Part shown: piece by piece, positions 1 through 64,000 of the stretch
Position numbering within the stretch: the stretch's first letter is position 1
Layout of the letters: each line of letters opens with the position of its first letter
Source of the DNA: an uncultured Treponema sp.
GTDB lineage: Bacteria; Spirochaetota; Spirochaetia; Treponematales; Treponemataceae
DNA: 64,000 bases
NCBI GenBank assembly: GCA_946615905.1
Contig: CAMOIE010000012.1
Span: 1 to 64,000, forward strand
Direction of reading: 5' to 3'
Made by a program: the position numbers and the translations under genes
The notes under the pieces: model-generated
Told to the model about the DNA's origin: nothing
Databases searched by the model: none
What the model saw: only the letters and a program-made list of their open reading frames with translations

Positions 1-92
1 GCCGGGGCTCTCCCGCGCATGCGGAGGGGGCGGATTGTGTCATCTGGACGGACGCTCGCACTCTCTCTTGCGCCCTTAGGGGGAAAAAAAAC
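1..92. other. GC-rich leader stretch without a recognised gene
   Basis: No open frame with a ribosome site and no recognisable RNA gene was found here. The stretch is much more GC-rich than the AT-rich promoter that follows. It could be the end of an element that starts outside the window. It does not match the intergenic repeat family seen elsewhere in this window. Confidence 0.4.
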
Positions 93-120
93 TTGACAGA
101 TTACTTTTTTTTTGTATAGT
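93..120 (+). promoter_or_regulatory. sigma-70-type promoter of the TRL-like lipoprotein gene
   Basis: A perfect -35 TTGACA (93-98) is followed after 16 bp, mostly a T tract, by TATAGT (115-120). The start codon is at 164 with AGGAG at 151-155, so a short untranslated leader is predicted. Confidence 0.8.
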
Positions 121-163
121 GTGCCAACCCTTGATTGGCATCAATGGTTAAGGAGATTTTTTT

Positions 164-439
164 ATGAAGAAAATTTTTGCCACACTTACAATCTGTGCTG
201 CTCTTGCACTTTCTGCCTGTACGACTTTTAGACCTGTTTCATCTGGTTCGGGAGTTGTCGGAGCCAAAAAAGGCGAGGCTACAGCTTCATACCTGTTCGG
301 TTTGCCACTCGGACAGGACAATACTATGCTTGCTGCCGCTAATGCTGCTGGAATCAAGAACATTGCGACTGTTGACCAGAAGATTGTCAACTATCTTGGT
401 TTCTTTATGACTGCCACGACAATTGTTACTGGAGAGTAA
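164..439 (+). CDS. small TRL-like lipoprotein
   Basis: This 91-residue exported lipoprotein has a signal peptide (basic MKK, hydrophobic residues 5-17) ending in the lipobox LSAC, so the mature protein begins at Cys19. The remainder is a short glycine- and alanine-rich domain that resembles the TRL family of small secreted proteins (GVVGAKKGEAT..., LFGLPLGQDN, and a C-terminal 'Y(L)G..T' segment). Members of this family have no established biochemical role; a homologue sits in a tRNA-linked locus in another bacterium, hence the name. The start is fixed by AGGAG eight bases upstream and by the strong promoter at 93-120. It is monocistronic, with an intrinsic terminator at 459-495. Family placement is by pattern memory; lipoprotein status is visible in the sequence. 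Confidence 0.75.
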   Translation: MKKIFATLTICAALALSACTTFRPVSSGSGVVGAKKGEATASYLFGLPLGQDNTMLAAANAAGIKNIATVDQKIVNYLGFFMTATTIVTGE

Positions 440-458
440 TTTTTACTATTGTAAGCGT

Positions 459-495
459 AAGCCGATTTCCATTAGTTGGAGGTCGGCTTTTTTTT
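459..495 (+). terminator. intrinsic terminator after the TRL-like gene
   Basis: A 7-bp stem AAGCCGA (459-465) / TCGGCTT (483-489) is followed by a run of T through 495, 20 bases after the stop codon. Confidence 0.85.
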
Positions 496-499
496 ATTC

Positions 500-602
500 G
501 TGTGGAGGGTTTAATACCTCGTCCCTATGGGTGAACCTGACTGCGATTCCAATTACGAATCAACATAACACGCAGGTTTGCCCCTGGGGTGTTGATTTTT
601 TT
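500..602 (+). ncRNA. possible small structured RNA
   Basis: A roughly 100-nt non-coding segment lies between the terminator at 459-495 and a second terminator at 558-602. It can form a hairpin GAGG/CCTC (about 505-519) before the terminal hairpin. A terminated segment without an ORF between two terminators suggests a separate small transcript. It is not SRP RNA, tmRNA or a tRNA by signature, and no clear promoter was found, so this is a weak call. It could instead be readthrough protection upstream of the acyl-CoA ligase. Confidence 0.3.
558..602 (+). terminator. second intrinsic terminator upstream of the acyl-CoA ligase
   Basis: A perfect 8-bp stem AATCAACA (558-565) / TGTTGATT (590-597), with an inner CAGG/CCTG pairing, is followed by seven T (596-602). 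No protein gene ends just before it, which is why a small RNA is suspected. Confidence 0.7.
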
Positions 603-718
603 GAGTGAGTTTGAAAAACTTAAAAAATCTGTTCTGATATAGATTTATTTTTCACTTGGGTATATACTAACTTTACAAATTCTGAATTTTTGTCATTTTG
701 AGTTTTGACGGAGTTAAG

Positions 719-2629
719 ATGGAAAAGACGCTTCCTAGAATGTTTAGAAAGGTTGCCCATGAATACCCGGACGTTGCATGGCAGATGTCTCGTTTTTCTG
801 ATGGACACTTTGAGCCGACCACATATAAAGAAGGCTACGAGAACGCAATCAATTTTGCGGGCGGACTTTTGAATTTAGGAGTTGTCCGCGGCGACCATAT
901 CGGAATGATTTCTGACAACCGCAAGGAATGGCAGCAGGCTGACATGGGCTTGCTTTCAATCGGTGCAATTGATGTTCCCCGTGGCTGTGACGCTACAATC
1001 GGCGACTTGAAATACATTCTTTCCTTTGCCGAGTGCAAATACGTCATCGTGGAGAATTCCGCTCAGATTAAAAAGATCTGCTCAATCAAAGACGATCTTC
1101 CGACTGTAAAATATCTGATTATTTTTGAAGACCCCAAGGACGAGGATTTTGAGGAAGCAAAAAAAGCTGATTTTACGCTGACTTCATTTAATAAAATTCT
1201 TGAGGAAGGTAAAGTCTACAATCAGGCCAATCCCGGAAAAGTCGAAGAGGAAATGGACAAGGGTCAGTGGGATGACCTGGCGGGAATTATTTTCACTTCC
1301 GGAACGACTGGCCAGCCAAAGGGCGTAATGCTCAGCCACGGAAACTTTATCACCCAGCTTGACGATATTGACGAGCGTGTTCCCCTTTATCCCGGAGACA
1401 GGGGACTTTTGGTTCTTCCGATTTGGCATGCCTTTGAGCGTTCTGTTGAGTACGTTGTCACAAGTCAGGCGGCAACCCTCTGCTATTCAAAACCCGTAGG
1501 CCCGATTCTCCTTGCAGATTTGAAGACATTGAATCCACAGGTCATTCCTGCCGTTCCCCGCGTTTTTGAGGCTGTCTACGATGGAATTTACCGCAAAATG
1601 CGCAAAACAGGCGGAGTCGTGAACCTCCTCTTCAAATTCTTTACGCGGGTCGCATTGATTCACGCGAAGATTGACCGGGTTCTTTTTGACAAGACCTCAA
1701 GATTCGGAATTGACAAGAGATGGTTGCAGTGGCCGGGCTTTGTCCTTCCCTGGCTGATTTTGTACCCGATAAAACTTTTGGGCGTGGCATTGATTTTTAG
1801 AAAAATTCGCAAAATGCTGGGCAACAACTTCCGCGAGGGAGTTGCCGGAGGCGGCGCGCTTCCGCCAGCAGTTGACAAATTTTTCTGGGCGATTGGAGTT
1901 ACTTTGGTTGAAGGTTACGGCCTTACAGAGACCGCCCCGATTATTTCCGTGCGTCCGCTTAAAAGACCGGTTTTCGGCAACGTCGGCGCGGCAATCCGCG
2001 ATTTGGCGGCAAAGGTCGTTGACCCTGTTACTGGCAAGGATGTCGGCAAGGGCAAAAAAGGCGTTCTGATGGTTAAGGGCGGAACAGTCATGAAGGGCTA
2101 CTACAAGCAGCCGGAGTTGACCGCAAAAGTAATCGATGAGGACGGCTGGTTCAACACCGGTGACATCGCGATTTTGACGGTGAACAATGAGATTTGCCTG
2201 AAAGGCCGCATTAAGGACACAATCGTTCAGACTGGCGGCGAGAACGTAGAGCCGCTCCCGATTGAGATGAAAATTCAGGAGTCCCGCTTTGTCCAGACGG
2301 CTGTTGTTGTCGGACAGGACCAGCGTTATCTGGCGGCTTTGATTGTGCCCGAACAGCAGGAAATCGAGGCCTTTGCAAAAGAAGCTGAGATTCCCTACAA
2401 AAAATACGAGGATTTGCTCAAGACTCCGCAGGTCAACCACTTGATTGAGACTGAGATTTCTTCCCGCGTGAATTCCAAGAACGGCTTTAAGATGTTCGAG
2501 AGAATCAACACCTTCTGCCTGCTTCCAAAGACATTCGAGGTCGGCGTGGAGCTTTCTGCAAAACAGGAGATTATGCGCTACAGAATCAACGAGATTTACG
2601 CCAAGGAAATCAAGAATTTGTTCAAATAG
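719..2629 (+). CDS. long-chain fatty acid-CoA ligase (AMP-forming)
   Basis: This 636-residue adenylate-forming enzyme activates fatty acids to acyl-CoA through an acyl-adenylate. Visible family motifs are the P-loop-like TSGTTGQPKG (about residues 193-202), the YGLTETAP motif, the GWFNTGD aspartate motif that contacts the ribose, and GRIKDTIVQTGGENVEP before the mobile C-terminal domain. A hydrophobic stretch in the middle (FVLPWLILYPIKLLGVALIF) suggests membrane association, as in eukaryote-like long-chain ligases. The frame is open from a TTG at 698, but ATG 719 has GGAG at 710-713 and is preferred. It ends in TAG at the edge of a structured repeat, and fabV follows, which fits a shared role in fatty-acid or membrane-lipid metabolism. 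Chain-length preference cannot be read from the sequence. Confidence 0.9.
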   Translation: MEKTLPRMFRKVAHEYPDVAWQMSRFSDGHFEPTTYKEGYENAINFAGGLLNLGVVRGDHIGMISDNRKEWQQADMGLLSIGAIDVPRGCDATIGDLKYILSFAECKYVIVENSAQIKKICSIKDDLPTVKYLIIFEDPKDEDFEEAKKADFTLTSFNKILEEGKVYNQANPGKVEEEMDKGQWDDLAGIIFTSGTTGQPKGVMLSHGNFITQLDDIDERVPLYPGDRGLLVLPIWHAFERSVEYVVTSQAATLCYSKPVGPILLADLKTLNPQVIPAVPRVFEAVYDGIYRKMRKTGGVVNLLFKFFTRVALIHAKIDRVLFDKTSRFGIDKRWLQWPGFVLPWLILYPIKLLGVALIFRKIRKMLGNNFREGVAGGGALPPAVDKFFWAIGVTLVEGYGLTETAPIISVRPLKRPVFGNVGAAIRDLAAKVVDPVTGKDVGKGKKGVLMVKGGTVMKGYYKQPELTAKVIDEDGWFNTGDIAILTVNNEICLKGRIKDTIVQTGGENVEPLPIEMKIQESRFVQTAVVVGQDQRYLAALIVPEQQEIEAFAKEAEIPYKKYEDLLKTPQVNHLIETEISSRVNSKNGFKMFERINTFCLLPKTFEVGVELSAKQEIMRYRINEIYAKEIKNLFK

Positions 2630-2756
2630 CGGCAGCGCTGGTAGCCCCGGAGTTCCCGCAGATTGCTGTGTTTCGACTCGCTCAACCACCGCAATCTGCG
2701 GGAATGAGCGTTAGCGAAGGGCGGACATAGCGGCCAGCCGGAGGCTGGTGCCGCCC
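2627..2756 (+). repeat. structured intergenic repeat, copy A
   Basis: This is one of three related elements in the window (others 21826-21937 and 28619-28746). It opens at the ligase stop codon and contains GGTAGC-type blocks and a perfect 14-bp inverted repeat, TTCCCGCAGATTGC (2653-2666) with its complement at 2691-2704. Next come GAATGAGCGTTAGCGAAG and GACATAGCG. A last hairpin, CCAGCC (2734-2739) / GGCTGG (2743-2748), is enclosed by GGGCGG/CCGCCC pairing. The loop of the long hairpin carries TTTCGACTCGCTCAACCAC, related to the widespread TTCGACAAGCTCA repeat motif. Confidence 0.75.
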
Positions 2757-2796
2757 GTATAAATAGAAAACATTACCTTAAAATAAGGAGATAAAC

Positions 2797-4011
2797 ATGA
2801 TTATCAAACCGATGATTCGTTCAAACATCTGTATCAACTCACACCCGATTGGATGTGCAAAAGACACAGAAAACCAGATCCAGTACGTGATTTCGCAGAA
2901 GGCAAAACGTGGAGTTAAATCTGCTAAAGAAGGCGGATATGCCCCAAAGACTGTCCTCGTCCTCGGATGCTCAACAGGCTACGGACTTGCTTCTCGCATT
3001 TCAGCTGCCTTTGAATACGGAGCTGACACAATCGGCGTTTCATTTGAGAAAGAAGGACGCGAGACAAAGGGCGGAACCCCTGGTTGGTACAACAACATGA
3101 CTTTTGACCGCGAGGCAAAAAAAGCCGGTCTCAAGACAGTCACATTCAACATGGACGCCTTTTCTGACGAGTGCCGCCAGACTGTAATCGACGAAGTTAA
3201 AAAGTGGGGGGCAAAATTCGACCTTATCGTATACTCACTCGCTTCTCCGGTTCGCACAGACCCCGACACAAAGGTTATGTACAAGTCTGTAATCAAACCT
3301 GTCGGACAGGCTTATGGCGGACTTTCACTCGACATGATGACTGGCGTTCTTTCTCAGATGGAGGCTCAGCCTGCACAGGGCGATGATGTCCCCAACACTG
3401 TGAAAGTAATGGGCGGTGAAGACTGGGAAAGATGGATTAAACAGCTCATGGAGGCTGGAGTTCTTGCTGACGGCTGCCGCACACTCGCATACTCATACAT
3501 CGGACCGAAGCTGAGCCACGCAATCTACCGCGACGGAACAATCGGTGCTGCAAAGAAGGACTTGGAAGCCCGCGCCCACAACATCTCAAAATCTTTGGAA
3601 AAAATCGGCGGAGCCGCATACGTCTCTGAGAACAAGGGTCTGATTACACGGTCTTCTTCAGTTATCCCGATTATCTGCCTCTACCTTGGATGCTTGTTCA
3701 AGGTCATGAAGGAGAAAGGAACTCACGAGGGCTGCATCGAGCAGATGGAGCGCCTTTTTGCCGAGCGTCTTTACAGAGCTGACAAAAAAGTTCCGACTGA
3801 CGAAGAGGGAAGAATCCGCATTGACGACTGGGAGCTTGACCCCGATACTCAGGCCAAGGTTGACGAACTTATGAGCGGAATTACTCAGGAAAATGTCGCA
3901 GAACGCTGTGACATCGCTGGAATCCGCCATGACTTCCTTATGATTAACGGCTTTGACGTGCCAGGCGTTGACTATGAGAAAGAAGTCACTGACATGAGCA
4001 AAATTGACTAA
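2797..4011 (+). CDS. fabV: trans-2-enoyl-CoA/ACP reductase, FabV/TER family
   Basis: The 404-residue NADH-dependent enzyme reduces trans-2-enoyl thioesters to saturated acyl thioesters. It is the FabV class of enoyl-ACP reductase, also called TER, with T. denticola TER as a well-studied member. The Rossmann segment VLVLGCSTGYGLASR begins near residue 53. The catalytic signature of the family, Tyr-X8-Lys, is present as Tyr244...Lys253, with the preceding AYSYIG segment. Length is typical. AAGGAG sits six bases before ATG 2797. It follows an acyl-CoA ligase across repeat copy A and ends in a strong bidirectional terminator (4052-4090). It could serve fatty-acid elongation or crotonyl-CoA reduction in butyrate-type fermentation; the sequence alone does not separate these. 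Confidence 0.97.
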   Translation: MIIKPMIRSNICINSHPIGCAKDTENQIQYVISQKAKRGVKSAKEGGYAPKTVLVLGCSTGYGLASRISAAFEYGADTIGVSFEKEGRETKGGTPGWYNNMTFDREAKKAGLKTVTFNMDAFSDECRQTVIDEVKKWGAKFDLIVYSLASPVRTDPDTKVMYKSVIKPVGQAYGGLSLDMMTGVLSQMEAQPAQGDDVPNTVKVMGGEDWERWIKQLMEAGVLADGCRTLAYSYIGPKLSHAIYRDGTIGAAKKDLEARAHNISKSLEKIGGAAYVSENKGLITRSSSVIPIICLYLGCLFKVMKEKGTHEGCIEQMERLFAERLYRADKKVPTDEEGRIRIDDWELDPDTQAKVDELMSGITQENVAERCDIAGIRHDFLMINGFDVPGVDYEKEVTDMSKID

Positions 4012-4051
4012 ATTTTGATTAAAATCGATTGAGTCAGAAATGATTTAAAAG

Positions 4052-4090
4052 AAGAAAGCCCGCTCCTAATATTCCGGAGCGGGCTTTCTT
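4052..4090. terminator. bidirectional terminator between fabV and the convergent lipoprotein gene
   Basis: A 15-bp perfect stem AAGAAAGCCCGCTCC (4052-4066) pairs with 4076-4090 around a 9-base loop. It lies between two convergent stop codons (4011 on plus, 4109 on minus) and can serve both strands, although the flanking T runs are short. Confidence 0.85.
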
Positions 4091-4108
4091 TATAGTCTCA
4101 AATCAAAA

Positions 4109-4741
4109 CTATTTGAGTGAGATTTTGTGAACGCGAGAGCCGTTGTCGAAGATTGTGTAAGTTCCGGCTTCGAGTTTTACAGTGAGAGTCTCAAGCGGCT
4201 GCTTCTGCAAGTTGTCTTTTGAGACGAGAACTTTTCCGTCTTTGTCTACGACTGCAATGAAGCGGACGGGAGCTGCATCACCGTTTCCTGAAACTACCAT
4301 TGTGAGAGTTCCGGCTTTTGCAAGAACCAACTCGAATTTACCTCTTGCTGTGTCTTTTGCCTCAAGTGTGGCTCCGCCCTTGTCAGCTGTGATGTAGGGA
4401 GAGGGATCGCCCGGATCCTGCAAATACTTGAATTTGCTTCCGGCTACGATAGACAATGTTGCGTCTTTAGAACCATCGAGAGCTTTTACTTCGAAGTTCT
4501 GTTCCCAATCTTTGTATGCGTTGGAAATTACGCCATCGTTGGGCTTTGTTCCGAAATCCCATGCTGAGAATTCTCCAGCGGCGAGAGTCGGACCGGCTTT
4601 TTTCTGTGCGCCTTCAAGAAGTTTTGCGCGAGCTTCTGCTGAGGGCTGAACCTGCTCTGTTGTACCGCAAGATGCGAGACCGAAAGTCAAGAGAGCTGCC
4701 ATCGCAGCTGCTGCAAGTTTTGAAACTTTTCTTAATGACAT
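4109..4741 (-). CDS. hypothetical exported lipoprotein
   Basis: This 210-residue protein has a signal peptide (MSLRKVSKLAAAAMAALLTFG) ending in the lipobox LASC, so it is a predicted lipoprotein of the cell envelope. The mature part looks all-beta, with alternating short strands and turns (for example GTLTMVVSGNGDAAPVR and LEAGTYTIFDNG), like a carbohydrate-binding or jelly-roll domain, but I do not recognise a family. An AAAGGAGG site lies just upstream of ATG 4741. It is transcribed alone, divergent from the beta-propeller gene, and ends at the shared terminator. Its function is unknown. Confidence 0.75.
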   Translation of the reverse strand: MSLRKVSKLAAAAMAALLTFGLASCGTTEQVQPSAEARAKLLEGAQKKAGPTLAAGEFSAWDFGTKPNDGVISNAYKDWEQNFEVKALDGSKDATLSIVAGSKFKYLQDPGDPSPYITADKGGATLEAKDTARGKFELVLAKAGTLTMVVSGNGDAAPVRFIAVVDKDGKVLVSKDNLQKQPLETLTVKLEAGTYTIFDNGSRVHKISLK

Positions 4742-4872
4742 TTATTTTTACCTCCTTTAAATGTCTAAATAATAGAAAATCATAACACAATATTTAGAAA
4801 AATGCAAAAAAATAAATTATGCAGGAAAAACGGTTTGACAAAAACTTGCCCCCTAGGGAAAATAAAAATATT

Positions 4873-7548
4873 ATGGAAAAAGAAGAAAAAACTGAGAATA
4901 TCAAAATTGTAAAAACTGCGAAAAAAAGGAATCCCTTGCTTCTTCTATTCGGAACTTTTTTTGCGGTGATTTTGACTTTGCTGATTTTGCTTGCCGGACT
5001 TCTGGTTTTTTGCGCCTTGGACAAAAAATCCCCGCTGGCTGTTCTTCCGCCGGAATTTTCCGCATATATCCACACTGACTCTCTTTATGATGCGGTGAAT
5101 CCTCTTTTGGACTTGGAAGCTGCCGAAGTCCTGCTTTCTTCCCCCCAGTTTACGCAATACCGGAAGCCTTTTATGGATTTCCGCTCTTCTCCGCTGCGGA
5201 CGAACAGATTTTTGAAAATTCTTTCTTCAAGAAAAATTGACGCGGCTCTTTACGGGGCGATGAATAATCAGAAGAATTTTGTCGCCAGCCTTGATCTTTC
5301 ATATCTTTCATTTGCAAGCCGCTGGGCCTATTTGATTTTTCCCCGCCTGAATATTAAAGTTCCGGGACTAAGCTATTTTCCGGAGGAAAAAGTTTTTCAG
5401 TATCAGCAGGGGAAAACTTTGATTTATGCGAAGGCTGTAAAAAATCTTTTGATTGTCTCTGACCGCTACGAGCTTTTTGCCCAAGCCTACCAGGGACAGA
5501 ACGAAAGCTCTTATTCTGACTTGCAAAAAGACCAACTGACTAAAAAAACTAATCAGAGAATCCGCCTTGTCGTGAATGCCGCTCCTATGGCCATGCTTGC
5601 CGCCGGAAACGACCCGATGCTTTCTGGACTTGCCCGTCTGATTTCCCCGGAAACTTTTTCTGTGGTCTCTTTTGATATTACCGACAGCCAGATTGACGTG
5701 GAGCTTTCTCTTCCGGTTCACCCTGATGCTGACCGGCCGACTTCTCTTGACGGACTTGTGACAAAGGATTCGGAGCTTCCTGTTTTGCTTACCCGCCTGA
5801 GCGGTCTTACCCAGTATTACACGATTTTAAATGCCGGAAGTCTTGAAGAATTGAAAAACGCCTTGTTCCCACTTCTTCCGCCGGAGAAAAACGCTGACGG
5901 ACTTTGGAAGACTGCTGAAGGTGCATGCAAGTCTCTTTTCTCGCTTTCGCTTGAGGACATGCTTTTTTCCTGGTCTGGAAAAGAATTCGCCGTTCTTGGA
6001 ATTGAGGGCAAAAATGACCCGGTTTTCGCGATTCAAGTAAAGGATGAGAAAAAACGGGCTGAGATTTTTGACAAAATCGTTTCTTCTTTCCTTATAAAGG
6101 ACGATACTTCCCTTGTTTTGGGCGGAGTCCGTTTGCCGAAGTTGCAGCTGCCCGGCTATTTGGATTCGCTTTTGAGGCTTTTCGGTCTGACGATTCCTGC
6201 TCCTTATTATCTGCTTCAAGACGGATTCATTTATTTTTCTGAAAGCTCTGAGTGCCTTTCCGCTGTTTACACTTCAATCAACGACGGCAAAAAACTTTCC
6301 GCAAATCAAAACTGGAAGGACGTTTCTGCCGGTCGCGACTCAAAATCTGCGGTCAGCCTTTACTATGACTTGGAACATTCTTCCCCCTTCTTTTTGCGAA
6401 GCAACGATATTTTTGTGAAAATCCTAAAGCTCTACACTATTGGACGCGCGGATTTTTCAGTGAAAAGTCAAAATCTGACGGTTTCGCTCAAGGCTGTTGC
6501 CCGCCGGTCCGGTGACTTGCGGTCGATTGCCGGTTATCCGATTGACTTGGCGGGGCTGCCCGCTCAGGAAATAATCGCCGGTTCGGGAAAAAATCCTGAC
6601 CGTATTTTCTGGCTTGAGGACGGTCATCTTGTGAAGTCTCTGGAGCTTGCCTCATTAAAAGTCTCAGAATTTGACATGAATGATTCCGGCTGGATTTTGG
6701 GAACTGGTCAAAAACTTTCTGGCGGGGGAGTCCTTTGGGCTTTGACAAAAAACGGCGCCCTTTATCTTTTGGACGGGCAGCTGAAAACTGTGGAAAATTT
6801 TCCGGTCATGTTTGAGTCTAATCCTTCTGCCTGCGGAACTGCTTATGGAAAAGAAATCGTAATTCCGCTGGAGGACTCAAGTCTTACCTTCGTTGATGCT
6901 TCCGGCAGGGGGAAAATGATTCCTCTGGAGCTTTCCGGTTCCGTAAAATCATCTCCGGCTGTGAGCGGCAAAACTATCGCCATTTATGACAAGGGCTTTG
7001 CCGGGAAAATCATTCAGATTGAGGACGCTGTGATTCAGTCCTATCAGATGGACATTCCTGGAATCGCTTTCGGCTCTCCTGCGATTGTAAAGGACGGCTC
7101 CAAAACCTACACGGGAATAATCACCCAGGCCGGGGAGGTTTCAGTCTGGTCGGACGGGCAGATGCTGGAGGAATTCCCATTTAAAGTTGACGGTCTTTTT
7201 TATACGAATCTTGTCGCCGGTGAAAAATGCTTTTACGCCCTTTCTGATTCTGCGGTGATTTATAAGATTTTCCTTGACGGCCGGGTTGATGTCGTGAAAA
7301 TTCCTGACGCATCCGCCAAAAATGCGACTATGGCCGTGCTGGAGCCTCGTAAAAACGGAAAGAAGGGGCTTTACATTTGCGCTGACGGCAACGTGATTTA
7401 CGGCTTTAAGGAAAATCTGGAGCTTATGACAGGCTTCCCCCTGACCGGTTGGGGAATTCCAGCCTTTGCGGATGCCAACGGTGATGGAGAACTTGATTTG
7501 CTGGCGGTCACTTTGAATAAAAAACTTGTCGCCTGGAATTTGCGCTAA
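4873..7548 (+). CDS. membrane-anchored beta-propeller-like protein of unknown function
   Basis: This protein of about 891 residues has a short basic cytoplasmic N-terminus, one strong membrane helix (LLLLFGTFFAVILTLLILLAGLLVF) and a large extracytoplasmic part. The first part resembles DUF3352-like envelope proteins. The second is a repeated beta-blade region (EFDMNDSGWILGTGQ, SSPAVSGKTIAIYDK, GSPAIVKDGSKTYTGIITQAGEVSVW) that ends in FADANGDGELDLLAVTLNKKLVAWNLR, an FG-GAP/PQQ-like blade. The frame is also open from ATG 4819, but neither start has a clear ribosome site. ATG 4873 is preferred because TTGACA (4835-4840) lies inside the longer version. The TPR-like lipoprotein gene follows 19 nt downstream, so the two are probably co-transcribed. 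The function is not known to me. Confidence 0.75.
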   Translation: MEKEEKTENIKIVKTAKKRNPLLLLFGTFFAVILTLLILLAGLLVFCALDKKSPLAVLPPEFSAYIHTDSLYDAVNPLLDLEAAEVLLSSPQFTQYRKPFMDFRSSPLRTNRFLKILSSRKIDAALYGAMNNQKNFVASLDLSYLSFASRWAYLIFPRLNIKVPGLSYFPEEKVFQYQQGKTLIYAKAVKNLLIVSDRYELFAQAYQGQNESSYSDLQKDQLTKKTNQRIRLVVNAAPMAMLAAGNDPMLSGLARLISPETFSVVSFDITDSQIDVELSLPVHPDADRPTSLDGLVTKDSELPVLLTRLSGLTQYYTILNAGSLEELKNALFPLLPPEKNADGLWKTAEGACKSLFSLSLEDMLFSWSGKEFAVLGIEGKNDPVFAIQVKDEKKRAEIFDKIVSSFLIKDDTSLVLGGVRLPKLQLPGYLDSLLRLFGLTIPAPYYLLQDGFIYFSESSECLSAVYTSINDGKKLSANQNWKDVSAGRDSKSAVSLYYDLEHSSPFFLRSNDIFVKILKLYTIGRADFSVKSQNLTVSLKAVARRSGDLRSIAGYPIDLAGLPAQEIIAGSGKNPDRIFWLEDGHLVKSLELASLKVSEFDMNDSGWILGTGQKLSGGGVLWALTKNGALYLLDGQLKTVENFPVMFESNPSACGTAYGKEIVIPLEDSSLTFVDASGRGKMIPLELSGSVKSSPAVSGKTIAIYDKGFAGKIIQIEDAVIQSYQMDIPGIAFGSPAIVKDGSKTYTGIITQAGEVSVWSDGQMLEEFPFKVDGLFYTNLVAGEKCFYALSDSAVIYKIFLDGRVDVVKIPDASAKNATMAVLEPRKNGKKGLYICADGNVIYGFKENLELMTGFPLTGWGIPAFADANGDGELDLLAVTLNKKLVAWNLR

Positions 7549-7567
7549 AAATTGGAGAAAAGTGAAT

Positions 7568-8653
7568 ATGAAAAAAAATATTTTTTTTGCTAGTCTTCTG
7601 GCCCTGATTTTCGCCTCTTGCACAAGTATGCAGGACGTTTATGTGAATCCCGATGAAGTTGAGAAATCATCGGACATTCAAAAGATAGAGCGGCAGCTTG
7701 CCTTTTTGGATGCGGAGTTGCTTGAAAAGTCTGGCGAAAGGGATTTTTCAAAGTCTGATTTTAATAAAAAGGTAAAAGAACTTTCTTCCCTTGCCGAGGA
7801 TGCCCTTGCCGTTCCTGAAATCCAGAAAATTCAGCAGGCCCGCCTTTATTCTCTTGAGGGAATTGCAGGAGTTTTGTACGGTGACAAGTCCGCCGCCGCT
7901 GACTGTCTCGAACGGGCGCAGAAAATCTCAAAATTTGACGTGAAGTCTATCGCCCTTGCCTTCCGTCTTGGGAAAATTAACGAGCCGCTTACGGATTCCG
8001 CTTCTGCCCAGGACAAGGCTCTGCTTCTTTTGGAAAAGGCCGTCGATTCCTACAAAAAAGGAGATTTCGCAGATTCCGCCGCGAATTTTGACTCAGCTTT
8101 TATTTCACTTGACCCATTTTACCGGGAGGCTTACGGGAAGATCCGGGACAAGGCTTGGGAATTGCGGAACGAAAATTCTGATTCTGACCTTGATTTGCTG
8201 ACGCTTAAAAAAATCACCCTTTCCCAGATGGTGAAAATCGCCGAAAGTCAAAATTCTTCACTTTTTTTCAATTGGACTGCCGGGAAGAATCTTTCAGAAA
8301 AGGACTTGTTCGGCAAAATCTTGGCTGCTGGTCTTTTGGAGTCAAAATCCCTTGCTTCCGCTGAAAAATTGACCGGACAAATTCCCGCCACGAGAATTCT
8401 CGCCGCCCGCTTTTTGTGGAACGTGTACATTTCTAGAAAGCCCGGGGAAAATCCCGTGAAATATTCGAATTTATACAAAAGCCGGAATACGCCATCCCCA
8501 GTTCCTGATTTGGATGTGAATTCTCCTGATTTTGACGCGGTTTTGGCCTGTGTTGAAAGAGAATTCCTGTCGCTGCCTGACGGAATCAATTTCAAGGGGG
8601 AAGAAAATATTTCCGCAGTTGAATTTGCCTCTTCAATCAAAAAAATAAAATAG
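7568..8653 (+). CDS. TPR-like lipoprotein
   Basis: This is a 361-residue predicted lipoprotein with signal peptide KKNIFFASLLALIFASC. The mature protein is helical, with helix pairs of TPR or Sel1 type (for example ALLLLEKAVDSYKKGDFADSAANFDSAFISLDPFYREAYGKI near the middle). Such proteins usually scaffold envelope complexes. The frame is open 14 codons further up, but ATG 7568 with GGAG at 7554-7557 gives an intact signal peptide. It lies directly behind the beta-propeller gene, suggesting that the two act at the same place in the envelope. No specific family is assigned. Confidence 0.75.
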   Translation: MKKNIFFASLLALIFASCTSMQDVYVNPDEVEKSSDIQKIERQLAFLDAELLEKSGERDFSKSDFNKKVKELSSLAEDALAVPEIQKIQQARLYSLEGIAGVLYGDKSAAADCLERAQKISKFDVKSIALAFRLGKINEPLTDSASAQDKALLLLEKAVDSYKKGDFADSAANFDSAFISLDPFYREAYGKIRDKAWELRNENSDSDLDLLTLKKITLSQMVKIAESQNSSLFFNWTAGKNLSEKDLFGKILAAGLLESKSLASAEKLTGQIPATRILAARFLWNVYISRKPGENPVKYSNLYKSRNTPSPVPDLDVNSPDFDAVLACVEREFLSLPDGINFKGEENISAVEFASSIKKIK

Positions 8654-8695
8654 AAGACAATCTTAAGGAAAACTAAAATCTTCGATTAATCTTCC

Positions 8696-8724
8696 TTTAC
8701 TTTAGGATTTTCTTGGGTTATTAT
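8696..8724 (+). promoter_or_regulatory. probable promoter of pgk
   Basis: TTTACT (8696-8701), a 17-bp spacer, then TATTAT (8719-8724), 45 bp before the pgk start. It is the best match in the 116-bp gap; no terminator for the preceding gene is obvious. Confidence 0.5.
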
Positions 8725-8769
8725 TAAAGGGACATTTTTAGATGTAATTTCTTTGGAGGAAAGTCAAAA

Positions 8770-10038
8770 ATGATTAAGACAGTAAAAGACGTAGACCTTA
8801 AAGGCAAACGCATTATCATGCGCGTTGATTTTAACGTTCCGATGAAAGACGGTGTTGTTCAGGACGACACTCGCATTATGGCAGCTTTGCCCACAATCAA
8901 ATATATTCTTGAGCAGTCACCCCGCTCACTCGTTCTTATGAGCCACTTGGGCGACCCCAAAAAGGACGTGAAAAAGGCCGCTGAAAAAGCAGCAAAAGCC
9001 GGAAAAGAATGGACTGACGCAGACGCAGAAAAATTCATCAATGGAAAGAACCGCATGAAGCCGGTCGTTGAGTATTTCGCAAAAAAACTCGGCAAAGAAG
9101 TCACATTCCTTCCTGATGCCCTCGGACAGAAATCCGCAATCGATGCTCTGCCTGAAGGTGCAGTAGCAATGCTTGAGAATGTCCGCTTCCACAAAGAAGA
9201 GACTTCAAAAGATGACGCTGAGCGCGAAACAATGGCCAAGGAACTGGCAACTTACGGAGACATTTTCGTAAACGATGCTTTCGGAACTGCCCACCGCGAC
9301 CAGGCTTCTACTGCCACAATCGCGAAATTCATGAAAGACCAGCCCGTTGGCGGCTTCCTGATGGAAAAAGAAGTTAAGTACATCCAGCCGATGGTTACAA
9401 ATCCTGAAAAACCGATGACTGCCATTATCGGCGGCGCAAAGGTTTCATCAAAAATCGCTGTTTTGGAATCTCTGATGAAGAACGCTTCAACGCTGATTAT
9501 CGGCGGTGGTATGGCCTACACATTCTTGAAGGCTCAGGGACACTCAATCGGAAAGTCTTTGGTTGAGGATGACTTCATCGATACAGCAAAGAACTTGCTT
9601 TCAAAGGCCGCTGAGAAAAACGTCAAGATTCTTCTTCCTGTGGACCACGTTGCCGCAAAAGAATTCGCTGACAAAGACCCGGTCGCAGTTGACAACATCG
9701 ACTTGCCTGAGGATTTGATGGGTATGGACGTTGGACCTAAGACTGTCGCAGCTTACAAGGACGCGATTTTGGCTTCAAAATCAATCGTCTGGAACGGACC
9801 TGTCGGAGTATTCGAGTTCGAGAACTTTGCGAAGGGAACTGAGGCTGTCGCCCGCCTGGTGGCTGAGGCTACAGGCAAAGGCGCGATGACTGTTGTCGGC
9901 GGCGGAGACTCTGTTGCTGCTGTTAACAAGTTCAACCTCGCGGACAAGATGAGCCACGTCTCAACAGGCGGTGGTGCCTCACTTGAATTCCTTGAGGGAA
10001 AGACTTTGCCAGGAATCGCTATCTTAGCACAGAAATAA
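8770..10038 (+). CDS. pgk: phosphoglycerate kinase
   Basis: The 422-residue cytoplasmic enzyme converts 1,3-bisphosphoglycerate and ADP to 3-phosphoglycerate and ATP in glycolysis. Family landmarks are [11 protein letters not shown] near the N-terminus, [10 protein letters not shown], the substrate-binding [44 protein letters not shown] and the nucleotide-site GGGDSVAAV near the C-terminus. It is a little longer than the usual 390-400 residues because of a lysine-rich insert after SHLGDPKK (about residues 64-93), which looks lineage-typical rather than damaged. GGAGGA precedes ATG 8770. It is followed by tpiA across a nested hairpin. Confidence 0.98.
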
Positions 10039-10056
10039 ATTCTAGAGCTAAGATAA

Positions 10057-10120
10057 AGAGTTTTCATTTGGCCGCATAAGGCGGCGGCCATTTTTGCCTT
10101 GCAAAAAACATGAAAACTCT
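10057..10120 (+). terminator. nested hairpin / partial terminator between pgk and tpiA
   Basis: An outer 11-bp perfect stem AGAGTTTTCAT (10057-10067) / ATGAAAACTCT (10110-10120) encloses an inner stem TGGCCGC (10069-10075) / GCGGCCA (10084-10090) followed by five T (10091-10095). The inner part looks like an intrinsic terminator, while the outer pairing could stabilise or compete with it. It may tune pgk against tpiA expression or protect the upstream message end. Confidence 0.6.
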
Positions 10121-10156
10121 CACTTCATAAAATTATTTGACTAAAGGCGGACTAAC

Positions 10157-10903
10157 ATGAGAAACAAATACATTGCCGGAAACTGGAAGATGAATATGGA
10201 CAAGGCCTCTGCTGTCGCACTTGCCAAGGACTTGGTGAGCGGACTCAAGGACTGTTCTAAAAAAATCATGATAGCTCCGCCTTTTGTTTATCTTGACGCG
10301 GTGGCTCAGGTTGTGGGCGGAACAAATATTTTGCTCGGTGCCCAGAATCTTGCCGCCACGGATAACGGCGCCCACACAGGCGAGGTTTCAGCTGTCATGC
10401 TGAAAGACATCGGTGTTCAGACTGTCATTTTGGGTCACTCGGAGCGTCGCTATGAATTCGGTGAGACTGACGAGTTAATCAATAAAAAAGTCCACAAGGC
10501 TCTTGATACGGGACTCGATGTAGTGATTTGTATCGGAGAGCTTTTGGCACAGCGCGAGGTCGGTCGGGCTGAGAAAGTTTGTGAACGTCAGTTGAACACT
10601 GCCCTGGCAGGGGTAGGGAAGGAGCTTTTACCCCGCGTGACGATTGCATACGAGCCTGTCTGGGCTATCGGAACTGGAAAGACAGCGACTCCCCTTGATG
10701 CCCAGAAAATTCACGCCTACGCACGCTCTGTAATCGCAAAAATGTATTCACAGAAAGAGGCTGATGAAATGCTTTTTCAGTACGGCGGTTCGATGAACAT
10801 GAAGAACGGAGAGGAGTTGCTTGCCCAGCCTGACATTGACGGCGGCTTGATTGGCGGCGCTTCATTAAAGGCCGAGACTTTCATTCCAATTTGCGGATTT
10901 TAA
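10157..10903 (+). CDS. tpiA: triosephosphate isomerase
   Basis: The 248-residue TIM-barrel enzyme interconverts dihydroxyacetone phosphate and glyceraldehyde 3-phosphate. Catalytic elements are visible: GNWKMN with the N-terminal Lys, GHSERR with the catalytic His, the AYEPVWAIGTGKTA block with the catalytic Glu and the flexible loop, and the phosphate-binding GGS and GGLIGGASL segments at the C-terminus. Length is standard. GGCGG lies upstream of ATG 10157. It sits 118 bp behind pgk, the usual treponemal pairing, and upstream of secG. Confidence 0.98.
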   Translation: MRNKYIAGNWKMNMDKASAVALAKDLVSGLKDCSKKIMIAPPFVYLDAVAQVVGGTNILLGAQNLAATDNGAHTGEVSAVMLKDIGVQTVILGHSERRYEFGETDELINKKVHKALDTGLDVVICIGELLAQREVGRAEKVCERQLNTALAGVGKELLPRVTIAYEPVWAIGTGKTATPLDAQKIHAYARSVIAKMYSQKEADEMLFQYGGSMNMKNGEELLAQPDIDGGLIGGASLKAETFIPICGF

Positions 10904-10945
10904 TTTCTTTTAATATGCCGGCTTTTCACTAATTTTTTAGGTTCA

Positions 10946-10975
10946 TTGACTAGGGAACCGTTTTTTCGGTAAAAT
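10946..10975 (+). promoter_or_regulatory. probable promoter of the secG/V-ATPase region
   Basis: TTGACT (10946-10951), an 18-bp spacer, then TAAAAT (10970-10975), 57 bp before secG. It is a good sigma-70 match and implies that secG and downstream genes can be transcribed independently of pgk-tpiA. Confidence 0.7.
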
Positions 10976-11031
10976 AGTCGGCAGAAAATTAAAGTAATCC
11001 TCTCTTTTGGATTTTTCTTGGAGTTTAAAAA

Positions 11032-11445
11032 ATGGGTGCTATTGGTATTCTTTGTTTGGTTGCGTTCGTAATCATTTGTGTCTTGCTTGTTCTTCTCGTC
11101 CTCGTTCAGGAAGAAGATAACAGCGGAATGGGCGGTTTGCTCGGCGGTGGAAATTCTGCCGCTTTTGGTGCCCATCAGGCGAGCGTTCTTACAAAGGCAA
11201 CTGTTGTTCTCGCAGTTCTTTTCTTTTTAGTGACATTTGCGTTGGCAAAGATTCTTCCGAAAAAGACTTCAACTCTTGAAGCTGACTTGCAGGCTCAGGC
11301 TGTAGAAGAAGGAAAAGCAGTGGAAGAGTCAAACTCAACAGAGTCTTCATCTGCTGACTGGTGGAAAAATGACCAGGCGGCAAACGAAGCGACGGAAACT
11401 GCTCCTGTAGAAGCAACACCGGAAACAACTTCCGCGGCAAACTAA
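11032..11445 (+). CDS. secG: preprotein translocase subunit SecG
   Basis: This is a 137-residue membrane subunit of the SecYEG channel. The SecG pattern is clear: a first membrane helix (residues 3-25, IGILCLVAFVIICVLLVLLVLVQ), a polar glycine-rich loop EEDNSGMGGLLGGGNSAAFG, and a second helix (about residues 56-78, VVLAVLFFLVTFALAKIL). An acidic, Ala/Thr/Glu-rich cytoplasmic tail makes it longer than many SecG proteins. GGAG precedes ATG 11032. It has its own promoter and is followed after 14 bases by the PtsN-like gene. Confidence 0.95.
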   Translation: MGAIGILCLVAFVIICVLLVLLVLVQEEDNSGMGGLLGGGNSAAFGAHQASVLTKATVVLAVLFFLVTFALAKILPKKTSTLEADLQAQAVEEGKAVEESNSTESSSADWWKNDQAANEATETAPVEATPETTSAAN

Positions 11446-11459
11446 TCCGGCGGTAGATA

Positions 11460-11921
11460 ATGCTGCTTGGAGAGATTTTCCCGGAAAAAACTATAAAAGT
11501 CGGCCTTGAGAGCGAAGACAAGGATGAGCTTTTTGAAGAAATGGTAGAAGTTCTTCATCTGGCTCACCCGGAATTAGACCGCGCAGAGGCCTTGGCTGAA
11601 TTGAAAAGCCGTGAAGAAAAAATGAGTACCGGAATCATGCATTTGGTTGCGGTGCCTCATGCCGAAGTCAAAAGTCTCAAAGGGACAATTGGCGCAATCG
11701 GTATTTCTCGCAGCGGAATTGACTACGAATCTTTGGACAAGGCTCCAGTCTATATTGTCTTTATGTTGGTGGCCGGACCTGGAGAGACGGAACGTCATAT
11801 TCAAATATTGAAGAAACTTGCTGGAATTTTGATGAAAAAAGATTTCGTGGCCATGATGCAAAAGTGTACGACTGCGCATGAAGTTTACGAGTTGATTTCA
11901 CAGGCCGAGTCTGGGGATTAA
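11460..11921 (+). CDS. PTS EIIA domain protein, PtsN-like
   Basis: This is a 153-residue cytoplasmic single-domain protein of the fructose/mannitol/nitrogen EIIA family. The phospho-accepting histidine is His67 in LVAVPHAEV, after the characteristic REEKMSTGI block. The absence of attached EIIB or EIIC domains, and of other PTS genes nearby, points to a regulatory (PtsN-type) protein rather than sugar uptake. It starts 14 bases after secG with no separate promoter seen and directly precedes the V-ATPase genes, so it is likely co-transcribed with both. The phosphoryl donor is not in the window. Confidence 0.88.
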   Translation: MLLGEIFPEKTIKVGLESEDKDELFEEMVEVLHLAHPELDRAEALAELKSREEKMSTGIMHLVAVPHAEVKSLKGTIGAIGISRSGIDYESLDKAPVYIVFMLVAGPGETERHIQILKKLAGILMKKDFVAMMQKCTTAHEVYELISQAESGD

Positions 11922-11961
11922 AATTACAGCATTGTCTTGAATCGGTTCAGGAGGCGGATTT

Positions 11962-12300
11962 ATGTCTAGCAACGAAGTTGATGTAATCAATCATCTTTTG
12001 GAGGTGGAAAAAGCTGCTTCTGAACTGACTGCTTCTGCCCAAAAAGACGCCGAGAAGATTCTTTCCGAGGCAAAAGCTGATGCCGATTATCAATTCAAAT
12101 CCCGCCTTGAGAAAATCAACGCGAATTTGGAAGTCGATTTACAGTCAAGAATAAAAGCCTGCGATGAAAAGACTTCCGCCGAAATTTCTTCTTATAAAGA
12201 GAGAATCTCCTCTTCTGTAAAAAATCAAAAAGATTTTAATTCCCTTTTGGATTCAATTTTCGCTGGAAAAGAAATCAAAGTTTCCGGGGCGAGAGCTTAA
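11962..12300 (+). CDS. V-type ATPase subunit G/H-like coiled-coil protein
   Basis: The 112-residue protein is almost entirely a charged alanine-rich coiled coil (EVEKAASELTASAQKDAEKI..., then EISSYKERISSSVKNQKDF). This is the pattern of the peripheral-stalk G/H subunit (NtpF in Enterococcus) that pairs with subunit E. It is the first of nine V-ATPase genes here. AGGAGG lies upstream of ATG 11962. Its last base overlaps the first base of the next gene (TAATG), indicating translational coupling. Sequence divergence in this subunit is high, so the name rests on composition, length and position. Confidence 0.75.
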   Translation: MSSNEVDVINHLLEVEKAASELTASAQKDAEKILSEAKADADYQFKSRLEKINANLEVDLQSRIKACDEKTSAEISSYKERISSSVKNQKDFNSLLDSIFAGKEIKVSGARA

Positions 12301-13337
12301 TGGATAGAGCTGCCGCCGCCGCGTATGTCTACGCAAAATCAAGTGGAATGCTCGCAAAGTCTTATGCAGCTGAACGTTCTGCAAGGCTTTTTCAGGCAAA
12401 GTCCCTGAAAGATTTATATACGCTGCTTTTTTCGGACGAAATTCCCGCCGTTCCTGAGAATCTTCTTGCAAAAGAAATCGAAATTAAAGCTGAACAGCAG
12501 TTTATCGATGACTATATCGGTCTCCTTTCCGCTTATGACAAGCCTGAATTCCTTCACTTGCAGCTTTTACACACTTTTGATTACGAAAATCTGAAAATGC
12601 TGGGTGCTGCCCTCCCTTCAGAAAGGCAGTCGCTGCCGAAAATTGCGGATACACACCAGTTCGCGCTTTTTAATTACGCTGCATGGCCGGAGATTTCAAA
12701 AGTCACAGCAGAGTCGGACGTTTCTTGGTACAATAAATTCCCAGAAGTGACTGAGCAGCATGATTTTGACCTCAGGCTTGATAATCAATACGTCAAGGAC
12801 TTGTGGGCTGGGGTCAAGCGTTTGTCTGGGGATGACTTCAAAGTCGCCAAATCTTTAATCGGTAAGGAAATAATTTACAATAACATAATTTGGGTTTTGC
12901 GCCTAAAAGTCTATTATCGCATGAATTCTGAGGAAATCAAAAATCAGTTGGTCTGCGAAAAATCTTTCGACAAGGACGACTATTTTGCAGGTCCCGCGTT
13001 TAGAATCCTTGAGAACGACGCATCTTCTTATGACGACTGGAAATCATGGAAATACTCTGATATGCTGAATCCGCACGAGGAAGGCGTTGTCTGGGAAATA
13101 GATCCGAGCTGGGTTGAAAAACTCATGAGGCAGGACGTGATTTTGCACGCGCGCAGGGCTTTCCACACAAATCCGCTGAGTCCGGTAGCTTTGGTCGCAT
13201 GGTTCAAACTCAAGCAGAACGAACTTGACTCAATCAGAACGGCTGCGGAGGGCTTGAGACTTTCTCTTGATTCGGGCGAACTTTTGGAGGCCGCTCTTTT
13301 TCCGGCTTCAGAAAATAAAAATACGGGGAGGAAATAA
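12300..13337 (+). CDS. V-type ATPase subunit C (V0 AC39/d family)
   Basis: This 345-residue soluble, helix-rich protein is expected to form the funnel that docks the central stalk onto the membrane c-ring. It has the repeated helical pattern of the AC39 family (AAAYVYAKSSGMLAKSYAAE, LYTLLFSDEIP, and the FDYENLKML segment equivalent to the 'D..N+..L' signature). It overlaps the preceding stop by one base (TAATG) and is directly followed by subunit I. Length matches the family. Confidence 0.85.
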   Translation: MDRAAAAAYVYAKSSGMLAKSYAAERSARLFQAKSLKDLYTLLFSDEIPAVPENLLAKEIEIKAEQQFIDDYIGLLSAYDKPEFLHLQLLHTFDYENLKMLGAALPSERQSLPKIADTHQFALFNYAAWPEISKVTAESDVSWYNKFPEVTEQHDFDLRLDNQYVKDLWAGVKRLSGDDFKVAKSLIGKEIIYNNIIWVLRLKVYYRMNSEEIKNQLVCEKSFDKDDYFAGPAFRILENDASSYDDWKSWKYSDMLNPHEEGVVWEIDPSWVEKLMRQDVILHARRAFHTNPLSPVALVAWFKLKQNELDSIRTAAEGLRLSLDSGELLEAALFPASENKNTGRK

Positions 13338-15329
13338 ATGGCACGGACAACACCGATGCGGCTTGTCGAACTTATGATTTTAAAAAGCGACATTTCGACC
13401 GTCGTTGAATTTTTAGGCAAGCAGAAAAATTTCCAATTTCAGGACCGTGCCTCACCGGCTCCAGACGACGAGAAAAATAAGGAAAATCCTGATGAGGACA
13501 TCCTGTTGAAACTTCAGCAGGCAAGGCAGACGCTGGCTGTTGACGATATTTCTTCTGCTGATGTGGATGCCGCCACAGTCCCGACTGAAAAAGACCGTGC
13601 GGATGCGAAAGAATTTTTGCAGATTGTTGAGAGCCTTTACGAGCGGGAACTTGCCGCGACGGACGAACTTCACCGGGCAACTGACGCTCTTACGGAGGCG
13701 AAGGCTTTTTCAAATTTGAAAGTTCCCTATTCAGAGCTTGACCACCTTTCATTCCTTTCGCTGAGAATCGGAAAAATTGACCCGACCCAACTTGACGTTA
13801 TAAAAGCGGCTATTGGAAACAGGGCAGTAATCGTTCCTCTGGGAGAGGACAAGTCAAGAATTCTTGCGGCGACTTCAAAAAGGGCAAGGTTTTCTCTCGA
13901 CACAGAGTTGAAGAATCTCGGCTTTGTTCCGATTGAAATTCCTGAGTCTTTTGCAGGTGTTCCTGATGAAATCCTTGGAGGACTTGAGAAAGAGGCTTCC
14001 GATGCGGAAAATACTGTGAAAATCCTCGCGGAGGAAAAAAAGAATCTTGCCACGACCCATGCGGCCTTGCTCCGTCACCTGCTTGCGACTTTTTCGATTT
14101 CAAGTCAGATTCAGGCAAAACTTTTGGAGCTTGAGGCTACGAATCTCGTCTACAGGATTACAGGATGGATTCCTGAGAGAAATTCCCACCAAATGATGAA
14201 GGATTTGGACAAAATCACCGAGGGAAGAATCGCAATCCGCGTTTACCAGCCAAAAGAAGTTCCGACTGTCATTTCAGGCGTGGAAAAAGTTCCTGTGAGC
14301 TTAAAGCACGGAAAATTCGTCAGCGCGTTTGAGCGGATGATTTTTTCTTACGGCTCCCCGGTTTACGGTACGATTGACCCGACTCCCTTTGTCGCCCTTT
14401 TCTTTACTTTGCTTTTTGGAATCATGTTCGGTGACGCGGGTCAGGGCTTGGTCTTCCTGCTTGCCGGACTTTTGATGTCAAAAAACATAATCAAAGTCGG
14501 AAACTGGAATAAATTCGCCCCGATTTTCATTGGAATCGGCTGCACCTCAATGGTCATGGGCTTTTTGACCGGAGAATTTTTTGCGAATTCCCAGATTCTT
14601 CTTCCTGCTTCTCGATTTATAAAGGGTCTTTTCGGTGTGACTGACCCGGAGGCTTTGAACGAGCCTATTTTGGAGATGATGCCTTCCGCTTCCCGCATAA
14701 AGTCCATGTTCATTTTCTTTGGATTTACTTGTGCGGTCGGATTTTTCATCAACTCAATCGGACTTGTCATAAACATAATCAACCTTTTCAGCCGTGGAAA
14801 AATCGGCAAGGCTTTGTTCGGAAAGACTGGAATTTCCGGGACGGTTTTCTTCTGGTACGTGATTATTTTGGCAGTGAGAATCGCGGCCTTCCACCACAGC
14901 GTTTCTGTCTGCGATTTGATTGTTGTCGGGCTGACGCTGATTGGAACCGCATTCTCGGAGCCTCTTGCCCGCCTTGTTGACGGTCAGCACCCTGTGATTG
15001 AGAACGGAATGCTGACCTTCTTTATTGAAGCCTTTGTTGAGCTACTGGAGCTTGTATCAACATATTTGAGCAATTCGATTTCATTTGTCCGTGTCGGAGC
15101 TTTTGCACTTGCCCACGCTGTTTTGGGCTACATAATCGGCACTCTGATGAATATGGTTCCGGTCGGCGCAAACCTTTTGGTCGGAGTCATCGGAAACGGA
15201 ATTGTTGTCGTCCTTGAGGGAATGATTGTGGCTATTCAGGTTATCCGCTTGCAATACTATGAGTTCTTCTCAAAATTCTTCAATGAAACGGGAAAGGAAT
15301 TTAAGCCTTTCGCGTTTGAATATAAATAA
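13338..15329 (+). CDS. V-type ATPase subunit I (a subunit)
   Basis: The 663-residue membrane subunit forms the ion half-channels. The N-terminal half (about residues 1-330) is cytoplasmic with coiled-coil segments. The C-terminal half carries seven or eight membrane helices beginning at DPTPFVALFFTLLFGIMFGDAGQG, the signature segment of the family, with the conserved Arg-containing helix LSNSISFVRVGAFALAHAVL near residue 580. The serine-rich SNSISFVR stretch holds the essential arginine that faces the c-ring. It starts directly after subunit C with GGGAGG just upstream and is followed 26 bases later by subunit K. Confidence 0.95.
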   Translation: MARTTPMRLVELMILKSDISTVVEFLGKQKNFQFQDRASPAPDDEKNKENPDEDILLKLQQARQTLAVDDISSADVDAATVPTEKDRADAKEFLQIVESLYERELAATDELHRATDALTEAKAFSNLKVPYSELDHLSFLSLRIGKIDPTQLDVIKAAIGNRAVIVPLGEDKSRILAATSKRARFSLDTELKNLGFVPIEIPESFAGVPDEILGGLEKEASDAENTVKILAEEKKNLATTHAALLRHLLATFSISSQIQAKLLELEATNLVYRITGWIPERNSHQMMKDLDKITEGRIAIRVYQPKEVPTVISGVEKVPVSLKHGKFVSAFERMIFSYGSPVYGTIDPTPFVALFFTLLFGIMFGDAGQGLVFLLAGLLMSKNIIKVGNWNKFAPIFIGIGCTSMVMGFLTGEFFANSQILLPASRFIKGLFGVTDPEALNEPILEMMPSASRIKSMFIFFGFTCAVGFFINSIGLVINIINLFSRGKIGKALFGKTGISGTVFFWYVIILAVRIAAFHHSVSVCDLIVVGLTLIGTAFSEPLARLVDGQHPVIENGMLTFFIEAFVELLELVSTYLSNSISFVRVGAFALAHAVLGYIIGTLMNMVPVGANLLVGVIGNGIVVVLEGMIVAIQVIRLQYYEFFSKFFNETGKEFKPFAFEYK

Positions 15330-15355
15330 AGTCGTCATTAAAGTGAGGTAGACTT

Positions 15356-15736
15356 ATGAATAAGAAATTTGTGTCTGTCGTCGCAGCTCTTCTGCTTGCG
15401 GGAACTGCTGCCCTTTTTGCTCAGGAAGCCGCTTCTGAGCCTGTCGCTCCGGCTCCTGTTGAAAACGTTGCTCCCGTGACTGGAAACAACGCTGCTCCTG
15501 TCGCTGAGACTCAAAAGACCGCTGATTCTAGCGTAATCAAGTATATCGCTGCTGGTCTTGCGGTCGGAATCGCCTGTATCGCCGGTGGTATGGCTGTAGG
15601 AAAAATCGGTGCGGCCGCTATGGGCGCGATGAGCGAAAATGCCGAGCTTTCAGGAAAGGCACTTCCTTTCGTCGGTTTGGCAGAAGGTATCTGTCTTTGG
15701 GGCTTCCTTGTCGCTCTTTTGATTATCATCCTGTAA
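15356..15736 (+). CDS. V-type ATPase subunit K (c-ring proteolipid) with signal peptide
   Basis: This 126-residue proteolipid has a cleavable-looking signal peptide (residues 1-22, ending ALFAQ), an Ala/Pro/Val-rich linker (23-58) and two membrane helices (about 62-90 and 103-126). The ion-binding carboxylate is Glu110 in VGLAEGICLWG. The signal peptide fits a c-subunit whose N-terminus must face outward. The first helix, GIACIAGGMAVGKIGAAAMG, lacks the glutamine found in Na+-binding c-subunits, which suggests H+ rather than Na+ coupling (inference). It has GTGAGG upstream and lies between subunits I and F. Confidence 0.9.
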   Translation: MNKKFVSVVAALLLAGTAALFAQEAASEPVAPAPVENVAPVTGNNAAPVAETQKTADSSVIKYIAAGLAVGIACIAGGMAVGKIGAAAMGAMSENAELSGKALPFVGLAEGICLWGFLVALLIIIL

Positions 15737-15752
15737 AAAAATTGGGGTTATT

Positions 15753-16085
15753 TTGGAATATTTTGTAATCGGTGAACGGGAATTAGTTCTTGCATTCAAA
15801 CTCGTCGGCGTGGAAGGAGCGTCTGCATTCAGCAGAAATGAGGCTTTGCAGGCCTTTAACCGCGTGACGGGTCAGAATGAGGGGGAGAATTTAGCCGTTT
15901 CCGAGCGTCCAAAAGTACTCATTTTGACGGAAGCTGTTTCTGCCATGCTGGAGGAAGAAGTCCTTGCCTGGCAGAAAAAAGCCGGTTACCCGCTGATTGT
16001 CGAAATTCCCGGTCTACAAGGTCATCTTGAGGGCAAAAAATCGCTTACAGATTCAATCCGGGAAGCAGTTGGTATTAATGTTTAG
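15753..16085 (+). CDS. V-type ATPase subunit F
   Basis: The 110-residue small central-stalk subunit has the CheY-like fold seen in the family: FVIGERELVLAFKLVGVEG at the start, the VLILTEAVSAMLEEEV segment in the middle and PLIVEIPG near the end. The only in-frame start that keeps the first strand is TTG 15753, with GGGG at 15744-15748 as ribosome site, so a non-ATG start is proposed. It lies 16 bases after subunit K and 8 bases before subunit E. Confidence 0.9.
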   Translation: MEYFVIGERELVLAFKLVGVEGASAFSRNEALQAFNRVTGQNEGENLAVSERPKVLILTEAVSAMLEEEVLAWQKKAGYPLIVEIPGLQGHLEGKKSLTDSIREAVGINV

Positions 16086-16093
16086 GAAAGAAA

Positions 16094-16732
16094 ATGGAAG
16101 AGTTACGTTCAACCGAAATTCTTGATAAAGAAATTGAAAACGACGCGCGCAAAAAGGCCGCCAAAATAATCTCATCCGCACAAGAAGAAGCGAAAAAGAT
16201 TCTTGAGGATGTTGATTCCCGCGTGGAGGCAGCCCAAAAGGAGCGGACGGAATTCTATCAGGAAAAAATCAGTCGCTACGAAAAAAATGCCGAGGCTTCG
16301 GTTCCGCTGGAAAAAGAGAGATTTTTGGTTTCTTTTTATTCCGGGGAAGTTGCAAAGGCTTTCAACGAATATTTGAAAAGTCTCGGGGCGGAAAAACGTC
16401 TGGCTCTTCTCGAAGAAAAAATTCCGGCTTTTAAGGACGCTCTCGGCAGCAAGAAAGTCTCTGCCGTTGTTTATGGATTGGAGCTTGGAGCCGCAAAAAA
16501 AATGCTGGAAAAATCACTCGGAAAGAATTTGGCCGAAGTGAGCGAAGTCCTCTTTGAAAAATCAGGTGAAAGCCCGGAAGCTCTTAATGAAATCCACGAG
16601 GGAATAATTTTGGAATCAGAAGATAAATCCGTCCGCTGCCGACTGACAACAGACCAGACAGTGCGCGAGATAAAAGATAAATACAGCTTTGAACTTGCAT
16701 CAAGCCTGTTCGGCGGGAGGCTTCCTGAATGA
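16094..16732 (+). CDS. V-type ATPase subunit E
   Basis: This is a 212-residue peripheral-stalk subunit. A long N-terminal charged coiled coil ([29 protein letters not shown]...) is followed by a globular C-terminal half with the family pattern [28 protein letters not shown], which ends ASSLFG. AGGAAAG precedes ATG 16094. Its stop overlaps the subunit A start as ATGA, giving tight coupling with the catalytic genes. Confidence 0.9.
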
Positions 16733-18513
16733 GTGAAAAATTGATCAAAGGAAAAATCACCCGTATTTCAGGCCCGATTGTTTTTGCGGAAGGCTTGGAA
16801 GGCTGCGGACTTTACGACGTTGTTGATGTCGGCGAAAAGAAAATCATCGGTGAAATTATCCGCCAGAATGCGGGAAGGGCGACGATTCAGGTTTACGAGG
16901 ACGATACCGGAATGAAAATCGGAGAACCGGTTGTTTCTTCTGGAAGACCTCTATCAATCAGACTGGGACCCGGACTTGTCGGTACTATTTATGACGGAAT
17001 CCAGCGTCCGCTTGAGGCTATGTTCAAGGATTCTGGGGCATTTTTGCTTCCCGGCCAGAGGACAGAGCCGATTGACACAAAGAAAAAATGGCATTTTACC
17101 CCGGCAGACGGAGTTGCAAAAGATTCTGCAATCGCTCCGGGATTTGTCCTTGGCTATGTTCAGGAAACTGAGTCAATAAAACACGCGATTATGGTTCCCC
17201 CCTATATCCGCGGAAGAATCATGAAGACCTTTAAGGGTGAGGGCGACTATACTGTTGACGATTTGATTGCGACTACAGAGCTTGACGAGGAAATTTTGCT
17301 CAGCCACTACTGGCCTCTACGCAAACCCCGCCCGTTCGCACAAAAACTTACGGTCTCTCAGCCACTTATCACAGGTCAGCGGGTAATCGATGTTTTCTTC
17401 CCGCTTTCAAAGGGTGGAACTGCTGCGATTCCTGGCGGATTCGGAACTGGAAAGACCATGACCCAGCACGCGATTGCAAAGTGGTGCGATGCTGACTTGA
17501 TTGTCTATATCGGCTGCGGTGAGCGCGGTAACGAGATGACCGACGTTCTGACTGAATTTCCGACTTTGATTGACCCAAGAACCGGCCGTTCATTGATGGA
17601 ACGCACAATTTTGATTGCAAATACATCGAACATGCCGGTTGCCGCCCGTGAAGTTTCCCTTTATTCAGGAATCACACTTGCCGAATACTACCGCGACATG
17701 GGAATGCACGTTGCGATTATGGCTGACTCCACTTCCCGCTGGGCCGAGGCTTTGCGTGAGCTTTCCGGCCGCATGGAAGAAATGCCCGCCGAGGAAGGAT
17801 TCCCGGCTTATTTGCCGACCCGTCTTGCTGAATTCTATGAGAGAGCCGGACGCGTGACTTCACTCTGCCAAAAAGAGGGAAGCGTCTCTGTAATCGGGGC
17901 TGTCTCGCCGCCAGGCGGTGACTTTTCGGAACCTGTCACCCAGCATACAAAGCGCTTTATCCGCTGTTTCTGGGCGCTTGATCGTGACCTTGCGAACGCC
18001 CGCCATTATCCTGCGATTGGCTGGATTGACTCGTATTCTGAATATGCTGATGAAATCCGCGAGTGGTGGGATAATCTTGACCCCCGTTGGGCAAAAATCA
18101 GACTTTCAGCCCTCGACCTGCTTAAAAAAGAGCAGAAGTTGCAGCAGATTGTCCGCCTGATTGGCCCGGATGCCTTGCCGGATTCAGAGCGTTTGGTTTT
18201 GATTGCCGCTGACATGATTAAGAACGGATTTTTGCAGCAGAATGCATTTGACGAAATCGATGTTTATTCGGTTCCAGAAAAGCAGCTTCAAATTCTCCTG
18301 CTGATTATGAATTTCTACGAGCGTTCACTTGCAGTCGTCAGAGAGGGCTGTCCGCTTATCAAAATCAGCCAGCTTGCGGTAAAAGATGAAATCGTCCGTG
18401 TAAAATCTTCGATCCCGAACGATAAATTGGAGCAGATTCAGGAAGTCGAGCGTCATCTTGAAGAGCAGATGAGCGTTCTTGAGAGAACTTATAAAAAGGC
18501 GGAGAATATATGA
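16729..18513 (+). CDS. atpA: V-type ATPase catalytic subunit A
   Basis: This is the 594-residue catalytic subunit of the V1/A1 head. The Walker A motif is GGFGTGKT (about residues 236-243). The non-homologous region typical of A subunits ([22 protein letters not shown]...) lies before it. The catalytic GERGNEM, the Walker B-type segment [17 protein letters not shown] and the ATP-site motif [11 protein letters not shown] are all present. Length is normal. ATGA overlaps couple it to subunit E upstream and subunit B downstream. Confidence 0.98.
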
Positions 18514-19895
18514 AAGGAATAGAATACCGGGGAATTTCCTCAGTTGACGGCCCGATTATCGTAGTCCGCCGTGCTGAAAAAGAAGTTTTTTACAATGAGA
18601 TTGTCTATGTCCGCGACAAAAAAGGTGAGAAGAAAACCGGCCGCGTAATCGACTTGAACGAAGATACTGCGATTGTCCAAATTTTCGGTTCTACCACAGG
18701 ACTTGACTTGGATGAGACTTCCGTGGAATTTTTGGACGAGCCGATGGAACTCCGCGTCGGCACAGGCTTGCTAGGTCGCATTTTCAACGGACTTGGAGAG
18801 CCGATTGACGGTCTTGCGCCGATTGTCTCAAGCGAAAAAATTGACGTGAACGGAATGCCGATTAATCCTTATGCCCGTGTCTATCCGCGTGACTTTATCC
18901 AAACCGGCATTTCTTCAATCGACGGAATGAACACTCTGATTCGCGGCCAAAAGCTTCCGATTTTCTCCGGGAACGGACTTCCGCATAACCGCCTTGCCGC
19001 CCAGATTATCCGTCAGGCAAAAATCTTGAATTCGGACGAGCAGTTCGTCATGGTTTTCGCCGGTATGGGAATCAAGTACGACCAGGCCCAGTTCTTCATA
19101 AAATCATTCGAGGAGTCTGGCGTTCTTTCAAAAGTCGTCATGTTCCAGTCTCTGGCGGACGCTCCCTCAATCGAGCGTATCATCACACCTCGTTGCGCAC
19201 TGACCGCCGCTGAATATTTGGCCTATAAAAAGAACATGCATGTCCTCGTTGTAATGACCGACATGACAAACTACTGCGAGGCTTTGCGCGAAATTTCAAC
19301 GACTTTGGGCGAAGTTCCCGGCCGCAAGGGCTATCCTGGCTATTTGTATTCAAATTTGGCAGAATTGTATGAGCGCGCCGGAAAAATCAAGGGGTCAACG
19401 GGTTCAATCACTCAGATTCCGATTTTGACGATGCCAAACGATGACATCTCCCATCCGATTCCTGACTTGACGGGCTATATCACCGAAGGTCAGATTGTTC
19501 TTGACAGAGAGCTTTCTCAAAAAGGTGTCTATCCTCCGGTCTCAGCCCTCCCGTCACTTTCCCGCCTTATGAAAGACGGAATCGGCAAGGGCATGACCCG
19601 CGAAGACCATTCAGCGGTTTCGTCACAGCTTTTCGCGGCCTATTCAAAGGTAAAGTCAATCCGAAACTTGGCCTCAATCATCGGAGAGGAAGAGCTAAGC
19701 GCGGAAGACAAAATGTACATGAAATTCGGCGAGGAGCTGGAAGCACAATTCTTTACCCAGGGTGAATTTGAAGACCGGTCAATCGAGGAGACCTTGGACT
19801 TGGGCTGGAAACTTTTGCGGCTTCTGCCTAGAAACGAGCTTTACAGAATCAAGCCTGAGTTGATTGAAAAATACATGCCAAAGGCTGAGGAATAA
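18510..19895 (+). CDS. atpB: V-type ATPase regulatory subunit B
   Basis: The 461-residue nucleotide-binding but non-catalytic partner of A has the expected absence of a P-loop: the equivalent segment is [18 protein letters not shown]. Other landmarks are [57 protein letters not shown] and the C-terminal [20 protein letters not shown] region. It begins inside the last codons of subunit A (ATGA) and is followed 2 bases later by subunit D. Confidence 0.98.
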
Positions 19896-19897
19896 AA

Positions 19898-20527
19898 TTG
19901 GCAAAGCTGAATCTTGCGCCTACAAAGTCAAATCTTCTCTCAGTGACTGCCCAACTCGGAGTGGCGAAAAACGGCTACGACCTTCTCGAACAAAAGCGTG
20001 AAATCCTCGTAATGGAACTTATGCGCATGGTCGACAAAGTTAAGCTTTTGGAAAGTGAAATCGACAAGGAAATTTCCCGCGCTTATCCGGCCTTGAAGAA
20101 AATGCTGATGACTGTCGGCGGCGACCGGGTTGAGCGTATTTCCAGAGGCGTGAGCTACGACTATCAGATTCACGAAAAGCCTGTTTCCGCAGGTGGAATG
20201 TCTTTTTCGTCAATCGAAGTGCAGATGCCCAAGCAGCAGCTTTTTTATTCTTTCATGGGGACTTTTGCTGACTGTGACAAGGTTATGACTGAGTTTTTCA
20301 AGCTTCTTGACTTGCTGACCCAGCTGGCTTCAATCAGGACGATTGCCTGGCGGCTTGCAAATGAGGTCAAAAAGACCCAGCGGCGCGTAAACGGACTCGA
20401 CAAGATGATTATCCCCCAGACTGAGGAAACGAAAAAGTATATTGAATCCGTCTTGGAAGAACGGGAGCGGGACAACGTATTTGTATTAAAATCTCTCAAA
20501 AACCGCAAGAATTCGGCCGAAAAATAA
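19898..20527 (+). CDS. atpD: V-type ATPase subunit D (central rotor shaft)
   Basis: This 209-residue protein forms the coiled-coil central shaft. The N-terminal helix LAPTKSNLLSVTAQLGVAKNGYDLLEQKREILVMEL and the C-terminal helix RRVNGLDKMIIPQTEETKKYIESVLEERERDNVFVLKSLK are the two conserved arms of the family. The start is TTG 19898, with GAGG at 19887-19890; no ATG would keep the conserved first helix. It closes the nine-gene V-ATPase run. Confidence 0.95.
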   Translation: MAKLNLAPTKSNLLSVTAQLGVAKNGYDLLEQKREILVMELMRMVDKVKLLESEIDKEISRAYPALKKMLMTVGGDRVERISRGVSYDYQIHEKPVSAGGMSFSSIEVQMPKQQLFYSFMGTFADCDKVMTEFFKLLDLLTQLASIRTIAWRLANEVKKTQRRVNGLDKMIIPQTEETKKYIESVLEERERDNVFVLKSLKNRKNSAEK

Positions 20528-20533
20528 AAAGTT

Positions 20534-21013
20534 ATGCTAAAGCCTTTAATTCAGAAAATTGTAGTTGCCGTGAACGGCTCTGAAAAGTCAATTGCGGCCG
20601 CAATGTATGCCATTCTCCTTGCAAAAGAATATAAATGTGAGCTAAAAGCCCTTTATGTCGTGGACACAACGACTTTAAAGCAGCTGACCATGAGCAAATT
20701 TTTTGTCGCGGAAGAAAGCAAGCGTTACGAGGAAAATCTTCTTTCTGACGGCAAAAGAGACTTGAATTACGTTCAGAAACTTGCACAGTCAAAGAAAGTT
20801 AAAATCGAGACCGAATTGAGAAAAGGCTCAGTTTGGTCGGAGATTGTGCGGACTGCCGATGAATTCAAGGCGGATTTGCTGATTCTTGGGGGAACAGGTG
20901 ATTCTTCTGCAGGAAAGCACTCAAGCGTAGGCTACGAGGTTGTCACTTCCGCCCCCTGCAACGTGATGATTGTCCGCCAGCAGGGGATTGAAAAACTCTT
21001 CAAAATCGCATGA
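20534..21013 (+). CDS. universal stress protein (UspA family)
   Basis: This 159-residue cytoplasmic protein has the Usp fold pattern: KIVVAVNGSEKSIAAAMYAILLAK at the start, a hydrophobic ALYVVD strand, and a C-terminal LLILGGTGDSSAGKHSSVGYEVVTSAPCNVMIVR segment. The glycines and serines of that segment fit the ATP-binding G-2x-G-9x-G(S/T) type. It starts six bases after atpD with no obvious ribosome site, so it is likely translated by coupling as the last gene of the V-ATPase operon. A regulatory tie between cell energy state and this pump is plausible but not shown. Confidence 0.9.
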   Translation: MLKPLIQKIVVAVNGSEKSIAAAMYAILLAKEYKCELKALYVVDTTTLKQLTMSKFFVAEESKRYEENLLSDGKRDLNYVQKLAQSKKVKIETELRKGSVWSEIVRTADEFKADLLILGGTGDSSAGKHSSVGYEVVTSAPCNVMIVRQQGIEKLFKIA

Positions 21014-21027
21014 CTTTACGTTAAAAT
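20999..21027 (+). promoter_or_regulatory. possible leaderless promoter of rsmE
   Basis: TTCAAA (20999-21004), 17 bp, then TAAAAT (21022-21027). The ATG at 21034 lies only six bases beyond the -10 and has no ribosome site, so transcription would start at or near the start codon. Confidence 0.45.
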
Positions 21028-21033
21028 CTTGGC

Positions 21034-21828
21034 ATGAATATTTGCCTTTTTAGCCCTGAAGAAATCGGGCAGCCATTGTTGAAAAAAGACCCTCGGAACG
21101 AACACATAATCAAAGTCCTTCATAAAAAAGAGGGCGAGACTTTTGACGCCGGAATAATAGGCGGTCAGGCCGGAAAGGCGAAAATCACTAAAATAATCTC
21201 AAAAGACAGCCCGGAAGCTCAAAACGACAAAAAAATTTCCGGGGCGATTTACTTTGACTTTACCCCAGAGTCTGACGGAAAGCCCCTTTACGATTTTGAC
21301 CTGATTGTAGGATTTCCACGTCCGATTCAGCTCCGCCGTCTGTTGCGGGATGCGGCCGGCTTGGGGGCAAAAAGAATTTTTTTGACGGGAACGGAACTAG
21401 GAGAAAAATCATACCTTGAGTCGAACGTTGTCTCTTCCGGGGCGGCGAGGGAAATGCTCATAGACGGAACAGCCCAGGCGGCAAGCACTCATGTTCCAGA
21501 GCTGGTTGTCTGCAAGAGCCTTGAGGAATGCCTGAAAGAAAATTTCCCGCTTGAAAATTCTGACAGCGGGAAAAATCCGAAAATAGCAAAAATCGCCTTG
21601 GACAACAAAAATCCGGCTTTTTCCCTGCATGACTTTTTGGTCGGAAAGAAAATTTCTTCTTGTGTGGCGGCAATCGGCAGCGAGCGCGGCTGGACTGACA
21701 ATGAGCGGGAGCTTTTGACCCGCTACGGCTTTAGCCTTTGTGGCATGGGAATCAGAATATTGCGGACGGAGACGGCGGTTACAGTCGCCTCGGCAATAAT
21801 TTTAGACGCAATGGGAAAACTGGGGTAG
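21034..21828 (+). CDS. rsmE: 16S rRNA (uracil1498-N3)-methyltransferase RsmE
   Basis: The 264-residue SPOUT-class methyltransferase uses S-adenosylmethionine to modify U1498 of 16S rRNA. It has an N-terminal PUA-like part (residues 1-75, NICLFSPEEIG...EHIIKVLHKKEGE). The knotted C-terminal domain carries the family motifs AAIGSERGWTDNERELL and GMGIRILRTETAVTVA, the cofactor-binding loop. Two internal insertions relative to short homologues (around SDSGKNPKIA) do not disturb the motifs. The start ATG 21034 fits a leaderless message. Its TAG stop is the first base triplet of repeat copy C. Confidence 0.93.
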   Translation: MNICLFSPEEIGQPLLKKDPRNEHIIKVLHKKEGETFDAGIIGGQAGKAKITKIISKDSPEAQNDKKISGAIYFDFTPESDGKPLYDFDLIVGFPRPIQLRRLLRDAAGLGAKRIFLTGTELGEKSYLESNVVSSGAAREMLIDGTAQAASTHVPELVVCKSLEECLKENFPLENSDSGKNPKIAKIALDNKNPAFSLHDFLVGKKISSCVAAIGSERGWTDNERELLTRYGFSLCGMGIRILRTETAVTVASAIILDAMGKLG

Positions 21829-21937
21829 CGCTGGGAACCCCGTAGTTCGGACGCAAGGCGGCCGAATGAGCGGTAGCGAAGTTCATTGCAAGCTGGCGTA
21901 GCAATGAATGACATAGCGACGGCGTAGCCGACCCCCA
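21826..21937 (+). repeat. structured intergenic repeat, copy C
   Basis: This is a diverged member of the family at 2627-2756 and 28619-28746. It begins TAGCGCTGG at the rsmE stop. The first hairpin is TTCGGACGC (21846-21854) / GCGGCCGAA (21858-21866), followed by GAATGAGCGGTAGCGAAG. A second hairpin is TTCATTGC (21882-21889) / GCAATGAA (21901-21908), then GACATAGCGA. The last is CGGC (21920-21923) / GCCG (21927-21930). The arm sequences differ from copies A and B but pairing is kept, while the TAGCG blocks are constant. Confidence 0.7.
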
Positions 21938-21946
21938 TTTATAAAA

Positions 21947-23170
21947 TCACAATTCAAAAAACAGCTTTCTCAATGCCTGGGCGGCTTCATGGCGGGCGGA
22001 ACTTGAGTCAAATGCTGAGTCGCTTAAAGATGGCAGCGGGGAGCCTGAGGCGGCGACCCAGTAACGCGCGTCTGAGGCTTCCTTGTCGGCGGGCTGGACG
22101 TTTCTTATAGTCGGGGCGAGGCCTGTCTCTTTGCTCAAAAGACGCTGGGAGTCCATCAAAAATTTTGCCAGTTCGAGAACTTTCTCGTCATTTGAGAATG
22201 GAATGGCAAGCAAAATCGGTGCGGTAAAAGCCCTTTCCTTTGCTGGAAAATCCGACGGATAGTAAATCGTGGAAAAAGAATTCACAGCCTGAAAAGAAAG
22301 TCTGCGGTGGCTGGAAAGGCTTGTAAAGACAACTCCTGTCTGCTGCTGCTGCATCAAAAAATCGATGTCCGAAAGTTTGAGATTCAGAATTTCCTTTGAA
22401 AGAATTTTCTGGTCGGTCAGCGAGCGGATTAATTGCAGGGGCAGGTAAAAAGGCTGGCCTTCCGCAGAGAGTTCCGCGAAGATGGAATCCCAGTCAGTCT
22501 GTCCTCCTGATTTTTGACTTTCTGTCTGCGCCTGAATGATTTTTTCAGAAAAAATATTCCATTGCTCTTTTCCTGAGATGGCTTCGGTCAATGCACCGGC
22601 AAGCGTCAAAATCGTCTCGTCATCATCGGCGGCGAATGAAATCGGGAATGTCGCCTCTTTTTTGACCGCGCGGGCAAATGCGAAAATATCGTTCCAATTT
22701 GCGACCCTCGTCATGCCTGTCCGCCTCAAAAGATTTTTGTTTATGTCGATTTCAGCGTTGTCGGTCAAAATCGGGAGGGCCGGGATTTTGTTTCCCTTTT
22801 TTTCAATTGCCCCGCTGACCGAAAGTGTGACATCGCTTAAAAAATCAGCCGGAATGGTTGCTGATTTTTTTGAGAGTTTTTGGTATTCAAGTCCATTGTA
22901 CAAGAAGATTATGTCTGATTTTTTTACAGACCTTTTGTTCTGCTGTTTGTCCAAGGGATTGGAGCCGTCTAGCTCAAGGAAGTCGATTTTTCCGCTTTTA
23001 GCGGGATTGGATTGGCTCATGATTTTTTTGAGGGATGCGACTTCCTCTGTCGAAAGGCTGTAGAAACCTACTGTGATTTTAGTCTTTTTTGACCAGGCAG
23101 TGACGGAAAACAAGATGGCAAATAATAGAATTGCGGCGGCCGGAATTATTATTTTTTTTGACACTTTCAT
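21947..23170 (-). CDS. exported protein resembling an ABC sugar-type solute-binding protein, solitary
   Basis: This 407-residue protein has an N-terminal signal or anchor (KKIIIPAAAILLFAILFSVTAW). The body has a bilobal solute-binding pattern (ITVGFYSLSTEEV at the start; AFTAPILLAIPFSNDEKVLELAKFLMDSQRLLSKETGLAPT near the end), as in family-1 extracellular sugar-binding proteins. There is no lipobox, so it is either periplasmic or membrane-tethered. No permease or ATPase gene is near it, so it either serves a transporter elsewhere or has another role. It faces repeat copy C downstream and is divergent from lpoB. Confidence 0.65.
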   Translation of the reverse strand: MKVSKKIIIPAAAILLFAILFSVTAWSKKTKITVGFYSLSTEEVASLKKIMSQSNPAKSGKIDFLELDGSNPLDKQQNKRSVKKSDIIFLYNGLEYQKLSKKSATIPADFLSDVTLSVSGAIEKKGNKIPALPILTDNAEIDINKNLLRRTGMTRVANWNDIFAFARAVKKEATFPISFAADDDETILTLAGALTEAISGKEQWNIFSEKIIQAQTESQKSGGQTDWDSIFAELSAEGQPFYLPLQLIRSLTDQKILSKEILNLKLSDIDFLMQQQQTGVVFTSLSSHRRLSFQAVNSFSTIYYPSDFPAKERAFTAPILLAIPFSNDEKVLELAKFLMDSQRLLSKETGLAPTIRNVQPADKEASDARYWVAASGSPLPSLSDSAFDSSSARHEAAQALRKLFFEL

Positions 23171-23302
23171 AATTGGGCTTTAGCATATCACATTTTTAGG
23201 AATTCTTCCTTGAATCTGGAGAAAATTTTGTATAAAAATTGCGTTCTTGCTCCAACAAGCTAACTGATATAAAATAGAAATAATCAAATTAGGGAGATTC
23301 TC

Positions 23303-23923
23303 ATGAAAAAGATTTCTTTTTTTGTTTTGACTCTTATTTCTGCATTTTTTGTTTCCTGTGCCTCAACTTCAACAGCCGCACCTGTGGGCGTCACAAGAAT
23401 TGACGCTAATACGACCACTGACTTGAGCGGCTACTGGAATGATACGGACGTTCGCATTGTAGCGGAAAATCTTGTAAGCCAGTGTGTAAATGCGCCTGCG
23501 ATTGCGGCCTTTAACAACGCGAGAAAGACCCAGCCTGTCGTGATTGTCGGAACTTTCCGCAACCAGAGTGATGAGCATATCGACACGACGATTATTTCAC
23601 AAAAATTTGAGACAGCCCTGATTAATTCTGGAAAGGTCGCCTTTGTGGCTTCGTCTTCTGAGCGCGGGGAAGTCCGTGAGGAGCGCAACGACCAGCAGAT
23701 AAATTCCAGCGAGGAGACAGCGAAAAGCCTCGGCAACGAGACTGGAGCTGATTTCATGCTGATTGGTGCTGTAAAAACGATTATCGACTCTGCCGGAAAT
23801 GAATCTACTCGCACTTATTATGTCACTGCCCAGCTGATTGACATAGAGACAAACCGCAAACTTTGGATGGGCGAAGATTCTTCAATTAAAAAGTACATCA
23901 AGCGTCCGTCCTACCGCAAATAG
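23303..23923 (+). CDS. lpoB: LpoB-like penicillin-binding protein activator lipoprotein
   Basis: This 206-residue outer-envelope lipoprotein has a signal peptide with lipobox FVSC. The mature part matches the LpoB-like family: LSGYWNDTDVRIVAENLVSQC, then PVVIVGTFRNQSDEHIDTTIISQKFETALINSGKV, ETGADFMLIGAVKTI and the closing DIETNRKLWMGE. In other bacteria LpoB stimulates the transglycosylase/transpeptidase PBP1B; the target here is unknown. GGGAG lies upstream of ATG 23303. The LPP20-like gene follows 17 bases downstream, a recurring pairing that suggests a joint envelope role. Confidence 0.88.
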   Translation: MKKISFFVLTLISAFFVSCASTSTAAPVGVTRIDANTTTDLSGYWNDTDVRIVAENLVSQCVNAPAIAAFNNARKTQPVVIVGTFRNQSDEHIDTTIISQKFETALINSGKVAFVASSSERGEVREERNDQQINSSEETAKSLGNETGADFMLIGAVKTIIDSAGNESTRTYYVTAQLIDIETNRKLWMGEDSSIKKYIKRPSYRK

Positions 23924-23940
23924 CCAGAGGGAGGTTCCGA

Positions 23941-24984
23941 ATGAAGAAAATCGTTTTTTTAACGGTGATTTTTTCCCTGATGATTTCAAATTCCTTTGCT
24001 AGGGGAAAATCTGAGTCAAAAAAGTCCGAATCTGCTGAGATTGAAAAAAGTCAGTTTGGAAGTGGATTTTCTTCCATTTCGATTGAGCAAAAATATCCTT
24101 CCGCCCTTTGGATTGCGGCCACGGGTTCTGGAAATTCTGAGGAAAGCGCGAAAAGTCAGGCAAAAATGGCTCTGTGCCAGACTTTGGGGGAATCCGTCAT
24201 TGGAAATCAAAAGGTTTTAACTTCGGCGGATTCATACGGAAAAGATTTTGCCACAGTGGACACCGAAATTCAGGAATCGGTTTTATTTGAGAAAATCCAC
24301 GGAATCGAGCTGAAAGATGTCATCAAAAATTCTGACGGCTCTTTTTCGGCATTGGCGGTTTTGAACAGGCTGTCGGCTTCCCGCTATTATCAGTCAGAGA
24401 TTTCCCGTTTGGACTCCGAGATTTCGTCCGCCCTTGAGGAATCAAAAAAGACTGAGGGAACTTTTGCGGGGCTTAAAGCCGCCGGACGCGCAAAGTCAAA
24501 GGCCGTTGAAAATGAATATAACCTGCGGATTTTGTCAGCCTTGAATTCGTCGCTCGGAAAAACGGTCAGCCTTTCTTACGGAAGTTTGCTTGCCGTTGAG
24601 CAAAAATATTCAGAAGCCGCGTCAAAAATCCAAATCGGACTTGTCGTTGAGGGTGATGAAAACGGTCGTCTTGTATCCGCGTTTTCTTCTGTGTTCACAA
24701 AATTGGGAATGAAAGTTTTGCCGAAAATCTCTTCTGGCTACAATCTCAAGGCCTCCCTTTCTTTTGAGGATGCCGGGAAAATTGACGGTCAGCACGAATT
24801 CGTCCGCTACAATCTGATTGCAAATCTTGTTGATTCTTCAAATAACGAGGCTGTGATTTTGCCCTATTCTCTGTCTGGCAGGGAAGGCCATGTTTCTGCA
24901 AGTCAGGCCAAGTTTCGGGTTTTTACCAAGATAGAGGGAAAGGTTCAAAGCGAGTTTGCTGAAAAGCTGGAAGATTCATTTTAA
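23941..24984 (+). CDS. LPP20-family exported protein
   Basis: This 347-residue secreted protein has signal peptide KKIVFLTVIFSLMISNSFA and no lipobox cysteine. The N-terminal domain (about residues 40-140; YPSALWIAATGSGNSEESAKSQAKMALCQTLGE...) is the LPP20 pattern, with its alternating strand and alanine-rich helix. It is followed by a helical segment and a second alpha/beta domain. GAGGGAGG precedes ATG 23941. It is co-transcribed with lpoB. Members of this family are envelope proteins without a defined enzymatic role. Confidence 0.75.
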   Translation: MKKIVFLTVIFSLMISNSFARGKSESKKSESAEIEKSQFGSGFSSISIEQKYPSALWIAATGSGNSEESAKSQAKMALCQTLGESVIGNQKVLTSADSYGKDFATVDTEIQESVLFEKIHGIELKDVIKNSDGSFSALAVLNRLSASRYYQSEISRLDSEISSALEESKKTEGTFAGLKAAGRAKSKAVENEYNLRILSALNSSLGKTVSLSYGSLLAVEQKYSEAASKIQIGLVVEGDENGRLVSAFSSVFTKLGMKVLPKISSGYNLKASLSFEDAGKIDGQHEFVRYNLIANLVDSSNNEAVILPYSLSGREGHVSASQAKFRVFTKIEGKVQSEFAEKLEDSF

Positions 24985-25022
24985 TCTGAAAAATTCAGAA
25001 TTTTCGAAAAAAGTAATTCTTA

Positions 25023-25051
25023 TTGACAAATGTTTCTATTGATAGTAACAT
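25023..25051 (+). promoter_or_regulatory. promoter of the orphan substrate-binding lipoprotein gene
   Basis: A perfect TTGACA (25023-25028), 17 bp, then TAACAT (25046-25051), about 30 bp before the coding start. It is one of the strongest promoters in the window, and its spacer is filled by a palindrome described separately. Confidence 0.8.
25031..25050. promoter_or_regulatory. palindromic operator candidate
   Basis: TGTTTCTATTGATAGTAACA is an imperfect dyad (TGTT-n-CTAT-nn-ATAG-n-AACA, 16 of 20 positions symmetric). It fills the -35/-10 spacer and runs into the -10. A repressor bound here would block RNA polymerase. It differs from the CTAACATGTTAG sites of the uronate island, so a different regulator is expected. 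Confidence 0.6.
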
Positions 25052-25080
25052 TAAAGATGAACAAACACTTTGGGGGAAAT

Positions 25081-26100
25081 ATGAATATGAAATTTTCAAA
25101 AATATTTGCGGGAATCGCCTTGGCAGGTCTCCTGCTTTCATCTTGCTCTAAAAAATCAGAAGGCAATTCTGCAAACGGAGAAAAGGCCGTAAAAATCGGA
25201 ATCGCAAAAATCGTCCAGCACGTTGCCCTTGACGACGTTGAGCAGGGCGTAATCGATGCTATCACTGACGCTGGAATCAAGGCCGAATTTGACAGGCAGA
25301 ATGCTAACGGGGACGTGAACACTGCCGCCCAAATCGCCACGAAATTCAAGGATGAAAATGTCGACCTTGCCGTAGGAATCGCGACCCCAGTCGCCCTGGC
25401 CCTTGCAAATACAATCAAAGACAAACCGGTGATTTTCGGCACGATAACAGATCCGGTTGGCGCAGGTCTTGTCTCTTCTCTTGACCACGGGGAAGGCAAC
25501 ATCACTGGAATGTCTGATGCTGTTCCGACAGTTCAGCATATCGCGCTTTTCGCAAAAGTTGCAGGCTTGAAGACTTTGGGCTACATTTACACAGGCTCCG
25601 AGGCAAATTCAATCAGCTCCCTGAACCTTGTCAAGGATGGCTGCGAAAAGGCTGGAATTGGTCTTGTCACCCAGGCGATTACGAATTCAAGCGAGGTAAA
25701 ATCCGCAGCTCAGGCGATTGTTGACCGCGTTGACGGCATTTACCTTACAACCGACAACACGGTTTTCTCTGCCCTCTCTTCTCTCGTCCAAGTTTTCGGT
25801 CAGGCCAAAAAGCCGATTTTCTCTGCCGATGTGACAGGTGCAAAGGAAGGCGGCTGCCTTTTGGCAAGCGGTTTTAATTACTACAAGGCTGGACGGGCGA
25901 CTGGTGAAATGGTCGTGCAGATTTTGAACGGGGCGAAACCCGCTGATTTACCGGTTCGCCTTATGACTGAGCCGTCAGATTCAGACCTTTTGATTGACCT
26001 CGATGCGGCCAAAAACTGCGGAATCACGATTCCAGAGGACTTGCTTTCTTCCGCAAACATGATTTTTGAGAACGGAAGTCTCAGCGAAATCAAAAAATAA
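25081..26100 (+). CDS. ABC transporter substrate-binding lipoprotein (PF04392 type), solitary
   Basis: This 339-residue lipoprotein has signal peptide ending LLLSSC and a periplasmic-binding-protein fold of the ABC_sub_bind type. Landmarks are KIGIAKIVQHVALDDVEQGVIDAI, NGDVNTAAQIATKF, VGIATPVALALANTIKDKPVIFGTITDPVGAGLV and the later VDGIYLTTDNTVFSAL and GCLLASGFNYYKAGRATGEMV. Homologues often bind aromatic amino acids or related ligands (TrpX-like), but the ligand cannot be read here. The ORF is open further up (ATG 25030), but that would place the start inside the promoter; GGGGG at 25072-25076 supports ATG 25081 or 25087. The matching permease and ATPase are absent. Confidence 0.88.
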   Translation: MNMKFSKIFAGIALAGLLLSSCSKKSEGNSANGEKAVKIGIAKIVQHVALDDVEQGVIDAITDAGIKAEFDRQNANGDVNTAAQIATKFKDENVDLAVGIATPVALALANTIKDKPVIFGTITDPVGAGLVSSLDHGEGNITGMSDAVPTVQHIALFAKVAGLKTLGYIYTGSEANSISSLNLVKDGCEKAGIGLVTQAITNSSEVKSAAQAIVDRVDGIYLTTDNTVFSALSSLVQVFGQAKKPIFSADVTGAKEGGCLLASGFNYYKAGRATGEMVVQILNGAKPADLPVRLMTEPSDSDLLIDLDAAKNCGITIPEDLLSSANMIFENGSLSEIKK

Positions 26101-26162
26101 GCACTTGCACAAAGACGCGAGAATTCAGTAATATTCATCAGCCAAAAAAAGCTGGGGACTCC

Positions 26163-26852
26163 ATGAACTATTTTGACGATGATAGCCTTAACGGCACAAA
26201 AGAATCTGCTGTAATTTCCCGGATGGGAGATGTTTATAAATCAATTGAGAAAGGCCAGTCTGACTGGAAAAAGTCAGGCGGGTCTTTTTGTCCTGACGGC
26301 TGCGGAAATTGCTGCGTTGATTTTGAGCCGGACGTTACCGAAGGCGAGGCGATTTATCTGGCCTGGTGGCTCTTACGCAATAAGCCGGAGACCGCTCAGG
26401 CAATCGCCAACGGAACTTACATTTCACCGAGGGGAGAAAATCCTTCCGGTTGCATTTTATTTGAACCTGATTCACCATTCCACTGTACAGTTTATGATGG
26501 CCGCTGTTTGATTTGCCGGATTTTCGGTTTTTCCGGGGACACTGGTAAAGATGGAAAAAAACGCTGGAAGCCCTGTAAATTTATTCCAGAAGATTTATTG
26601 AAAGCGAAAAAATTGGAACACCGACAGTATTTTGAAGAAGAACTGATGGAATTGTTCGGAATTTTACCGCCCTCCATGGCAGAATTAGTCCAACAGGCTC
26701 TTTCTGTCTGTCCGGGCGGAGAGTCTGAGACAGAACCCTTGCGACATGTCCTGCCCCTCACAATCAGAAAACTGATGTTTATAATTGCCCTTAACGGCGG
26801 GGATAACGATGACGACAATCCAAATGACACGCCGACTCCGAATGCAGCATAA
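26163..26852 (+). CDS. YkgJ-family cysteine-cluster protein
   Basis: The 229-residue cytoplasmic protein has the CxxxCxxCC cluster CPDGCGNCC (about residues 43-51), plus further cysteines in NPSGCILF, HCTVYDGRCLICRIFG and WKPCKF. This matches the PF03692 zinc- or iron-chelating family. Members are thought to bind a metal or an iron-sulfur cluster; no reaction is established. GGGGA precedes ATG 26163. The C-terminus is acidic and low-complexity. It is convergent with uxuB, and the hairpin between them terminates only the minus strand efficiently. Confidence 0.85.
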   Translation: MNYFDDDSLNGTKESAVISRMGDVYKSIEKGQSDWKKSGGSFCPDGCGNCCVDFEPDVTEGEAIYLAWWLLRNKPETAQAIANGTYISPRGENPSGCILFEPDSPFHCTVYDGRCLICRIFGFSGDTGKDGKKRWKPCKFIPEDLLKAKKLEHRQYFEEELMELFGILPPSMAELVQQALSVCPGGESETEPLRHVLPLTIRKLMFIIALNGGDNDDDNPNDTPTPNAA

Positions 26853-26901
26853 CGGCAGATAACAAAACAAAATAGATTTTTAAATGTGGTATGGACAGGA
26901 T

Positions 26902-26936
26902 AAAAAAGGTCGGCTGGAAAAACTTTCCAGCCGACC
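26902..26936 (-). terminator. terminator of uxuB
   Basis: A 13-bp perfect stem GGTCGGCTGGAAA (26908-26920) pairs with 26924-26936 around a 3-base loop. On the minus strand it is followed by six T (plus-strand A run 26902-26907). There is no T run on the plus side. Confidence 0.9.
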
Positions 26937-26963
26937 AAAAGGAGGCAACACTTTATGGAGTGT

Positions 26964-28577
26964 TTACTTGCTCATCTGTTCATGCAGGACTTTGCGGACT
27001 GCACCTTTTCCTGCGATTTCAGCTTTGAAGAACTCTTCAATCTTTTCACCGATTCCAGCCTTGTACAAATCAGAGCCGAAAATGTTGGCGTTTGAAAGGA
27101 TTCCCTTAAGCTGATCTTTGAAAGTCTCCGGCTTTCCGATTTCGATTCCCTTGAGCTTTGCAGTAAGCTCCTCAAGCATGGGGTCGGGTGAAAGCTCAAA
27201 GGCTTTTCCTTCGTCATCAATTGCCAAAAGATAGCGGCACCAGCCTGCGATTGCAAGCGGGATTGCGTTGAGTTTTTTGGCATCCCCGTATTTTGCAACG
27301 TAAGATTTGATTGTCTCGCCAAAGCGGATTCCGACTTTCTGAGAAGTATCGCAGGCGATTCTCTGCGGAGTGTCGGGCATAAAGGGGTTTGGCAAGCGGA
27401 TATTGATGACTTCGTTTACAAAATCCTGGGGCTTGATTATTCCTGGGTCTGTGACAACCGGCATTCCTTCTACAGGGCCGATTTTGTTAACGAGCTTGTT
27501 CAAATCCTCGTCCTTCATCTCGTTTGCGATTAAATCGTAGCCGAGCAGACAGCCGTAGACTGCCAAAGCTGTGTGAAGGGGGTTCAAGCATGTTGTGACC
27601 TTCATGCGCTCGACGTTGTTAACAGTGTCGCGGTCAGTCAGGTATACGCCTGATTTTTCAAGCGGCGGGCGGCCGTTCGGGAAGCGGTCTTCGATTACGA
27701 GATACTGGGGGCCTTCCGCATTGACGAATGGAGCGATAAAGACCTTGTTCTTTGTGACAATCGGCTGCATGTTCTCGATTCCGTCAGCCTCCAGTTTTTT
27801 GCCGATTTCGACTGAGGGGCGGGGTGTGATTTTATCAATCATTGACCAGGGGAAAGAGACCTTGCTTTCGTCCTCAAGCCAGTTGACGAAATCCTGTGTC
27901 ACAAAGCCTTTTTTGAGCCAAGTGTTTGCAACTTCTGTGACAGAATTGCGGAGTTTTTCGCCGTTGTGAGAGCAGTTGTCCATTGAGACAACCGCAATCG
28001 GCTGTTTGCCAGAGTTGAAGCGGTGGAAAAGCAAAGCCGCAACCTGGGCCATTGCTGTTTTGGGAGCCGCCGGGCCGTTTTCAAAGTCAGAGAGAACAGC
28101 GGGAAGGTATTCGCCAGAAGCATTTTTGAGGGCATAGCCTTTTTCTGTGATTGTGAAAGAAACCATCTGCAATGTCTTTGCAGCGAAGATTTCCTTCATG
28201 CGCTTCCATTCTGTTGTGTCTCCGGAAATAGACTTGATTGCCTCGGCCAGGGAGCCGATTACCTGCTTGCCGACAGATCCGTCCGGCTTTAATGTCACGC
28301 CGAGAACGAGGTTGTCGTGCGGCTTGTACATTTCGTCAATCAAATCAAAGCCGAATGTCTCAGCACAGATGATTCCCTTGTCGGTCAAGCCCTGGGAAAT
28401 CAAAGAGTCTGCGAGGGAGCCGATGAACATGCGGAAAATGTTTCCTGCGCCAAAGTGAACCCATACAGGATTTTTTGCTGTTTCAGCCTGAACTGCTTTT
28501 ACGTCATAGTTCGGGATTGAAACTCCGGCCTTCTTCCAGCCGTCTTTATCTTTAAGACCTTCGATTGTAAGTTTCAT
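26964..28577 (-). CDS. uxuB: fructuronate reductase / mannitol dehydrogenase family
   Basis: This 537-residue NAD-dependent oxidoreductase belongs to the polyol-specific long-chain dehydrogenase family. The N-terminal cofactor segment is VWVHFGAGNIFRMFIG (about residues 37-52). The catalytic lysine lies in MKVTTCLNPLHTALAVYG, a signature of the mannitol dehydrogenase family. Next to a mannonate dehydratase, the likely reaction is D-fructuronate to D-mannonate. GGAGG precedes ATG 28577. It lies downstream of uxuA, separated by repeat copy B, so it may be read from the regulated uxuA promoter; no separate promoter with the CTAACATGTTAG site is present. Tagaturonate reductase activity cannot be excluded. 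Confidence 0.9.
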   Translation of the reverse strand: MKLTIEGLKDKDGWKKAGVSIPNYDVKAVQAETAKNPVWVHFGAGNIFRMFIGSLADSLISQGLTDKGIICAETFGFDLIDEMYKPHDNLVLGVTLKPDGSVGKQVIGSLAEAIKSISGDTTEWKRMKEIFAAKTLQMVSFTITEKGYALKNASGEYLPAVLSDFENGPAAPKTAMAQVAALLFHRFNSGKQPIAVVSMDNCSHNGEKLRNSVTEVANTWLKKGFVTQDFVNWLEDESKVSFPWSMIDKITPRPSVEIGKKLEADGIENMQPIVTKNKVFIAPFVNAEGPQYLVIEDRFPNGRPPLEKSGVYLTDRDTVNNVERMKVTTCLNPLHTALAVYGCLLGYDLIANEMKDEDLNKLVNKIGPVEGMPVVTDPGIIKPQDFVNEVINIRLPNPFMPDTPQRIACDTSQKVGIRFGETIKSYVAKYGDAKKLNAIPLAIAGWCRYLLAIDDEGKAFELSPDPMLEELTAKLKGIEIGKPETFKDQLKGILSNANIFGSDLYKAGIGEKIEEFFKAEIAGKGAVRKVLHEQMSK

Positions 28578-28618
28578 AAAAAAATTACCTCCATTTATTC
28601 ATTTTTTAATAAGACCTT

Positions 28619-28746
28619 GCGGTAGCGCTGGTAGCTCCGAAGTTCCCGCAGATTGCAGTGTTTCGACTTGCTTAACTACCGCAATCTGCGGGAATGAGCG
28701 TTAGCGAAGAGCGGACATAGCGACCCGCCGAAGGCGGGGACCGCCC
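28619..28746 (+). repeat. structured intergenic repeat, copy B
   Basis: This is a close relative of copy A (2627-2756): the 14-bp inverted repeat at 28643-28656 / 28681-28694 is identical, and the loop and the last hairpin are diverged. The last hairpin, CCCGCC (28724-28729) / GGCGGG (28733-28738), replaces CCAGCC/GGCTGG of copy A with pairing retained. It separates uxuA from uxuB and lies antisense to their transcription, unlike copies A and C, which follow plus-strand genes. Confidence 0.75.
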
Positions 28747-28755
28747 TTTTAACGC

Positions 28756-29886
28756 TTATTTCTTAGACGCTTTTTCAACTGCTTCCCAAAGTCCGCAGAT
28801 GTAGGCGGCACCGATGGCACGGTCATAGAGTCCGTAACCGGGCATTGATTTTTCTCCCCAAATCTGGCGTCCGTGGTCTGGGCGGATGGGGCCTTCAAAA
28901 CCGATGTCATAAAGGGCTTTTACGATTTCATACATGTCGAAAGAGCCGTCTGATGAAAGGTGAGCTGCTTCCTCGAAGTCGCGGTCTCCCTGCTTGATTT
29001 TCTCGCCAGTCCATGCTGTTACCGCAGAACCGTCATCGCGCTGGAAGGTGTTGAATTTGAGGTTGCGGACATGGGCAAAGTGGATTCTTCCTTTGAGGGC
29101 GCGAATCATCTCCGGCAAGTTGTTTTCAGGATTTGTTCCGTAAGAACCTGCGCAGAATGTCACACCGTTGTGGGGATTGTCTACCATTGTCATCATGCGG
29201 TTGATATTCTTCATGCAGGTGATAATTCTCGGAAGTCCGAAAACGCTCCAGGCAGGATCATCGGGGTGGATTGCCATGTTGATGTCGTATTTGTCACAGA
29301 CCGGCATGATTGCCTCAAGGAAGTACTTGAGACGCTCAAAGAGTTTGTCCTCGGTCGTTCCCTCGTACATCTTGAAGAGGTCCTTGATTTTTGCCATACG
29401 CTCAGGTTCCCAACCTGGCATTACTGTTCCGTTCATGTCTCCGGCGATTGAGTCGAACATATTTTCGGGATTGATCGCATCAACTGTTTTCTGGCTGTAG
29501 GCCATTCCGGCAGAGCCGTCCGCATGGGGGCGGAAAAGTTCTGTTCTTGTCCAGTCGAAAACGGGCATGAAGTTGTAGCAGACAAGGTGGATGTCGTTCT
29601 TTCCAAGATTCTCAAGGGTCTTGATGTAAGCGTCGATGTCCTTGTCGCGGTCGGCAGAAGCTGTTTTGATTGCGTCACTGACGTTCACGCTTTCGATTCC
29701 GTCCAATGTAAGACCCGCGGCTTCAACTTCATCTTTAAGAGCTTTGATTTCTTCAAAAGTCCAAAGCTCTCCGGGCATTTTGTTGTAAAGAGTTGTAATA
29801 ACGCCTTTTACATAGGCTGTCTGGCGAATCTGCTGTAAAGTAACGGTGTCATATTTTGAACCGTACCATCTCATTGTCATTTTCAT
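28756..29886 (-). CDS. uxuA: mannonate dehydratase
   Basis: This 376-residue TIM-barrel enzyme dehydrates D-mannonate to 2-keto-3-deoxy-D-gluconate in hexuronate catabolism. Characteristic segments are MRWYGSKYDTVTLQQIRQ at the start, LVCYNFMPVFDWTRTEL, MAIHPDDPAWSVFGLPRI, VTFCAGSYGTNPENNLPEMI, HFAHVRNLKFN and the final RPDHGRQIWGE; the His, Cys and Asp residues bind the metal. GGAGGAGA lies upstream of ATG 29886. Its promoter has a CTAACATGTTAG operator over the -10. It is the first gene of a uxuA-uxuB pair. Confidence 0.97.
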   Translation of the reverse strand: MKMTMRWYGSKYDTVTLQQIRQTAYVKGVITTLYNKMPGELWTFEEIKALKDEVEAAGLTLDGIESVNVSDAIKTASADRDKDIDAYIKTLENLGKNDIHLVCYNFMPVFDWTRTELFRPHADGSAGMAYSQKTVDAINPENMFDSIAGDMNGTVMPGWEPERMAKIKDLFKMYEGTTEDKLFERLKYFLEAIMPVCDKYDINMAIHPDDPAWSVFGLPRIITCMKNINRMMTMVDNPHNGVTFCAGSYGTNPENNLPEMIRALKGRIHFAHVRNLKFNTFQRDDGSAVTAWTGEKIKQGDRDFEEAAHLSSDGSFDMYEIVKALYDIGFEGPIRPDHGRQIWGEKSMPGYGLYDRAIGAAYICGLWEAVEKASKK

Positions 29887-29930
29887 AAAAAATCTCCTCC
29901 AAATCAGGGAAAAAACTTGCTTTCTGTTAC

Positions 29931-29966
29931 AACTAACATGTTAGTTTGATATTCAAAAATCGTCAA
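29931..29966 (-). promoter_or_regulatory. uxuA promoter with operator over the -10 (site a)
   Basis: On the minus strand, TTGACG (29966-29961), 17 bp, then TAACAT (29943-29938). The -10 lies within the perfect 16-bp palindrome AACTAACATGTTAGTT (29931-29946). A protein bound to the palindrome would occlude the -10. Confidence 0.85.
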
Positions 29967-30094
29967 GAGAAAAACGATTTTTTATACCCTTTTTACACAC
30001 ATATTTTAAATTTAACTAATATAAAGACTTAATCTACAGGACAAATCTTTTGCTTAGAATACACTTTATTTTCAAATTGTCCTTCTTGCCTATC

Positions 30095-30110
30095 AACTAA
30101 CATGTTAATA
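30095..30110. promoter_or_regulatory. auxiliary operator upstream of uxuA (site b)
   Basis: AACTAACATGTTAATA contains the same 10-bp core TAACATGTTA (30098-30107) and lies 164 bp from the centre of site a. I see no promoter attached to it, so it may be a second binding site for cooperative or looped repression. Confidence 0.7.
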
Positions 30111-30127
30111 CCAAATATAAAAAAATT

Positions 30128-30169
30128 CCCCGCCGCAGGATTGGAGACTTAGCTGCCCGTGCGGCGGGG
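30128..30169. terminator. terminator after the first TRAP operon
   Basis: The stem CCCCGCCGCA (30128-30137) / TGCGGCGGGG (30160-30169) has T-rich sequence on both sides: minus strand AATTTTTTT and plus strand ATTTTTTTGTTTTTTT. It ends the dctM transcript at 30185 and insulates the uxuA control region. Confidence 0.85.
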
Positions 30170-30184
30170 ATTTTTTTGTTTTTT

Positions 30185-31468
30185 TTACATTCCGAATACA
30201 ATGTTCGGCAGCCACATGAAAATCTGCGGGAAGAAAATCAAAATACAGATTTCTGCGAGAACCGCCAAAAGGAATGGCATTGCCTCACGTGTGTACTCAT
30301 CAATCGGGCACTCAAGAATTGCGCAGGAAGAATACATAGCCGTTCCGACCGGAGGTGTCATACCACCGAGAGTGACTGTTGTCATAAAGACGATTCCGAA
30401 GTGAACCGGATCGACTCCAAAAGATTTTACAATCGGAAGGAAAATCGGCGTGAGCAAAAGTGTGTTCACAGTTGATTCCATGAATGTTCCGCACACAAAG
30501 ATGAAGGCTACGATAATCAGCATGATCAGGTACTTGTTGGAGCTTAAACCTGTGATGAATGATGACATCGTTTGTGGAACTTTGTCATAGATGATTCCGT
30601 ATCCGAAGATTGCGCTTGTCATGATGATAAAGAGAATAACTCCGTTGTCACCGAGGGTTGTCTTTGTAACCTTCCACAGGCCTTTCCATGACATTTCCTT
30701 GTAAACGAATTTTCCGATTATGAAGGCATAAACAACAGCGAAAGCACCTGCTTCACTGGCAGTGAAAAGACCGAAACGGATTCCGACGATAAGGATGATT
30801 GGGAAGAGCAAGGCCCAGATACTGTCTTTAAGGGCCTGCCAGACTTCCTTCAATGTCGGCGGATTTTCATTCTCAACCGGATAGTTTCTTGTTTTAGCGA
30901 TTTTCCAAGAAGTCGTCATAAGGATTGCGCACATCAAGATTCCAGGGATGATTCCTGCAAGGAAGAGCTTACCAATTGAAACTTCACCTGTGACACCATA
31001 AAGGATGAGTCCTACTCCCGGCGGAATCGTAGCTGTAATCAGTGAAGAAATTGAGTTTACGGCGCAGGCATAGCCCTTTGAATATCCACGCTTAAGCATA
31101 GCCGGTCCCAAAATTCTTGTTTCCATGGCGGCATCGGCACAAGCTGAACCTGAGATTCCCCCCATCAATGAAGAGAGAACGCAGGAAACAAGAGCCAGTC
31201 CTCCAGAAAGATGACCTGTAAGAACGTTGGCAAATTTAATCAGGCGCTTTGTGATGCCTGTCTCGTTCATCAAGTTTCCGGCAAGGATGAAGAAGGGAAC
31301 TGCGAGAAGCGGAAAGCTCTGCGTGCTTGCGACCATCTTCTGAATAGGCGTAATCCAAGAAATTCCTGGAGTTACGGCAAAGAACATCAGGCTGGAAATT
31401 CCGACTGTAAAGGCCAGAGGGACACCCAAAGCCAATAAAACTACAAATAATATGGCAACGTAACCCAT
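30185..31468 (-). CDS. TRAP transporter large permease (DctM), system 1
   Basis: The 427-residue membrane protein with about 12 helices is the transport subunit of a tripartite ATP-independent periplasmic transporter. Family landmarks are VPLAFTVGISSLMFF near the N-terminus, FPLLAVPFFILAGNLMNETGITKRLI, the glycine-rich GGISGSACADAA, SLITATIPPGVGLILYGV and VTLGGMTPPVGTAMY near the end. GGAGG lies within the end of dctQ. It overlaps the dctQ stop by one base. With dctP and dctQ upstream and uxuA-uxuB downstream, the likely cargo is a hexuronate or related sugar acid. Confidence 0.95.
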   Translation of the reverse strand: MGYVAILFVVLLALGVPLAFTVGISSLMFFAVTPGISWITPIQKMVASTQSFPLLAVPFFILAGNLMNETGITKRLIKFANVLTGHLSGGLALVSCVLSSLMGGISGSACADAAMETRILGPAMLKRGYSKGYACAVNSISSLITATIPPGVGLILYGVTGEVSIGKLFLAGIIPGILMCAILMTTSWKIAKTRNYPVENENPPTLKEVWQALKDSIWALLFPIILIVGIRFGLFTASEAGAFAVVYAFIIGKFVYKEMSWKGLWKVTKTTLGDNGVILFIIMTSAIFGYGIIYDKVPQTMSSFITGLSSNKYLIMLIIVAFIFVCGTFMESTVNTLLLTPIFLPIVKSFGVDPVHFGIVFMTTVTLGGMTPPVGTAMYSSCAILECPIDEYTREAMPFLLAVLAEICILIFFPQIFMWLPNIVFGM

Positions 31469-31962
31469 TATTCTGCCTCCACAGCATTGGTATTTTCTTC
31501 ATCTTTGTTGAAAAGCAAAGACCACAACTGTTCAGCCATTGTAAGCAACATGCAGACAGATAAAAAGGGAACAGCCGCAGTTGCAAAAGAATAGCTGATT
31601 CTCAAAGTCTGATATTTTCTGAGGTAATTCTGAATGCAGAGGTTTACGCCCCAAATCATGATGAACACTACAAAGGCAATGCACAAAAGATAGGAAAAGA
31701 TTTTAAGCCCCTTCTGCAAGCCTTCTGGAAAATGTGAGACCAAAAGGTCAACACCCATGTGCGCTTTGTTTTTCAAGGCTAAGTCCGCGCCAATCATACT
31801 TATCCAAATGAACAAAAGCTGGGAAGCGTCAACGCTCCAAACCAGCGGATGATTTACAACCCGGAGTACGGCAGAAATAAATACCAAAAGAACTATCGTA
31901 ATCAGCATTACTGTTCCGACAGAATACTCCGCCCTCTTTATCAAATCGTTAAGTTTTTTCAA
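31468..31962 (-). CDS. TRAP transporter small permease (DctQ), system 1
   Basis: The 164-residue protein has four membrane helices and the DctQ pattern: VFISAVLRVVNHPLVWSVDASQLLFIWISMIGADLALKNKAHMGVDLL. It joins the large permease to form the membrane complex. It lies between dctP and dctM of the first system. The intrinsic terminator 31999-32046 stands just upstream, so it and dctM depend on readthrough from dctP. AGGAG-type bases precede ATG 31962. Confidence 0.93.
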   Translation of the reverse strand: MKKLNDLIKRAEYSVGTVMLITIVLLVFISAVLRVVNHPLVWSVDASQLLFIWISMIGADLALKNKAHMGVDLLVSHFPEGLQKGLKIFSYLLCIAFVVFIMIWGVNLCIQNYLRKYQTLRISYSFATAAVPFLSVCMLLTMAEQLWSLLFNKDEENTNAVEAE

Positions 31963-31998
31963 TTTAAAAGTCTCCTCGCGATTAAGCGTCCGTAAGCG

Positions 31999-32046
31999 AA
32001 AAAAAAGAGCCGTAAACTTTTAAAAGCGACTTTTAAAAGTTTACGG
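31999..32046 (-). terminator. intra-operon terminator between dctP and dctQ, system 1
   Basis: A perfect 17-bp inverted repeat, CCGTAAACTTTTAAAAG (32010-32026) with its complement at 32030-32046 and a 3-base loop, is followed on the minus strand by eight T (plus A run 31999-32006). It stands 17 bases after the dctP stop and inside the operon. The natural reading is attenuation: much dctP message and less dctQM. Confidence 0.85.
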
Positions 32047-32063
32047 GACAGTTTTCCTGCTGC

Positions 32064-33059
32064 TTACTGGCCGATTGCGCGGTCAATCTCCTTCTTCAAT
32101 TCGGTCCAGCCCATCTTTTCATAAGTAGATGCGCTAGCTTCGATGAAGGGTTTCTTGTCAACGTCAACGAAGACCAAGCCTTTCTTAGCCATCTCATCGT
32201 TGAACTCTTTTTCCTTCTGGAGAGTGAGCTCTGTGGCATAGTCGCCGGCAACGTGGGCATCCTGCATGACGATTCTCTGGTATTCATCGGGAAGTGACTG
32301 GAACCATTTCTCGCTGATTACAAGACCTGTGTACAAGAGGAAGTGCTCTGTCTTTGCGAGGTACTTTGTGACTTCGTTCAAAGAAGAACCGTAAATAGCT
32401 GTAGTCTGAGCCTCAACCGCATCGATAACCTTGCTCTGGAGTCCTGAGTATGCCTCGCTCCATGCCAAAGAAGTCGGAACAGCTCCCAATGACTTCATGC
32501 TTTCCTGTGCGACAGTTGAACCCATTGTGCGGACGCGCATTCCCTTCAAATCCTCTGGTTTTTCAACGCGGGTATTTGTAAGGAAGTTTCTTGCTCCCTG
32601 ATACCAGTTGCATCCAAGGTCGCGAAGCCCATGCGTGGCGAGACGAGAGTCCCATGACTGGAAAATGTTCGTGTTAATGAATTTGCGGGCATTCTCAACA
32701 GAGTTGAAAATATAGGGACCTGTGTAGATTGCCATCTCAGGAACATAGTCGGCAAGCATTCCTGTGTCGATGATGACACCGACGTTTGCGCCAGACTTAG
32801 CCTGCTCCAGAACGTCAGCAGTGTCTCCCAACTGGCTTGACGGGTAAACAGAAACTTTTACGGCACCATTCGTGTCTCTTTCAACATCCTCTGCCATTTT
32901 GTTAAGGCCCTGTGTGATAGGGTCATTGGCATTCAGAACTGTAGAAACCATCAGTGTATAAGTTTTTTTGCCTGCATCCTTGCCTTCCTTGTTGCAGGAA
33001 ACAAAAAGCGGCAAAACCATCAGAGAGGTTGTCAAAAGCCCCAATACAACTTTTTTCAT
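32064..33059 (-). CDS. TRAP transporter substrate-binding lipoprotein (DctP), system 1
   Basis: This 331-residue binding protein has a signal peptide ending LFVSC, so it is a lipoprotein. DctP landmarks are GAANVGVIIDTGML-type loops, NFLTNTRVEKPEDLKGMRVRTMGSTVAQESMKSLGAVPT with the conserved carboxylate-binding Arg (KGMRVR), and SGLQSKVIDAVEAQ. The ORF can be read from 33089, but AGGAGGA before ATG 33059 gives an intact signal peptide. Its promoter carries operator site c. It is the first gene of dctPQM and is probably the most abundant product because of the downstream terminator. Confidence 0.93.
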   Translation of the reverse strand: MKKVVLGLLTTSLMVLPLFVSCNKEGKDAGKKTYTLMVSTVLNANDPITQGLNKMAEDVERDTNGAVKVSVYPSSQLGDTADVLEQAKSGANVGVIIDTGMLADYVPEMAIYTGPYIFNSVENARKFINTNIFQSWDSRLATHGLRDLGCNWYQGARNFLTNTRVEKPEDLKGMRVRTMGSTVAQESMKSLGAVPTSLAWSEAYSGLQSKVIDAVEAQTTAIYGSSLNEVTKYLAKTEHFLLYTGLVISEKWFQSLPDEYQRIVMQDAHVAGDYATELTLQKEKEFNDEMAKKGLVFVDVDKKPFIEASASTYEKMGWTELKKEIDRAIGQ

Positions 33060-33089
33060 AGCATATTCCTCCTTGCTATCTGTTGACAT

Positions 33090-33122
33090 CTAACATGTTA
33101 GTGTAGAAATAAAAAATGTCAA
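33090..33122 (-). promoter_or_regulatory. dctP (system 1) promoter with operator over the -10 (site c)
   Basis: On the minus strand, TTGACA (33122-33117), 16 bp, then TAACAT (33100-33095). The -10 lies inside the perfect palindrome CTAACATGTTAG (33090-33101), the same design as uxuA. Confidence 0.85.
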
Positions 33123-33258
33123 GAAAAAAGTTATTGAAGGTTAAAATGATTTCGAGAGATTTAATTATTTATATTATAATAACTTGTGTCATTTTTATCT
33201 AAAATTTTGTTAGTTTTTTTCTGTTTTTTTTAAAAATTTGCCCCTTTTTGCCCCAATG

Positions 33259-33270
33259 TTGACATGTTAG
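33259..33270. promoter_or_regulatory. auxiliary operator upstream of TRAP system 1 (site d)
   Basis: TTGACATGTTAG matches the operator in one full half and most of the other, and lies 169 bp from the centre of site c. No promoter is attached. The spacing resembles that of sites a and b. Confidence 0.55.
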
Positions 33271-33296
33271 TTTTTAAGGAAAAAGAAAGTTTTTCC

Positions 33297-33341
33297 AAAA
33301 AAAGGCGCAGAAGACTGGAATAAATCTGAGAATTCTGCGCC
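33297..33341 (-). terminator. terminator after the second TRAP operon
   Basis: The stem GGCGCAGAA (33304-33312) / TTCTGCGCC (33333-33341) is followed on the minus strand by seven T (plus A run 33297-33303), 9 bases after the dctM stop at 33350. Confidence 0.85.
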
Positions 33342-33349
33342 GAAAAAAT

Positions 33350-34645
33350 CTAGTTGAACCATCTTAGAGGCACTTGAATCAGGGCCGGGAAGAAAATCAA
33401 GGCAAAGACCAAAAGTACCTGCAAAACATAATAGGGAATGACTTTTGGAACCAGCTTGTCCATTTTTACGTCTCCTGTGGCACAGGCGACATTCAGAACC
33501 GGACCTACCGGCGGAGAAGTCAATCCCAAAACGTTCGCCAATGTGAATACAACACCGAAGTAAACCAGGTCAATGTGGGCAGCCCTCAAAAGAGGCAGCA
33601 TAATCGGTGTCATAATCAGAATTGTCGGGGTAACGTCCACACAGGTTCCCATCAGGATGATGATTATCTGCAATACGAGATTGAGCAACATCGGATGGGC
33701 GACCAAGGGGGCAAGAGACTGGGTAATCAGCTGAGGAATACGGGAAATTGTCAAAATGTAAGCCGCATATTGGGCTGTGGCTGCAAGGAACATTACTACT
33801 GCTGACATTTTTGCGGCAGAAATGAAAGATTCAAAGATATCCTTTGGCTTAAGTTCCCTGTAGACAAAAATTCCGATAAGCAAGGCGTAAACGACGGCGA
33901 TTACACCGGCTTCTGTAGCTGTAAAAATTCCTCCTCGAAGACCGAAAAGAATAATTATCGGCAAAAGAAGTGCCCAGATTCCTTCGACAAGGGAATGAAG
34001 AATTTCTTTCGGGGTCATTTTTGGTGCAGACGAAGTGATTCCTTCCTTGCGGACAACAAAGAACCATACTACGCACATTATCAGTGTCAGGTAAACTGCA
34101 GGAGCAATTCCGCCCATAAAAAGAGATTTTACGGAAACTCCGGCCGTTACACCGTAGACAATCATCGGGACTGAGGGGGGCATAATCGGGGCTACGAGGT
34201 TTGCAGATGCCAAAAGACCTGCAGACGCCTCTCGGTTGTAGCCAGATTTTACCATCATCGGGATTAGGATTGCGCCGAGAGCTGCGGTTGACGCAACTGC
34301 CGAGCCAACAAGGCTTGCAAACATAAGACATGCGAATATTGTCACGTAGCCAAGTCCGCCGCGAAATCGTCCTACGAAAATATTACAAAAGTTGATGATT
34401 CTCTTCGTCAGTCCACCGCGATTCATAAGTTCGCCGACAAGGATAAAAAAGGGCAGGGCCATCATCGAAACGGAGTCTGTTCCTCGCATAACCTGGGCGG
34501 CAACAGTTTGCGCACTTGTCGCAGATCCGCCTATGGCCAAAGCTGTCGCAACGCCGGAAAGCATAAGTGAATAGGCAATCGGCAGACCGATCATAATTCC
34601 AATGACAAGGGCACCTAAAAATACGATTGTATAAATTGTCACCAT
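33350..34645 (-). CDS. TRAP transporter large permease (DctM), system 2
   Basis: This is a 431-residue polytopic membrane protein. Landmarks are FLGALVIGIMIGLPIAYSLML, DSVSMMALPFFILVGELMNRGGLTKRII, ASLVGSAVASTAALGAIL, NLVAPIMPPSVPMIVYGVTAGVSV and LANVLGLTSPPVGPVLNVAC. The ORF is open six bases further up (GTG 34651), but AGGAGGT sits six bases before ATG 34645. It shares the family with system 1 but is clearly a separate lineage, so it is not a recent duplication. It is the last gene of the second dctPQM set. Confidence 0.95.
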   Translation of the reverse strand: MVTIYTIVFLGALVIGIMIGLPIAYSLMLSGVATALAIGGSATSAQTVAAQVMRGTDSVSMMALPFFILVGELMNRGGLTKRIINFCNIFVGRFRGGLGYVTIFACLMFASLVGSAVASTAALGAILIPMMVKSGYNREASAGLLASANLVAPIMPPSVPMIVYGVTAGVSVKSLFMGGIAPAVYLTLIMCVVWFFVVRKEGITSSAPKMTPKEILHSLVEGIWALLLPIIILFGLRGGIFTATEAGVIAVVYALLIGIFVYRELKPKDIFESFISAAKMSAVVMFLAATAQYAAYILTISRIPQLITQSLAPLVAHPMLLNLVLQIIIILMGTCVDVTPTILIMTPIMLPLLRAAHIDLVYFGVVFTLANVLGLTSPPVGPVLNVACATGDVKMDKLVPKVIPYYVLQVLLVFALIFFPALIQVPLRWFN

Positions 34646-34656
34646 TATCACACCTC

Positions 34657-35190
34657 CTATTCAGCTGACGCTTCTATTTCTTCTTCCAAATCAGACTTTG
34701 GAACCGCGATAAGCTCCGCAACGGATTTTTTGAAGAAAATCAAGCGAACGATATTAACGATTGAAATCACAATGATTGAAAGGCCTAAAATGAAACCGGC
34801 CAGATAAACGCCTGCTATCGGAAAGTGGGTTGCGACCCATTTGTCGTGGGCGTTTTGCAGCATAAGTCCCCAACTTCCAAAAGTGAGCAGGTACATTAGC
34901 CAGATTATAGTTCCCTGGATGAGGATGTAGACTAACTTCTGCAAATTCTCTGGGATTTTGATTAAAATTGAGTCGATTAAAAGATGTCGGTTGTCTTTAG
35001 CGGCTTCGATTGAACCGAGATAAACAAGATAAATAAAGCAAAGTCTGGCAATTTCTTCTGACCAGGCAAAACCTTTGTTAAAAAGATAGCGAAGAACGAC
35101 ATTCGCAAAGACGAGGGTAATCATAACCGCCAGAAAAATGGCAATCAGGATTTCAATCCCCTTGAAAAGTCTGTTTATGAAATTATTCAT
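34657..35190 (-). CDS. TRAP transporter small permease (DctQ), system 2
   Basis: The 177-residue protein has four membrane helices and the DctQ pattern: TLVFANVVLRYLFNKGFAWSEEIARLCFIYLVYLGSIEAAKDNRHLLIDSI. The C-terminal tail is acidic. GGAGG precedes ATG 35190. It is 5 bases upstream of the dctM GTG/ATG region and 95 bases behind dctP2, where a large hairpin can form. Confidence 0.93.
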   Translation of the reverse strand: MNNFINRLFKGIEILIAIFLAVMITLVFANVVLRYLFNKGFAWSEEIARLCFIYLVYLGSIEAAKDNRHLLIDSILIKIPENLQKLVYILIQGTIIWLMYLLTFGSWGLMLQNAHDKWVATHFPIAGVYLAGFILGLSIIVISIVNIVRLIFFKKSVAELIAVPKSDLEEEIEASAE

Positions 35191-35210
35191 TAAATCCTCC
35201 GGGCAGAAAG

Positions 35211-35260
35211 GGGGCGACCTGAATAGTCCGCGGGGTTATAGCGTTTTTTCAGGCAGCCCC
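35211..35260 (-). other. hairpin between dctP and dctQ, system 2
   Basis: GGGGC/GCCCC plus CCTGAA/TTCAGG pair across 35211-35223 and 35248-35260 with a 24-base loop. There is no T run, so it is not a standard terminator. It occupies the same operon position as the terminator in system 1 and could act in RNA processing or stability. Confidence 0.45.
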
Positions 35261-35285
35261 AAACGAGGTTATAAAATGAATCAAC

Positions 35286-36287
35286 CTACAGTTGATTTAT
35301 TTTCTCGATTAAAGCGGGTGCCCAAGTCTGTTCTGCAAGAAGCTTGTCGGTAAGAGGCTTGATTTTCTGTTTGATGACTTCCTGGTCTGCGGCGGTGCAA
35401 GGAGTTACTGTCAGCCCCTTTGACTTTAGCGTTTTGCGGTCAACGTCAACAGAAGCGATGTAAGCATCCCAGGCCTTTGCTGTTGTTGCCTTTGCAGCTG
35501 CTGAAACGACTTTCTGCTGGTCGGGAGTGAGTTTGTCGTAGAAAGGGGCGCTGACTATGATTTCCAATGTGGCGATGATATGGTTTGTTTCATAAATGTA
35601 TTTCTGAACCTGATCAAAGGACTGGCTCAAAACAGTGACCATTCCGTTATCCTGACCGTCTACAACGCCTGTCTCAAGTGCGGAGAAAAGATCTCCAAGA
35701 GGGATAACCTGCGCTGAAGCTCCGAGATTTTCTGCAATTCCAACGTGAATCGGGTTTGACGGCATGCGGAATTTCTGTCCGACAAAATCAGCGACTGAAG
35801 TCAGTTTTTTGTTTGATGTGAAAGTGCGGGCTGAGTTCGGACCCCATGCGAGCATGTAGGCTTCCGGAAATTTCTTATGGAATTGGGCGTTCAAGTCATC
35901 AGCGATGGAACTTGTCCAGACTTTTTTTGCGTGGTTCAAATCCTTGTAAAGAAAGGGCCAGTCAGAAATCATGCTTACAGACCATTCCTGATTGAATGGG
36001 GTTCCCACAATGGCGACTTCAATTGTTCCGTTTCGGACTCCATTCCAAAGGTCAGCTTCGTTACCCAAAGTTCCGTCTGAATATACATCGACTTTCACGG
36101 CACCGTCAGTATTCTTTTCTACCTCAGTTTTAAATACTTCCTGAATTGCGCGGCCCATCGGGTGGGTTGCTCCCCAGTTGTCACCGACTTTGATTGTGAT
36201 AGCTCCAGACTTCTCGTTGCAGCTTGACAAAAGCAGCGTGGCAGCAGCAGCGGCAATTGCCATTACTTTTCCGGATAAAATTTTCAT
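35286..36287 (-). CDS. TRAP transporter substrate-binding lipoprotein (DctP), system 2
   Basis: This 333-residue lipoprotein has signal peptide ending LLLSSC. DctP features are KVGDNWGATHPMGRAIQEVFKTEVE, NSARTFTSNKKLTSVADFVGQKFRMPSNPIHV with the carboxylate-binding Arg (KFRM), GDLFSALETGVVDGQDN and the closing lysine-rich helix. GGAGGA precedes ATG 36287. The promoter has operator site e. It shares little sequence with the system 1 protein beyond family motifs, so the two systems may bind different sugar acids. Confidence 0.93.
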   Translation of the reverse strand: MKILSGKVMAIAAAAATLLLSSCNEKSGAITIKVGDNWGATHPMGRAIQEVFKTEVEKNTDGAVKVDVYSDGTLGNEADLWNGVRNGTIEVAIVGTPFNQEWSVSMISDWPFLYKDLNHAKKVWTSSIADDLNAQFHKKFPEAYMLAWGPNSARTFTSNKKLTSVADFVGQKFRMPSNPIHVGIAENLGASAQVIPLGDLFSALETGVVDGQDNGMVTVLSQSFDQVQKYIYETNHIIATLEIIVSAPFYDKLTPDQQKVVSAAAKATTAKAWDAYIASVDVDRKTLKSKGLTVTPCTAADQEVIKQKIKPLTDKLLAEQTWAPALIEKINQL

Positions 36288-36353
36288 TGTTTTTCCTCCT
36301 TACAATGGAAACAGCGGTAATTCGGCTGCGTACAGCCGTTCTTCATTTATAGG

Positions 36354-36386
36354 TAACATGTTAGGGCGTGATTTATAAGCCGTCAA
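36354..36386 (-). promoter_or_regulatory. dctP (system 2) promoter with operator over the -10 (site e)
   Basis: On the minus strand, TTGACG (36386-36381), 17 bp, then TAACAT (36363-36358), with the palindrome core TAACATGTTA at 36354-36363. Confidence 0.85.
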
Positions 36387-36506
36387 GAAAAAAATACATT
36401 TTTTATAAATAAATTATGCGCTAAGTGATAAAATCTTTGTCTGTAAAGAAATAGAATGATGAAATATATGAAAAGAACTGAAAAAAATAATTTTTTTATT
36501 TTTTTG

Positions 36507-36541
36507 TTGACATATTTTTCAAGCCAATGCTAACATGTTAG
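36507..36541 (+). promoter_or_regulatory. dehydrogenase-gntR promoter with operator over the -10 (site f)
   Basis: On the plus strand, TTGACA (36507-36512), 18 bp, then TAACAT (36531-36536) inside the perfect palindrome CTAACATGTTAG (36530-36541). It drives the dehydrogenase and, 16 bases behind it, the GntR gene, so the regulator would control itself. Confidence 0.85.
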
Positions 36542-36595
36542 ATGAAACAGTGGAAATTCAGGCTGACTTAAAGCGATTTTTCAGGAGGAAATTCT

Positions 36596-37621
36596 ATGAA
36601 GGCTGTACAAATCAAAGAGCCGAACAAACTTTTGGTAATTGACGTCGACAAACCTAAAGTCGATGAGAAGAACAATATTCTTGTAAAGATGACCGCTGCT
36701 GGCATTTGCGGCTCTGACGTGGGCATTTACCACGGAACGAATGCGGCTGCGACCTATCCCCGCGTAATCGGTCACGAGATGGTTGGCCGTGTTGATGAAG
36801 TTGGCCCAGGCGTAAAAAATCTCAAAAAAGGGGACCGCGTGATTATCAATCAGGTTACGAGCTGTGGTCACTGCTACCCCTGTCTAAAGGGGCGCGGAAA
36901 TGTCTGCGATAATCTCAAAGTCCGTGGAGTGCATATCGATGGCGGCTACCGGGAATTTATCGCTGTTCCAGAATCCGACTGCTACCTTCTCCCCGATGGA
37001 ATTTCTGATGTGGATGCGGTAATGATTGAGCCAACGACAATCGCAATTCAAGCCTGCTCCCGTGCCGAGCTTGAAAAATCTGACACCCTTTTGATTTTTG
37101 GAGTCGGTGCTCTTGGAACTTCAATCCTGAAAGTCGCCCGTCTTTACTGCGATACGATAATCGTCACCGATGTTTTTGATGAAAAATTGGAAGAAGCAAA
37201 AAAACTCGGCGCAAAATACGTCATTAACGGCAAAAAGGAAAATCTTGTCGAAAAGGTTCGTGAATATACAGGAGGACGGGGGGTTACCGTATCAATTGAT
37301 GCGGCCTGTATCTCTTCTTCCTTGATGAGCCTTTTGCAGGCCACGGGAAATGCCGGACGCGTAATCACTATGGGGTTCTCCGTTGCCCCGGTAGAAGTGA
37401 ACCAGTTCCTTATTACCTCGAAAGAACTTGACGTTCGAGGCTCCCGTCTGCAAAATAAGATGTTCGGAAAGGCAATTGAGCTGATTAAAGAAGGAAAATT
37501 GGATTTGACAGGTTCCTGTTCGCATACTTTCAAGCTGACAGATGCGCAGAAAGCTTTTGATTTCAACGATACACACGATCCTTCAATCAGGAAGATTGTA
37601 TTTACTTTTGACAACCTATAA
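36596..37621 (+). CDS. zinc-dependent alcohol dehydrogenase, L-gulonate/L-galactonate 5-dehydrogenase-like
   Basis: The 341-residue medium-chain dehydrogenase has the catalytic-zinc motif GHEMVGRVDEVG with Cys in ICGSD. The four structural-zinc cysteines are in CGHCYPCLKGRGNVC, and the Rossmann cofactor site is LIFGVGALGTSILKVARLY (about residues 160-180). The closest functional relatives by pattern are hexonate 5-dehydrogenases (RspB and YjjN types), which oxidise L-gulonate or L-galactonate to fructuronate or tagaturonate. That fits the neighbouring uxuA/uxuB. AGGAGG precedes ATG 36596. Sorbitol- or threonine-type activity is not excluded. Confidence 0.88.
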   Translation: MKAVQIKEPNKLLVIDVDKPKVDEKNNILVKMTAAGICGSDVGIYHGTNAAATYPRVIGHEMVGRVDEVGPGVKNLKKGDRVIINQVTSCGHCYPCLKGRGNVCDNLKVRGVHIDGGYREFIAVPESDCYLLPDGISDVDAVMIEPTTIAIQACSRAELEKSDTLLIFGVGALGTSILKVARLYCDTIIVTDVFDEKLEEAKKLGAKYVINGKKENLVEKVREYTGGRGVTVSIDAACISSSLMSLLQATGNAGRVITMGFSVAPVEVNQFLITSKELDVRGSRLQNKMFGKAIELIKEGKLDLTGSCSHTFKLTDAQKAFDFNDTHDPSIRKIVFTFDNL

Positions 37622-37636
37622 AACTGGGATTTGTAT

Positions 37637-38362
37637 ATGGCCAAGATTGACAACAGCATTCAGAGTGCTGTGTATACGGCACTCAAAAAAAACATAATGT
37701 CTCTACAACTCAAGCCGGGTACGCCTATGTCCACGCAGGAGGTCGCAACGAAACTCGATGTCAGTCGGACTCCTGTGCGCGAGGCTTTTATCCGCTTGGA
37801 GCGCGACGGTCTTGTTGATGCTGTTCCGAAGTCTGGAACATTTGTCTCAAAAATCCGGCTCGACAGGGTTGAACAGGAGCGCTTTATTCGGGAAAGTCTT
37901 GAATGCTCGAATATCGACATGCTGATTGAAAAAGCTACTCCTAAGGATATCCGCGAGCTGGAGCTGAACATTGAGCAGCAAAGTTCCACAATCGATACTG
38001 TGGACATTTACAATCTCATAGATTTGGACAACTCCTTCCACGAAAAGATGTTTCAGATTTCTGGCCAAATTCTCAGCTGGGAGACAATTCAGACCAATTC
38101 CATTCATTATGCCCGCCTTCGGCTTATGACCATGTGGAACAAGGATGTAATGCATGGAATTGTCCTCCAGCATCAAAAGATTGTTTCCGCCATCGCGGAA
38201 AAGTCTTCAGAGCACGCTAAAATCTACATGAAGGCCCATCTCCACAGGCTTGAAACTCAGGTGCAGGACATAATGAAAGAATATCCTGGTTATTTTGACG
38301 CTGACTCTCTTTCTATTGAGTCTCGCTTTGAAATGCTTCTTGCTGAAAATGGAAAGGCCTGA
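37637..38362 (+). CDS. GntR-family regulator with FCD ligand-binding domain
   Basis: This 241-residue transcription factor has an N-terminal winged helix (about residues 5-70; LKPGTPMSTQEVATKLDVSRTPVREAFIRLERDGLVDAVPKSGTFV), the classic GntR signature. A helical FCD domain follows, with metal or ligand residues in DLDNSFHEKMF, LQHQKIVSAI and YMKAHLHRLE. The frame is open from TTG 37631, but GGGA is seven bases before ATG 37637. It is encoded directly behind the dehydrogenase and downstream of operator site f. FCD regulators typically answer to sugar acids, which makes it the prime candidate for binding all six operators. Confidence 0.9.
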   Translation: MAKIDNSIQSAVYTALKKNIMSLQLKPGTPMSTQEVATKLDVSRTPVREAFIRLERDGLVDAVPKSGTFVSKIRLDRVEQERFIRESLECSNIDMLIEKATPKDIRELELNIEQQSSTIDTVDIYNLIDLDNSFHEKMFQISGQILSWETIQTNSIHYARLRLMTMWNKDVMHGIVLQHQKIVSAIAEKSSEHAKIYMKAHLHRLETQVQDIMKEYPGYFDADSLSIESRFEMLLAENGKA

Positions 38363-38467
38363 AATTTGACCAAGAGATTTTGGAGTTATTAAAAGATTTT
38401 AAGTTTTTTGCTGTGAAAAAATCGCAAGATTTTCGAAATAATTAAGAAAAGTCAATATCTCATGTAG

Positions 38468-38473
38468 TATAAT
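38468..38473 (+). promoter_or_regulatory. -10 element just upstream of the EAL gene
   Basis: A perfect TATAAT ends 7 bases before ATG 38481. There is no ribosome site and no good -35. It suggests a leaderless transcript. Confidence 0.45.
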
Positions 38474-38480
38474 ATATCGT

Positions 38481-40232
38481 ATGTGGGAAAAATTTGAAAA
38501 TTTTACGAGCCGCCAGCTTGCGGAAATTACACATATTCTCAATGAATGTACTGATGAGTATATCTATGTTTTTAACATCACAAAGGACACTTATTTCACT
38601 TCTGAGCAGGTCCTGAAGAATTTTAATTTTCCCTCCCAGTATTTTGACAATGCCCAGGACACGCTTTTGCGGATGACTTATCCCGCAGACCGGGCACAGC
38701 TGGCCGAGGAGCTTGATAAAATCAAAAAGTACGAGCTTGAGACCCACAATCTTGAGTACCGGTGGACAAACAAAAACGGCAAGCAGGTTTGGATTTCATG
38801 CCGGGGAAAGGTTCTTCCCCACAGCAGGGGTGAGGACATCGTTATGGTCGGCCGCGTTTCCCTGCTTGATGAGCGTGACAAAATTGACCTTTTGACAAGT
38901 CTCCCGACCGAGGGAATGCTTCGTAAGGACTTTACTTACGTATGGAAGCGCAATTTAAAAATTTCCGGCTTCATGCTTAAAATCGATGTGGATAATTTGG
39001 GCTTTATCAACGAGCAGTACGGAATCAAAACCGGCGACATGGTTCTTTCCCTTGTTGCGGACTGTGCGAGAAAGGCCTGTGCGGGACTGGCTAAGCCCTA
39101 CAAGCTCAATTCTGATGAAATTATCTGTGTGAATCTTTCTGGCATGACTGCGGTTGACGCAAAAAAAATCTACACGAATTTGAAGCGGTCAATTGCGGAA
39201 GTCGAACAGCAGATTCAGTATGAAGTTGTATTTACGGTTTCCGCCGGAGCCGTTGCCTTCTTTAATGACCCGTCCACCCTGGACGAATTGCTTAAAAAAA
39301 TCAATTTTACGATGACTATCGCTAAAAGTCGCGGACGCAACAATCTTTCAATGTTTGATGCCGTTGCCTACGCAAAGCACCTGCGGTCGATGGAAATTCA
39401 GGAACTGATGAGGGAGGCTGTCCGCAATAAATTTGAGGGCTTCGAGCTTTTTTACCAGCCGGTAGTCGATGCAAAAAATCTTTATTTGGACAAGTATAAT
39501 TCCATCGTGAACGTAATCGGTGCGGAAGCCTTGATTCGTTGGTCTTGTCCAAGAGTCGGCTATATCGGTCCTGATGAATTCATTCCGATTTTGGAAGATA
39601 CCGGCTTGATTATTCCAGTCGGACGCTGGATTTTGCTGACGGCTTTCCGCCAGTGCAAGGAATGGAACCGGGTAAAAAAAGATTTTCACATGAGCGTAAA
39701 CCTTTCGTATATTCAGGTTCGCAAAAGTGACATTTTGACGGACGTTCGTCTGGCCTTGGAGCGTTCAAAGGTTGACCCACAGAATATCACTCTGGAAATT
39801 ACAGAGTCAGGGTATATGGACTGCTCTATTGACTTGCAGGAGCTTTTGGGCGAATTCAGCCGCATGGGATTCAAAATTGACATTGATGACTTTGGAACCG
39901 GCTATTCAAATTTGCGCTACTTGCAGTATTTGCACGCTAACACTTTAAAATTGGACTATTCCTTTGTCCACAAGGCGACTGGTGGCAATGAGGGTGACAA
40001 AAAGGTCATAAAGCATATTACGGAAATGGCCCACGAGCTTGGAATGGCCGTCTGTATGGAAGGGGTTGAAACCCAAGAGGACATCGGAAAACTCTTGGAG
40101 TATAAGCCGGACAAATTCCAGGGATTTTATTTTGGCCGTCCGGCTTCAGCTGCACAGTTCAGGGAAAGATTCCTTCTTGTTGATTCAAAGATAGAATTGC
40201 TCAGAACTAATGTAAATCCTAAAATCGGCTAA
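38481..40232 (+). CDS. PAS-GGDEF(degenerate)-EAL cyclic-di-GMP phosphodiesterase
   Basis: The 583-residue cytoplasmic signalling protein has a PAS-like sensor (about residues 15-135; YVFNITKDTYFTSEQVLKNF..., then YRWTNKNGKQVWISCRG). A GGDEF domain follows in which the catalytic motif reads LNSDEI (about 209-214), so it should not make cyclic-di-GMP. The EAL domain (about 300-565) has the full set of catalytic signatures: EALIRW, MSVNLSYIQ, ITESGYMD, DDFGTGYSNLRYL, KLDYSFV, EGVET and QGFYFGRP. It is predicted to hydrolyse cyclic-di-GMP. It follows the uronate island but lacks the operator. It overlaps the convergent symporter gene by 4 bases. Confidence 0.9.
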   Translation: MWEKFENFTSRQLAEITHILNECTDEYIYVFNITKDTYFTSEQVLKNFNFPSQYFDNAQDTLLRMTYPADRAQLAEELDKIKKYELETHNLEYRWTNKNGKQVWISCRGKVLPHSRGEDIVMVGRVSLLDERDKIDLLTSLPTEGMLRKDFTYVWKRNLKISGFMLKIDVDNLGFINEQYGIKTGDMVLSLVADCARKACAGLAKPYKLNSDEIICVNLSGMTAVDAKKIYTNLKRSIAEVEQQIQYEVVFTVSAGAVAFFNDPSTLDELLKKINFTMTIAKSRGRNNLSMFDAVAYAKHLRSMEIQELMREAVRNKFEGFELFYQPVVDAKNLYLDKYNSIVNVIGAEALIRWSCPRVGYIGPDEFIPILEDTGLIIPVGRWILLTAFRQCKEWNRVKKDFHMSVNLSYIQVRKSDILTDVRLALERSKVDPQNITLEITESGYMDCSIDLQELLGEFSRMGFKIDIDDFGTGYSNLRYLQYLHANTLKLDYSFVHKATGGNEGDKKVIKHITEMAHELGMAVCMEGVETQEDIGKLLEYKPDKFQGFYFGRPASAAQFRERFLLVDSKIELLRTNVNPKIG

Positions 40233-41461
40233 ATGTAGTGTTTCAAGTCTACGTGTTCGATTTCGTGGGTTTTCACTGCGACTATGTATGAGCCGAACAT
40301 TGCCGTTGCGGAATCGATTGCGGCGGCAAAAGAGCAGAGCAGGAGGGCGGCAGGTTTTAAGAGCAGGTAGCCCGCGTCAAATCCACGTCCGTACATCGTG
40401 CACAAAACTGTCAGAGTGACAAATGCTCCGCCGGAAGGAAGTCCTCCTAAAATAAAGGAAAGAAGAAAAGTCACTCCGCAAATCCAGAGGATGTCCAGAC
40501 GGTTAAAGCCGAGGCTTGAGTATGCGCGCAAAATCGTAATGAATCCGATTGTTGAGACCAGGGCAGTTCCGCCTCTGGCAAAAATTGAGAAAAGCGGCAT
40601 TGAGATTGCGTTTGACGAGTGGCGGACTCCGAGACTTTCATGGCTGTGGCGGGCATTCAAGAGCAAGGCCAGATTTGAGTCAGCAGAGAAAAATGCAGTC
40701 AAAAGTGGGCAGATTGAAGCGTAAAGCACGTGGTATGGATGCAGGTCCTTGCACAAAAAGCGGAGAATCAGCGGATAAATTATAAAAGCGACCAGAATAA
40801 AGTCGACTAAAAGCATAACTGCGAGGGGCAAAAATACGGGTGAGGTCAATGCGGCTTTTGAACTTGCCAGCCAGTATGCACAGACTGCAATCATTCCGAC
40901 TGCCATGAATTCTGTGAAAAAGCACATGATTGTGTAGCAGAGTTTTGAAAGGCTTTCAAAAAGAGCCGTCACCGGTTTGTATGCGTTTGAGTCTGTCGTG
41001 CAGGCGGCTCCGGCAAAGGCTGCGAGAATTATAGCCGGGAGCAAAAAAGCCCCTTCGAGAAGCGAGTTGAATCCTGAGTAGGGGAAGAGCTTCATCGCCA
41101 GGTCGTGGAATGAAAGCATCGTAATCTCAGTGATTTTCTCGTTACCCGTGATTGGAATGCGGGGAAGTTTTACAAGCAAGATTGTGAGAATGCCTAAAAT
41201 CGTCAGTATCGCGCTTGAGGCTGAGATCAGGGCTAAAGACCAGAGGCCTGTTTTTATCAAGGACCTCTTCATTCGGAGTGTAAAAACCGCTGATGAAACT
41301 GAAAAAAACAAAAGCGGGAGCAGGGAGTAGCGGCCAAATCGGATTGCGAATTCACTCAGGGCGGCGAATGTTGCGTTTACGGCCGGTGACTGTGCTGGAA
41401 GAATTATGGCGGCTGCCAGTCCGAGAATAATGCCTAAAATATATTTTATCCAAAGTTTCAT
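40229..41461 (-). CDS. dicarboxylate/amino acid:cation symporter (SDF family)
   Basis: This 410-residue membrane protein has about eight helices and two re-entrant loops. The serine-rich hairpin (SSVSSAVFTLRMKR), the FFSADSNLALLLNARHSHESLGVRHSSNAISMPLFSIFARGGTALVSTIGFI block and LGGLPSGGAFVTLTVLC are the family elements that hold substrate and cation. It probably imports acidic amino acids or C4-dicarboxylates with Na+ or H+. It lies alone on the minus strand. The 47-bp gap upstream to the divergent gene at 41509 is AT-rich and must hold both promoters. Confidence 0.87.
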   Translation of the reverse strand: MKLWIKYILGIILGLAAAIILPAQSPAVNATFAALSEFAIRFGRYSLLPLLFFSVSSAVFTLRMKRSLIKTGLWSLALISASSAILTILGILTILLVKLPRIPITGNEKITEITMLSFHDLAMKLFPYSGFNSLLEGAFLLPAIILAAFAGAACTTDSNAYKPVTALFESLSKLCYTIMCFFTEFMAVGMIAVCAYWLASSKAALTSPVFLPLAVMLLVDFILVAFIIYPLILRFLCKDLHPYHVLYASICPLLTAFFSADSNLALLLNARHSHESLGVRHSSNAISMPLFSIFARGGTALVSTIGFITILRAYSSLGFNRLDILWICGVTFLLSFILGGLPSGGAFVTLTVLCTMYGRGFDAGYLLLKPAALLLCSFAAAIDSATAMFGSYIVAVKTHEIEHVDLKHYI

Positions 41462-41492
41462 GCATTCGAGTATACTGAATTTTTAAAAAATA

Positions 41493-41501
41493 TGATATAA
41501 T
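41493..41501 (+). promoter_or_regulatory. extended -10 promoter at the start of the 41509 gene
   Basis: TGATATAAT (41493-41501) is an extended -10. The ATG is 7 bases downstream with no ribosome site, so a leaderless message is likely. Confidence 0.55.
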
Positions 41502-41508
41502 CTTTTTT

Positions 41509-42282
41509 ATGGAAAAAATTATGTTGATTGCCGGAAAGGAACTTCCAGCCGGCAGAGATTTAGCTTCCGGGGCCTCTCTAAAAGGCCGGACGACCCTTGT
41601 GACTGCCGACCAGGCATACCTGCAGAATATGAATGCTGTGGACGCAATTGCAGACAATGCCTCGATTCCGGTTCCGTGGAACAGAACTTCTTCTCTTTCA
41701 ACCCGCTCCCTGATTCTCTCCTGTGTGAACGCTGCCGGAAGAATAGACGACGCGGTTTTAGTTTTTGATGAATTTTTATTCTCTACGAAATATAAAAATC
41801 TTGCGGAAATCGCCCCTGACTTGGTTTGCGACGATTTGATTTTGAGCTACCAATATCTGACAACGGAATTAATCAACCGCTTTATAAATATGCATAAAGT
41901 CAACGGCGTGACCGGAGTCCGCAACAAACTGGTCTTTATGTACCGGGCCAATCCATCTGTCGCTGACGCAGTTGTAAGTCCCGGTGCAAGAACGGAAACC
42001 CCCTCTCTTTCACCTTATCTTGTAGCCGCAGCTGGAGCTGCATTCAAGGCTTTTGCGGAAAACGTGGCGGCTTCTCTTGTGGACAACCAGATTGTCCTGC
42101 CGATTTTGGTGGCTTATGACGCTTCCAATGAGGTCGCCCGCCGGGATGCAAGTCTTTCAGGTTGGCTCTGCGACTACATTGACCAAATTGATGCGATGAA
42201 ACATGACCTTACTCCCAAACAGAAGGTCACTTGGGTAAAGGCAGGTGCGAGAACACCTGGAGGATTCAGTCTTTTTCATTAA
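41509..42282 (+). CDS. conserved-looking hypothetical protein, possibly SDR-like
   Basis: This 257-residue soluble protein has no signal peptide and no membrane helix. Segments such as VLVFDEFLFSTKYKN and SLSPYLVAAAGAAFKAFAENVAASLV have the rhythm of short-chain dehydrogenase folds, but the usual TGxxxGxG cofactor motif and YxxxK are not visible. If it is a relative, it is a degenerate one. It begins with an extended -10 seven bases upstream and precedes the MgtC gene by 26 bases. I do not recognise the family and assign no function. Confidence 0.6.
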   Translation: MEKIMLIAGKELPAGRDLASGASLKGRTTLVTADQAYLQNMNAVDAIADNASIPVPWNRTSSLSTRSLILSCVNAAGRIDDAVLVFDEFLFSTKYKNLAEIAPDLVCDDLILSYQYLTTELINRFINMHKVNGVTGVRNKLVFMYRANPSVADAVVSPGARTETPSLSPYLVAAAGAAFKAFAENVAASLVDNQIVLPILVAYDASNEVARRDASLSGWLCDYIDQIDAMKHDLTPKQKVTWVKAGARTPGGFSLFH

Positions 42283-42308
42283 ATTAAAATAAATAAAGGA
42301 GAGTTTGC

Positions 42309-43007
42309 ATGATTTTTTCAGAATTTTTGTCGGCACCACCGTTCCAGTTTTTGGCTATTTGTCTTCTTCGTATTTTCTTGAGCTTCTTGGCAGGATTTTT
42401 TCTCGGACTTGAAAGAAAATTCCGCGCTCAAGTAGTCGGTATGCGTACGCTAATTCTGATTTCTGAAGCCTCGACACTTTTAGGAATTCTTTCTATTCAC
42501 ATGGCCCACAACATCAACGGTGATGGCGGAGACACGACCAGAATTGCGGCCAGTGTCGTAAGCGGCATCGGATTTTTGGGCGGCGGTGCGATTATGCGTC
42601 AGGGCTTGAACATAAAAGGTTTGACTTCCGCTGCAATAATTTGGATAACGTCATCAATTGGACTTGCAATCGGCGGCGGGCTTTATATTCCAGCCTTCGC
42701 GACTTTGGGAATTTCAATACTTTCCTTGATTTGGCTGGAAAAAGTCGAAATCAAATGGTTCCCAGCCGGGCGCACAAAATCCCTTCACCTGACTTTTGAC
42801 GACAGCAACGTCGACATGAAGAAACTCCGAACCGCAATAGAAAGCAACGGCTTTATCATAGCTGACTTTAACATGAGTCACATGATAGAAAGCAGTCAGC
42901 TCGTTTTGCATTATTCTGTGAAATCTCCGCAAGTCGAGGATTTCTCAAAATTAATCGAGGACTTGAATCAAGTCGGCAATTTGGAAGAATTTTCAATAAC
43001 TGACTGA
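42309..43007 (+). CDS. MgtC/SapB family membrane protein
   Basis: The 232-residue protein has four or five membrane helices in the first 150 residues with the MgtC pattern: LRIFLSFLAGFFLGLERKFRAQVVGMRTLILISEASTLLG, then ASVVSGIGFLGGGAIMRQGLNIKGLTSAAIIWITSSIGLAIGGGLY. The C-terminal part (about 155-232) is a small ACT-like soluble domain. MgtC proteins are linked to magnesium limitation and to control of the F- or V-type ATPase; this protein's own role is unknown. AAAGGAG lies upstream of ATG 42309. It probably shares a transcript with the upstream unknown gene. Confidence 0.9.
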   Translation: MIFSEFLSAPPFQFLAICLLRIFLSFLAGFFLGLERKFRAQVVGMRTLILISEASTLLGILSIHMAHNINGDGGDTTRIAASVVSGIGFLGGGAIMRQGLNIKGLTSAAIIWITSSIGLAIGGGLYIPAFATLGISILSLIWLEKVEIKWFPAGRTKSLHLTFDDSNVDMKKLRTAIESNGFIIADFNMSHMIESSQLVLHYSVKSPQVEDFSKLIEDLNQVGNLEEFSITD

Positions 43008-43032
43008 CTTTTTTAGCGGAATGCGGTAAAAT
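43004..43032 (+). promoter_or_regulatory. promoter of the XPB-like helicase gene
   Basis: CTGACT (43004-43009), 17 bp, then TAAAAT (43027-43032). ATG 43041 lies 8 bases downstream with no ribosome site, another probable leaderless start. Confidence 0.55.
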
Positions 43033-43040
43033 GCTCCGCT

Positions 43041-44960
43041 ATGCCGAACCGATTTGAAAACCCGCTGATTGTCCAAAGTGACAGAACTTTACTCCTTGAT
43101 GTACACGCCCCCCGCGCGCAGGATTGTCGTAATGCGCTGATTCCTTTTGCGGAGCTTGAGCGTTCGCCTGAGCATTTGCACACCTACCGGCTTACCCCCC
43201 TTTCTTTGTGGAACGCGGCCGGTGCTGGCTTTACCCCCCAGAATGCAATCGATGTTTTGAATGAATATTCCCGCTACGATGTTCCCCAGTCGGTCTCGAT
43301 GTGGATTAACGAGACTGCCGGACGTTTCGGAAAACTTCGTCTTGTTCCCGCACCATGGATTGAAGTTCCGGCAAAGCCATCGAAGGAACTTGCCAATGAC
43401 AATGGGAAGGGAGATTCCTCGACTTCGCTCGGAATGACAGGCGATACGTCTAAAATGACCAAGAATGCAGGCGAGACGACGGAGAGTCCTGAAAAGCCCC
43501 AGATGATAAAAGAAGAATACCTTTACCTTGTGACTGAGAGCGAGGCTGTCTTCCGGGAGATTGGAGCCTGCTCGGTCGGCCGAAAACTTTTGACCCAGAC
43601 TGAATATACTCCTCCCCAGGAAGATGAGGTTCCTGTAAGCGATGCTGAGAAAAAACACTGCTTTTTGCTTGCCCTGACTGACCGGGGTACCGTAAAGCAG
43701 GACTTGCTGAAATTGGGCTGGCCTGTGAAGGACGATGTTCCGCTTGTTGACGGAGAGTCGCTTGAAGTGAATTTAAGAGAGACGACTGCCGCCGGAAAGA
43801 AATTTGCAATCCGTCCGTATCAGAGGGAAGCCGCTGAGGTTTTGGTCGGGGACAAAGGACCTGGAACTGGATTCGGCACAATCGTTCTGCCCTGTGGTGC
43901 TGGAAAAACAATCGTCGGTATGACGGTCATGTCGCTTTTAAAGACCAACACGCTTGTGATTACGACGAATATTTCCGCAGTCCACCAGTGGATTCAAGAG
44001 TTGCTGGATAAAACTGACCTTGACCCGGACTTAATCGCCGAATACACGGGCGAGTCAAAGACAATCAAGCCTGTCACCGTAGCCACGTATCAGGTTCTTA
44101 CATGGCGGCCTGAAAAAGACGGCCCTTACCCGCATTTCTCGCTTTTCAGAAAGCGCAACTGGGGTCTGATTATTTACGATGAAGTTCACATGCTGCCCGC
44201 ACCAGTTTTCCGCGTCACTGCCGAGATTCAGGCTGTCCGCCGCGTGGGTCTGACGGCAACCCTTGTCCGCGAGGACGGACTTGAGGGCAACGTCTTTTCA
44301 CTTGTCGGCCCCAAACGCTACGATGTTCCCTGGAAGGACTTGGAGTCTTCGGGCTTTATCGCGACGGCGGAATGTATTGAAATCCGCATGGACTTGAGCC
44401 GCGACAAGGAGATTGAGTACGCGGTGGCGAATTTGCGGTCAAAACACAGGATTGCCAGCGAAAATCCTGCGAAAGTCGCGATTGTAAAGGAACTTGTCAG
44501 GCGGTCAAAGCAGGACAAAATCCTGATTATCGGCCAGTATTTGAGCCAGCTGGACGAGCTTTCAAAATTACTCAACGCCCCGATTATCACCGGAAAGACT
44601 CCGAACGATGAGCGCGACGTCCTCTACAAAAAATTCCGCACTGGCGAAATCAACGTCCTGGTCGTCTCAAAAGTCGCGAATTTTGCGATTGACTTGCCAG
44701 ATGCCTCAATGGCGATTCAGGTTTCAGGAACTTTCGGCTCCAGACAGGAAGAGGCCCAGCGTTTGGGAAGAATCCTGCGCCCAAAGGAGAGAAAATCCCG
44801 CTTTTTCACGCTGATTACCCGCAACACCGTGGAAGAAGACTTTGGTTCCAACCGGCAGAAATTCCTTGCCGAGCAGGGATATGCTTACAGGCTTGTCCGC
44901 TACACCGGCGAGGAATCCATGGACGAGGCTTGCCCGGAAAGTCCTGTCTGCATAGAGTAG
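43041..44960 (+). CDS. XPB/Ssl2-like superfamily 2 DNA helicase
   Basis: This 639-residue helicase is of the bacterial XPB type. An N-terminal domain (residues 1-230) precedes the motor. The Q-like and Walker A region is VLPCGAGKTIVG (about residues 281-292), motif II is DEVH (about 379-382), motif III is LTATLVRED, and the second RecA domain has ILIIGQYLSQL, ISKVANFAIDLP-type and QEEAQRLGRILRP segments. Such enzymes unwind DNA in nucleotide-excision-type repair. It has an in-frame repeat insertion at residues 125-133 (43413-43439). The next gene is its usual helicase-associated partner. It appears leaderless. Confidence 0.92.
   Translation: MPNRFENPLIVQSDRTLLLDVHAPRAQDCRNALIPFAELERSPEHLHTYRLTPLSLWNAAGAGFTPQNAIDVLNEYSRYDVPQSVSMWINETAGRFGKLRLVPAPWIEVPAKPSKELANDNGKGDSSTSLGMTGDTSKMTKNAGETTESPEKPQMIKEEYLYLVTESEAVFREIGACSVGRKLLTQTEYTPPQEDEVPVSDAEKKHCFLLALTDRGTVKQDLLKLGWPVKDDVPLVDGESLEVNLRETTAAGKKFAIRPYQREAAEVLVGDKGPGTGFGTIVLPCGAGKTIVGMTVMSLLKTNTLVITTNISAVHQWIQELLDKTDLDPDLIAEYTGESKTIKPVTVATYQVLTWRPEKDGPYPHFSLFRKRNWGLIIYDEVHMLPAPVFRVTAEIQAVRRVGLTATLVREDGLEGNVFSLVGPKRYDVPWKDLESSGFIATAECIEIRMDLSRDKEIEYAVANLRSKHRIASENPAKVAIVKELVRRSKQDKILIIGQYLSQLDELSKLLNAPIITGKTPNDERDVLYKKFRTGEINVLVVSKVANFAIDLPDASMAIQVSGTFGSRQEEAQRLGRILRPKERKSRFFTLITRNTVEEDFGSNRQKFLAEQGYAYRLVRYTGEESMDEACPESPVCIE
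43413..43439. repeat. short dispersed repeat inserted in frame within the helicase gene
   Basis: This 27-bp unit reads DSSTSLGMT in the helicase frame and VIPSEVEES or HSERSRGIS on the other strand. These peptides are familiar as translations of a palindromic repeat scattered through many bacterial genomes. It lies in a low-complexity stretch (about residues 113-155) of the N-terminal domain and keeps the frame open. Confidence 0.75.
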
Positions 44961-44977
44961 AATTTTTTAGAATTTTT

Positions 44978-44986
44978 TGTTACAAT
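44978..44986 (+). promoter_or_regulatory. extended -10 promoter of the helicase-associated gene
   Basis: TGTTACAAT (44978-44986) is an extended -10, and ATG 44997 lies 10 bases downstream with no ribosome site. The gene can therefore be transcribed apart from the helicase. Confidence 0.5.
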
Positions 44987-44996
44987 AGCCTTTACT

Positions 44997-47126
44997 ATGA
45001 AGGAACTTGACCCCCACATTAAAAAGATTATTCAGTGGCGGGAGTCTTTTGCCACGCTGCCTGACAGCCATTTTTTTGAGCTTATCAGAATGTATCTTGG
45101 CGAAATTCACACGCCATTTAACAAGCAGAAACTCATTGAGGATCTTGGGGCTTTTTTGCGCAAGGCAGAAAACCGCAAGACAATCGCAAGCCTTCTTTCC
45201 GAGTCTGACATTCAGCTTTTGGCGGCCGTCAAGTTCATTCCTGGGGCGACTCAGGAAAAATTAGCTGAATTTTTTTCCGGGACTTTTACATTTGCCTCCT
45301 TGTACGAGCGGCTTTTGAATCTTGAGGAGCGGCTTTTGATTTTCCGCCATTCAGAGCCTTACGGAAAAAAAATGTATGTTTCCGTAAACCCAATGCTGGA
45401 TGACATACTTGAACCTCTCACCCCCCTGTCTTCAATTTTGGAAGAGCCTGTTTATGCGGAAAAAAACTTTGACGCTTCTTCAAACCTGACTCCTGAGCTT
45501 TTGGCGGCCTTTGTTTCTTTTATCCAGACCAGCCCGGACTTATGCAAAAATGACGGGACTTTTAAAAAACGTGCGGTCGCCGAAATCGAAGAAATTTTTC
45601 CTGGGCGGGAAAAGTCAATTGAATATCTTACCAGAGCCTTTATAAATCTCTCTCTCTTAAAAGAGAGCGATTCTGGTTATGAGGTCGACAGGCTTCGTCT
45701 TGGGGCATTTGCCCGCTTGGAGCCGATTTTGCAGTATTGCTACTTGTGCGTTGCAAGTCAGGGCAGATTCAGCCGGTCAGGACTTGTCCGCCAGAGCAGG
45801 ATTTTTTTGGAGACTGCATTTAAAATCCCCGAAAGCGGATACTCCCGGCCGGTTTTGCTCCGGTCTGCCTATTTGCTTTCCCAAAAGGACGAGGATATCC
45901 CTGGAGTCGCCTCCGCCGCAAGCCAGAGCCGTTTTTCCGCCATGCTGAGACAGGCGGCTTCCCGCGAAAGTGACACAGCCGAAAACGCGACTTCCGTAAT
46001 TCCTTTGGTTGACAGAATTTTGGAGCCAGCCGCCGCCTTCGGACTTTTGGAAATCGCCGGAAAGGACGAATCTGGAAACGAAATTTTTGTCACCGGCAGC
46101 TTGCTTAAAAATCTGTCAGGCTCTGAAAATTTGCAGAATGAAGTCAAAGCCCTGAACATCGACGCGGGCTTTACCGTGACAGTCATGCCGGGACTGACTT
46201 TTGACAGGCTTTTGCCGCTGATGGATTTTATGTCTGTCGACCGTTTTGACTTGGCTCCGGTTTTTGAGATTTCCAAAAAATCCGTCATGCACGCCTTTGA
46301 TTCTGGGCTGGACTGCAAGAAAATCTTGGAGCTTTTAAAAAAATATTCCCTTTACGAGCTTCCGCAGAATCTTACGGTTTCAATCGATGACTGGTCAAAA
46401 TCCTATTCATCGGCGGCCTTGTACAAGGGCTGGGTTTTGCGGGTGAATGAAGAGAGCCGCGAGGTGACCGAAAGGAATCCGAACATCAAGCCCTATATCA
46501 CTGAGATTTTGGCTCCCGGAGTCTACCTGCTTTCAGTCCAAAGCGACGAGGAAGCCCGTGCTCTAATCGCTAAATCCGGTCTGGACTTTATCGGCTCGGT
46601 GAAATCCGCCGCAAAATCTGATGAAGTTGTCTCTTTTCCGCTCTTTGATTTGGATGAAATTTGCGCCAAAAATGATTTGCCTCCGCAAGTGGAGTCCGAA
46701 GCACTTTCCACGGAGGAAGAGCGTTCCGGGCATTTTGACCGTATGCGGGCGGAACTTGATAAACTTTCGATGACACCTGAGCAGAAAGACGGGCTTTTGG
46801 AGCGTATTCAAAAGAAAATTGTCTTGACTCCTGCCCAGCTCCGCGCGGATTCTGTCCGACTTGAGCAGCGGGAAGCCGGGGGAATGGACTTTAACGGCAA
46901 AATCCACCTGATTGAGGGGGCGATTTCTTCCAACGCGATGATTGAGCTGACCTATGACTTGCCTTCCGGCGGTGAAAATGTGATTCTCGGCAGTCCCCTT
47001 GCAATCGAAAAGGGAGAGCTTGATTCTTCGGTGACGATTTTGCTGGAGCCTGAGCATATCGAAAAGAGTTTTTCGGTCGGACAGGCGAAGTTTATCAAAA
47101 AAATCAGGGGTTCTATTTTAAAGTAA
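44997..47126 (+). CDS. helicase-associated domain protein (XPB partner)
   Basis: This 709-residue cytoplasmic protein is helix-rich in its first two thirds. It resembles the helicase-associated proteins (Helicase_C_3/PF13625 type) encoded next to bacterial XPB, as in mycobacteria. Features are SDIQLLAAVKFIPGATQEKLAEFFSG (winged-helix-like, near residue 60), the long middle with VDRFDLAPVFEISKKSVMHAFDSG, and an all-beta C-terminal part (IELTYDLPSGGENVILGSPLAIEKGE) resembling a WYL-like fold. It contains no helicase or nuclease motif that I can see. The position 36 bp behind the XPB gene supports a joint role. Family assignment is moderate. Confidence 0.65.
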   Translation: MKELDPHIKKIIQWRESFATLPDSHFFELIRMYLGEIHTPFNKQKLIEDLGAFLRKAENRKTIASLLSESDIQLLAAVKFIPGATQEKLAEFFSGTFTFASLYERLLNLEERLLIFRHSEPYGKKMYVSVNPMLDDILEPLTPLSSILEEPVYAEKNFDASSNLTPELLAAFVSFIQTSPDLCKNDGTFKKRAVAEIEEIFPGREKSIEYLTRAFINLSLLKESDSGYEVDRLRLGAFARLEPILQYCYLCVASQGRFSRSGLVRQSRIFLETAFKIPESGYSRPVLLRSAYLLSQKDEDIPGVASAASQSRFSAMLRQAASRESDTAENATSVIPLVDRILEPAAAFGLLEIAGKDESGNEIFVTGSLLKNLSGSENLQNEVKALNIDAGFTVTVMPGLTFDRLLPLMDFMSVDRFDLAPVFEISKKSVMHAFDSGLDCKKILELLKKYSLYELPQNLTVSIDDWSKSYSSAALYKGWVLRVNEESREVTERNPNIKPYITEILAPGVYLLSVQSDEEARALIAKSGLDFIGSVKSAAKSDEVVSFPLFDLDEICAKNDLPPQVESEALSTEEERSGHFDRMRAELDKLSMTPEQKDGLLERIQKKIVLTPAQLRADSVRLEQREAGGMDFNGKIHLIEGAISSNAMIELTYDLPSGGENVILGSPLAIEKGELDSSVTILLEPEHIEKSFSVGQAKFIKKIRGSILK

Positions 47127-47156
47127 AAAAAGCCGCCCGCATGAAAAGCGGACAGC
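47125..47156 (-). terminator. minus-strand terminator beyond the hibernation-factor gene
   Basis: The stem GCCGCCCGC (47132-47140) / GCGGACAGC (47148-47156), with two G-U pairs, is followed on the minus strand by seven T (plus A run 47125-47131). It can stop transcripts coming from 47394 before they enter the helicase-partner gene antisense. Confidence 0.6.
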
Positions 47157-47390
47157 TCTTGTTCTTGGAATGCGATAGCGATTGGAGTGGGCGCGTAGCG
47201 CGTGCGTAGCCTTTGGCAAGCACCGAGGCGCGGTTAGTCGCCGGAGCCACGCAAAGCGCGGTGCCGCAAATTGCGGCAATCGCCCTATCTTTTGCGGTCA
47301 TTGAGCCTGTCGAAATGACATTTGCCACTATAGATGGTGGTTTCGACAAGCTCAACCACCATTTTGCTACTTTTGGGACAGCCCCGCTCC
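47157..47390. repeat. composite intergenic repeat region D
   Basis: There is no gene in this 230-bp gap. It holds GCGATAGCGATTGG and GCGCGTAGCGCGTGCGTAGCC blocks reminiscent of the TAGCG family. It also has the inverted pair TGAGCCTGTCGAA (47302-47314) / TTCGACAAGCTCA (47342-47354), a motif known as a dispersed repeat in many bacterial genomes. The second arm with flanks, GGTTTCGACAAGCTCAACC, resembles the hairpin loop of repeat copies A and B. Confidence 0.6.
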
Positions 47391-47393
47391 CTA

Positions 47394-47684
47394 CTATTTC
47401 TTCTCTTGAATCTTTTCTTTTTCTTTTTTGACTTTAACGTCGAGGACGTCCATCATGGCGTTGAGGGCGGCTCCGAAGTCAAAATCCTCTCCAGAAACGT
47501 GTGCCTGCGCGCCCCAGCGGAAGTTTACTGTCGTTTCAAAAACGTATTTCTGCTCGTGCTTTATGCGAACAATCAAGTCAACAATCAAATCTTCTGCGTA
47601 GTGGATGCGCTCAAGTTTCTTTTCAATCATCTCTGATTCTTTTGTTTTGAGGTCGAAGCCAACTGCTGTTACTGATTTAGTCAT
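47394..47684 (-). CDS. ribosome hibernation promoting factor (HPF/S30AE family)
   Basis: This 96-residue protein folds like a small beta-alpha-beta RNA-binding domain: VTAVGFDLKTKESEMIEKKLERIHYAEDLIVDLIVRIKHEQKYVFETTVNF, then a helix FGAALNAMMDVLDVKVKKEKEKIQEKK. The short form binds the ribosomal A and P sites in stationary phase and aids 70S or 100S storage particles. The frame is open 4 codons further up, but GGAGG sits five bases before ATG 47684. A small hairpin GCCGG/CCGGC (47719-47732) lies in its 5' leader, and a TATAAT promoter is at 47751-47756. Confidence 0.88.
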   Translation of the reverse strand: MTKSVTAVGFDLKTKESEMIEKKLERIHYAEDLIVDLIVRIKHEQKYVFETTVNFRWGAQAHVSGEDFDFGAALNAMMDVLDVKVKKEKEKIQEKK

Positions 47685-47750
47685 AATTTCCTCCATAGAA
47701 GTAAATAAGTAAGATGAAGCCGGATAACCGGCAGCTCATGTTGTACATTA

Positions 47751-47779
47751 ATTATACACCAGTTTTTAAAAAAATTGAA
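47751..47779 (-). promoter_or_regulatory. promoter of the hibernation-factor gene
   Basis: On the minus strand, a perfect -10 TATAAT (47756-47751) is preceded after 17 bp by TTCAAT (47779-47774), within an A/T-rich region. Confidence 0.6.
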
Positions 47780-47851
47780 AAAAAATTAAATTTTATCCGC
47801 AAAAAATGCCCGATTGTGAAAAATCACGCCAATTAATAAGGTGAGGTTTTT

Positions 47852-49420
47852 ATGAAGATTTTTTCCTTTTCTCCATTCGGTTATGAAGGTGCCCTTGTGG
47901 CTGTTGAAGTTGACTTGCGGCGGGGAATTCCTGCCGTTGATATTGTCGGCCTTGCGGACGGGGCCATAAAAGAAAGCCGTGAGCGGATGAAAAGCGCAAT
48001 CCGAAATTCTGGCTTTGACTTTCCTCCTGAGCGTGTTTTGATTTCCCTTGCCCCGGCTGACTTGAAGAAGGAAGGCTCCGGTTTTGATCTGGCTCTTGCG
48101 CTGGCGGTTTTGGACGCTCAGAAAAAATCCTCGGCGGCTTCTGACTCTGATTTTTCTGATGAGGATTCACTGCTGGTTTTGGGCGAGCTGGAGCTTTCCG
48201 GCGTGATTCGGCCTGTGCGGGGAATCCATGCGGCCTGCGCGACTGCGATAAAGGCCGGCATTACAAAATGCATTGTCGCAGGTCGTAACGGGGCTGAGGC
48301 GCGGGAAATTGCCGGAATGAAAGTTTTTGCGGCCGGAAATCTAACCGAGGCTTTTGACGCGCTTTATAAAAACGAGGTTTTTACGAACGGTGAGATTGAC
48401 GAGAAACGCTGTCTGCCGCCTGATTCCGTGGAGATTGACGGCGTTAATTTTGCCGCTGAAAATCCTGACTTTAATTTTTCTGACGTAAAGGGGCAGGGGA
48501 GACTTGTTCGTGCCTTGCAGATTGCGGCGGCTGGAGGCCACAATGTCCTTGCTTTCGGGCCTCCCGGTTGCGGAAAAACTTTGGCCATGCAGCGTTTTCC
48601 TGAGTTGCTGCCCCTTTTGACGATTGAGGAGGCTCAGAGCGTCACGAGAATTCTTTCGCTTGCGGGGCTGCTTCCGCAAAGGACTGCCCTTGTAAGAAAA
48701 ACTCCTTTCAGACAGCCCCATCAAACTGCCACGATTGAGGGAATCTGCGGCGGTGGGGCGAACTGCCTGCCGGGCGAAGTTTCCCTTGCCCACAACGGAG
48801 TTTTGTTTTTGGACGAGGCTGCGGAATTCAGAACGTCAGTCTTGCAGATGATGAGGGTGCCGATGGAGACTGGCTCGATTACTTTGAGCCGGGCGGGGCG
48901 GTCGACAATTTATCCTGCCCGCTTTCAGCTTTTGATGGCGACAAATCCATGTCCCTGCGGAAATTTCGGCTCGGAGGGAAAGCTCTGCCTCTGCTCGGCC
49001 AGGGCAATCGAAAACTACTGGAAGAAATTTTCAGGTCCCCTGCTTGACCGCGTTGACATGAGGATTCCTGTTCAGATTTCGGATTCTTCAGTGTCTGACT
49101 CTGACTCGCTTTCTACGGCTGAATTGAGGAAAGAAATCGCCCGTGCGGTGAAAATTCAGAGGAAACGTCAGGGAAAGAGAAACTCCTTTTTGCAGGCCGC
49201 TGAAATTGCCCAAATCTGTCGGATGGACGAAAAGGACAGGATTTTTTTGGATTCGCTTTCGCGGAACAAGGAATTTTCCCAGCGGGGACTTGCTGGCTGC
49301 CTGAAACTTGCACGGACGATCGCCGACATGGCCGGGGAAGAGAAAATCTCTGCCGTACACATCGCGGAAGCCGTTTCCTTCAGGGCAAATGTCGGCCCGC
49401 TATCTGTTTTTGACGCGTGA
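47852..49420 (+). CDS. comM: YifB/ComM family Mg-chelatase-like AAA+ ATPase
   Basis: The 522-residue protein has the N-terminal ComM domain (FSPFGYEGALVAVEVDLRRGIPAVDIVGLADGAIKESRERMKSAIRNSGFDFPPERVLISLAPADLKKEGSGFDLALALAVL) and a Mg-chelatase-type AAA+ core. Walker A is FGPPGCGKT (about residue 233 on) and Walker B is VLFLDEAAEF. A sensor region and the C-terminal lid end in SFRANVGPLSVF. In naturally transformable bacteria ComM is a hexameric helicase for branch migration during recombination; the gene is also kept in non-competent species. AAGGTGAGG precedes ATG 47852. It is divergent from the hibernation factor. Confidence 0.93.
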   Translation: MKIFSFSPFGYEGALVAVEVDLRRGIPAVDIVGLADGAIKESRERMKSAIRNSGFDFPPERVLISLAPADLKKEGSGFDLALALAVLDAQKKSSAASDSDFSDEDSLLVLGELELSGVIRPVRGIHAACATAIKAGITKCIVAGRNGAEAREIAGMKVFAAGNLTEAFDALYKNEVFTNGEIDEKRCLPPDSVEIDGVNFAAENPDFNFSDVKGQGRLVRALQIAAAGGHNVLAFGPPGCGKTLAMQRFPELLPLLTIEEAQSVTRILSLAGLLPQRTALVRKTPFRQPHQTATIEGICGGGANCLPGEVSLAHNGVLFLDEAAEFRTSVLQMMRVPMETGSITLSRAGRSTIYPARFQLLMATNPCPCGNFGSEGKLCLCSARAIENYWKKFSGPLLDRVDMRIPVQISDSSVSDSDSLSTAELRKEIARAVKIQRKRQGKRNSFLQAAEIAQICRMDEKDRIFLDSLSRNKEFSQRGLAGCLKLARTIADMAGEEKISAVHIAEAVSFRANVGPLSVFDA

Positions 49421-49452
49421 ATTGCGGTTTTTGGAGGGAAAAATTGCGGGGC

Positions 49453-49488
49453 GAAAAAAAAGACCTGCCAGAAATCTGACAGGTCTTT
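49453..49488 (-). terminator. terminator of tRNA-Leu
   Basis: The stem AAAGACCTG (49459-49467) / CAGGTCTTT (49480-49488) is followed on the minus strand by about eight T (plus A run 49454-49461). The first stem base coincides with the tRNA discriminator base. Confidence 0.8.
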
Positions 49489-49570
49489 ACCGGCTCTGAG
49501 ACTTGAACTCAGACAGTATCGCTACCAAAGGATTTTGAGTCCTTCGTGTCTACCATTCCACCAAGCCGGC
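49488..49570 (-). tRNA. tRNA-Leu (anticodon CAA)
   Basis: This is an 83-nt class II tRNA on the minus strand. The acceptor arm GCCGGCT (from 49570) pairs with AGCCGGT, the first pair being G-U, with discriminator A at 49488. The anticodon stem AAGGA/TCCTT encloses the loop CTCAAAA, giving anticodon CAA. The long variable arm and a T arm with GTTCAAGTC are present. CCA is not encoded. Confidence 0.95.
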
Positions 49571-49646
49571 GTGTTTTAATAATCTACAGGAAATCAGAAG
49601 TTTTTGCAAGTGCGGAAGCGGAGTTTTATTCAAAATGAAATATCAT

Positions 49647-49652
49647 TATAAT
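49647..49652 (+). promoter_or_regulatory. -10 element at the start of recQ
   Basis: A perfect TATAAT ends 6 bases before ATG 49659, with no ribosome site. This favours ATG 49659 over ATG 49635 and a leaderless message. Confidence 0.5.
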
Positions 49653-49658
49653 CATTTT

Positions 49659-51611
49659 ATGGCAAAAAAATCTTACATCGGGGAAAAGCCTGAGAAAGTT
49701 CTTAAGGAAGTTTTCGGCTACGAGTCTTTCCGCCTTCTTCAAAAAGACGTTATTCAAAATGTGCTTGCAAAAAAGGACACTCTGGCCGTAATGCCGACCG
49801 GCGGGGGAAAGTCTTTCTGCTACCAGATTCCAGCCCTGATTTTTGAGGGGCTGACTGTCGTTGTGACCCCGCTGATTTCCCTGATGCAGGACCAGGTTGC
49901 CTCCCTGAATGCTTCCGGGGTGGACGCCGTTTTTTTGAATTCCACTGTCGCCTGGGAGGATTACACTGACTCCATTTCAAAAATCCGCCGAGGCCAGATA
50001 AAAATCGTCTATCTTTCGCCAGAAGGACTGAACACTGCTAAAATCCGAAATCTTCTCGACGACCCCCTTGTAAAGGTCGACTGCATTACGATTGACGAGG
50101 CCCACTGCGTCTCCGAGTGGGGGCATGACTTTCGTCCGGACTATCTTGAGATTGCCGCCGTCAGAAGAAGTCACCCGGAGGCCGTCTGCCTTGCATTGAC
50201 TGCGACCGCCACTGTCCAAGTCCGCGAAGACATAATAAAAAATCTTGCCCTTAAAAAGCCTGACCTTTTGATTTCCTCTTTTGACCGGCCGAATATTTTT
50301 TTGAACGTCTGCTCAAAGACTGACGCAGACATGCAGGTTGCCGCCTGTATCCGCCGCCACTGGGGCGAGTCTGGAATCATCTATTGTTTTTCCCGCCGCC
50401 AAGTTGACGAGCTTACCGAAAAATTGCAAAAACTCGGCTACTCCGCGCTCAACTACCATGCAGGGCTTACAGACCAGGAAAGGGCTGACCACCAGACTTC
50501 ATTTATCCGTGACGAGACTCAAATTATGGTCGCGACCCTTGCGTTTGGAATGGGAATCGACAAGCCGAATATCCGCTTTGTGATTCACTACGACCTGCCC
50601 AAGTCTCTCGAACAGTATTATCAAGAAATCGGCCGCGCCGGGCGTGACGGACTTGCAAGCGAGGCTCTTCTTTTGTATTCAGCCGCTGATGCCCATAAAA
50701 TCCGTTGGTTTTTCCAGGAGTCAGCAGACAAGGAAAAATCTGAGTTCATGCTGCAAAAAATCCTTGACTATGCAGGGGCTAGAACCTGCCGCCGTAAAGT
50801 CCTGCTCTCGTATTTTGGCGAGAATTACACTGGAAAAAACGAAAAATGCTGCGATATTTGCTCTCTTTTCGGTGACGGCGGCGTTCCGCAGATTGACATG
50901 ACGATTCAGTGCCAGAAACTTATGTCCTGCATAATCCGCACGAAATCCCGCTTTGGCTCCGCCTACATTGCCGACGTGCTTTTGGGCTCCCGCGCAAAGA
51001 GGATTTTGGACAACGGCCACAACATGATTTCAACTTGGGGAATCGGCCGGGAACTGACAAAAAATCAGTGGATTGAAGTCGCCACTCTTTTGATTGACAG
51101 GAATTTTCTCTTGAAAGACCCGGAATACGGAAGCCTCATGCTGACTAATGACGGCTTGAATGCCCTTAAAAACCGGGACAAAATCGAGCTGCCATTCAGA
51201 CTTCCTGCCTCCTATGACGAAAACGGGGAGCTTAAGGCTCCGGGAACTTTCATTCCGAAAAATCGGGCGGGCGCTGGCTCTACAGGCGGTGTTATGTTCC
51301 CCAAGCCGGAAAAAAAGTCAAAAAAATCGGCCTTTGTCCTCTATAAAAAAGCCGGGAACGACAAAAAGGATATGACTATCGGGGAGAATCCTGAGGACGC
51401 TGAATTGTACAACGCGATCAAAAAATGGCGGAAACGGAAGGCCTCGGAGCTTGACGTTCCCCCCTATATAATTTTCGGGGACAAGACTGTCGAGGACTTG
51501 ATTTTGCGAAAGCCCCAGTCTGAGGAAGAGCTTTCTCTAGTCTTCGGACTGGGGGAGCGGAAAATCCAGAAATTCGGGGAGGAAATCCTTTCGATAATCA
51601 GAGAGGGCTGA
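49659..51611 (+). CDS. recQ: ATP-dependent DNA helicase RecQ
   Basis: The 650-residue 3'-5' helicase acts in recombination and fork repair. Helicase motifs are AVMPTGGGKSFCYQIP (Walker A), TIDEAHCVSEWGHDFRPDY (DEAH plus the aromatic-rich loop), ALTATAT, FDRPN, IIYCFSRR, and the QEIGRAGRDG motif VI. The RQC domain follows, with zinc cysteines CRRKVLLSYFGE...CCDIC. The C-terminal HRDC domain (YNAIKKWRKRKASELDVPPYIIFGDKTVEDLI...FGLGERKIQKFGEEIL) completes the standard architecture. ATG 49659 fits the -10 at 49647; an alternative ATG at 49635 would add eight residues. Confidence 0.96.
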   Translation: MAKKSYIGEKPEKVLKEVFGYESFRLLQKDVIQNVLAKKDTLAVMPTGGGKSFCYQIPALIFEGLTVVVTPLISLMQDQVASLNASGVDAVFLNSTVAWEDYTDSISKIRRGQIKIVYLSPEGLNTAKIRNLLDDPLVKVDCITIDEAHCVSEWGHDFRPDYLEIAAVRRSHPEAVCLALTATATVQVREDIIKNLALKKPDLLISSFDRPNIFLNVCSKTDADMQVAACIRRHWGESGIIYCFSRRQVDELTEKLQKLGYSALNYHAGLTDQERADHQTSFIRDETQIMVATLAFGMGIDKPNIRFVIHYDLPKSLEQYYQEIGRAGRDGLASEALLLYSAADAHKIRWFFQESADKEKSEFMLQKILDYAGARTCRRKVLLSYFGENYTGKNEKCCDICSLFGDGGVPQIDMTIQCQKLMSCIIRTKSRFGSAYIADVLLGSRAKRILDNGHNMISTWGIGRELTKNQWIEVATLLIDRNFLLKDPEYGSLMLTNDGLNALKNRDKIELPFRLPASYDENGELKAPGTFIPKNRAGAGSTGGVMFPKPEKKSKKSAFVLYKKAGNDKKDMTIGENPEDAELYNAIKKWRKRKASELDVPPYIIFGDKTVEDLILRKPQSEEELSLVFGLGERKIQKFGEEILSIIREG

Positions 51612-51632
51612 TTTTTGAATAATTAACGAATC

Positions 51633-52937
51633 TTAGTCGAACTGGGTCTGCCAAACTTTTATCCTGTTTTCAAGGCTTTCTACCTTTTGGACGGAGGTTG
51701 AAGTTGAAAGGGCCAGATATGGCAGGATGACCCTTTCATGGATACTGTACCAACGGATGGGAAAAGCTGATGGTGCCTTTATTGATGAAGCCTGCGGCAT
51801 ATTCCCTAAAAGCGTTCTGTTGTAAATCGGCAGTACATGCTCGTTTACTGCAATCAGACTTGAAAAACCTGATGCAATTCCGAATGTCGAGGTTCCCAAC
51901 TGAAGCTTGTGAACCCGCTCGATAATCTCTTTTTGGTTTTCCTCGTTTAAAAGCCAGACTATGAACTGTTTTGCTCCATCCTTGTTTTTTGACGAATGGT
52001 AAAGCCCTATTGTGACGATATCGTCTTCTGCTGGAATTTCGTTGTTCTGCGAAATCCAGCGGAAATCGATTCCGCTAAGGATCCCTGCGGAGAGGTTGAA
52101 CAAGTCTCGAGAATTTTGAAAGGCGTAAAGACACCGCAATGCTGTGACCTGCTTGTTTGGCGGCGTATATAGAAATTTGAAGGCGAAGTCCTGCTCAAGT
52201 TCGGTTGATGTATTTTTTTCTGTCGTCCAATCCCTGATGTATTTTGCCGTTGCGTCCAAAGCCTGCTGGTTCCATGTGAACTGGTTGCTTTTTTCTGAAA
52301 TTGAAAAACCATTCAGCTTTGCGACTGTATACAAAAAGTCTGGATTCCAAGAGGGGCCGAATCCCATGTTTTTATAAAATCCAGAGGAGTCAGTCACGTT
52401 GTAGCGTCCGGCTGTATTTTTGATTTCGTTCAGTGTTACCAAATGCTTTTTTGGGACATATTCATCGTTTTTCGGCGAGAAAATTATTGCTGGCAAGTTA
52501 AATGAGACAGGAAGAAGGTAGTGGCGACCGTTTGAAAGCCCGTATTCCAAAAGAGATGGGTAGAGGCTGGCTGGGTCAAGGTCCTTTTTGTTGAAAACTG
52601 AATCGAGCGGGGCAAAATGTTTGCGGATTTTTGAATTTTTTAAGTAGGCGCCCGCTATTAAATCCGGTGGCGTTTCGTCCTTTGCGGGCGGAAGTTCCTC
52701 TGCCGGATGTTTTTTATAAGTGACTATGACTTTTGCATCCTTACTCTGAACGTTAAAAAGTTCGGCGTAAAGGGCGAATTCCTTTGAGTCAGTCCAAATG
52801 ACTACCGGCTGTGTATTTTTTGCACAGCCTGAAATAATCATGAGGAGGAAAAGAACTGCTGCGGCAAAAATCTTATTCTGCCAAATCTTCTGCTGTCGAA
52901 TAAATTGCATCGTAGACTGTTTCGATTTTGTCCTCAT
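51633..52937 (-). CDS. extracellular solute-binding lipoprotein, solitary
   Basis: This protein of about 434 residues has an N-terminal signal ending MIISGC, so it is a predicted lipoprotein. The body has the family-1 solute-binding pattern (PVVIWTDSKEFALYAELFNVQSKDAKVIVTY; PPDLIAGAYL; YLLPVSFNLPAIIFSPKNDE; GAKQFIVWLLNEENQKEII), typical of sugar binders. No permease is nearby. The start is uncertain: ATG 52937 or ATG 52910 both overlap the end of the upstream aminotransferase gene (stop at 52873) and neither has a ribosome site, so coupling is likely. Why it is co-transcribed with an aminotransferase is not clear. Confidence 0.75.
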   Translation of the reverse strand: MRTKSKQSTMQFIRQQKIWQNKIFAAAVLFLLMIISGCAKNTQPVVIWTDSKEFALYAELFNVQSKDAKVIVTYKKHPAEELPPAKDETPPDLIAGAYLKNSKIRKHFAPLDSVFNKKDLDPASLYPSLLEYGLSNGRHYLLPVSFNLPAIIFSPKNDEYVPKKHLVTLNEIKNTAGRYNVTDSSGFYKNMGFGPSWNPDFLYTVAKLNGFSISEKSNQFTWNQQALDATAKYIRDWTTEKNTSTELEQDFAFKFLYTPPNKQVTALRCLYAFQNSRDLFNLSAGILSGIDFRWISQNNEIPAEDDIVTIGLYHSSKNKDGAKQFIVWLLNEENQKEIIERVHKLQLGTSTFGIASGFSSLIAVNEHVLPIYNRTLLGNMPQASSIKAPSAFPIRWYSIHERVILPYLALSTSTSVQKVESLENRIKVWQTQFD

Positions 52938-54165
52938 CAACTGAAGAGAAAGCCACGCGGAGTGTCTCGGAATCGATGGAGATTGTGCCGATTCCTTTTT
53001 CCATCAGGATTTTCTGGCGGAGTTCTTCTGCGTCAATTCCCTCAACATGGAAGCTCATGAAGTAGCCGGAATTGAAGGGCATCGCATGCAAATACTTTGA
53101 CTGGTGTGAGTCAACGTATGCACGGACTTTGTGGTAGCGGGCTTCGAGTATGTCGCGGAGGGCTTTTTTCTGGCTCTCAATCTCAGGGTCATCGAATGCT
53201 TTGAGGCAGAGCGACTGGCTGGGAGTTGATGCACATGAGACTGAGGAGCGGATTAAGCCCATCAGCTTTTTGACGAGAGCCTCATACTGTGCCTCGTTCA
53301 TGCCCTTGCAGCCGAAAGTCAAGAATCCGCAGCGGAAGCCCCATACGAAGTCTTCTTTTGTCGGACCGTCGATTTTCACGGCAAGGACGTTTTCGCTCAA
53401 GTTTGCGAATTCCGCGAAAAGTGACTGGGGGTAAATGTCATCTTCGTAATTGAGACCGAAATAAGCGTCATCGTCCCAGATTATGAACTTTGTTCCCTTG
53501 TCCGCGAATTCTTTTACGATTTTTACGATTTCCGCAGCCTCTTTTTTTGTCGGGCTGTAGCCGGAGGGGTTCTGCGGGAAGTTCAGCAGGACTCTTACGG
53601 AACCAGATTTCGCCTCCTCGGCAATCGCTTTTTTGAAGCCCTCAAGGTTGAAGCCCCCGTTTGCGAACATTTCAAACTGATGAAGTTCCGCACCGCGTCT
53701 TGTCTCGACAATCAAAGAGTAGTTGTCCCATGAAGGGTTTGCCACCAAGAGCGGCTTGTCAGAGTCAACGAAAAGGTCTGACAGGTATGAGATTCCTGCG
53801 GTAAGGCCGGGAACGACAACCGGAAGTGAAATTGAAACGCCTTTTAGTCCGGGATTTTTATCGAATATTTTTTCTTTCCAGAGAGCGCGCAAGTTCGGGT
53901 CGCCTGCTGTAGGCTCGTAGGCCACAAGCTCCGCTGCTGTCAGCATGGGAACATGTTTGTGGATTGCTTCCAGACAGACCGGCTTGCCGTCCACACGGGT
54001 GGTTCCGACAGTCGCATTTGCGACTTTTCCGAAGCGTTTGGCTTCGCCGCCCTGTGAGATTATGCCGCGCGGAAAGAAAATTCTTTGTCCCAGTTCAGAA
54101 AAAAGCCCGTCGGCAACAGTTCCAGCGAGCGTCTTGTTCAATTCTTGTGCTAAAGGGTTCAACAT
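52873..54165 (-). CDS. PLP-dependent aminotransferase, class I/II
   Basis: This 430-residue fold-type I aminotransferase has a standard core: PLLVANPSWDNYSLIVETRRGAE (aromatic stacking region), NFPQNPSGYSPTKKEAAEIV (the NP.NPSG signature), IWDDDAYFGLNYED (the Asp and Tyr that hold the cofactor) and KIDGPTKEDFVWGFRCGFLTFG, with the Schiff-base lysine in DGPTKE. It is probably an aromatic or aspartate-type enzyme, but the substrate cannot be fixed. There is no ribosome site; the ATG lies about 8 bases from a TTTAAT element, so it may be leaderless. The 3' end overlaps the next gene. Confidence 0.88.
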   Translation of the reverse strand: MLNPLAQELNKTLAGTVADGLFSELGQRIFFPRGIISQGGEAKRFGKVANATVGTTRVDGKPVCLEAIHKHVPMLTAAELVAYEPTAGDPNLRALWKEKIFDKNPGLKGVSISLPVVVPGLTAGISYLSDLFVDSDKPLLVANPSWDNYSLIVETRRGAELHQFEMFANGGFNLEGFKKAIAEEAKSGSVRVLLNFPQNPSGYSPTKKEAAEIVKIVKEFADKGTKFIIWDDDAYFGLNYEDDIYPQSLFAEFANLSENVLAVKIDGPTKEDFVWGFRCGFLTFGCKGMNEAQYEALVKKLMGLIRSSVSCASTPSQSLCLKAFDDPEIESQKKALRDILEARYHKVRAYVDSHQSKYLHAMPFNSGYFMSFHVEGIDAEELRQKILMEKGIGTISIDSETLRVAFSSVDEDKIETVYDAIYSTAEDLAE

Positions 54166-54283
54166 GATAAATTATTAAACAGCAAAATTACTGCTAATGT
54201 CAATTATATTTATGCACTTTAAATGTTAAAAATTGCATATTTATGCAAATTTTTACTCTAAATTGGCGGCGGAACGGAAAGAT

Positions 54284-55306
54284 ATGGAATTTAATACAAC
54301 TTTTAATGCAGGGGCAAAAATCAGTCAGGCCGACTCCCAGGCTTTTGAGGAATGCGGAAAAGTTCTTGCGGAATGCAGGTCAGAGGCGGCCAGAAGAATC
54401 GCAGGTCAGAAGAATGTTGTTGACGGAATTCTGACGGCCATGCTTGCCGGTGGACACGTCCTGATTGAGGGTGTTCCCGGACTTGCTAAGACTCTTGCAG
54501 CCCGCACCTTTGCTGAGATTTCAGGCCTTGACTTCAAGCGCATTCAGTTTACCCCAGACTTGCTCCCGGCTGACGTTTCGGGAACTTTAATTTACGAGCA
54601 TTTTTCCGGTAAATTCAGCGTGCGAAAAGGACCTGTCTTTACGAACGTCCTTTTGGCTGATGAAATCAACCGTGCGCCCGCGAAAGTCCAGTCGGCCCTG
54701 CTTGAGGCTATGGAAGAAAATCAGGTGACAATCGGCGAGGAAAGCTACAAGCTGCCAGACCCATTCATAGTCCTTGCGACCCAGAACCCGATTGAGCAGG
54801 AAGGAACCTACAATCTTCCAGAGGCCGAGCTTGACCGCTTTTTGCTGAAAATCACCGTTTCCTATCCTACTGCCGAGGACGAGCTTAAAATCGTTTTGTC
54901 AGCTGGAAATGCCGGACAGATTCCCGTCCGCAGGATTTTTTCCGCAGACTTGCTAAAAAAATGCCGCAGCCTTTTGAATCAAGTTGTCTGTCAGGAAAAA
55001 CTTGCCGCCTATATTGTCTCCCTAGTCGGTGCCACAAGACCCGGAAAAGACTCTGCCTCGCTCAAAAGTGACATCTCAAAGTACATTACTTGCGGGGCTT
55101 CTCCCCGTGCAGGAATTGCCCTCCTTCAATGTGCAAGGGCGAACGCCCTTTTTGCCGGACGCTCCTACGTTCTCCCAGAAGACATTCAGACCGCTGCCCT
55201 GCCGGTTTTACGCCACCGCCTGGTTCTTTCCTATGAGGCGGCCGCTGACGGTGTTACTAGCGACGAGCTGATTTCCCGTATTTTGTCGATTTTGCCGCTG
55301 CCGTAA
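54284..55306 (+). CDS. MoxR family AAA+ ATPase
   Basis: This 340-residue ATPase is the usual first gene of Bat-type operons. Motifs are a Walker A variant LIEGVPGLAKT, GTLIYEHFSGKFSVRKGPVF, Walker B VLLADEINRAPAKVQSALLEAMEE, the sensor segment VLATQNPIEQEGTYNLPEAELDRF, and a lid domain near TCGASPRAGIALLQ. MoxR proteins act as chaperone-like partners for VWA-domain proteins, here encoded downstream. The frame is open from TTG 54233, but ATG 54284 starts the conserved part. Only 24 bases separate its stop from the likely start of the DUF58 gene. Confidence 0.92.
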   Translation: MEFNTTFNAGAKISQADSQAFEECGKVLAECRSEAARRIAGQKNVVDGILTAMLAGGHVLIEGVPGLAKTLAARTFAEISGLDFKRIQFTPDLLPADVSGTLIYEHFSGKFSVRKGPVFTNVLLADEINRAPAKVQSALLEAMEENQVTIGEESYKLPDPFIVLATQNPIEQEGTYNLPEAELDRFLLKITVSYPTAEDELKIVLSAGNAGQIPVRRIFSADLLKKCRSLLNQVVCQEKLAAYIVSLVGATRPGKDSASLKSDISKYITCGASPRAGIALLQCARANALFAGRSYVLPEDIQTAALPVLRHRLVLSYEAAADGVTSDELISRILSILPLP

Positions 55307-55330
55307 TTTTTGGGGAAAAACGGTAATTTT

Positions 55331-56236
55331 ATGAAGAATTTTCTGGGCAAAAAAACTTCTCTTCTCGCAAAAAAAGCCGACCTCTTGAGGCTTTCCGCAA
55401 TTTCAATCGCAGAGTCGATGAAAAGTGGAAATTTCAAGTCGCTGTACAGGGGACGGGGAATCGAGTTCGAGGATTTGCGCGCATACTTGCCCGGAGACGC
55501 AATCAATTCAATCGACTGGAACGTTACGGCCCGCATGGGAAGTCCTTTTGTAAAGCAGTACTCCGAAGACCGGGATTTGACCGTGTTTTTTGTTGTTGAC
55601 CGCTCTCTGTCGATGGAATCCGGACCCGAAGCTTCCGCACGGGCTAAGACTGCCGCTGAGACCGCCGCTCTTTTGACTTTGGCCGCCATGCACAATCAGA
55701 GTTCCGTCGGAGGCGTTTTTTTTGACGGGAAAATCCGTTTTTCACTTGCCCCAAAAGCCGGATATGACCAGGCGATGCTTCTCCTTTCAAAAATTGACTC
55801 TGATATGCCCGGAGAAAATTTTTTTGAAAGCCCAGGTTCGGATTTGGCGGGAGCCTTGAAAGTCGCTGGAAGACTTTTAAAACACCGTTCCCTTGTTTTT
55901 GTGATTTCTGACTTCCGCACATCTGGCTGGAAAATTCCGCTCGCATCTTTGGCACAAAAGCATGATTTGGTCGCCGTAAAAATCACCTGCCCATCGGACT
56001 CGGAATTGCCGTCAAATTTGAGCCTGCCTTTTTCTGATTCGGAATCCGGCGCGAGAATGATTCTTCCGACATTCAAGCAGTCATTTAAAATGGCTTGGCG
56101 ACAGGCTGAGCGCAACAGAAGCGAAAACTGGACTTACGAATGTTCCAGGCGGGGCGCGTACACCCTCCAAATTTCAACGGAAGAAGAGCCTGCATTGCGA
56201 CTTGCGAAGTTTTTTGGCACAAGGGGAGCAAAATGA
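55331..56236 (+). CDS. DUF58 domain protein
   Basis: This 301-residue protein has the DUF58 pattern: SGNFKSLYRGRGIEFEDLRAYLPGDAINSIDWNVTARMGSPFVKQYSEDRDLTVFFVVDRSLSM. The last part is a VWA-like metal-binding loop (DRSLS). DUF58 proteins link MoxR ATPases to the membrane VWA proteins of the Bat cluster. The frame is open from TTG 55310; ATG 55331 is preferred although the ribosome site is weak. Its stop overlaps the next start (ATGA). Confidence 0.88.
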   Translation: MKNFLGKKTSLLAKKADLLRLSAISIAESMKSGNFKSLYRGRGIEFEDLRAYLPGDAINSIDWNVTARMGSPFVKQYSEDRDLTVFFVVDRSLSMESGPEASARAKTAAETAALLTLAAMHNQSSVGGVFFDGKIRFSLAPKAGYDQAMLLLSKIDSDMPGENFFESPGSDLAGALKVAGRLLKHRSLVFVISDFRTSGWKIPLASLAQKHDLVAVKITCPSDSELPSNLSLPFSDSESGARMILPTFKQSFKMAWRQAERNRSENWTYECSRRGAYTLQISTEEEPALRLAKFFGTRGAK

Positions 56237-57294
56237 AAAAATCCCTGATTTGGTTGCCGCTGATTTGTCTTTTTGCAAATTTTCTCTCATTTTCCGCAGA
56301 AAATTCCCAGACCGTGATTCCGAAGAACGTTTACACTGGAGACACCGCCCAAGTCCGCGTTTTTTTTGAGTCGTCCGTTGATTTGCTTTCGGATGGTGGG
56401 GTGGGAAATGGTTCCCTTGAATTTTCCACAGACTTGCCGGTCTTTCATACGATTTCTGGTGACTGCCTTGTTACTGGAGCCGGAATTGAGCACAACGGAA
56501 GCTACTGGTCATTTTGGCTGAATTTTATTCCTTGGAAGCCTGGTCAAATTTGCTTTCCGGCATTTGATGTCGCCGACTTGATTCACCGGGAAAAAGGTCA
56601 GGGGGCTTACGGTTCTTCTTTTTTGCTGAATGTCAAACCTGTCGAGATTCTGTCGCTTTCTCAAAAAATGAATGTCTCAGAATTGCGGCCACCGGCTTCG
56701 CCTCTTTTGCTTCCCGGAAGCGTCTGGCTAGTTTCTTTGATTGCCGGAGGAATTTTCATTCTTTTGGCTCTTTCTGTCATTTTGCTTTTAAAATTGCCTT
56801 CTTTCGTCCTGTTTGTCCAAGAGGCTAAAAGCGGAAGAAAAATTAAAAGAGCTGTTAAAAAAGCCAGAAAATCCTTGCGACGCCTGCTTCGGGCTAAAAA
56901 TCTTTCCGACCAGGATTTTGCCGCTGGAATTCAAAATATTTTGCGTGAATTTTTGTCGACCCGATTTTCCAGAACTTTTGACAACCTGCCGACTTCCAGA
57001 CTCGCAGGATTTTTTGAGGAGCTTACTGGCGAGACCCTTTCTGATAGTCAGGAAGAAGAAATTTTTGACTTGGCAGGAATTTTTACCCGCACGGACTACA
57101 TCCGCTATGCCCCGAATTCCGCTGATTCAAAACGCTTTCCCCAAGAAAATTTTGCGGCGGTCTGTCTGCCGGGCGAGCGTGAAAAACTTGCGGAAAAATC
57201 CCGTCTCCTTATTTTTGCCCTCTCAAGGACGGAAAAGAGCGATGAGAAATCCGAAAAATCCGTGAAAAAGGAGGAAGAAAGTGCCGTCGTTTGA
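56233..57294 (+). CDS. Bat-operon membrane protein with signal peptide and cytoplasmic tail
   Basis: The 353-residue protein has a signal peptide (residues 1-22, ending FSFSAE) and an extracytoplasmic beta domain (about 23-165). One membrane helix (about 175-200, LVSLIAGGIFILLALSVILLLKLP) is followed by a basic helical cytoplasmic domain (KKARKSLRRLLRAKNLSDQDFAAGIQNILREFL). That last domain is like the C-terminus of DUF4381/BatD-type proteins. The ORF is open upstream inside the DUF58 gene, but ATG 56233 (ATGA overlap) gives an intact signal peptide. It is placed between DUF58 and batA. The end overlaps the batA start by 14 bases. Confidence 0.75.
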   Translation: MKKSLIWLPLICLFANFLSFSAENSQTVIPKNVYTGDTAQVRVFFESSVDLLSDGGVGNGSLEFSTDLPVFHTISGDCLVTGAGIEHNGSYWSFWLNFIPWKPGQICFPAFDVADLIHREKGQGAYGSSFLLNVKPVEILSLSQKMNVSELRPPASPLLLPGSVWLVSLIAGGIFILLALSVILLLKLPSFVLFVQEAKSGRKIKRAVKKARKSLRRLLRAKNLSDQDFAAGIQNILREFLSTRFSRTFDNLPTSRLAGFFEELTGETLSDSQEEEIFDLAGIFTRTDYIRYAPNSADSKRFPQENFAAVCLPGEREKLAEKSRLLIFALSRTEKSDEKSEKSVKKEEESAVV

Positions 57295-58282
57295 AAATCC
57301 CGCAGCCTTCCTCTTGCTGCTGGCCTTTCCGCTGATTTTTATTCTCCGTACACTGGGATTTTTGGAAAAGCCCTCTTTCAACCTGACTCTTTCTGACTGG
57401 AATGGGCAGACATTTGCCTTTTCCGGCGGATTTTTTAAAGTCGTCTCCCTTATCGGAAGATTTTTTCTCTCGCTTTCATTCGTCTTTATAATTCTGGCGG
57501 CCGCTGACCCTGTGATTCACCGCGACGAAAAAGTCTACACTTCAAAAGGTGCGGAAATTCTTTTCGTCCTCGACATCAGTCCTTCTATGGCCGCAAAGGA
57601 CACCGCCAACATGACCAGACTTGACGCTGCCCGAACTGGAATCAAGACTTTGCTTGCAGAGAACAAGGGGGCTTCCTTCGGACTTGTCGCAATGGCAAGC
57701 GAGGCAGCTTCTGTTGTTCCGCCGACAAGTGATTCCGATGCTTTCTTGAAAAGACTTGATTCTCTTGTAATCGGCTCCCTTGGCGAAGGCTCTGCAATCG
57801 GAACGGGACTTTCCTCCGCAGTCTACCACTTGTCGTCATCTTCCGCGCCAAAAAAATGCATAATTTTGATTACGGACGGAGAGAATAACGCGGGGGCTGT
57901 CCATCCGCAGACTGCCGCCAGCCTTGCCTACGAAAAGGGCATCTCTCTTTTTGTCTGGGGAATCGGCTCTTCCGGTTCTGCCCCGATTGAATACGTCGAC
58001 CCGAAATCCGGCAAAGTCCGCTCCGGCTACTATGACTCTGAATTCGACTCCCGCCCCTTGGAAGAATTGGCGTTAAAGTCAGGGGGAAAATACTTTGACG
58101 TAGCCACGACCGAGGCTCTTTCCGCCGCAATCAGCGAAGTTTCAAGAAGTCAGGCTTCAAATCAGTCATTTTTTATACGGCCCGCAGGAACTTCCCTTTA
58201 TGAGCGATTTTTGCTGGTCGCTGTGATTTTATTTATTTTTTCAGAATTTTTGCTCAGAGTCGTAAACAGGGAGGTCTTTTAA
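57281..58282 (+). CDS. BatA-like VWA-domain membrane protein
   Basis: This 333-residue protein has two N-terminal membrane helices (about residues 8-26 and 53-75). The VWA domain (about 90-290) has an intact metal site: DISPS in LFVLDISPSM, the threonine region EGSAIGTGLS, and ITDGENN. A C-terminal membrane helix (FLLVAVILFIFSEFLLRVV) closes it. This is the BatA arrangement. The start is GTG 57281 with AAGGAGGA upstream. It overlaps the preceding gene by 14 bases and batB by 1 (TAATG). Confidence 0.93.
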   Translation: MPSFENPAAFLLLLAFPLIFILRTLGFLEKPSFNLTLSDWNGQTFAFSGGFFKVVSLIGRFFLSLSFVFIILAAADPVIHRDEKVYTSKGAEILFVLDISPSMAAKDTANMTRLDAARTGIKTLLAENKGASFGLVAMASEAASVVPPTSDSDAFLKRLDSLVIGSLGEGSAIGTGLSSAVYHLSSSSAPKKCIILITDGENNAGAVHPQTAASLAYEKGISLFVWGIGSSGSAPIEYVDPKSGKVRSGYYDSEFDSRPLEELALKSGGKYFDVATTEALSAAISEVSRSQASNQSFFIRPAGTSLYERFLLVAVILFIFSEFLLRVVNREVF

Positions 58283-59919
58283 TGTCTTATTTGAATTTGA
58301 TTGAACGTCCCTATGCGCTATTTTTCCTTCTTTTGCTTATTCCTTCCTTTATTTTGACTTTTGCCCGCTACAGGCAGCTTGGACTTTTTATATCGGCGCA
58401 AGATGAATCGAAAGGTGGGCGAAAGGCCAGAAAATCATTTTGGCTGACTTATATTTTCAGGACTTTGGCATGGATTTTTCTAGTTCTTTCTTTCGCAGGA
58501 ATTTCTATCGGCGAAAAAACTGTTCCCGTTCAAAAATCTTCAGATGCCGTCGCCCTTGTCTTTGACATTTCTTACTCGATGTCTGCCCGTGACTCAATCG
58601 GAGGACTTTCCCGTCTTAAGGCTGAGCAGGCTTATGCCAGTCGTCTTGTTGACTTGATGGAAGGCGTTTCCGTTTCGATTGTTTTTGCGAAAGGGTCAGG
58701 ATTTTTGGCCGTCCCGCTTACGGAAGACCGCATGACTTTGAATAATTCAATTGCCCGTCTTTCTCCCGACCTGATGACTTCTGCTGGTTCTTCAATCGGT
58801 GGCGGAATAAAATGTGCTTTGGCTTCTTTTCCTGAGGCATCTTCTCAGGCTGAACGAATCTGGGTTTTCACCGATGGGGACGAAACTGATTCTTCTCTTG
58901 CCGAGGCTTTGGAAGCCGCAGCCCGTTACTCAATCCCAGTGACTTTAATCGGTTTTGGCGGCGCAACTCCTGTTGAAATTACGGCAGGGGACGGCAAGAC
59001 TAAAGTTTCAACCCGTCTTCAGGCTGAAAATTTAATCGATGCGGCTGCCCGTGCGAACAAAAAAAAGCTGATTTCTATTAACGGCTCTTTTTCTTCGGAT
59101 GACTTTGTTTCCTATATTGCGGCCGACTCCGAGTCTTCCGCCTACACTTTGCTAAAGCAGCTTAAAAAAAATCAGCAGGAAGGAATGACTATCGCCTATG
59201 AAACAAAGCCTGTTCCCCGCCACACGCTTTTTGCAATTTTGGCGGCGGCCTGTGCCCTTGTCTCGGTTTTTCTCTGTGAATTCTCAACATCAAACGCAAG
59301 ATTCAGAAAAATCGCCAGAAAGTCTGCCGGCCTTCTTGTTTTCGCAGCGATTCTCTCTTCCTGCTCAAATAAAAATACGGAAAAAATGGAAGTTTTAGCA
59401 GGTTCTTGGGCGTTCAGTCAGGGAAAAAATCAGGAGGCGACCGCGAATTTCTTGAGGGCTTACAATTCTTCCCTTGGGCGCAGTGACTTGGATTTTCAGG
59501 CCTTTGCCTCTTTCGATTTGGCGGCAACTTACATAGCTCAGGAAGAATTCGACGCGGCCTTGAGCCGACTTGAAAAAGTCCCTGGCAATTCGCCTGGCAG
59601 ACTTTTGAGTGCGACCCATTACAACCGAGGCGTGATTTTTGCCCGCCGGGGAAAGTATTCTCTTGCGGCTGAGGAATTCAAAAAAGCGGTTTTGGCAGAC
59701 AGCTCGAATGTTGACGCTCGGCTGAACCTTGAATTTTGCCTCCGCCAGCAGGAAGAGGTTCCGGCAAAAGAAGGAGAGCGGGAAATGTCCGCCGTCAGCG
59801 AGGAAAAGGACACTAAATCCCTTGAGGAAGCCGTATTCAATTTGATAAAAGAAGAGGAAGGAAAGCAATGGCAAAAACTGGATTCTGGAAAACGGGACGA
59901 AGCCGTTATCGATTACTGA
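58282..59919 (+). CDS. BatB-like VWA protein fused to a lipoprotein-type TPR domain
   Basis: The 545-residue protein starts as BatB: two membrane helices (about 11-28 and 53-75), then a VWA domain with metal site DISYS (VFDISYSMS) and FTDGDET. A membrane helix follows (LFAILAAACALVSVFLC). After it comes SAGLLVFAAILSSCSNKN, which has exactly the shape of a lipoprotein signal with lipobox, now in the interior. The rest is TPR-like (FDLAATYIAQEEFDAALSRLEKVPG, THYNRGVIFARRGKYSLAAEEFKKAVLAD), as in BatC. This looks like a batB-batC fusion that kept the BatC signal as a membrane segment. Overlaps on both sides show a tight operon. Confidence 0.9.
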   Translation: MSYLNLIERPYALFFLLLLIPSFILTFARYRQLGLFISAQDESKGGRKARKSFWLTYIFRTLAWIFLVLSFAGISIGEKTVPVQKSSDAVALVFDISYSMSARDSIGGLSRLKAEQAYASRLVDLMEGVSVSIVFAKGSGFLAVPLTEDRMTLNNSIARLSPDLMTSAGSSIGGGIKCALASFPEASSQAERIWVFTDGDETDSSLAEALEAAARYSIPVTLIGFGGATPVEITAGDGKTKVSTRLQAENLIDAAARANKKKLISINGSFSSDDFVSYIAADSESSAYTLLKQLKKNQQEGMTIAYETKPVPRHTLFAILAAACALVSVFLCEFSTSNARFRKIARKSAGLLVFAAILSSCSNKNTEKMEVLAGSWAFSQGKNQEATANFLRAYNSSLGRSDLDFQAFASFDLAATYIAQEEFDAALSRLEKVPGNSPGRLLSATHYNRGVIFARRGKYSLAAEEFKKAVLADSSNVDARLNLEFCLRQQEEVPAKEGEREMSAVSEEKDTKSLEEAVFNLIKEEEGKQWQKLDSGKRDEAVIDY

Positions 59920-61271
59920 TTTGCTCATTTATTTTGCTTTTATCTGCAAATTTTGGAGCCGTCGCAGGAGTCTCAAAGGAAGTCGCCGCTGGACTTTTGA
60001 TAAAGGCTGACTCTGACTATTTTTTCACAGGCATGGAGAATTCCTGCACTCTGGAAATTCCGGGGCTTTCCCCGTCAGAAATCGGGCAGACGGAGCTTCC
60101 TATTTTTCCTGCGGGAACCCAGTTGATTTCTTTAAAAAAAGAGGAATTTTTACAGGATGGTTCCAGTAAGACTGGAACCCGCTTTCATTTTTGGTTCTCT
60201 TTTACCGGCAGCGGAGAATTTGCCCCTGACCCCTTCACTGTGAAAATCGGCTGGAAGACTTATAAAATTCCTTTTGAAAAAGTCACCGTCTTTGAAAATC
60301 CCTCGACAATCATGCCGCAGATGAAGATTGAATTTCCGGGGAAGGACGCTGAGCAAAAGAACGGTGTGAAAGTTTTTCACGCTGATGTCGGGGAAAAAAT
60401 CCGCCTCAACGTGAATCTCTGCTATTTTGTCCAGATTATGAATTTTAAGTGGACGATTCCGGCTGACTCGATTTTCAAGCAGACAGGACGTTTTTCTGCC
60501 TTGGATTTGACTTCTCCCCGCTCGTCTGAATTTTCCCCGGAAGCAGTCCCTGTCGCGACTTTTTTGTGGCAGCCCCTTGTCAAAGGTGAATATTCATCGC
60601 CCGCCTTTGAGCTGACCGCCACGGCCTACAACGGCTCCAGAATTAAAGTTCCACTTCCTCTTTTTAAAGTCATCGTCTCTGAGCGAAAACTCGTTGCAAC
60701 GCTTTCTCAAGAAAAATCTGGCGAGTCACTTTTGAATTCAGCCTTTACGGAAATTCAGGAGACTCTTCCAAGTCAAAATGAAAAAGCGGAGCTTTCACTC
60801 GACGATTGCAAAAAACTTGTCCAGCTGAGGGCAGATGAACGCCACGCCTTGCCATTTTCGTCCGCCCGCCAGCTTCGCCGCCAAAAGGAAGCCTACTTTG
60901 GAATTGAAAGCTCTGCAAACGAGGCTCAGATTTTTCCCTGTTTCCTTTTTGCACTTTTGGCATTTATATTTTTGCTTGTCGCCCTGATTTTCTTGTTTTT
61001 CAAGAAATACCGCCGTGCCGTGACATCTTTCTTTTTGACTTTGGCGGCCTTTGCCGGTTTTTTAGTCTTTTTTTACAAGGCTTCCGCTGATTTTGCCCTT
61101 TGCTACGGCGGAAAAATTTCTCCGGTTCCAGAGGAAGAGTCCTCCGTGTTCAGGAATCTTGCCTCAGGGGAGCGCGTGAAAATTTTGGAAAGGGCTGGAA
61201 ACTGGGTTTACGTTTCTGCGGCTGGCGAGCATGGCTGGGTTTTAAGCGAAAATATTTTTGAGATTAAGTGA
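59868..61271 (+). CDS. BatD/BatE-like membrane protein with C-terminal SH3 domain
   Basis: This 467-residue protein has a signal peptide (about residues 15-35) and a large extracytoplasmic beta-rich part like BatD (GLLIKADSDYFFTGMENSCTLEIPGLSPSEIG...). Two membrane helices (about 360-380 and 385-410) follow. A bacterial SH3-type domain sits at the end (SSVFRNLASGERVKILERAGNWVYVSAAGEHGWVLSENIFEI), a feature usually seen in BatE. GAGGAAGGA lies upstream of ATG 59868, 52 bases inside batB. It is the last Bat gene. Confidence 0.82.
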   Translation: MAKTGFWKTGRSRYRLLICSFILLLSANFGAVAGVSKEVAAGLLIKADSDYFFTGMENSCTLEIPGLSPSEIGQTELPIFPAGTQLISLKKEEFLQDGSSKTGTRFHFWFSFTGSGEFAPDPFTVKIGWKTYKIPFEKVTVFENPSTIMPQMKIEFPGKDAEQKNGVKVFHADVGEKIRLNVNLCYFVQIMNFKWTIPADSIFKQTGRFSALDLTSPRSSEFSPEAVPVATFLWQPLVKGEYSSPAFELTATAYNGSRIKVPLPLFKVIVSERKLVATLSQEKSGESLLNSAFTEIQETLPSQNEKAELSLDDCKKLVQLRADERHALPFSSARQLRRQKEAYFGIESSANEAQIFPCFLFALLAFIFLLVALIFLFFKKYRRAVTSFFLTLAAFAGFLVFFYKASADFALCYGGKISPVPEEESSVFRNLASGERVKILERAGNWVYVSAAGEHGWVLSENIFEIK

Positions 61272-61293
61272 ATTTTTATAAACGGAGAAAATT

Positions 61294-61875
61294 ATGAATT
61301 TTGCTGATATTTTGGACCAGTGGGACGACTTACAAAAGTCAGAGCGGGTGAACAAACGCAAAAATGTGGAGAAAAAGCCCCAGGTTTCCCACAAAAAGGC
61401 CAATGCCCCCACAAAAGAAGAGAAGAAAATGGCCTTGGCTTTGAAAAAATCCCGCCTTTCCCCCGAAGAGCAGATGGAAGAAGAGTCAAAAGTCAAGATT
61501 AATCCGATGGAAGCCTGGCTTCGCCGTTACGGCACTGTTGACAAAGACAAGCTCAACGACGAATACGAGGAAAACAACCGTATGCGTTCACGGGAATACT
61601 TGAAAAATCTCCGTGCTGAGGCTCGTCTTGATTTGCACGGCCTTACCCGCGACGAGGCTTGGGGGCGGCTCACGGAATTCACGAATGACGCAATCCGAAG
61701 GGGATTTAAAAAAGTCGAATTCGTCCACGGCAAGGGAATCCACAGCCACGGGACTGACCCTGTTCTCGGCGAGACCGTCAGGACTTTTATCGAGCAGAAT
61801 CCCCACTTGGGAACTTCCGGCCACCCGGACAAAAATCACGGCGGAACAGGAGTCACATGGGTTTTGTTGAAATAG
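61294..61875 (+). CDS. Smr-domain protein
   Basis: This 193-residue protein has a basic, low-complexity N-terminus followed by a C-terminal Smr domain (about residues 105-193): ARLDLHGLTRDEAWGRLTEFTNDAIRRGFKKVEFVHGKGIHSHGTDPVLGETVRTFIEQNP. The LDLHGLT and HGKGxHS motifs are those of the family linked to DNA mismatch handling and RNA or ribosome-collision nuclease activity. GGAG precedes ATG 61294. It lies 22 bases after the Bat genes and could be read with them. Confidence 0.92.
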   Translation: MNFADILDQWDDLQKSERVNKRKNVEKKPQVSHKKANAPTKEEKKMALALKKSRLSPEEQMEEESKVKINPMEAWLRRYGTVDKDKLNDEYEENNRMRSREYLKNLRAEARLDLHGLTRDEAWGRLTEFTNDAIRRGFKKVEFVHGKGIHSHGTDPVLGETVRTFIEQNPHLGTSGHPDKNHGGTGVTWVLLK

Positions 61876-61907
61876 CACCTTGCTTCGTATAATCTTCTGT
61901 TTTAAAG

Positions 61908-61936
61908 TTGTAACGTAAGGGCTTTTTGAGTATTGT
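61908..61936 (+). promoter_or_regulatory. probable promoter of the DnaJ-domain gene
   Basis: TTGTAA (61908-61913), 17 bp, then TATTGT (61931-61936), about 30 bases before the start codon. Confidence 0.5.
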
Positions 61937-61967
61937 TTAAATAGATTCACACGAGGAGTTTTGCCGC

Positions 61968-62621
61968 ATGAATGAAGATTTGTATCAGCTTTTAGGACTT
62001 TCAAAAACTGCGACTGCCGATGAGATAAAAAAGGCATACCGCAAACTTGCGCTCAAGTATCATCCGGACCGGAATCCGGGCGACAAGGCTGCGGAAGAAA
62101 AATTCAAGCAGATTACAGCGGCCTATGAAGTCCTCGGTGACGAGAACAAACGCCGCCAGTACGACATGTACGGCTCTTCCTCTCAGAATTCTTATGGAAA
62201 TCAGCAGGGCTCTTACGGCAACTGGAACGGAAATCCTTTTGGCGGCTGGGAGCGAAGCTGGGGCAACTGGCAGAACGCGGACTTCGGCTCCAAAAACTGG
62301 AATCAGAACTCATCCTCTGATGATGACCCATATTCTGATTGGGCAGGTTCTACATTCGGCGGGAGAACTTACAGGACTTACACTTACCGGCCTTTTTCCG
62401 AAAAAAAACTCACCCGGACGGAATACATTTATCTTTTTGTAAAACGCCTGCTGCTTACGGTTTTTGGCTTTTATGTCCTGAGATATATGGGACATTCCAT
62501 GCTTTTCTTTATATTTCCCCTGCTTCCTCTTGGGGCTGTCGCCGCTATGGGAGTCGGGATTTCCGGCATGATTCGGGCTGTAAAAGGAATCTTCGCCCCG
62601 GTAGAATCTTCCGGGAAATAA
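61968..62621 (+). CDS. membrane-attached DnaJ-domain protein
   Basis: The 217-residue co-chaperone starts with a J domain (residues 4-68, [43 protein letters not shown]...), including the HPD motif needed to stimulate Hsp70. A glycine-, asparagine- and tryptophan-rich linker ([21 protein letters not shown]) follows. Two hydrophobic helices (about 150-170 and 172-200) would attach it to the membrane. It lacks the zinc-finger and substrate domains of full DnaJ, so it is an accessory J protein that directs DnaK to the membrane. GAGGAG precedes ATG 61968. Confidence 0.88.
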
Positions 62622-62649
62622 AAAAAAACCGTCCTCGATTTTAGGACGG
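62620..62649 (-). terminator. terminator of infA
   Basis: The stem CCGTCCT (62629-62635) / AGGACGG (62643-62649) is followed on the minus strand by nine T (plus A run 62620-62628). It separates the convergent dnaJ-like and infA genes. Confidence 0.9.
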
Positions 62650-62670
62650 CTTTGAAAAGTTGAAAGAAAA

Positions 62671-62892
62671 CTAGCGTTCGCGGAAAATTATGCGCCCGCG
62701 GTTCAAATCATAGGGTGAAAGGGCAACTTTTACGCTGTCACCGGGAACAATCCTGATGTAGTGCTTGCGCATTTTGCCTGAAAGATGCGCCATAATCACG
62801 TGTCCGCCATTTTTCAGCTCGACGCGGAACATTGTGTTCGGCAGGGCTTCCTTTACGATGCCTTCAACTTCAATCGCTTCCTCTTTAGCCAC
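62671..62892 (-). CDS. infA: translation initiation factor IF-1
   Basis: The 73-residue OB-fold factor occupies the ribosomal A site during initiation. The whole family sequence pattern is present: [73 protein letters not shown]. The start is GTG 62892 with GGAGG four bases away. A weak start with a strong ribosome site is unusual for so abundant a factor and may help set its level. It is monocistronic, divergent from the DksA-like gene. Confidence 0.98.
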
Positions 62893-62929
62893 GATTCCTC
62901 CAAAAAAGTAAACAACACGAAAATTTAAG

Positions 62930-62958
62930 TTGTTTTTTCAGAATTTTATGTATATATT
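62930..62958 (+). promoter_or_regulatory. probable promoter of the DksA/TraR-type gene
   Basis: TTGTTT (62930-62935), 17 bp, then TATATT (62953-62958), 45 bases before ATG 63004. Confidence 0.5.
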
Positions 62959-63003
62959 ATTATCTAATTATCAAATAACTTTGTCAACAAAGGGGATTTC
63001 ATC

Positions 63004-63360
63004 ATGGAAAAAGAATTTATCGAAAAAATGCAGGCAAAACTCATCGAGCAGCGCAATAAAATTTTAGCTTCTGCCGCCTCACAGAACAGCGACTTAAAGA
63101 AAATCGTTGAGAATGTCGAGACTGGCGATGTCGTTGACCAGGCTTCCGACGTTGTTGACGGACAGCTTCTTGAGTCAGTCGGAGCGGCGAACGCGAACCG
63201 TCTCACGATGATTTCAAATGCCCTCGACAGAATCCGCCAGGGAACCTACGGAAAATGCCTTTCTTGCGGAAAAGACATCCCAGAAGAGCGTCTTGAGTCT
63301 GTTCCTGAGGCCTTTTTGTGCATCGCGTGCAAAAGCCGTGAGGAATTGCGCAACCGCTAA
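63004..63360 (+). CDS. DksA/TraR family C4 zinc-finger protein
   Basis: The 118-residue protein has an N-terminal helical coiled coil (about residues 3-70) and a C-terminal four-cysteine finger (CLSCGKDI...FLCIACKSREE). This is the layout of DksA-type proteins that enter the RNA polymerase secondary channel. The coiled-coil tip (GDVVDQASDVVD) retains acidic residues, as in active members. AAGGGGA precedes ATG 63004. Whether it works with ppGpp is not readable from the sequence. Confidence 0.9.
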   Translation: MEKEFIEKMQAKLIEQRNKILASAASQNSDLKKIVENVETGDVVDQASDVVDGQLLESVGAANANRLTMISNALDRIRQGTYGKCLSCGKDIPEERLESVPEAFLCIACKSREELRNR

Positions 63361-63365
63361 TATTT

Positions 63366-64000
63366 TCAGGCTGGCTGCATGATTTCTTTGTAGCCGGCCT
63401 TACGGGCGGTTTCAGCGGCAAAATCAAAGGCATAATCCAAGTGAACCGCCTGATGCGCATCCGCTGAGATTGTCACCGGAACTCCTGCCTCGTTCAAAAG
63501 CCTCAAAAAATATTCCGATGGATAGGGAGAGTCAGTCCAGCCTCTGGACATTGCGCCTGTGTTGATTTCAACAATCACGCCGGATTTTTTTATAGCTTTT
63601 ACCGTCTCTTTTATCTCATTCTGATACCAGGTCTCGCCCTCGTCAAAAAGCTTCAAATCTCGGTTGAATTTGCGGATTAAGTCCGGGTGGCCCATAATCG
63701 TAAAGTCAGGCTTTTTGAGCATTTCCCGCTCAAGCGAAAAATACGCCCCGACAGCTTTTTTAACGTCCCCGCCGTAAATCCTCTTTATCGCCGAGACAAG
63801 CTCGTCAGGAGTGTTGTCAACGACTCCGGTCAAGTCTTCCCGCTCGCAAAAATAATGGACTGAGCCAATCAGGAATTCCGGCTGCAAATCCTTGTAAAGG
63901 GCGAAATCCGGCCTCGTGATTCCCGGGAGAAAATCTCCCTCAAATCCAAAATAAATGTCTATTTTGCCCTTGAATTCCTCTTTGAGCGAGAGAATTTCCT
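63366..64000 (-). CDS. PHP-domain histidinol-phosphatase, 5' end outside the window
   Basis: The C-terminal 210 or so residues of a PHP-family phosphatase (HisK/HisJ type) are visible; the frame stays open to the window edge. Family segments are KIDIYFGFEGDFLPGI near the edge, FLIGSVHYF, TIMGHPDLIRKFNRDL, VIVEINTGAMSRGW and VTISADAHQ, whose His, Glu and Asp residues bind the metals. It should release phosphate from histidinol phosphate in histidine biosynthesis. The protein seems complete at its C-terminus. The start codon is not in the window. Confidence 0.9.
   Translation of the reverse strand, partial: EILSLKEEFKGKIDIYFGFEGDFLPGITRPDFALYKDLQPEFLIGSVHYFCEREDLTGVVDNTPDELVSAIKRIYGGDVKKAVGAYFSLEREMLKKPDFTIMGHPDLIRKFNRDLKLFDEGETWYQNEIKETVKAIKKSGVIVEINTGAMSRGWTDSPYPSEYFLRLLNEAGVPVTISADAHQAVHLDYAFDFAAETARKAGYKEIMQPA

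Follow-up and report, generated by a model that had tools for sequence, protein, structure and literature searches.

An invariant lipobox inside the fused BatB-BatC proteins of Treponema and its relatives suggests processing of one precursor into a membrane protein and a lipoprotein

Fusion of bat genes has been described before in spirochaetes. In a study from 2012 (PMC3557215), batB and batC of Leptospira biflexa were reported to form one gene, whereas pathogenic leptospires had them as two; bat fusions were reported for Borrelia and Spirochaeta thermophila as well. The L. biflexa product was described as a single BatB bearing a TPR domain. The locus analyzed here is similar in that the same two genes are joined within a spirochaete bat operon but, unlike our reading of the Treponema protein, the available parts of that paper make no mention of an internal signal or of processing. 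In a homologous VWA protein of Borrelia, BB0173, experiments have established three helices, with the VWA domain in the periplasm (PMC5700661). By this topology BatB ends on the cytoplasmic side, which is also where a signal must have its n-region, and a batC signal could therefore be joined to it without a change in topology.

Bacterial lipoproteins, the substrates of Lgt and LspA, share with the Treponema protein an n-region, an h-region of about 15 residues, an invariant Cys, a small residue at -1 and a large hydrophobic residue at -3. However, their signal is N-terminal, whereas that of BatB-BatC is internal and lies behind three membrane helices. To our knowledge all known lipoprotein signals are N-terminal, and we know of no demonstration of Lgt and LspA acting on a signal behind three membrane helices. 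A polytopic membrane protein and an exported protein do arise from one gene, by a cut at an internal signal, in FbcH (the cytochrome b/c1 precursor) of Bradyrhizobium, but there the cut is made by signal peptidase I, no lipid is attached and the proteins are others. The MYXO-CTERM/myxosortase system resembles the present case in having an invariant Cys beside a membrane helix, away from the N-terminus, with proposed lipidation and then cleavage, but differs in that the tag is C-terminal, the topology is inverted, a lipobox is absent and a CPBP protease takes the place of LspA (PMC11980579). A limited literature search, covering few subscription journals and thus weak as evidence of absence, found no published internal lipobox or internal signal peptidase II (SPase II) site. 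The batB-batC fusion is already known; its strictly kept internal lipobox, the repeated evolution of this arrangement and the implied polyprotein processing by SPase II are, as far as we found, undescribed.

The window, by which we mean the whole stretch of 64,000 nucleotides analyzed, comes from a draft genome of approximately 2.96 Mb that encodes both lgt and lspA. Nearest matches among named records were almost all Treponema, including T. berlinense, T. saccharophilum, T. socranskii and T. porcinum. The genes of the bat operon in the window are:

54233..57294, + strand: block of operon genes 5' of batA (moxR, DUF58, membrane protein)
54233..55306, + strand: moxR AAA+ ATPase, 5' operon gene
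55310..56236, + strand: DUF58 protein, 5' operon gene
56140..57294, + strand: membrane protein, 5' operon gene
57281..58282, + strand: batA (VWA protein, 333 aa), directly 5' of the batB-batC fusion
58282..59919, + strand: batB-batC fusion gene (intact ORF, 545 aa, ATG start)
59868..61271, + strand: batD-like protein with an SH3 domain at its C-terminus, 3' of the fusion gene

The operon order is thus moxR-DUF58-(membrane protein)-batA-batBC-batD-like. The ATG of the fusion gene overlaps the batA stop codon (TAATG) and is preceded by a Shine-Dalgarno (SD) sequence, GGAGG, at 58270-58274, while the batD-like gene starts in a different frame within the last 52 nt of batBC (59868-59919), an overlap that suggests translational coupling. 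The moxR gene is listed from a TTG, and an in-frame ATG 17 codons downstream (MEFNTTF...) may be the true start. Further upstream, on the minus strand (51633-52940), a TTG-start gene overlaps an aminotransferase-like gene; its product has an ordinary N-terminal lipoprotein signal (LMIISGCAKN) and resembles a solute-binding protein.

Analysis of the 545-residue fusion protein gave the following layout:

58309..58365, + strand: TM helix 1 of the BatB part, aa 10-28, out to in (hydrophobicity; helix 10-40 in the model)
58453..58509, + strand: TM helix 2 of the BatB part, aa 58-76, after a basic cytoplasmic loop (hydrophobicity and model)
58549..58977, + strand: VWA domain, aa 90-232, predicted periplasmic (Pfam, structure matches, topology of the homologue BB0173)
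59221..59277, + strand: TM helix 3 of the BatB part, aa 314-332, out to in (hydrophobicity and model)
59278..59322, + strand: basic cytoplasmic loop, aa 333-347, EFSTSNARFRKIARK, serving as n-region of the internal signal
59323..59361, + strand: hydrophobic h-region of 13 residues, aa 348-360, SAGLLVFAAILSS
59353..59364, + strand: internal lipobox LSSC, aa 358-361, with predicted lipidation by Lgt and cut by LspA at S360/C361
59368..59781, + strand: TPR domain of BatC, aa 363-500, predicted periplasmic lipoprotein moiety

The features that mark a BatB protein are present, namely a VWA domain with MIDAS, two N-terminal and one C-terminal membrane helices, and the moxR/DUF58/batA operon. Pfam VWA_2 matched residues 90-199 (3.5e-11), and the MIDAS residues D95, S97, S99 and D198 were invariant in 103 fused proteins. 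The solved structure closest to the VWA part is BatB of Bacteroides thetaiotaomicron, 3ibs (sequence profile 1.1e-33, fold 5.6e-13). This structure and the VWA protein of B. fragilis (4jdu) share the VWA fold and were the top sequence and fold matches, but each represents the solved domain only, with the TPR part absent. The protein missed the cut-off of the NCBIfam model VWA_BatB_Lepto (E 1.2e-8, 34.5 bits against 350), a Leptospira-specific 'exception' model, so that the failed cut-off says only that this is not the Leptospira protein. For the BatC part, a TPR domain is encoded adjoining batB, with a Pfam TPR match at residues 370-477 and a weak match to NCBIfam TPR_BatC_Lepto (E 1.1e-7) that falls under the Leptospira-specific cut-off.

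The first-pass annotation had read the order of elements as VWA domain, membrane helix, lipobox-type signal and TPR domain. This order was confirmed by the intact ORF, the Pfam and 3ibs matches and a Cys column occupied in 129/129 fused proteins. The signal, SAGLLVFAAILSSCSNKN (residues 348-365), follows TM helix 3 and the basic loop, and the codon of Cys361 lies at nt 59362-59364. It shows a lipobox with Cys, a small residue at -1, a hydrophobic residue at -3, a basic cytoplasmic n-region and a short h-region running up to the lipobox. It is, however, placed at residues 348-361 of 545 and not at the N-terminus, so the fusion protein is not classed as an ordinary lipoprotein. In an AlphaFold model of the protein (mean pLDDT 84.6) the helix stops at residue 358, confidence falls to the lowest values of the model (pLDDT <50) at 357-362, and the TPR fold begins at 363. 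This drop between two confidently modeled domains would fit a cleavable junction, though it is no proof of one.

Relatives were gathered by contig search, by whole-genome searches at the level of genus, family and phylum, and from retrieved DNA, and were selected by similarity over the whole protein and not by the cysteine. A locus was called fused if the BatB and BatC profiles matched one open frame with no intervening stop. The first set held 103 fused proteins with a median pairwise identity of 39%; in L018 and L153 the lipobox Cys was assigned by hand, the automatic pick being a later Cys. A widened set from more genera held 156 fused loci, corresponding to 129 non-redundant proteins (<90% identity) of the same taxonomic order. 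The column of Cys361 was Cys in 103/103 and, after widening, 129/129 proteins (156 loci). Conservation of this residue, the lack of which the first-pass annotation had named among the findings that would refute its reading, was therefore complete. Cys361 is one of nine invariant columns in the 103 proteins, alongside the MIDAS residues, while the four other cysteines of the window protein are unconserved (kept in at most 23/103). At -1, Ser (86) and Gly (41) accounted for 127 of the 129 proteins, the others having Ala (1) and Asn (1). At -3, F/L/V/M/I, mainly Phe or Leu, was found in 125/129; one fused family member has Glu. A PROSITE PS00013-like pattern matched at the lipobox in 92/103 proteins and at only 16 of 697 other cysteines, which, together with the shared Cys column, indicates that the lipobox is no chance motif.

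Site rates, expressed relative to the mean, set the lipobox apart from its surroundings. The Cys evolves at 0.064 (rank 11 of 527) and the -1 residue at 0.215, while columns of the h-region range from about 1.6 to 3.0; the hydrophobic stretch before the Cys is among the fastest-evolving parts of the protein, with a pairwise identity of only 15%. Of the 129 proteins, 72 encode this Cys by TGT and 57 by TGC, and at least 25 synonymous switches between the two occurred on a tree with a length of 65 substitutions per site, on which the Cys was never lost. The median length of the hydrophobic run before the Cys is 15 in fused proteins, as in split BatC (15), against 18 for TM helix 3. The loop has a median charge of +2, and by a crude count 33/103 loops lack net positive charge. 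The lipobox, beyond a mere hydrophobic segment, is under strong purifying selection, and the pattern, as read from the alignment, is that of selection for a working lipobox, unlike that of an ordinary transmembrane helix. The earlier proposal that the signal was kept as an inner membrane segment is supported, and the data reach further in that the lipobox itself is selected. A cut by SPase II at this site, which the first-pass annotation had raised only as a condition, is strongly suggested by these data.

Split batB and batC genes, which the first-pass annotation had suggested looking for in related genomes, were found in the same family (L117-L121, L205-L207, L210-L216, L219-L220) and also in sister families. 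In split genomes batC starts with its own N-terminal lipoprotein signal (L117, L119-L121, L205, L078, L087 and others), mostly from a clear Met. On a tree built from the BatB and BatC domains, with the junction excluded, five changes between split and fused states were needed, all forced by well-supported branches; given split outgroups, these are read as five fusions. They comprise the main Treponemataceae clade, which includes the window; L203 among split g32 relatives; L076/L080; L071/L110; and L085. The lipobox was retained in all five. The count is approximate, as the tree was a quick one with SH-aLRT support only and several rows of unusual composition. Taken together, the split pairs, the N-terminal signal on batC and the repeated fusion uphold the earlier claim that batB was fused to a separate batC lipoprotein gene.

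An apparent split copy within the same genus, L069 (G028), was discarded, as no start codon opens its batC frame and an A7/A8 run coincides with the break. At that site (reverse strand, approximately 3350-3480) A8 and A7 runs, CAAAAAAAC among them, lie where the frame of batB overlaps that of batC in a different phase, and the break looks like an assembly error or a frameshift, possibly a programmed one. A genome of 1.1 Mb (G090, genus g33) gave no bat match except a weak TPR match. This agrees with T. pallidum, for which the lack of bat genes has been published.

In at least 13 relatives (L021, L022, L025-L032, L089, L091, L092) BatA, BatB and BatC form one protein of about 826-870 aa. These relatives form a subclade of the genus, and a triple fusion in L085 is independent of them. 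The triple fusions have lost the first helix of BatB, a loss that the parity requires if both VWA domains are to lie on the same side of the membrane and that serves as an independent check of the topology, and have retained the internal lipobox.

In families of the phylum that lie outside the class of the window, fused BatB-BatC proteins (L098-L100, L102-L109, L111) lack the lipobox Cys, so a lipobox is not required for fusion of BatB to BatC. Many of their hydrophobic stretches end in small-residue motifs (GYAS-D, FAS-S, AFA-A), and the resemblance to internal signal peptidase I sites is suggestive at the level of sequence. L134, a split relative of this group, starts with a signal peptidase I-like signal. 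It would fit these observations, though they are only suggestive, if each lineage had kept whichever signal its batC possessed.

We infer lipidation, cleavage and a role in the Bat envelope complex for the Treponema protein, in the following manner. One precursor would bear a functional lipoprotein signal peptide in the middle of its chain. The BatB part would insert by three helices, with the VWA domain in the periplasm and the C-terminus in the cytoplasm, and the basic loop and short hydrophobic stretch would do the work of n- and h-region just as in the signal peptide of ancestral batC, presenting LSSC at the periplasmic face. Lgt would add diacylglycerol to Cys361, and LspA would then cut before this residue. 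Two products would result: a BatB membrane protein in which the old signal peptide stays on as a fourth segment in the membrane and, made 1:1 with it, BatC as a free TPR protein held by its lipid anchor. We consider it probable that Lgt and LspA process the internal signal in the cell, so that BatC is freed as a lipoprotein while BatB stays in the membrane.

Lipidation of Cys361 by Lgt with rare or no cutting by LspA, which would leave the fusion intact and give the TPR part an additional, lipid anchor where it begins, accounts equally well for the invariant Cys and asks less of LspA. We regard it as unlikely, since the restriction of -1 to Ser or Gly (127/129) and a hydrophobic length like that of free signals are constraints of a signal peptide, and a lipid anchor next to an existing helix would be redundant. 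Sequence does not separate lipidation with cleavage from lipidation without it, but the match in signal-peptide length, like the restriction at -1, speaks for cleavage. An ordinary fusion, in which the former signal has simply become the fourth transmembrane helix of a protein that functions at full length, would be in keeping with the distant-class proteins without the cysteine and with the treatment of L. biflexa BatB as one TPR-bearing protein in the available parts of the earlier paper (PMC3557215). It leaves unexplained why the Cys is invariant and the -1 residue small within a helix that evolves at 1.6-3.0 times the mean rate, and why the lipobox was retained in all five independent fusions, and we hold it to be quite improbable.

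Invariance by itself would also be compatible with a cysteine retained for a disulfide or a metal site and not for lipidation. However, the fusion protein has no second conserved Cys, BatA, the BatD-like protein and the 56140 protein have no invariant Cys (57% at the highest), and the -1/-3 pattern is that of a lipobox; for want of a conserved partner in any of these proteins the disulfide role was dropped, and we give this explanation very little credence. An internal start could also yield BatC alone, with its signal peptide in the usual N-terminal place, which would make the fused frame incidental, and an in-frame ATG, GTG or TTG does occur 14-45 codons upstream in 80/103 fused genes. Yet this fraction equals that of the control (0.78 vs 0.76), starts with an SD-like sequence are rarer than in the control (3/103; 0.03 vs 0.07) with no ATG among them, ATG is depleted (0.28 vs 0.49), and the window gene offers only a TTG, 41 codons upstream, without an SD. 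Start-codon and SD counts at or under control thus contradict an internal batC start, which we rate as the least probable of the explanations considered.

We further think it reasonably likely that these proteins represent a class of polyproteins in which SPase II, after Lgt, cuts an internal signal behind a polytopic domain, yielding a membrane protein and an equal amount of a lipoprotein, a class with about five origins within one order that predictors confined to the N-terminus would miss. If processing by Lgt and LspA is true, these enzymes need no N-terminal signal and a lipobox behind several membrane helices can be processed, SPase II would join the proteases that split bacterial polyproteins, and catalogues of lipoproteins built with N-terminal predictors would lack members. 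BatC would, in addition, be fixed as a lipid-anchored periplasmic partner of BatB in a 1:1 ratio, providing a handle on the poorly understood Bat complex.
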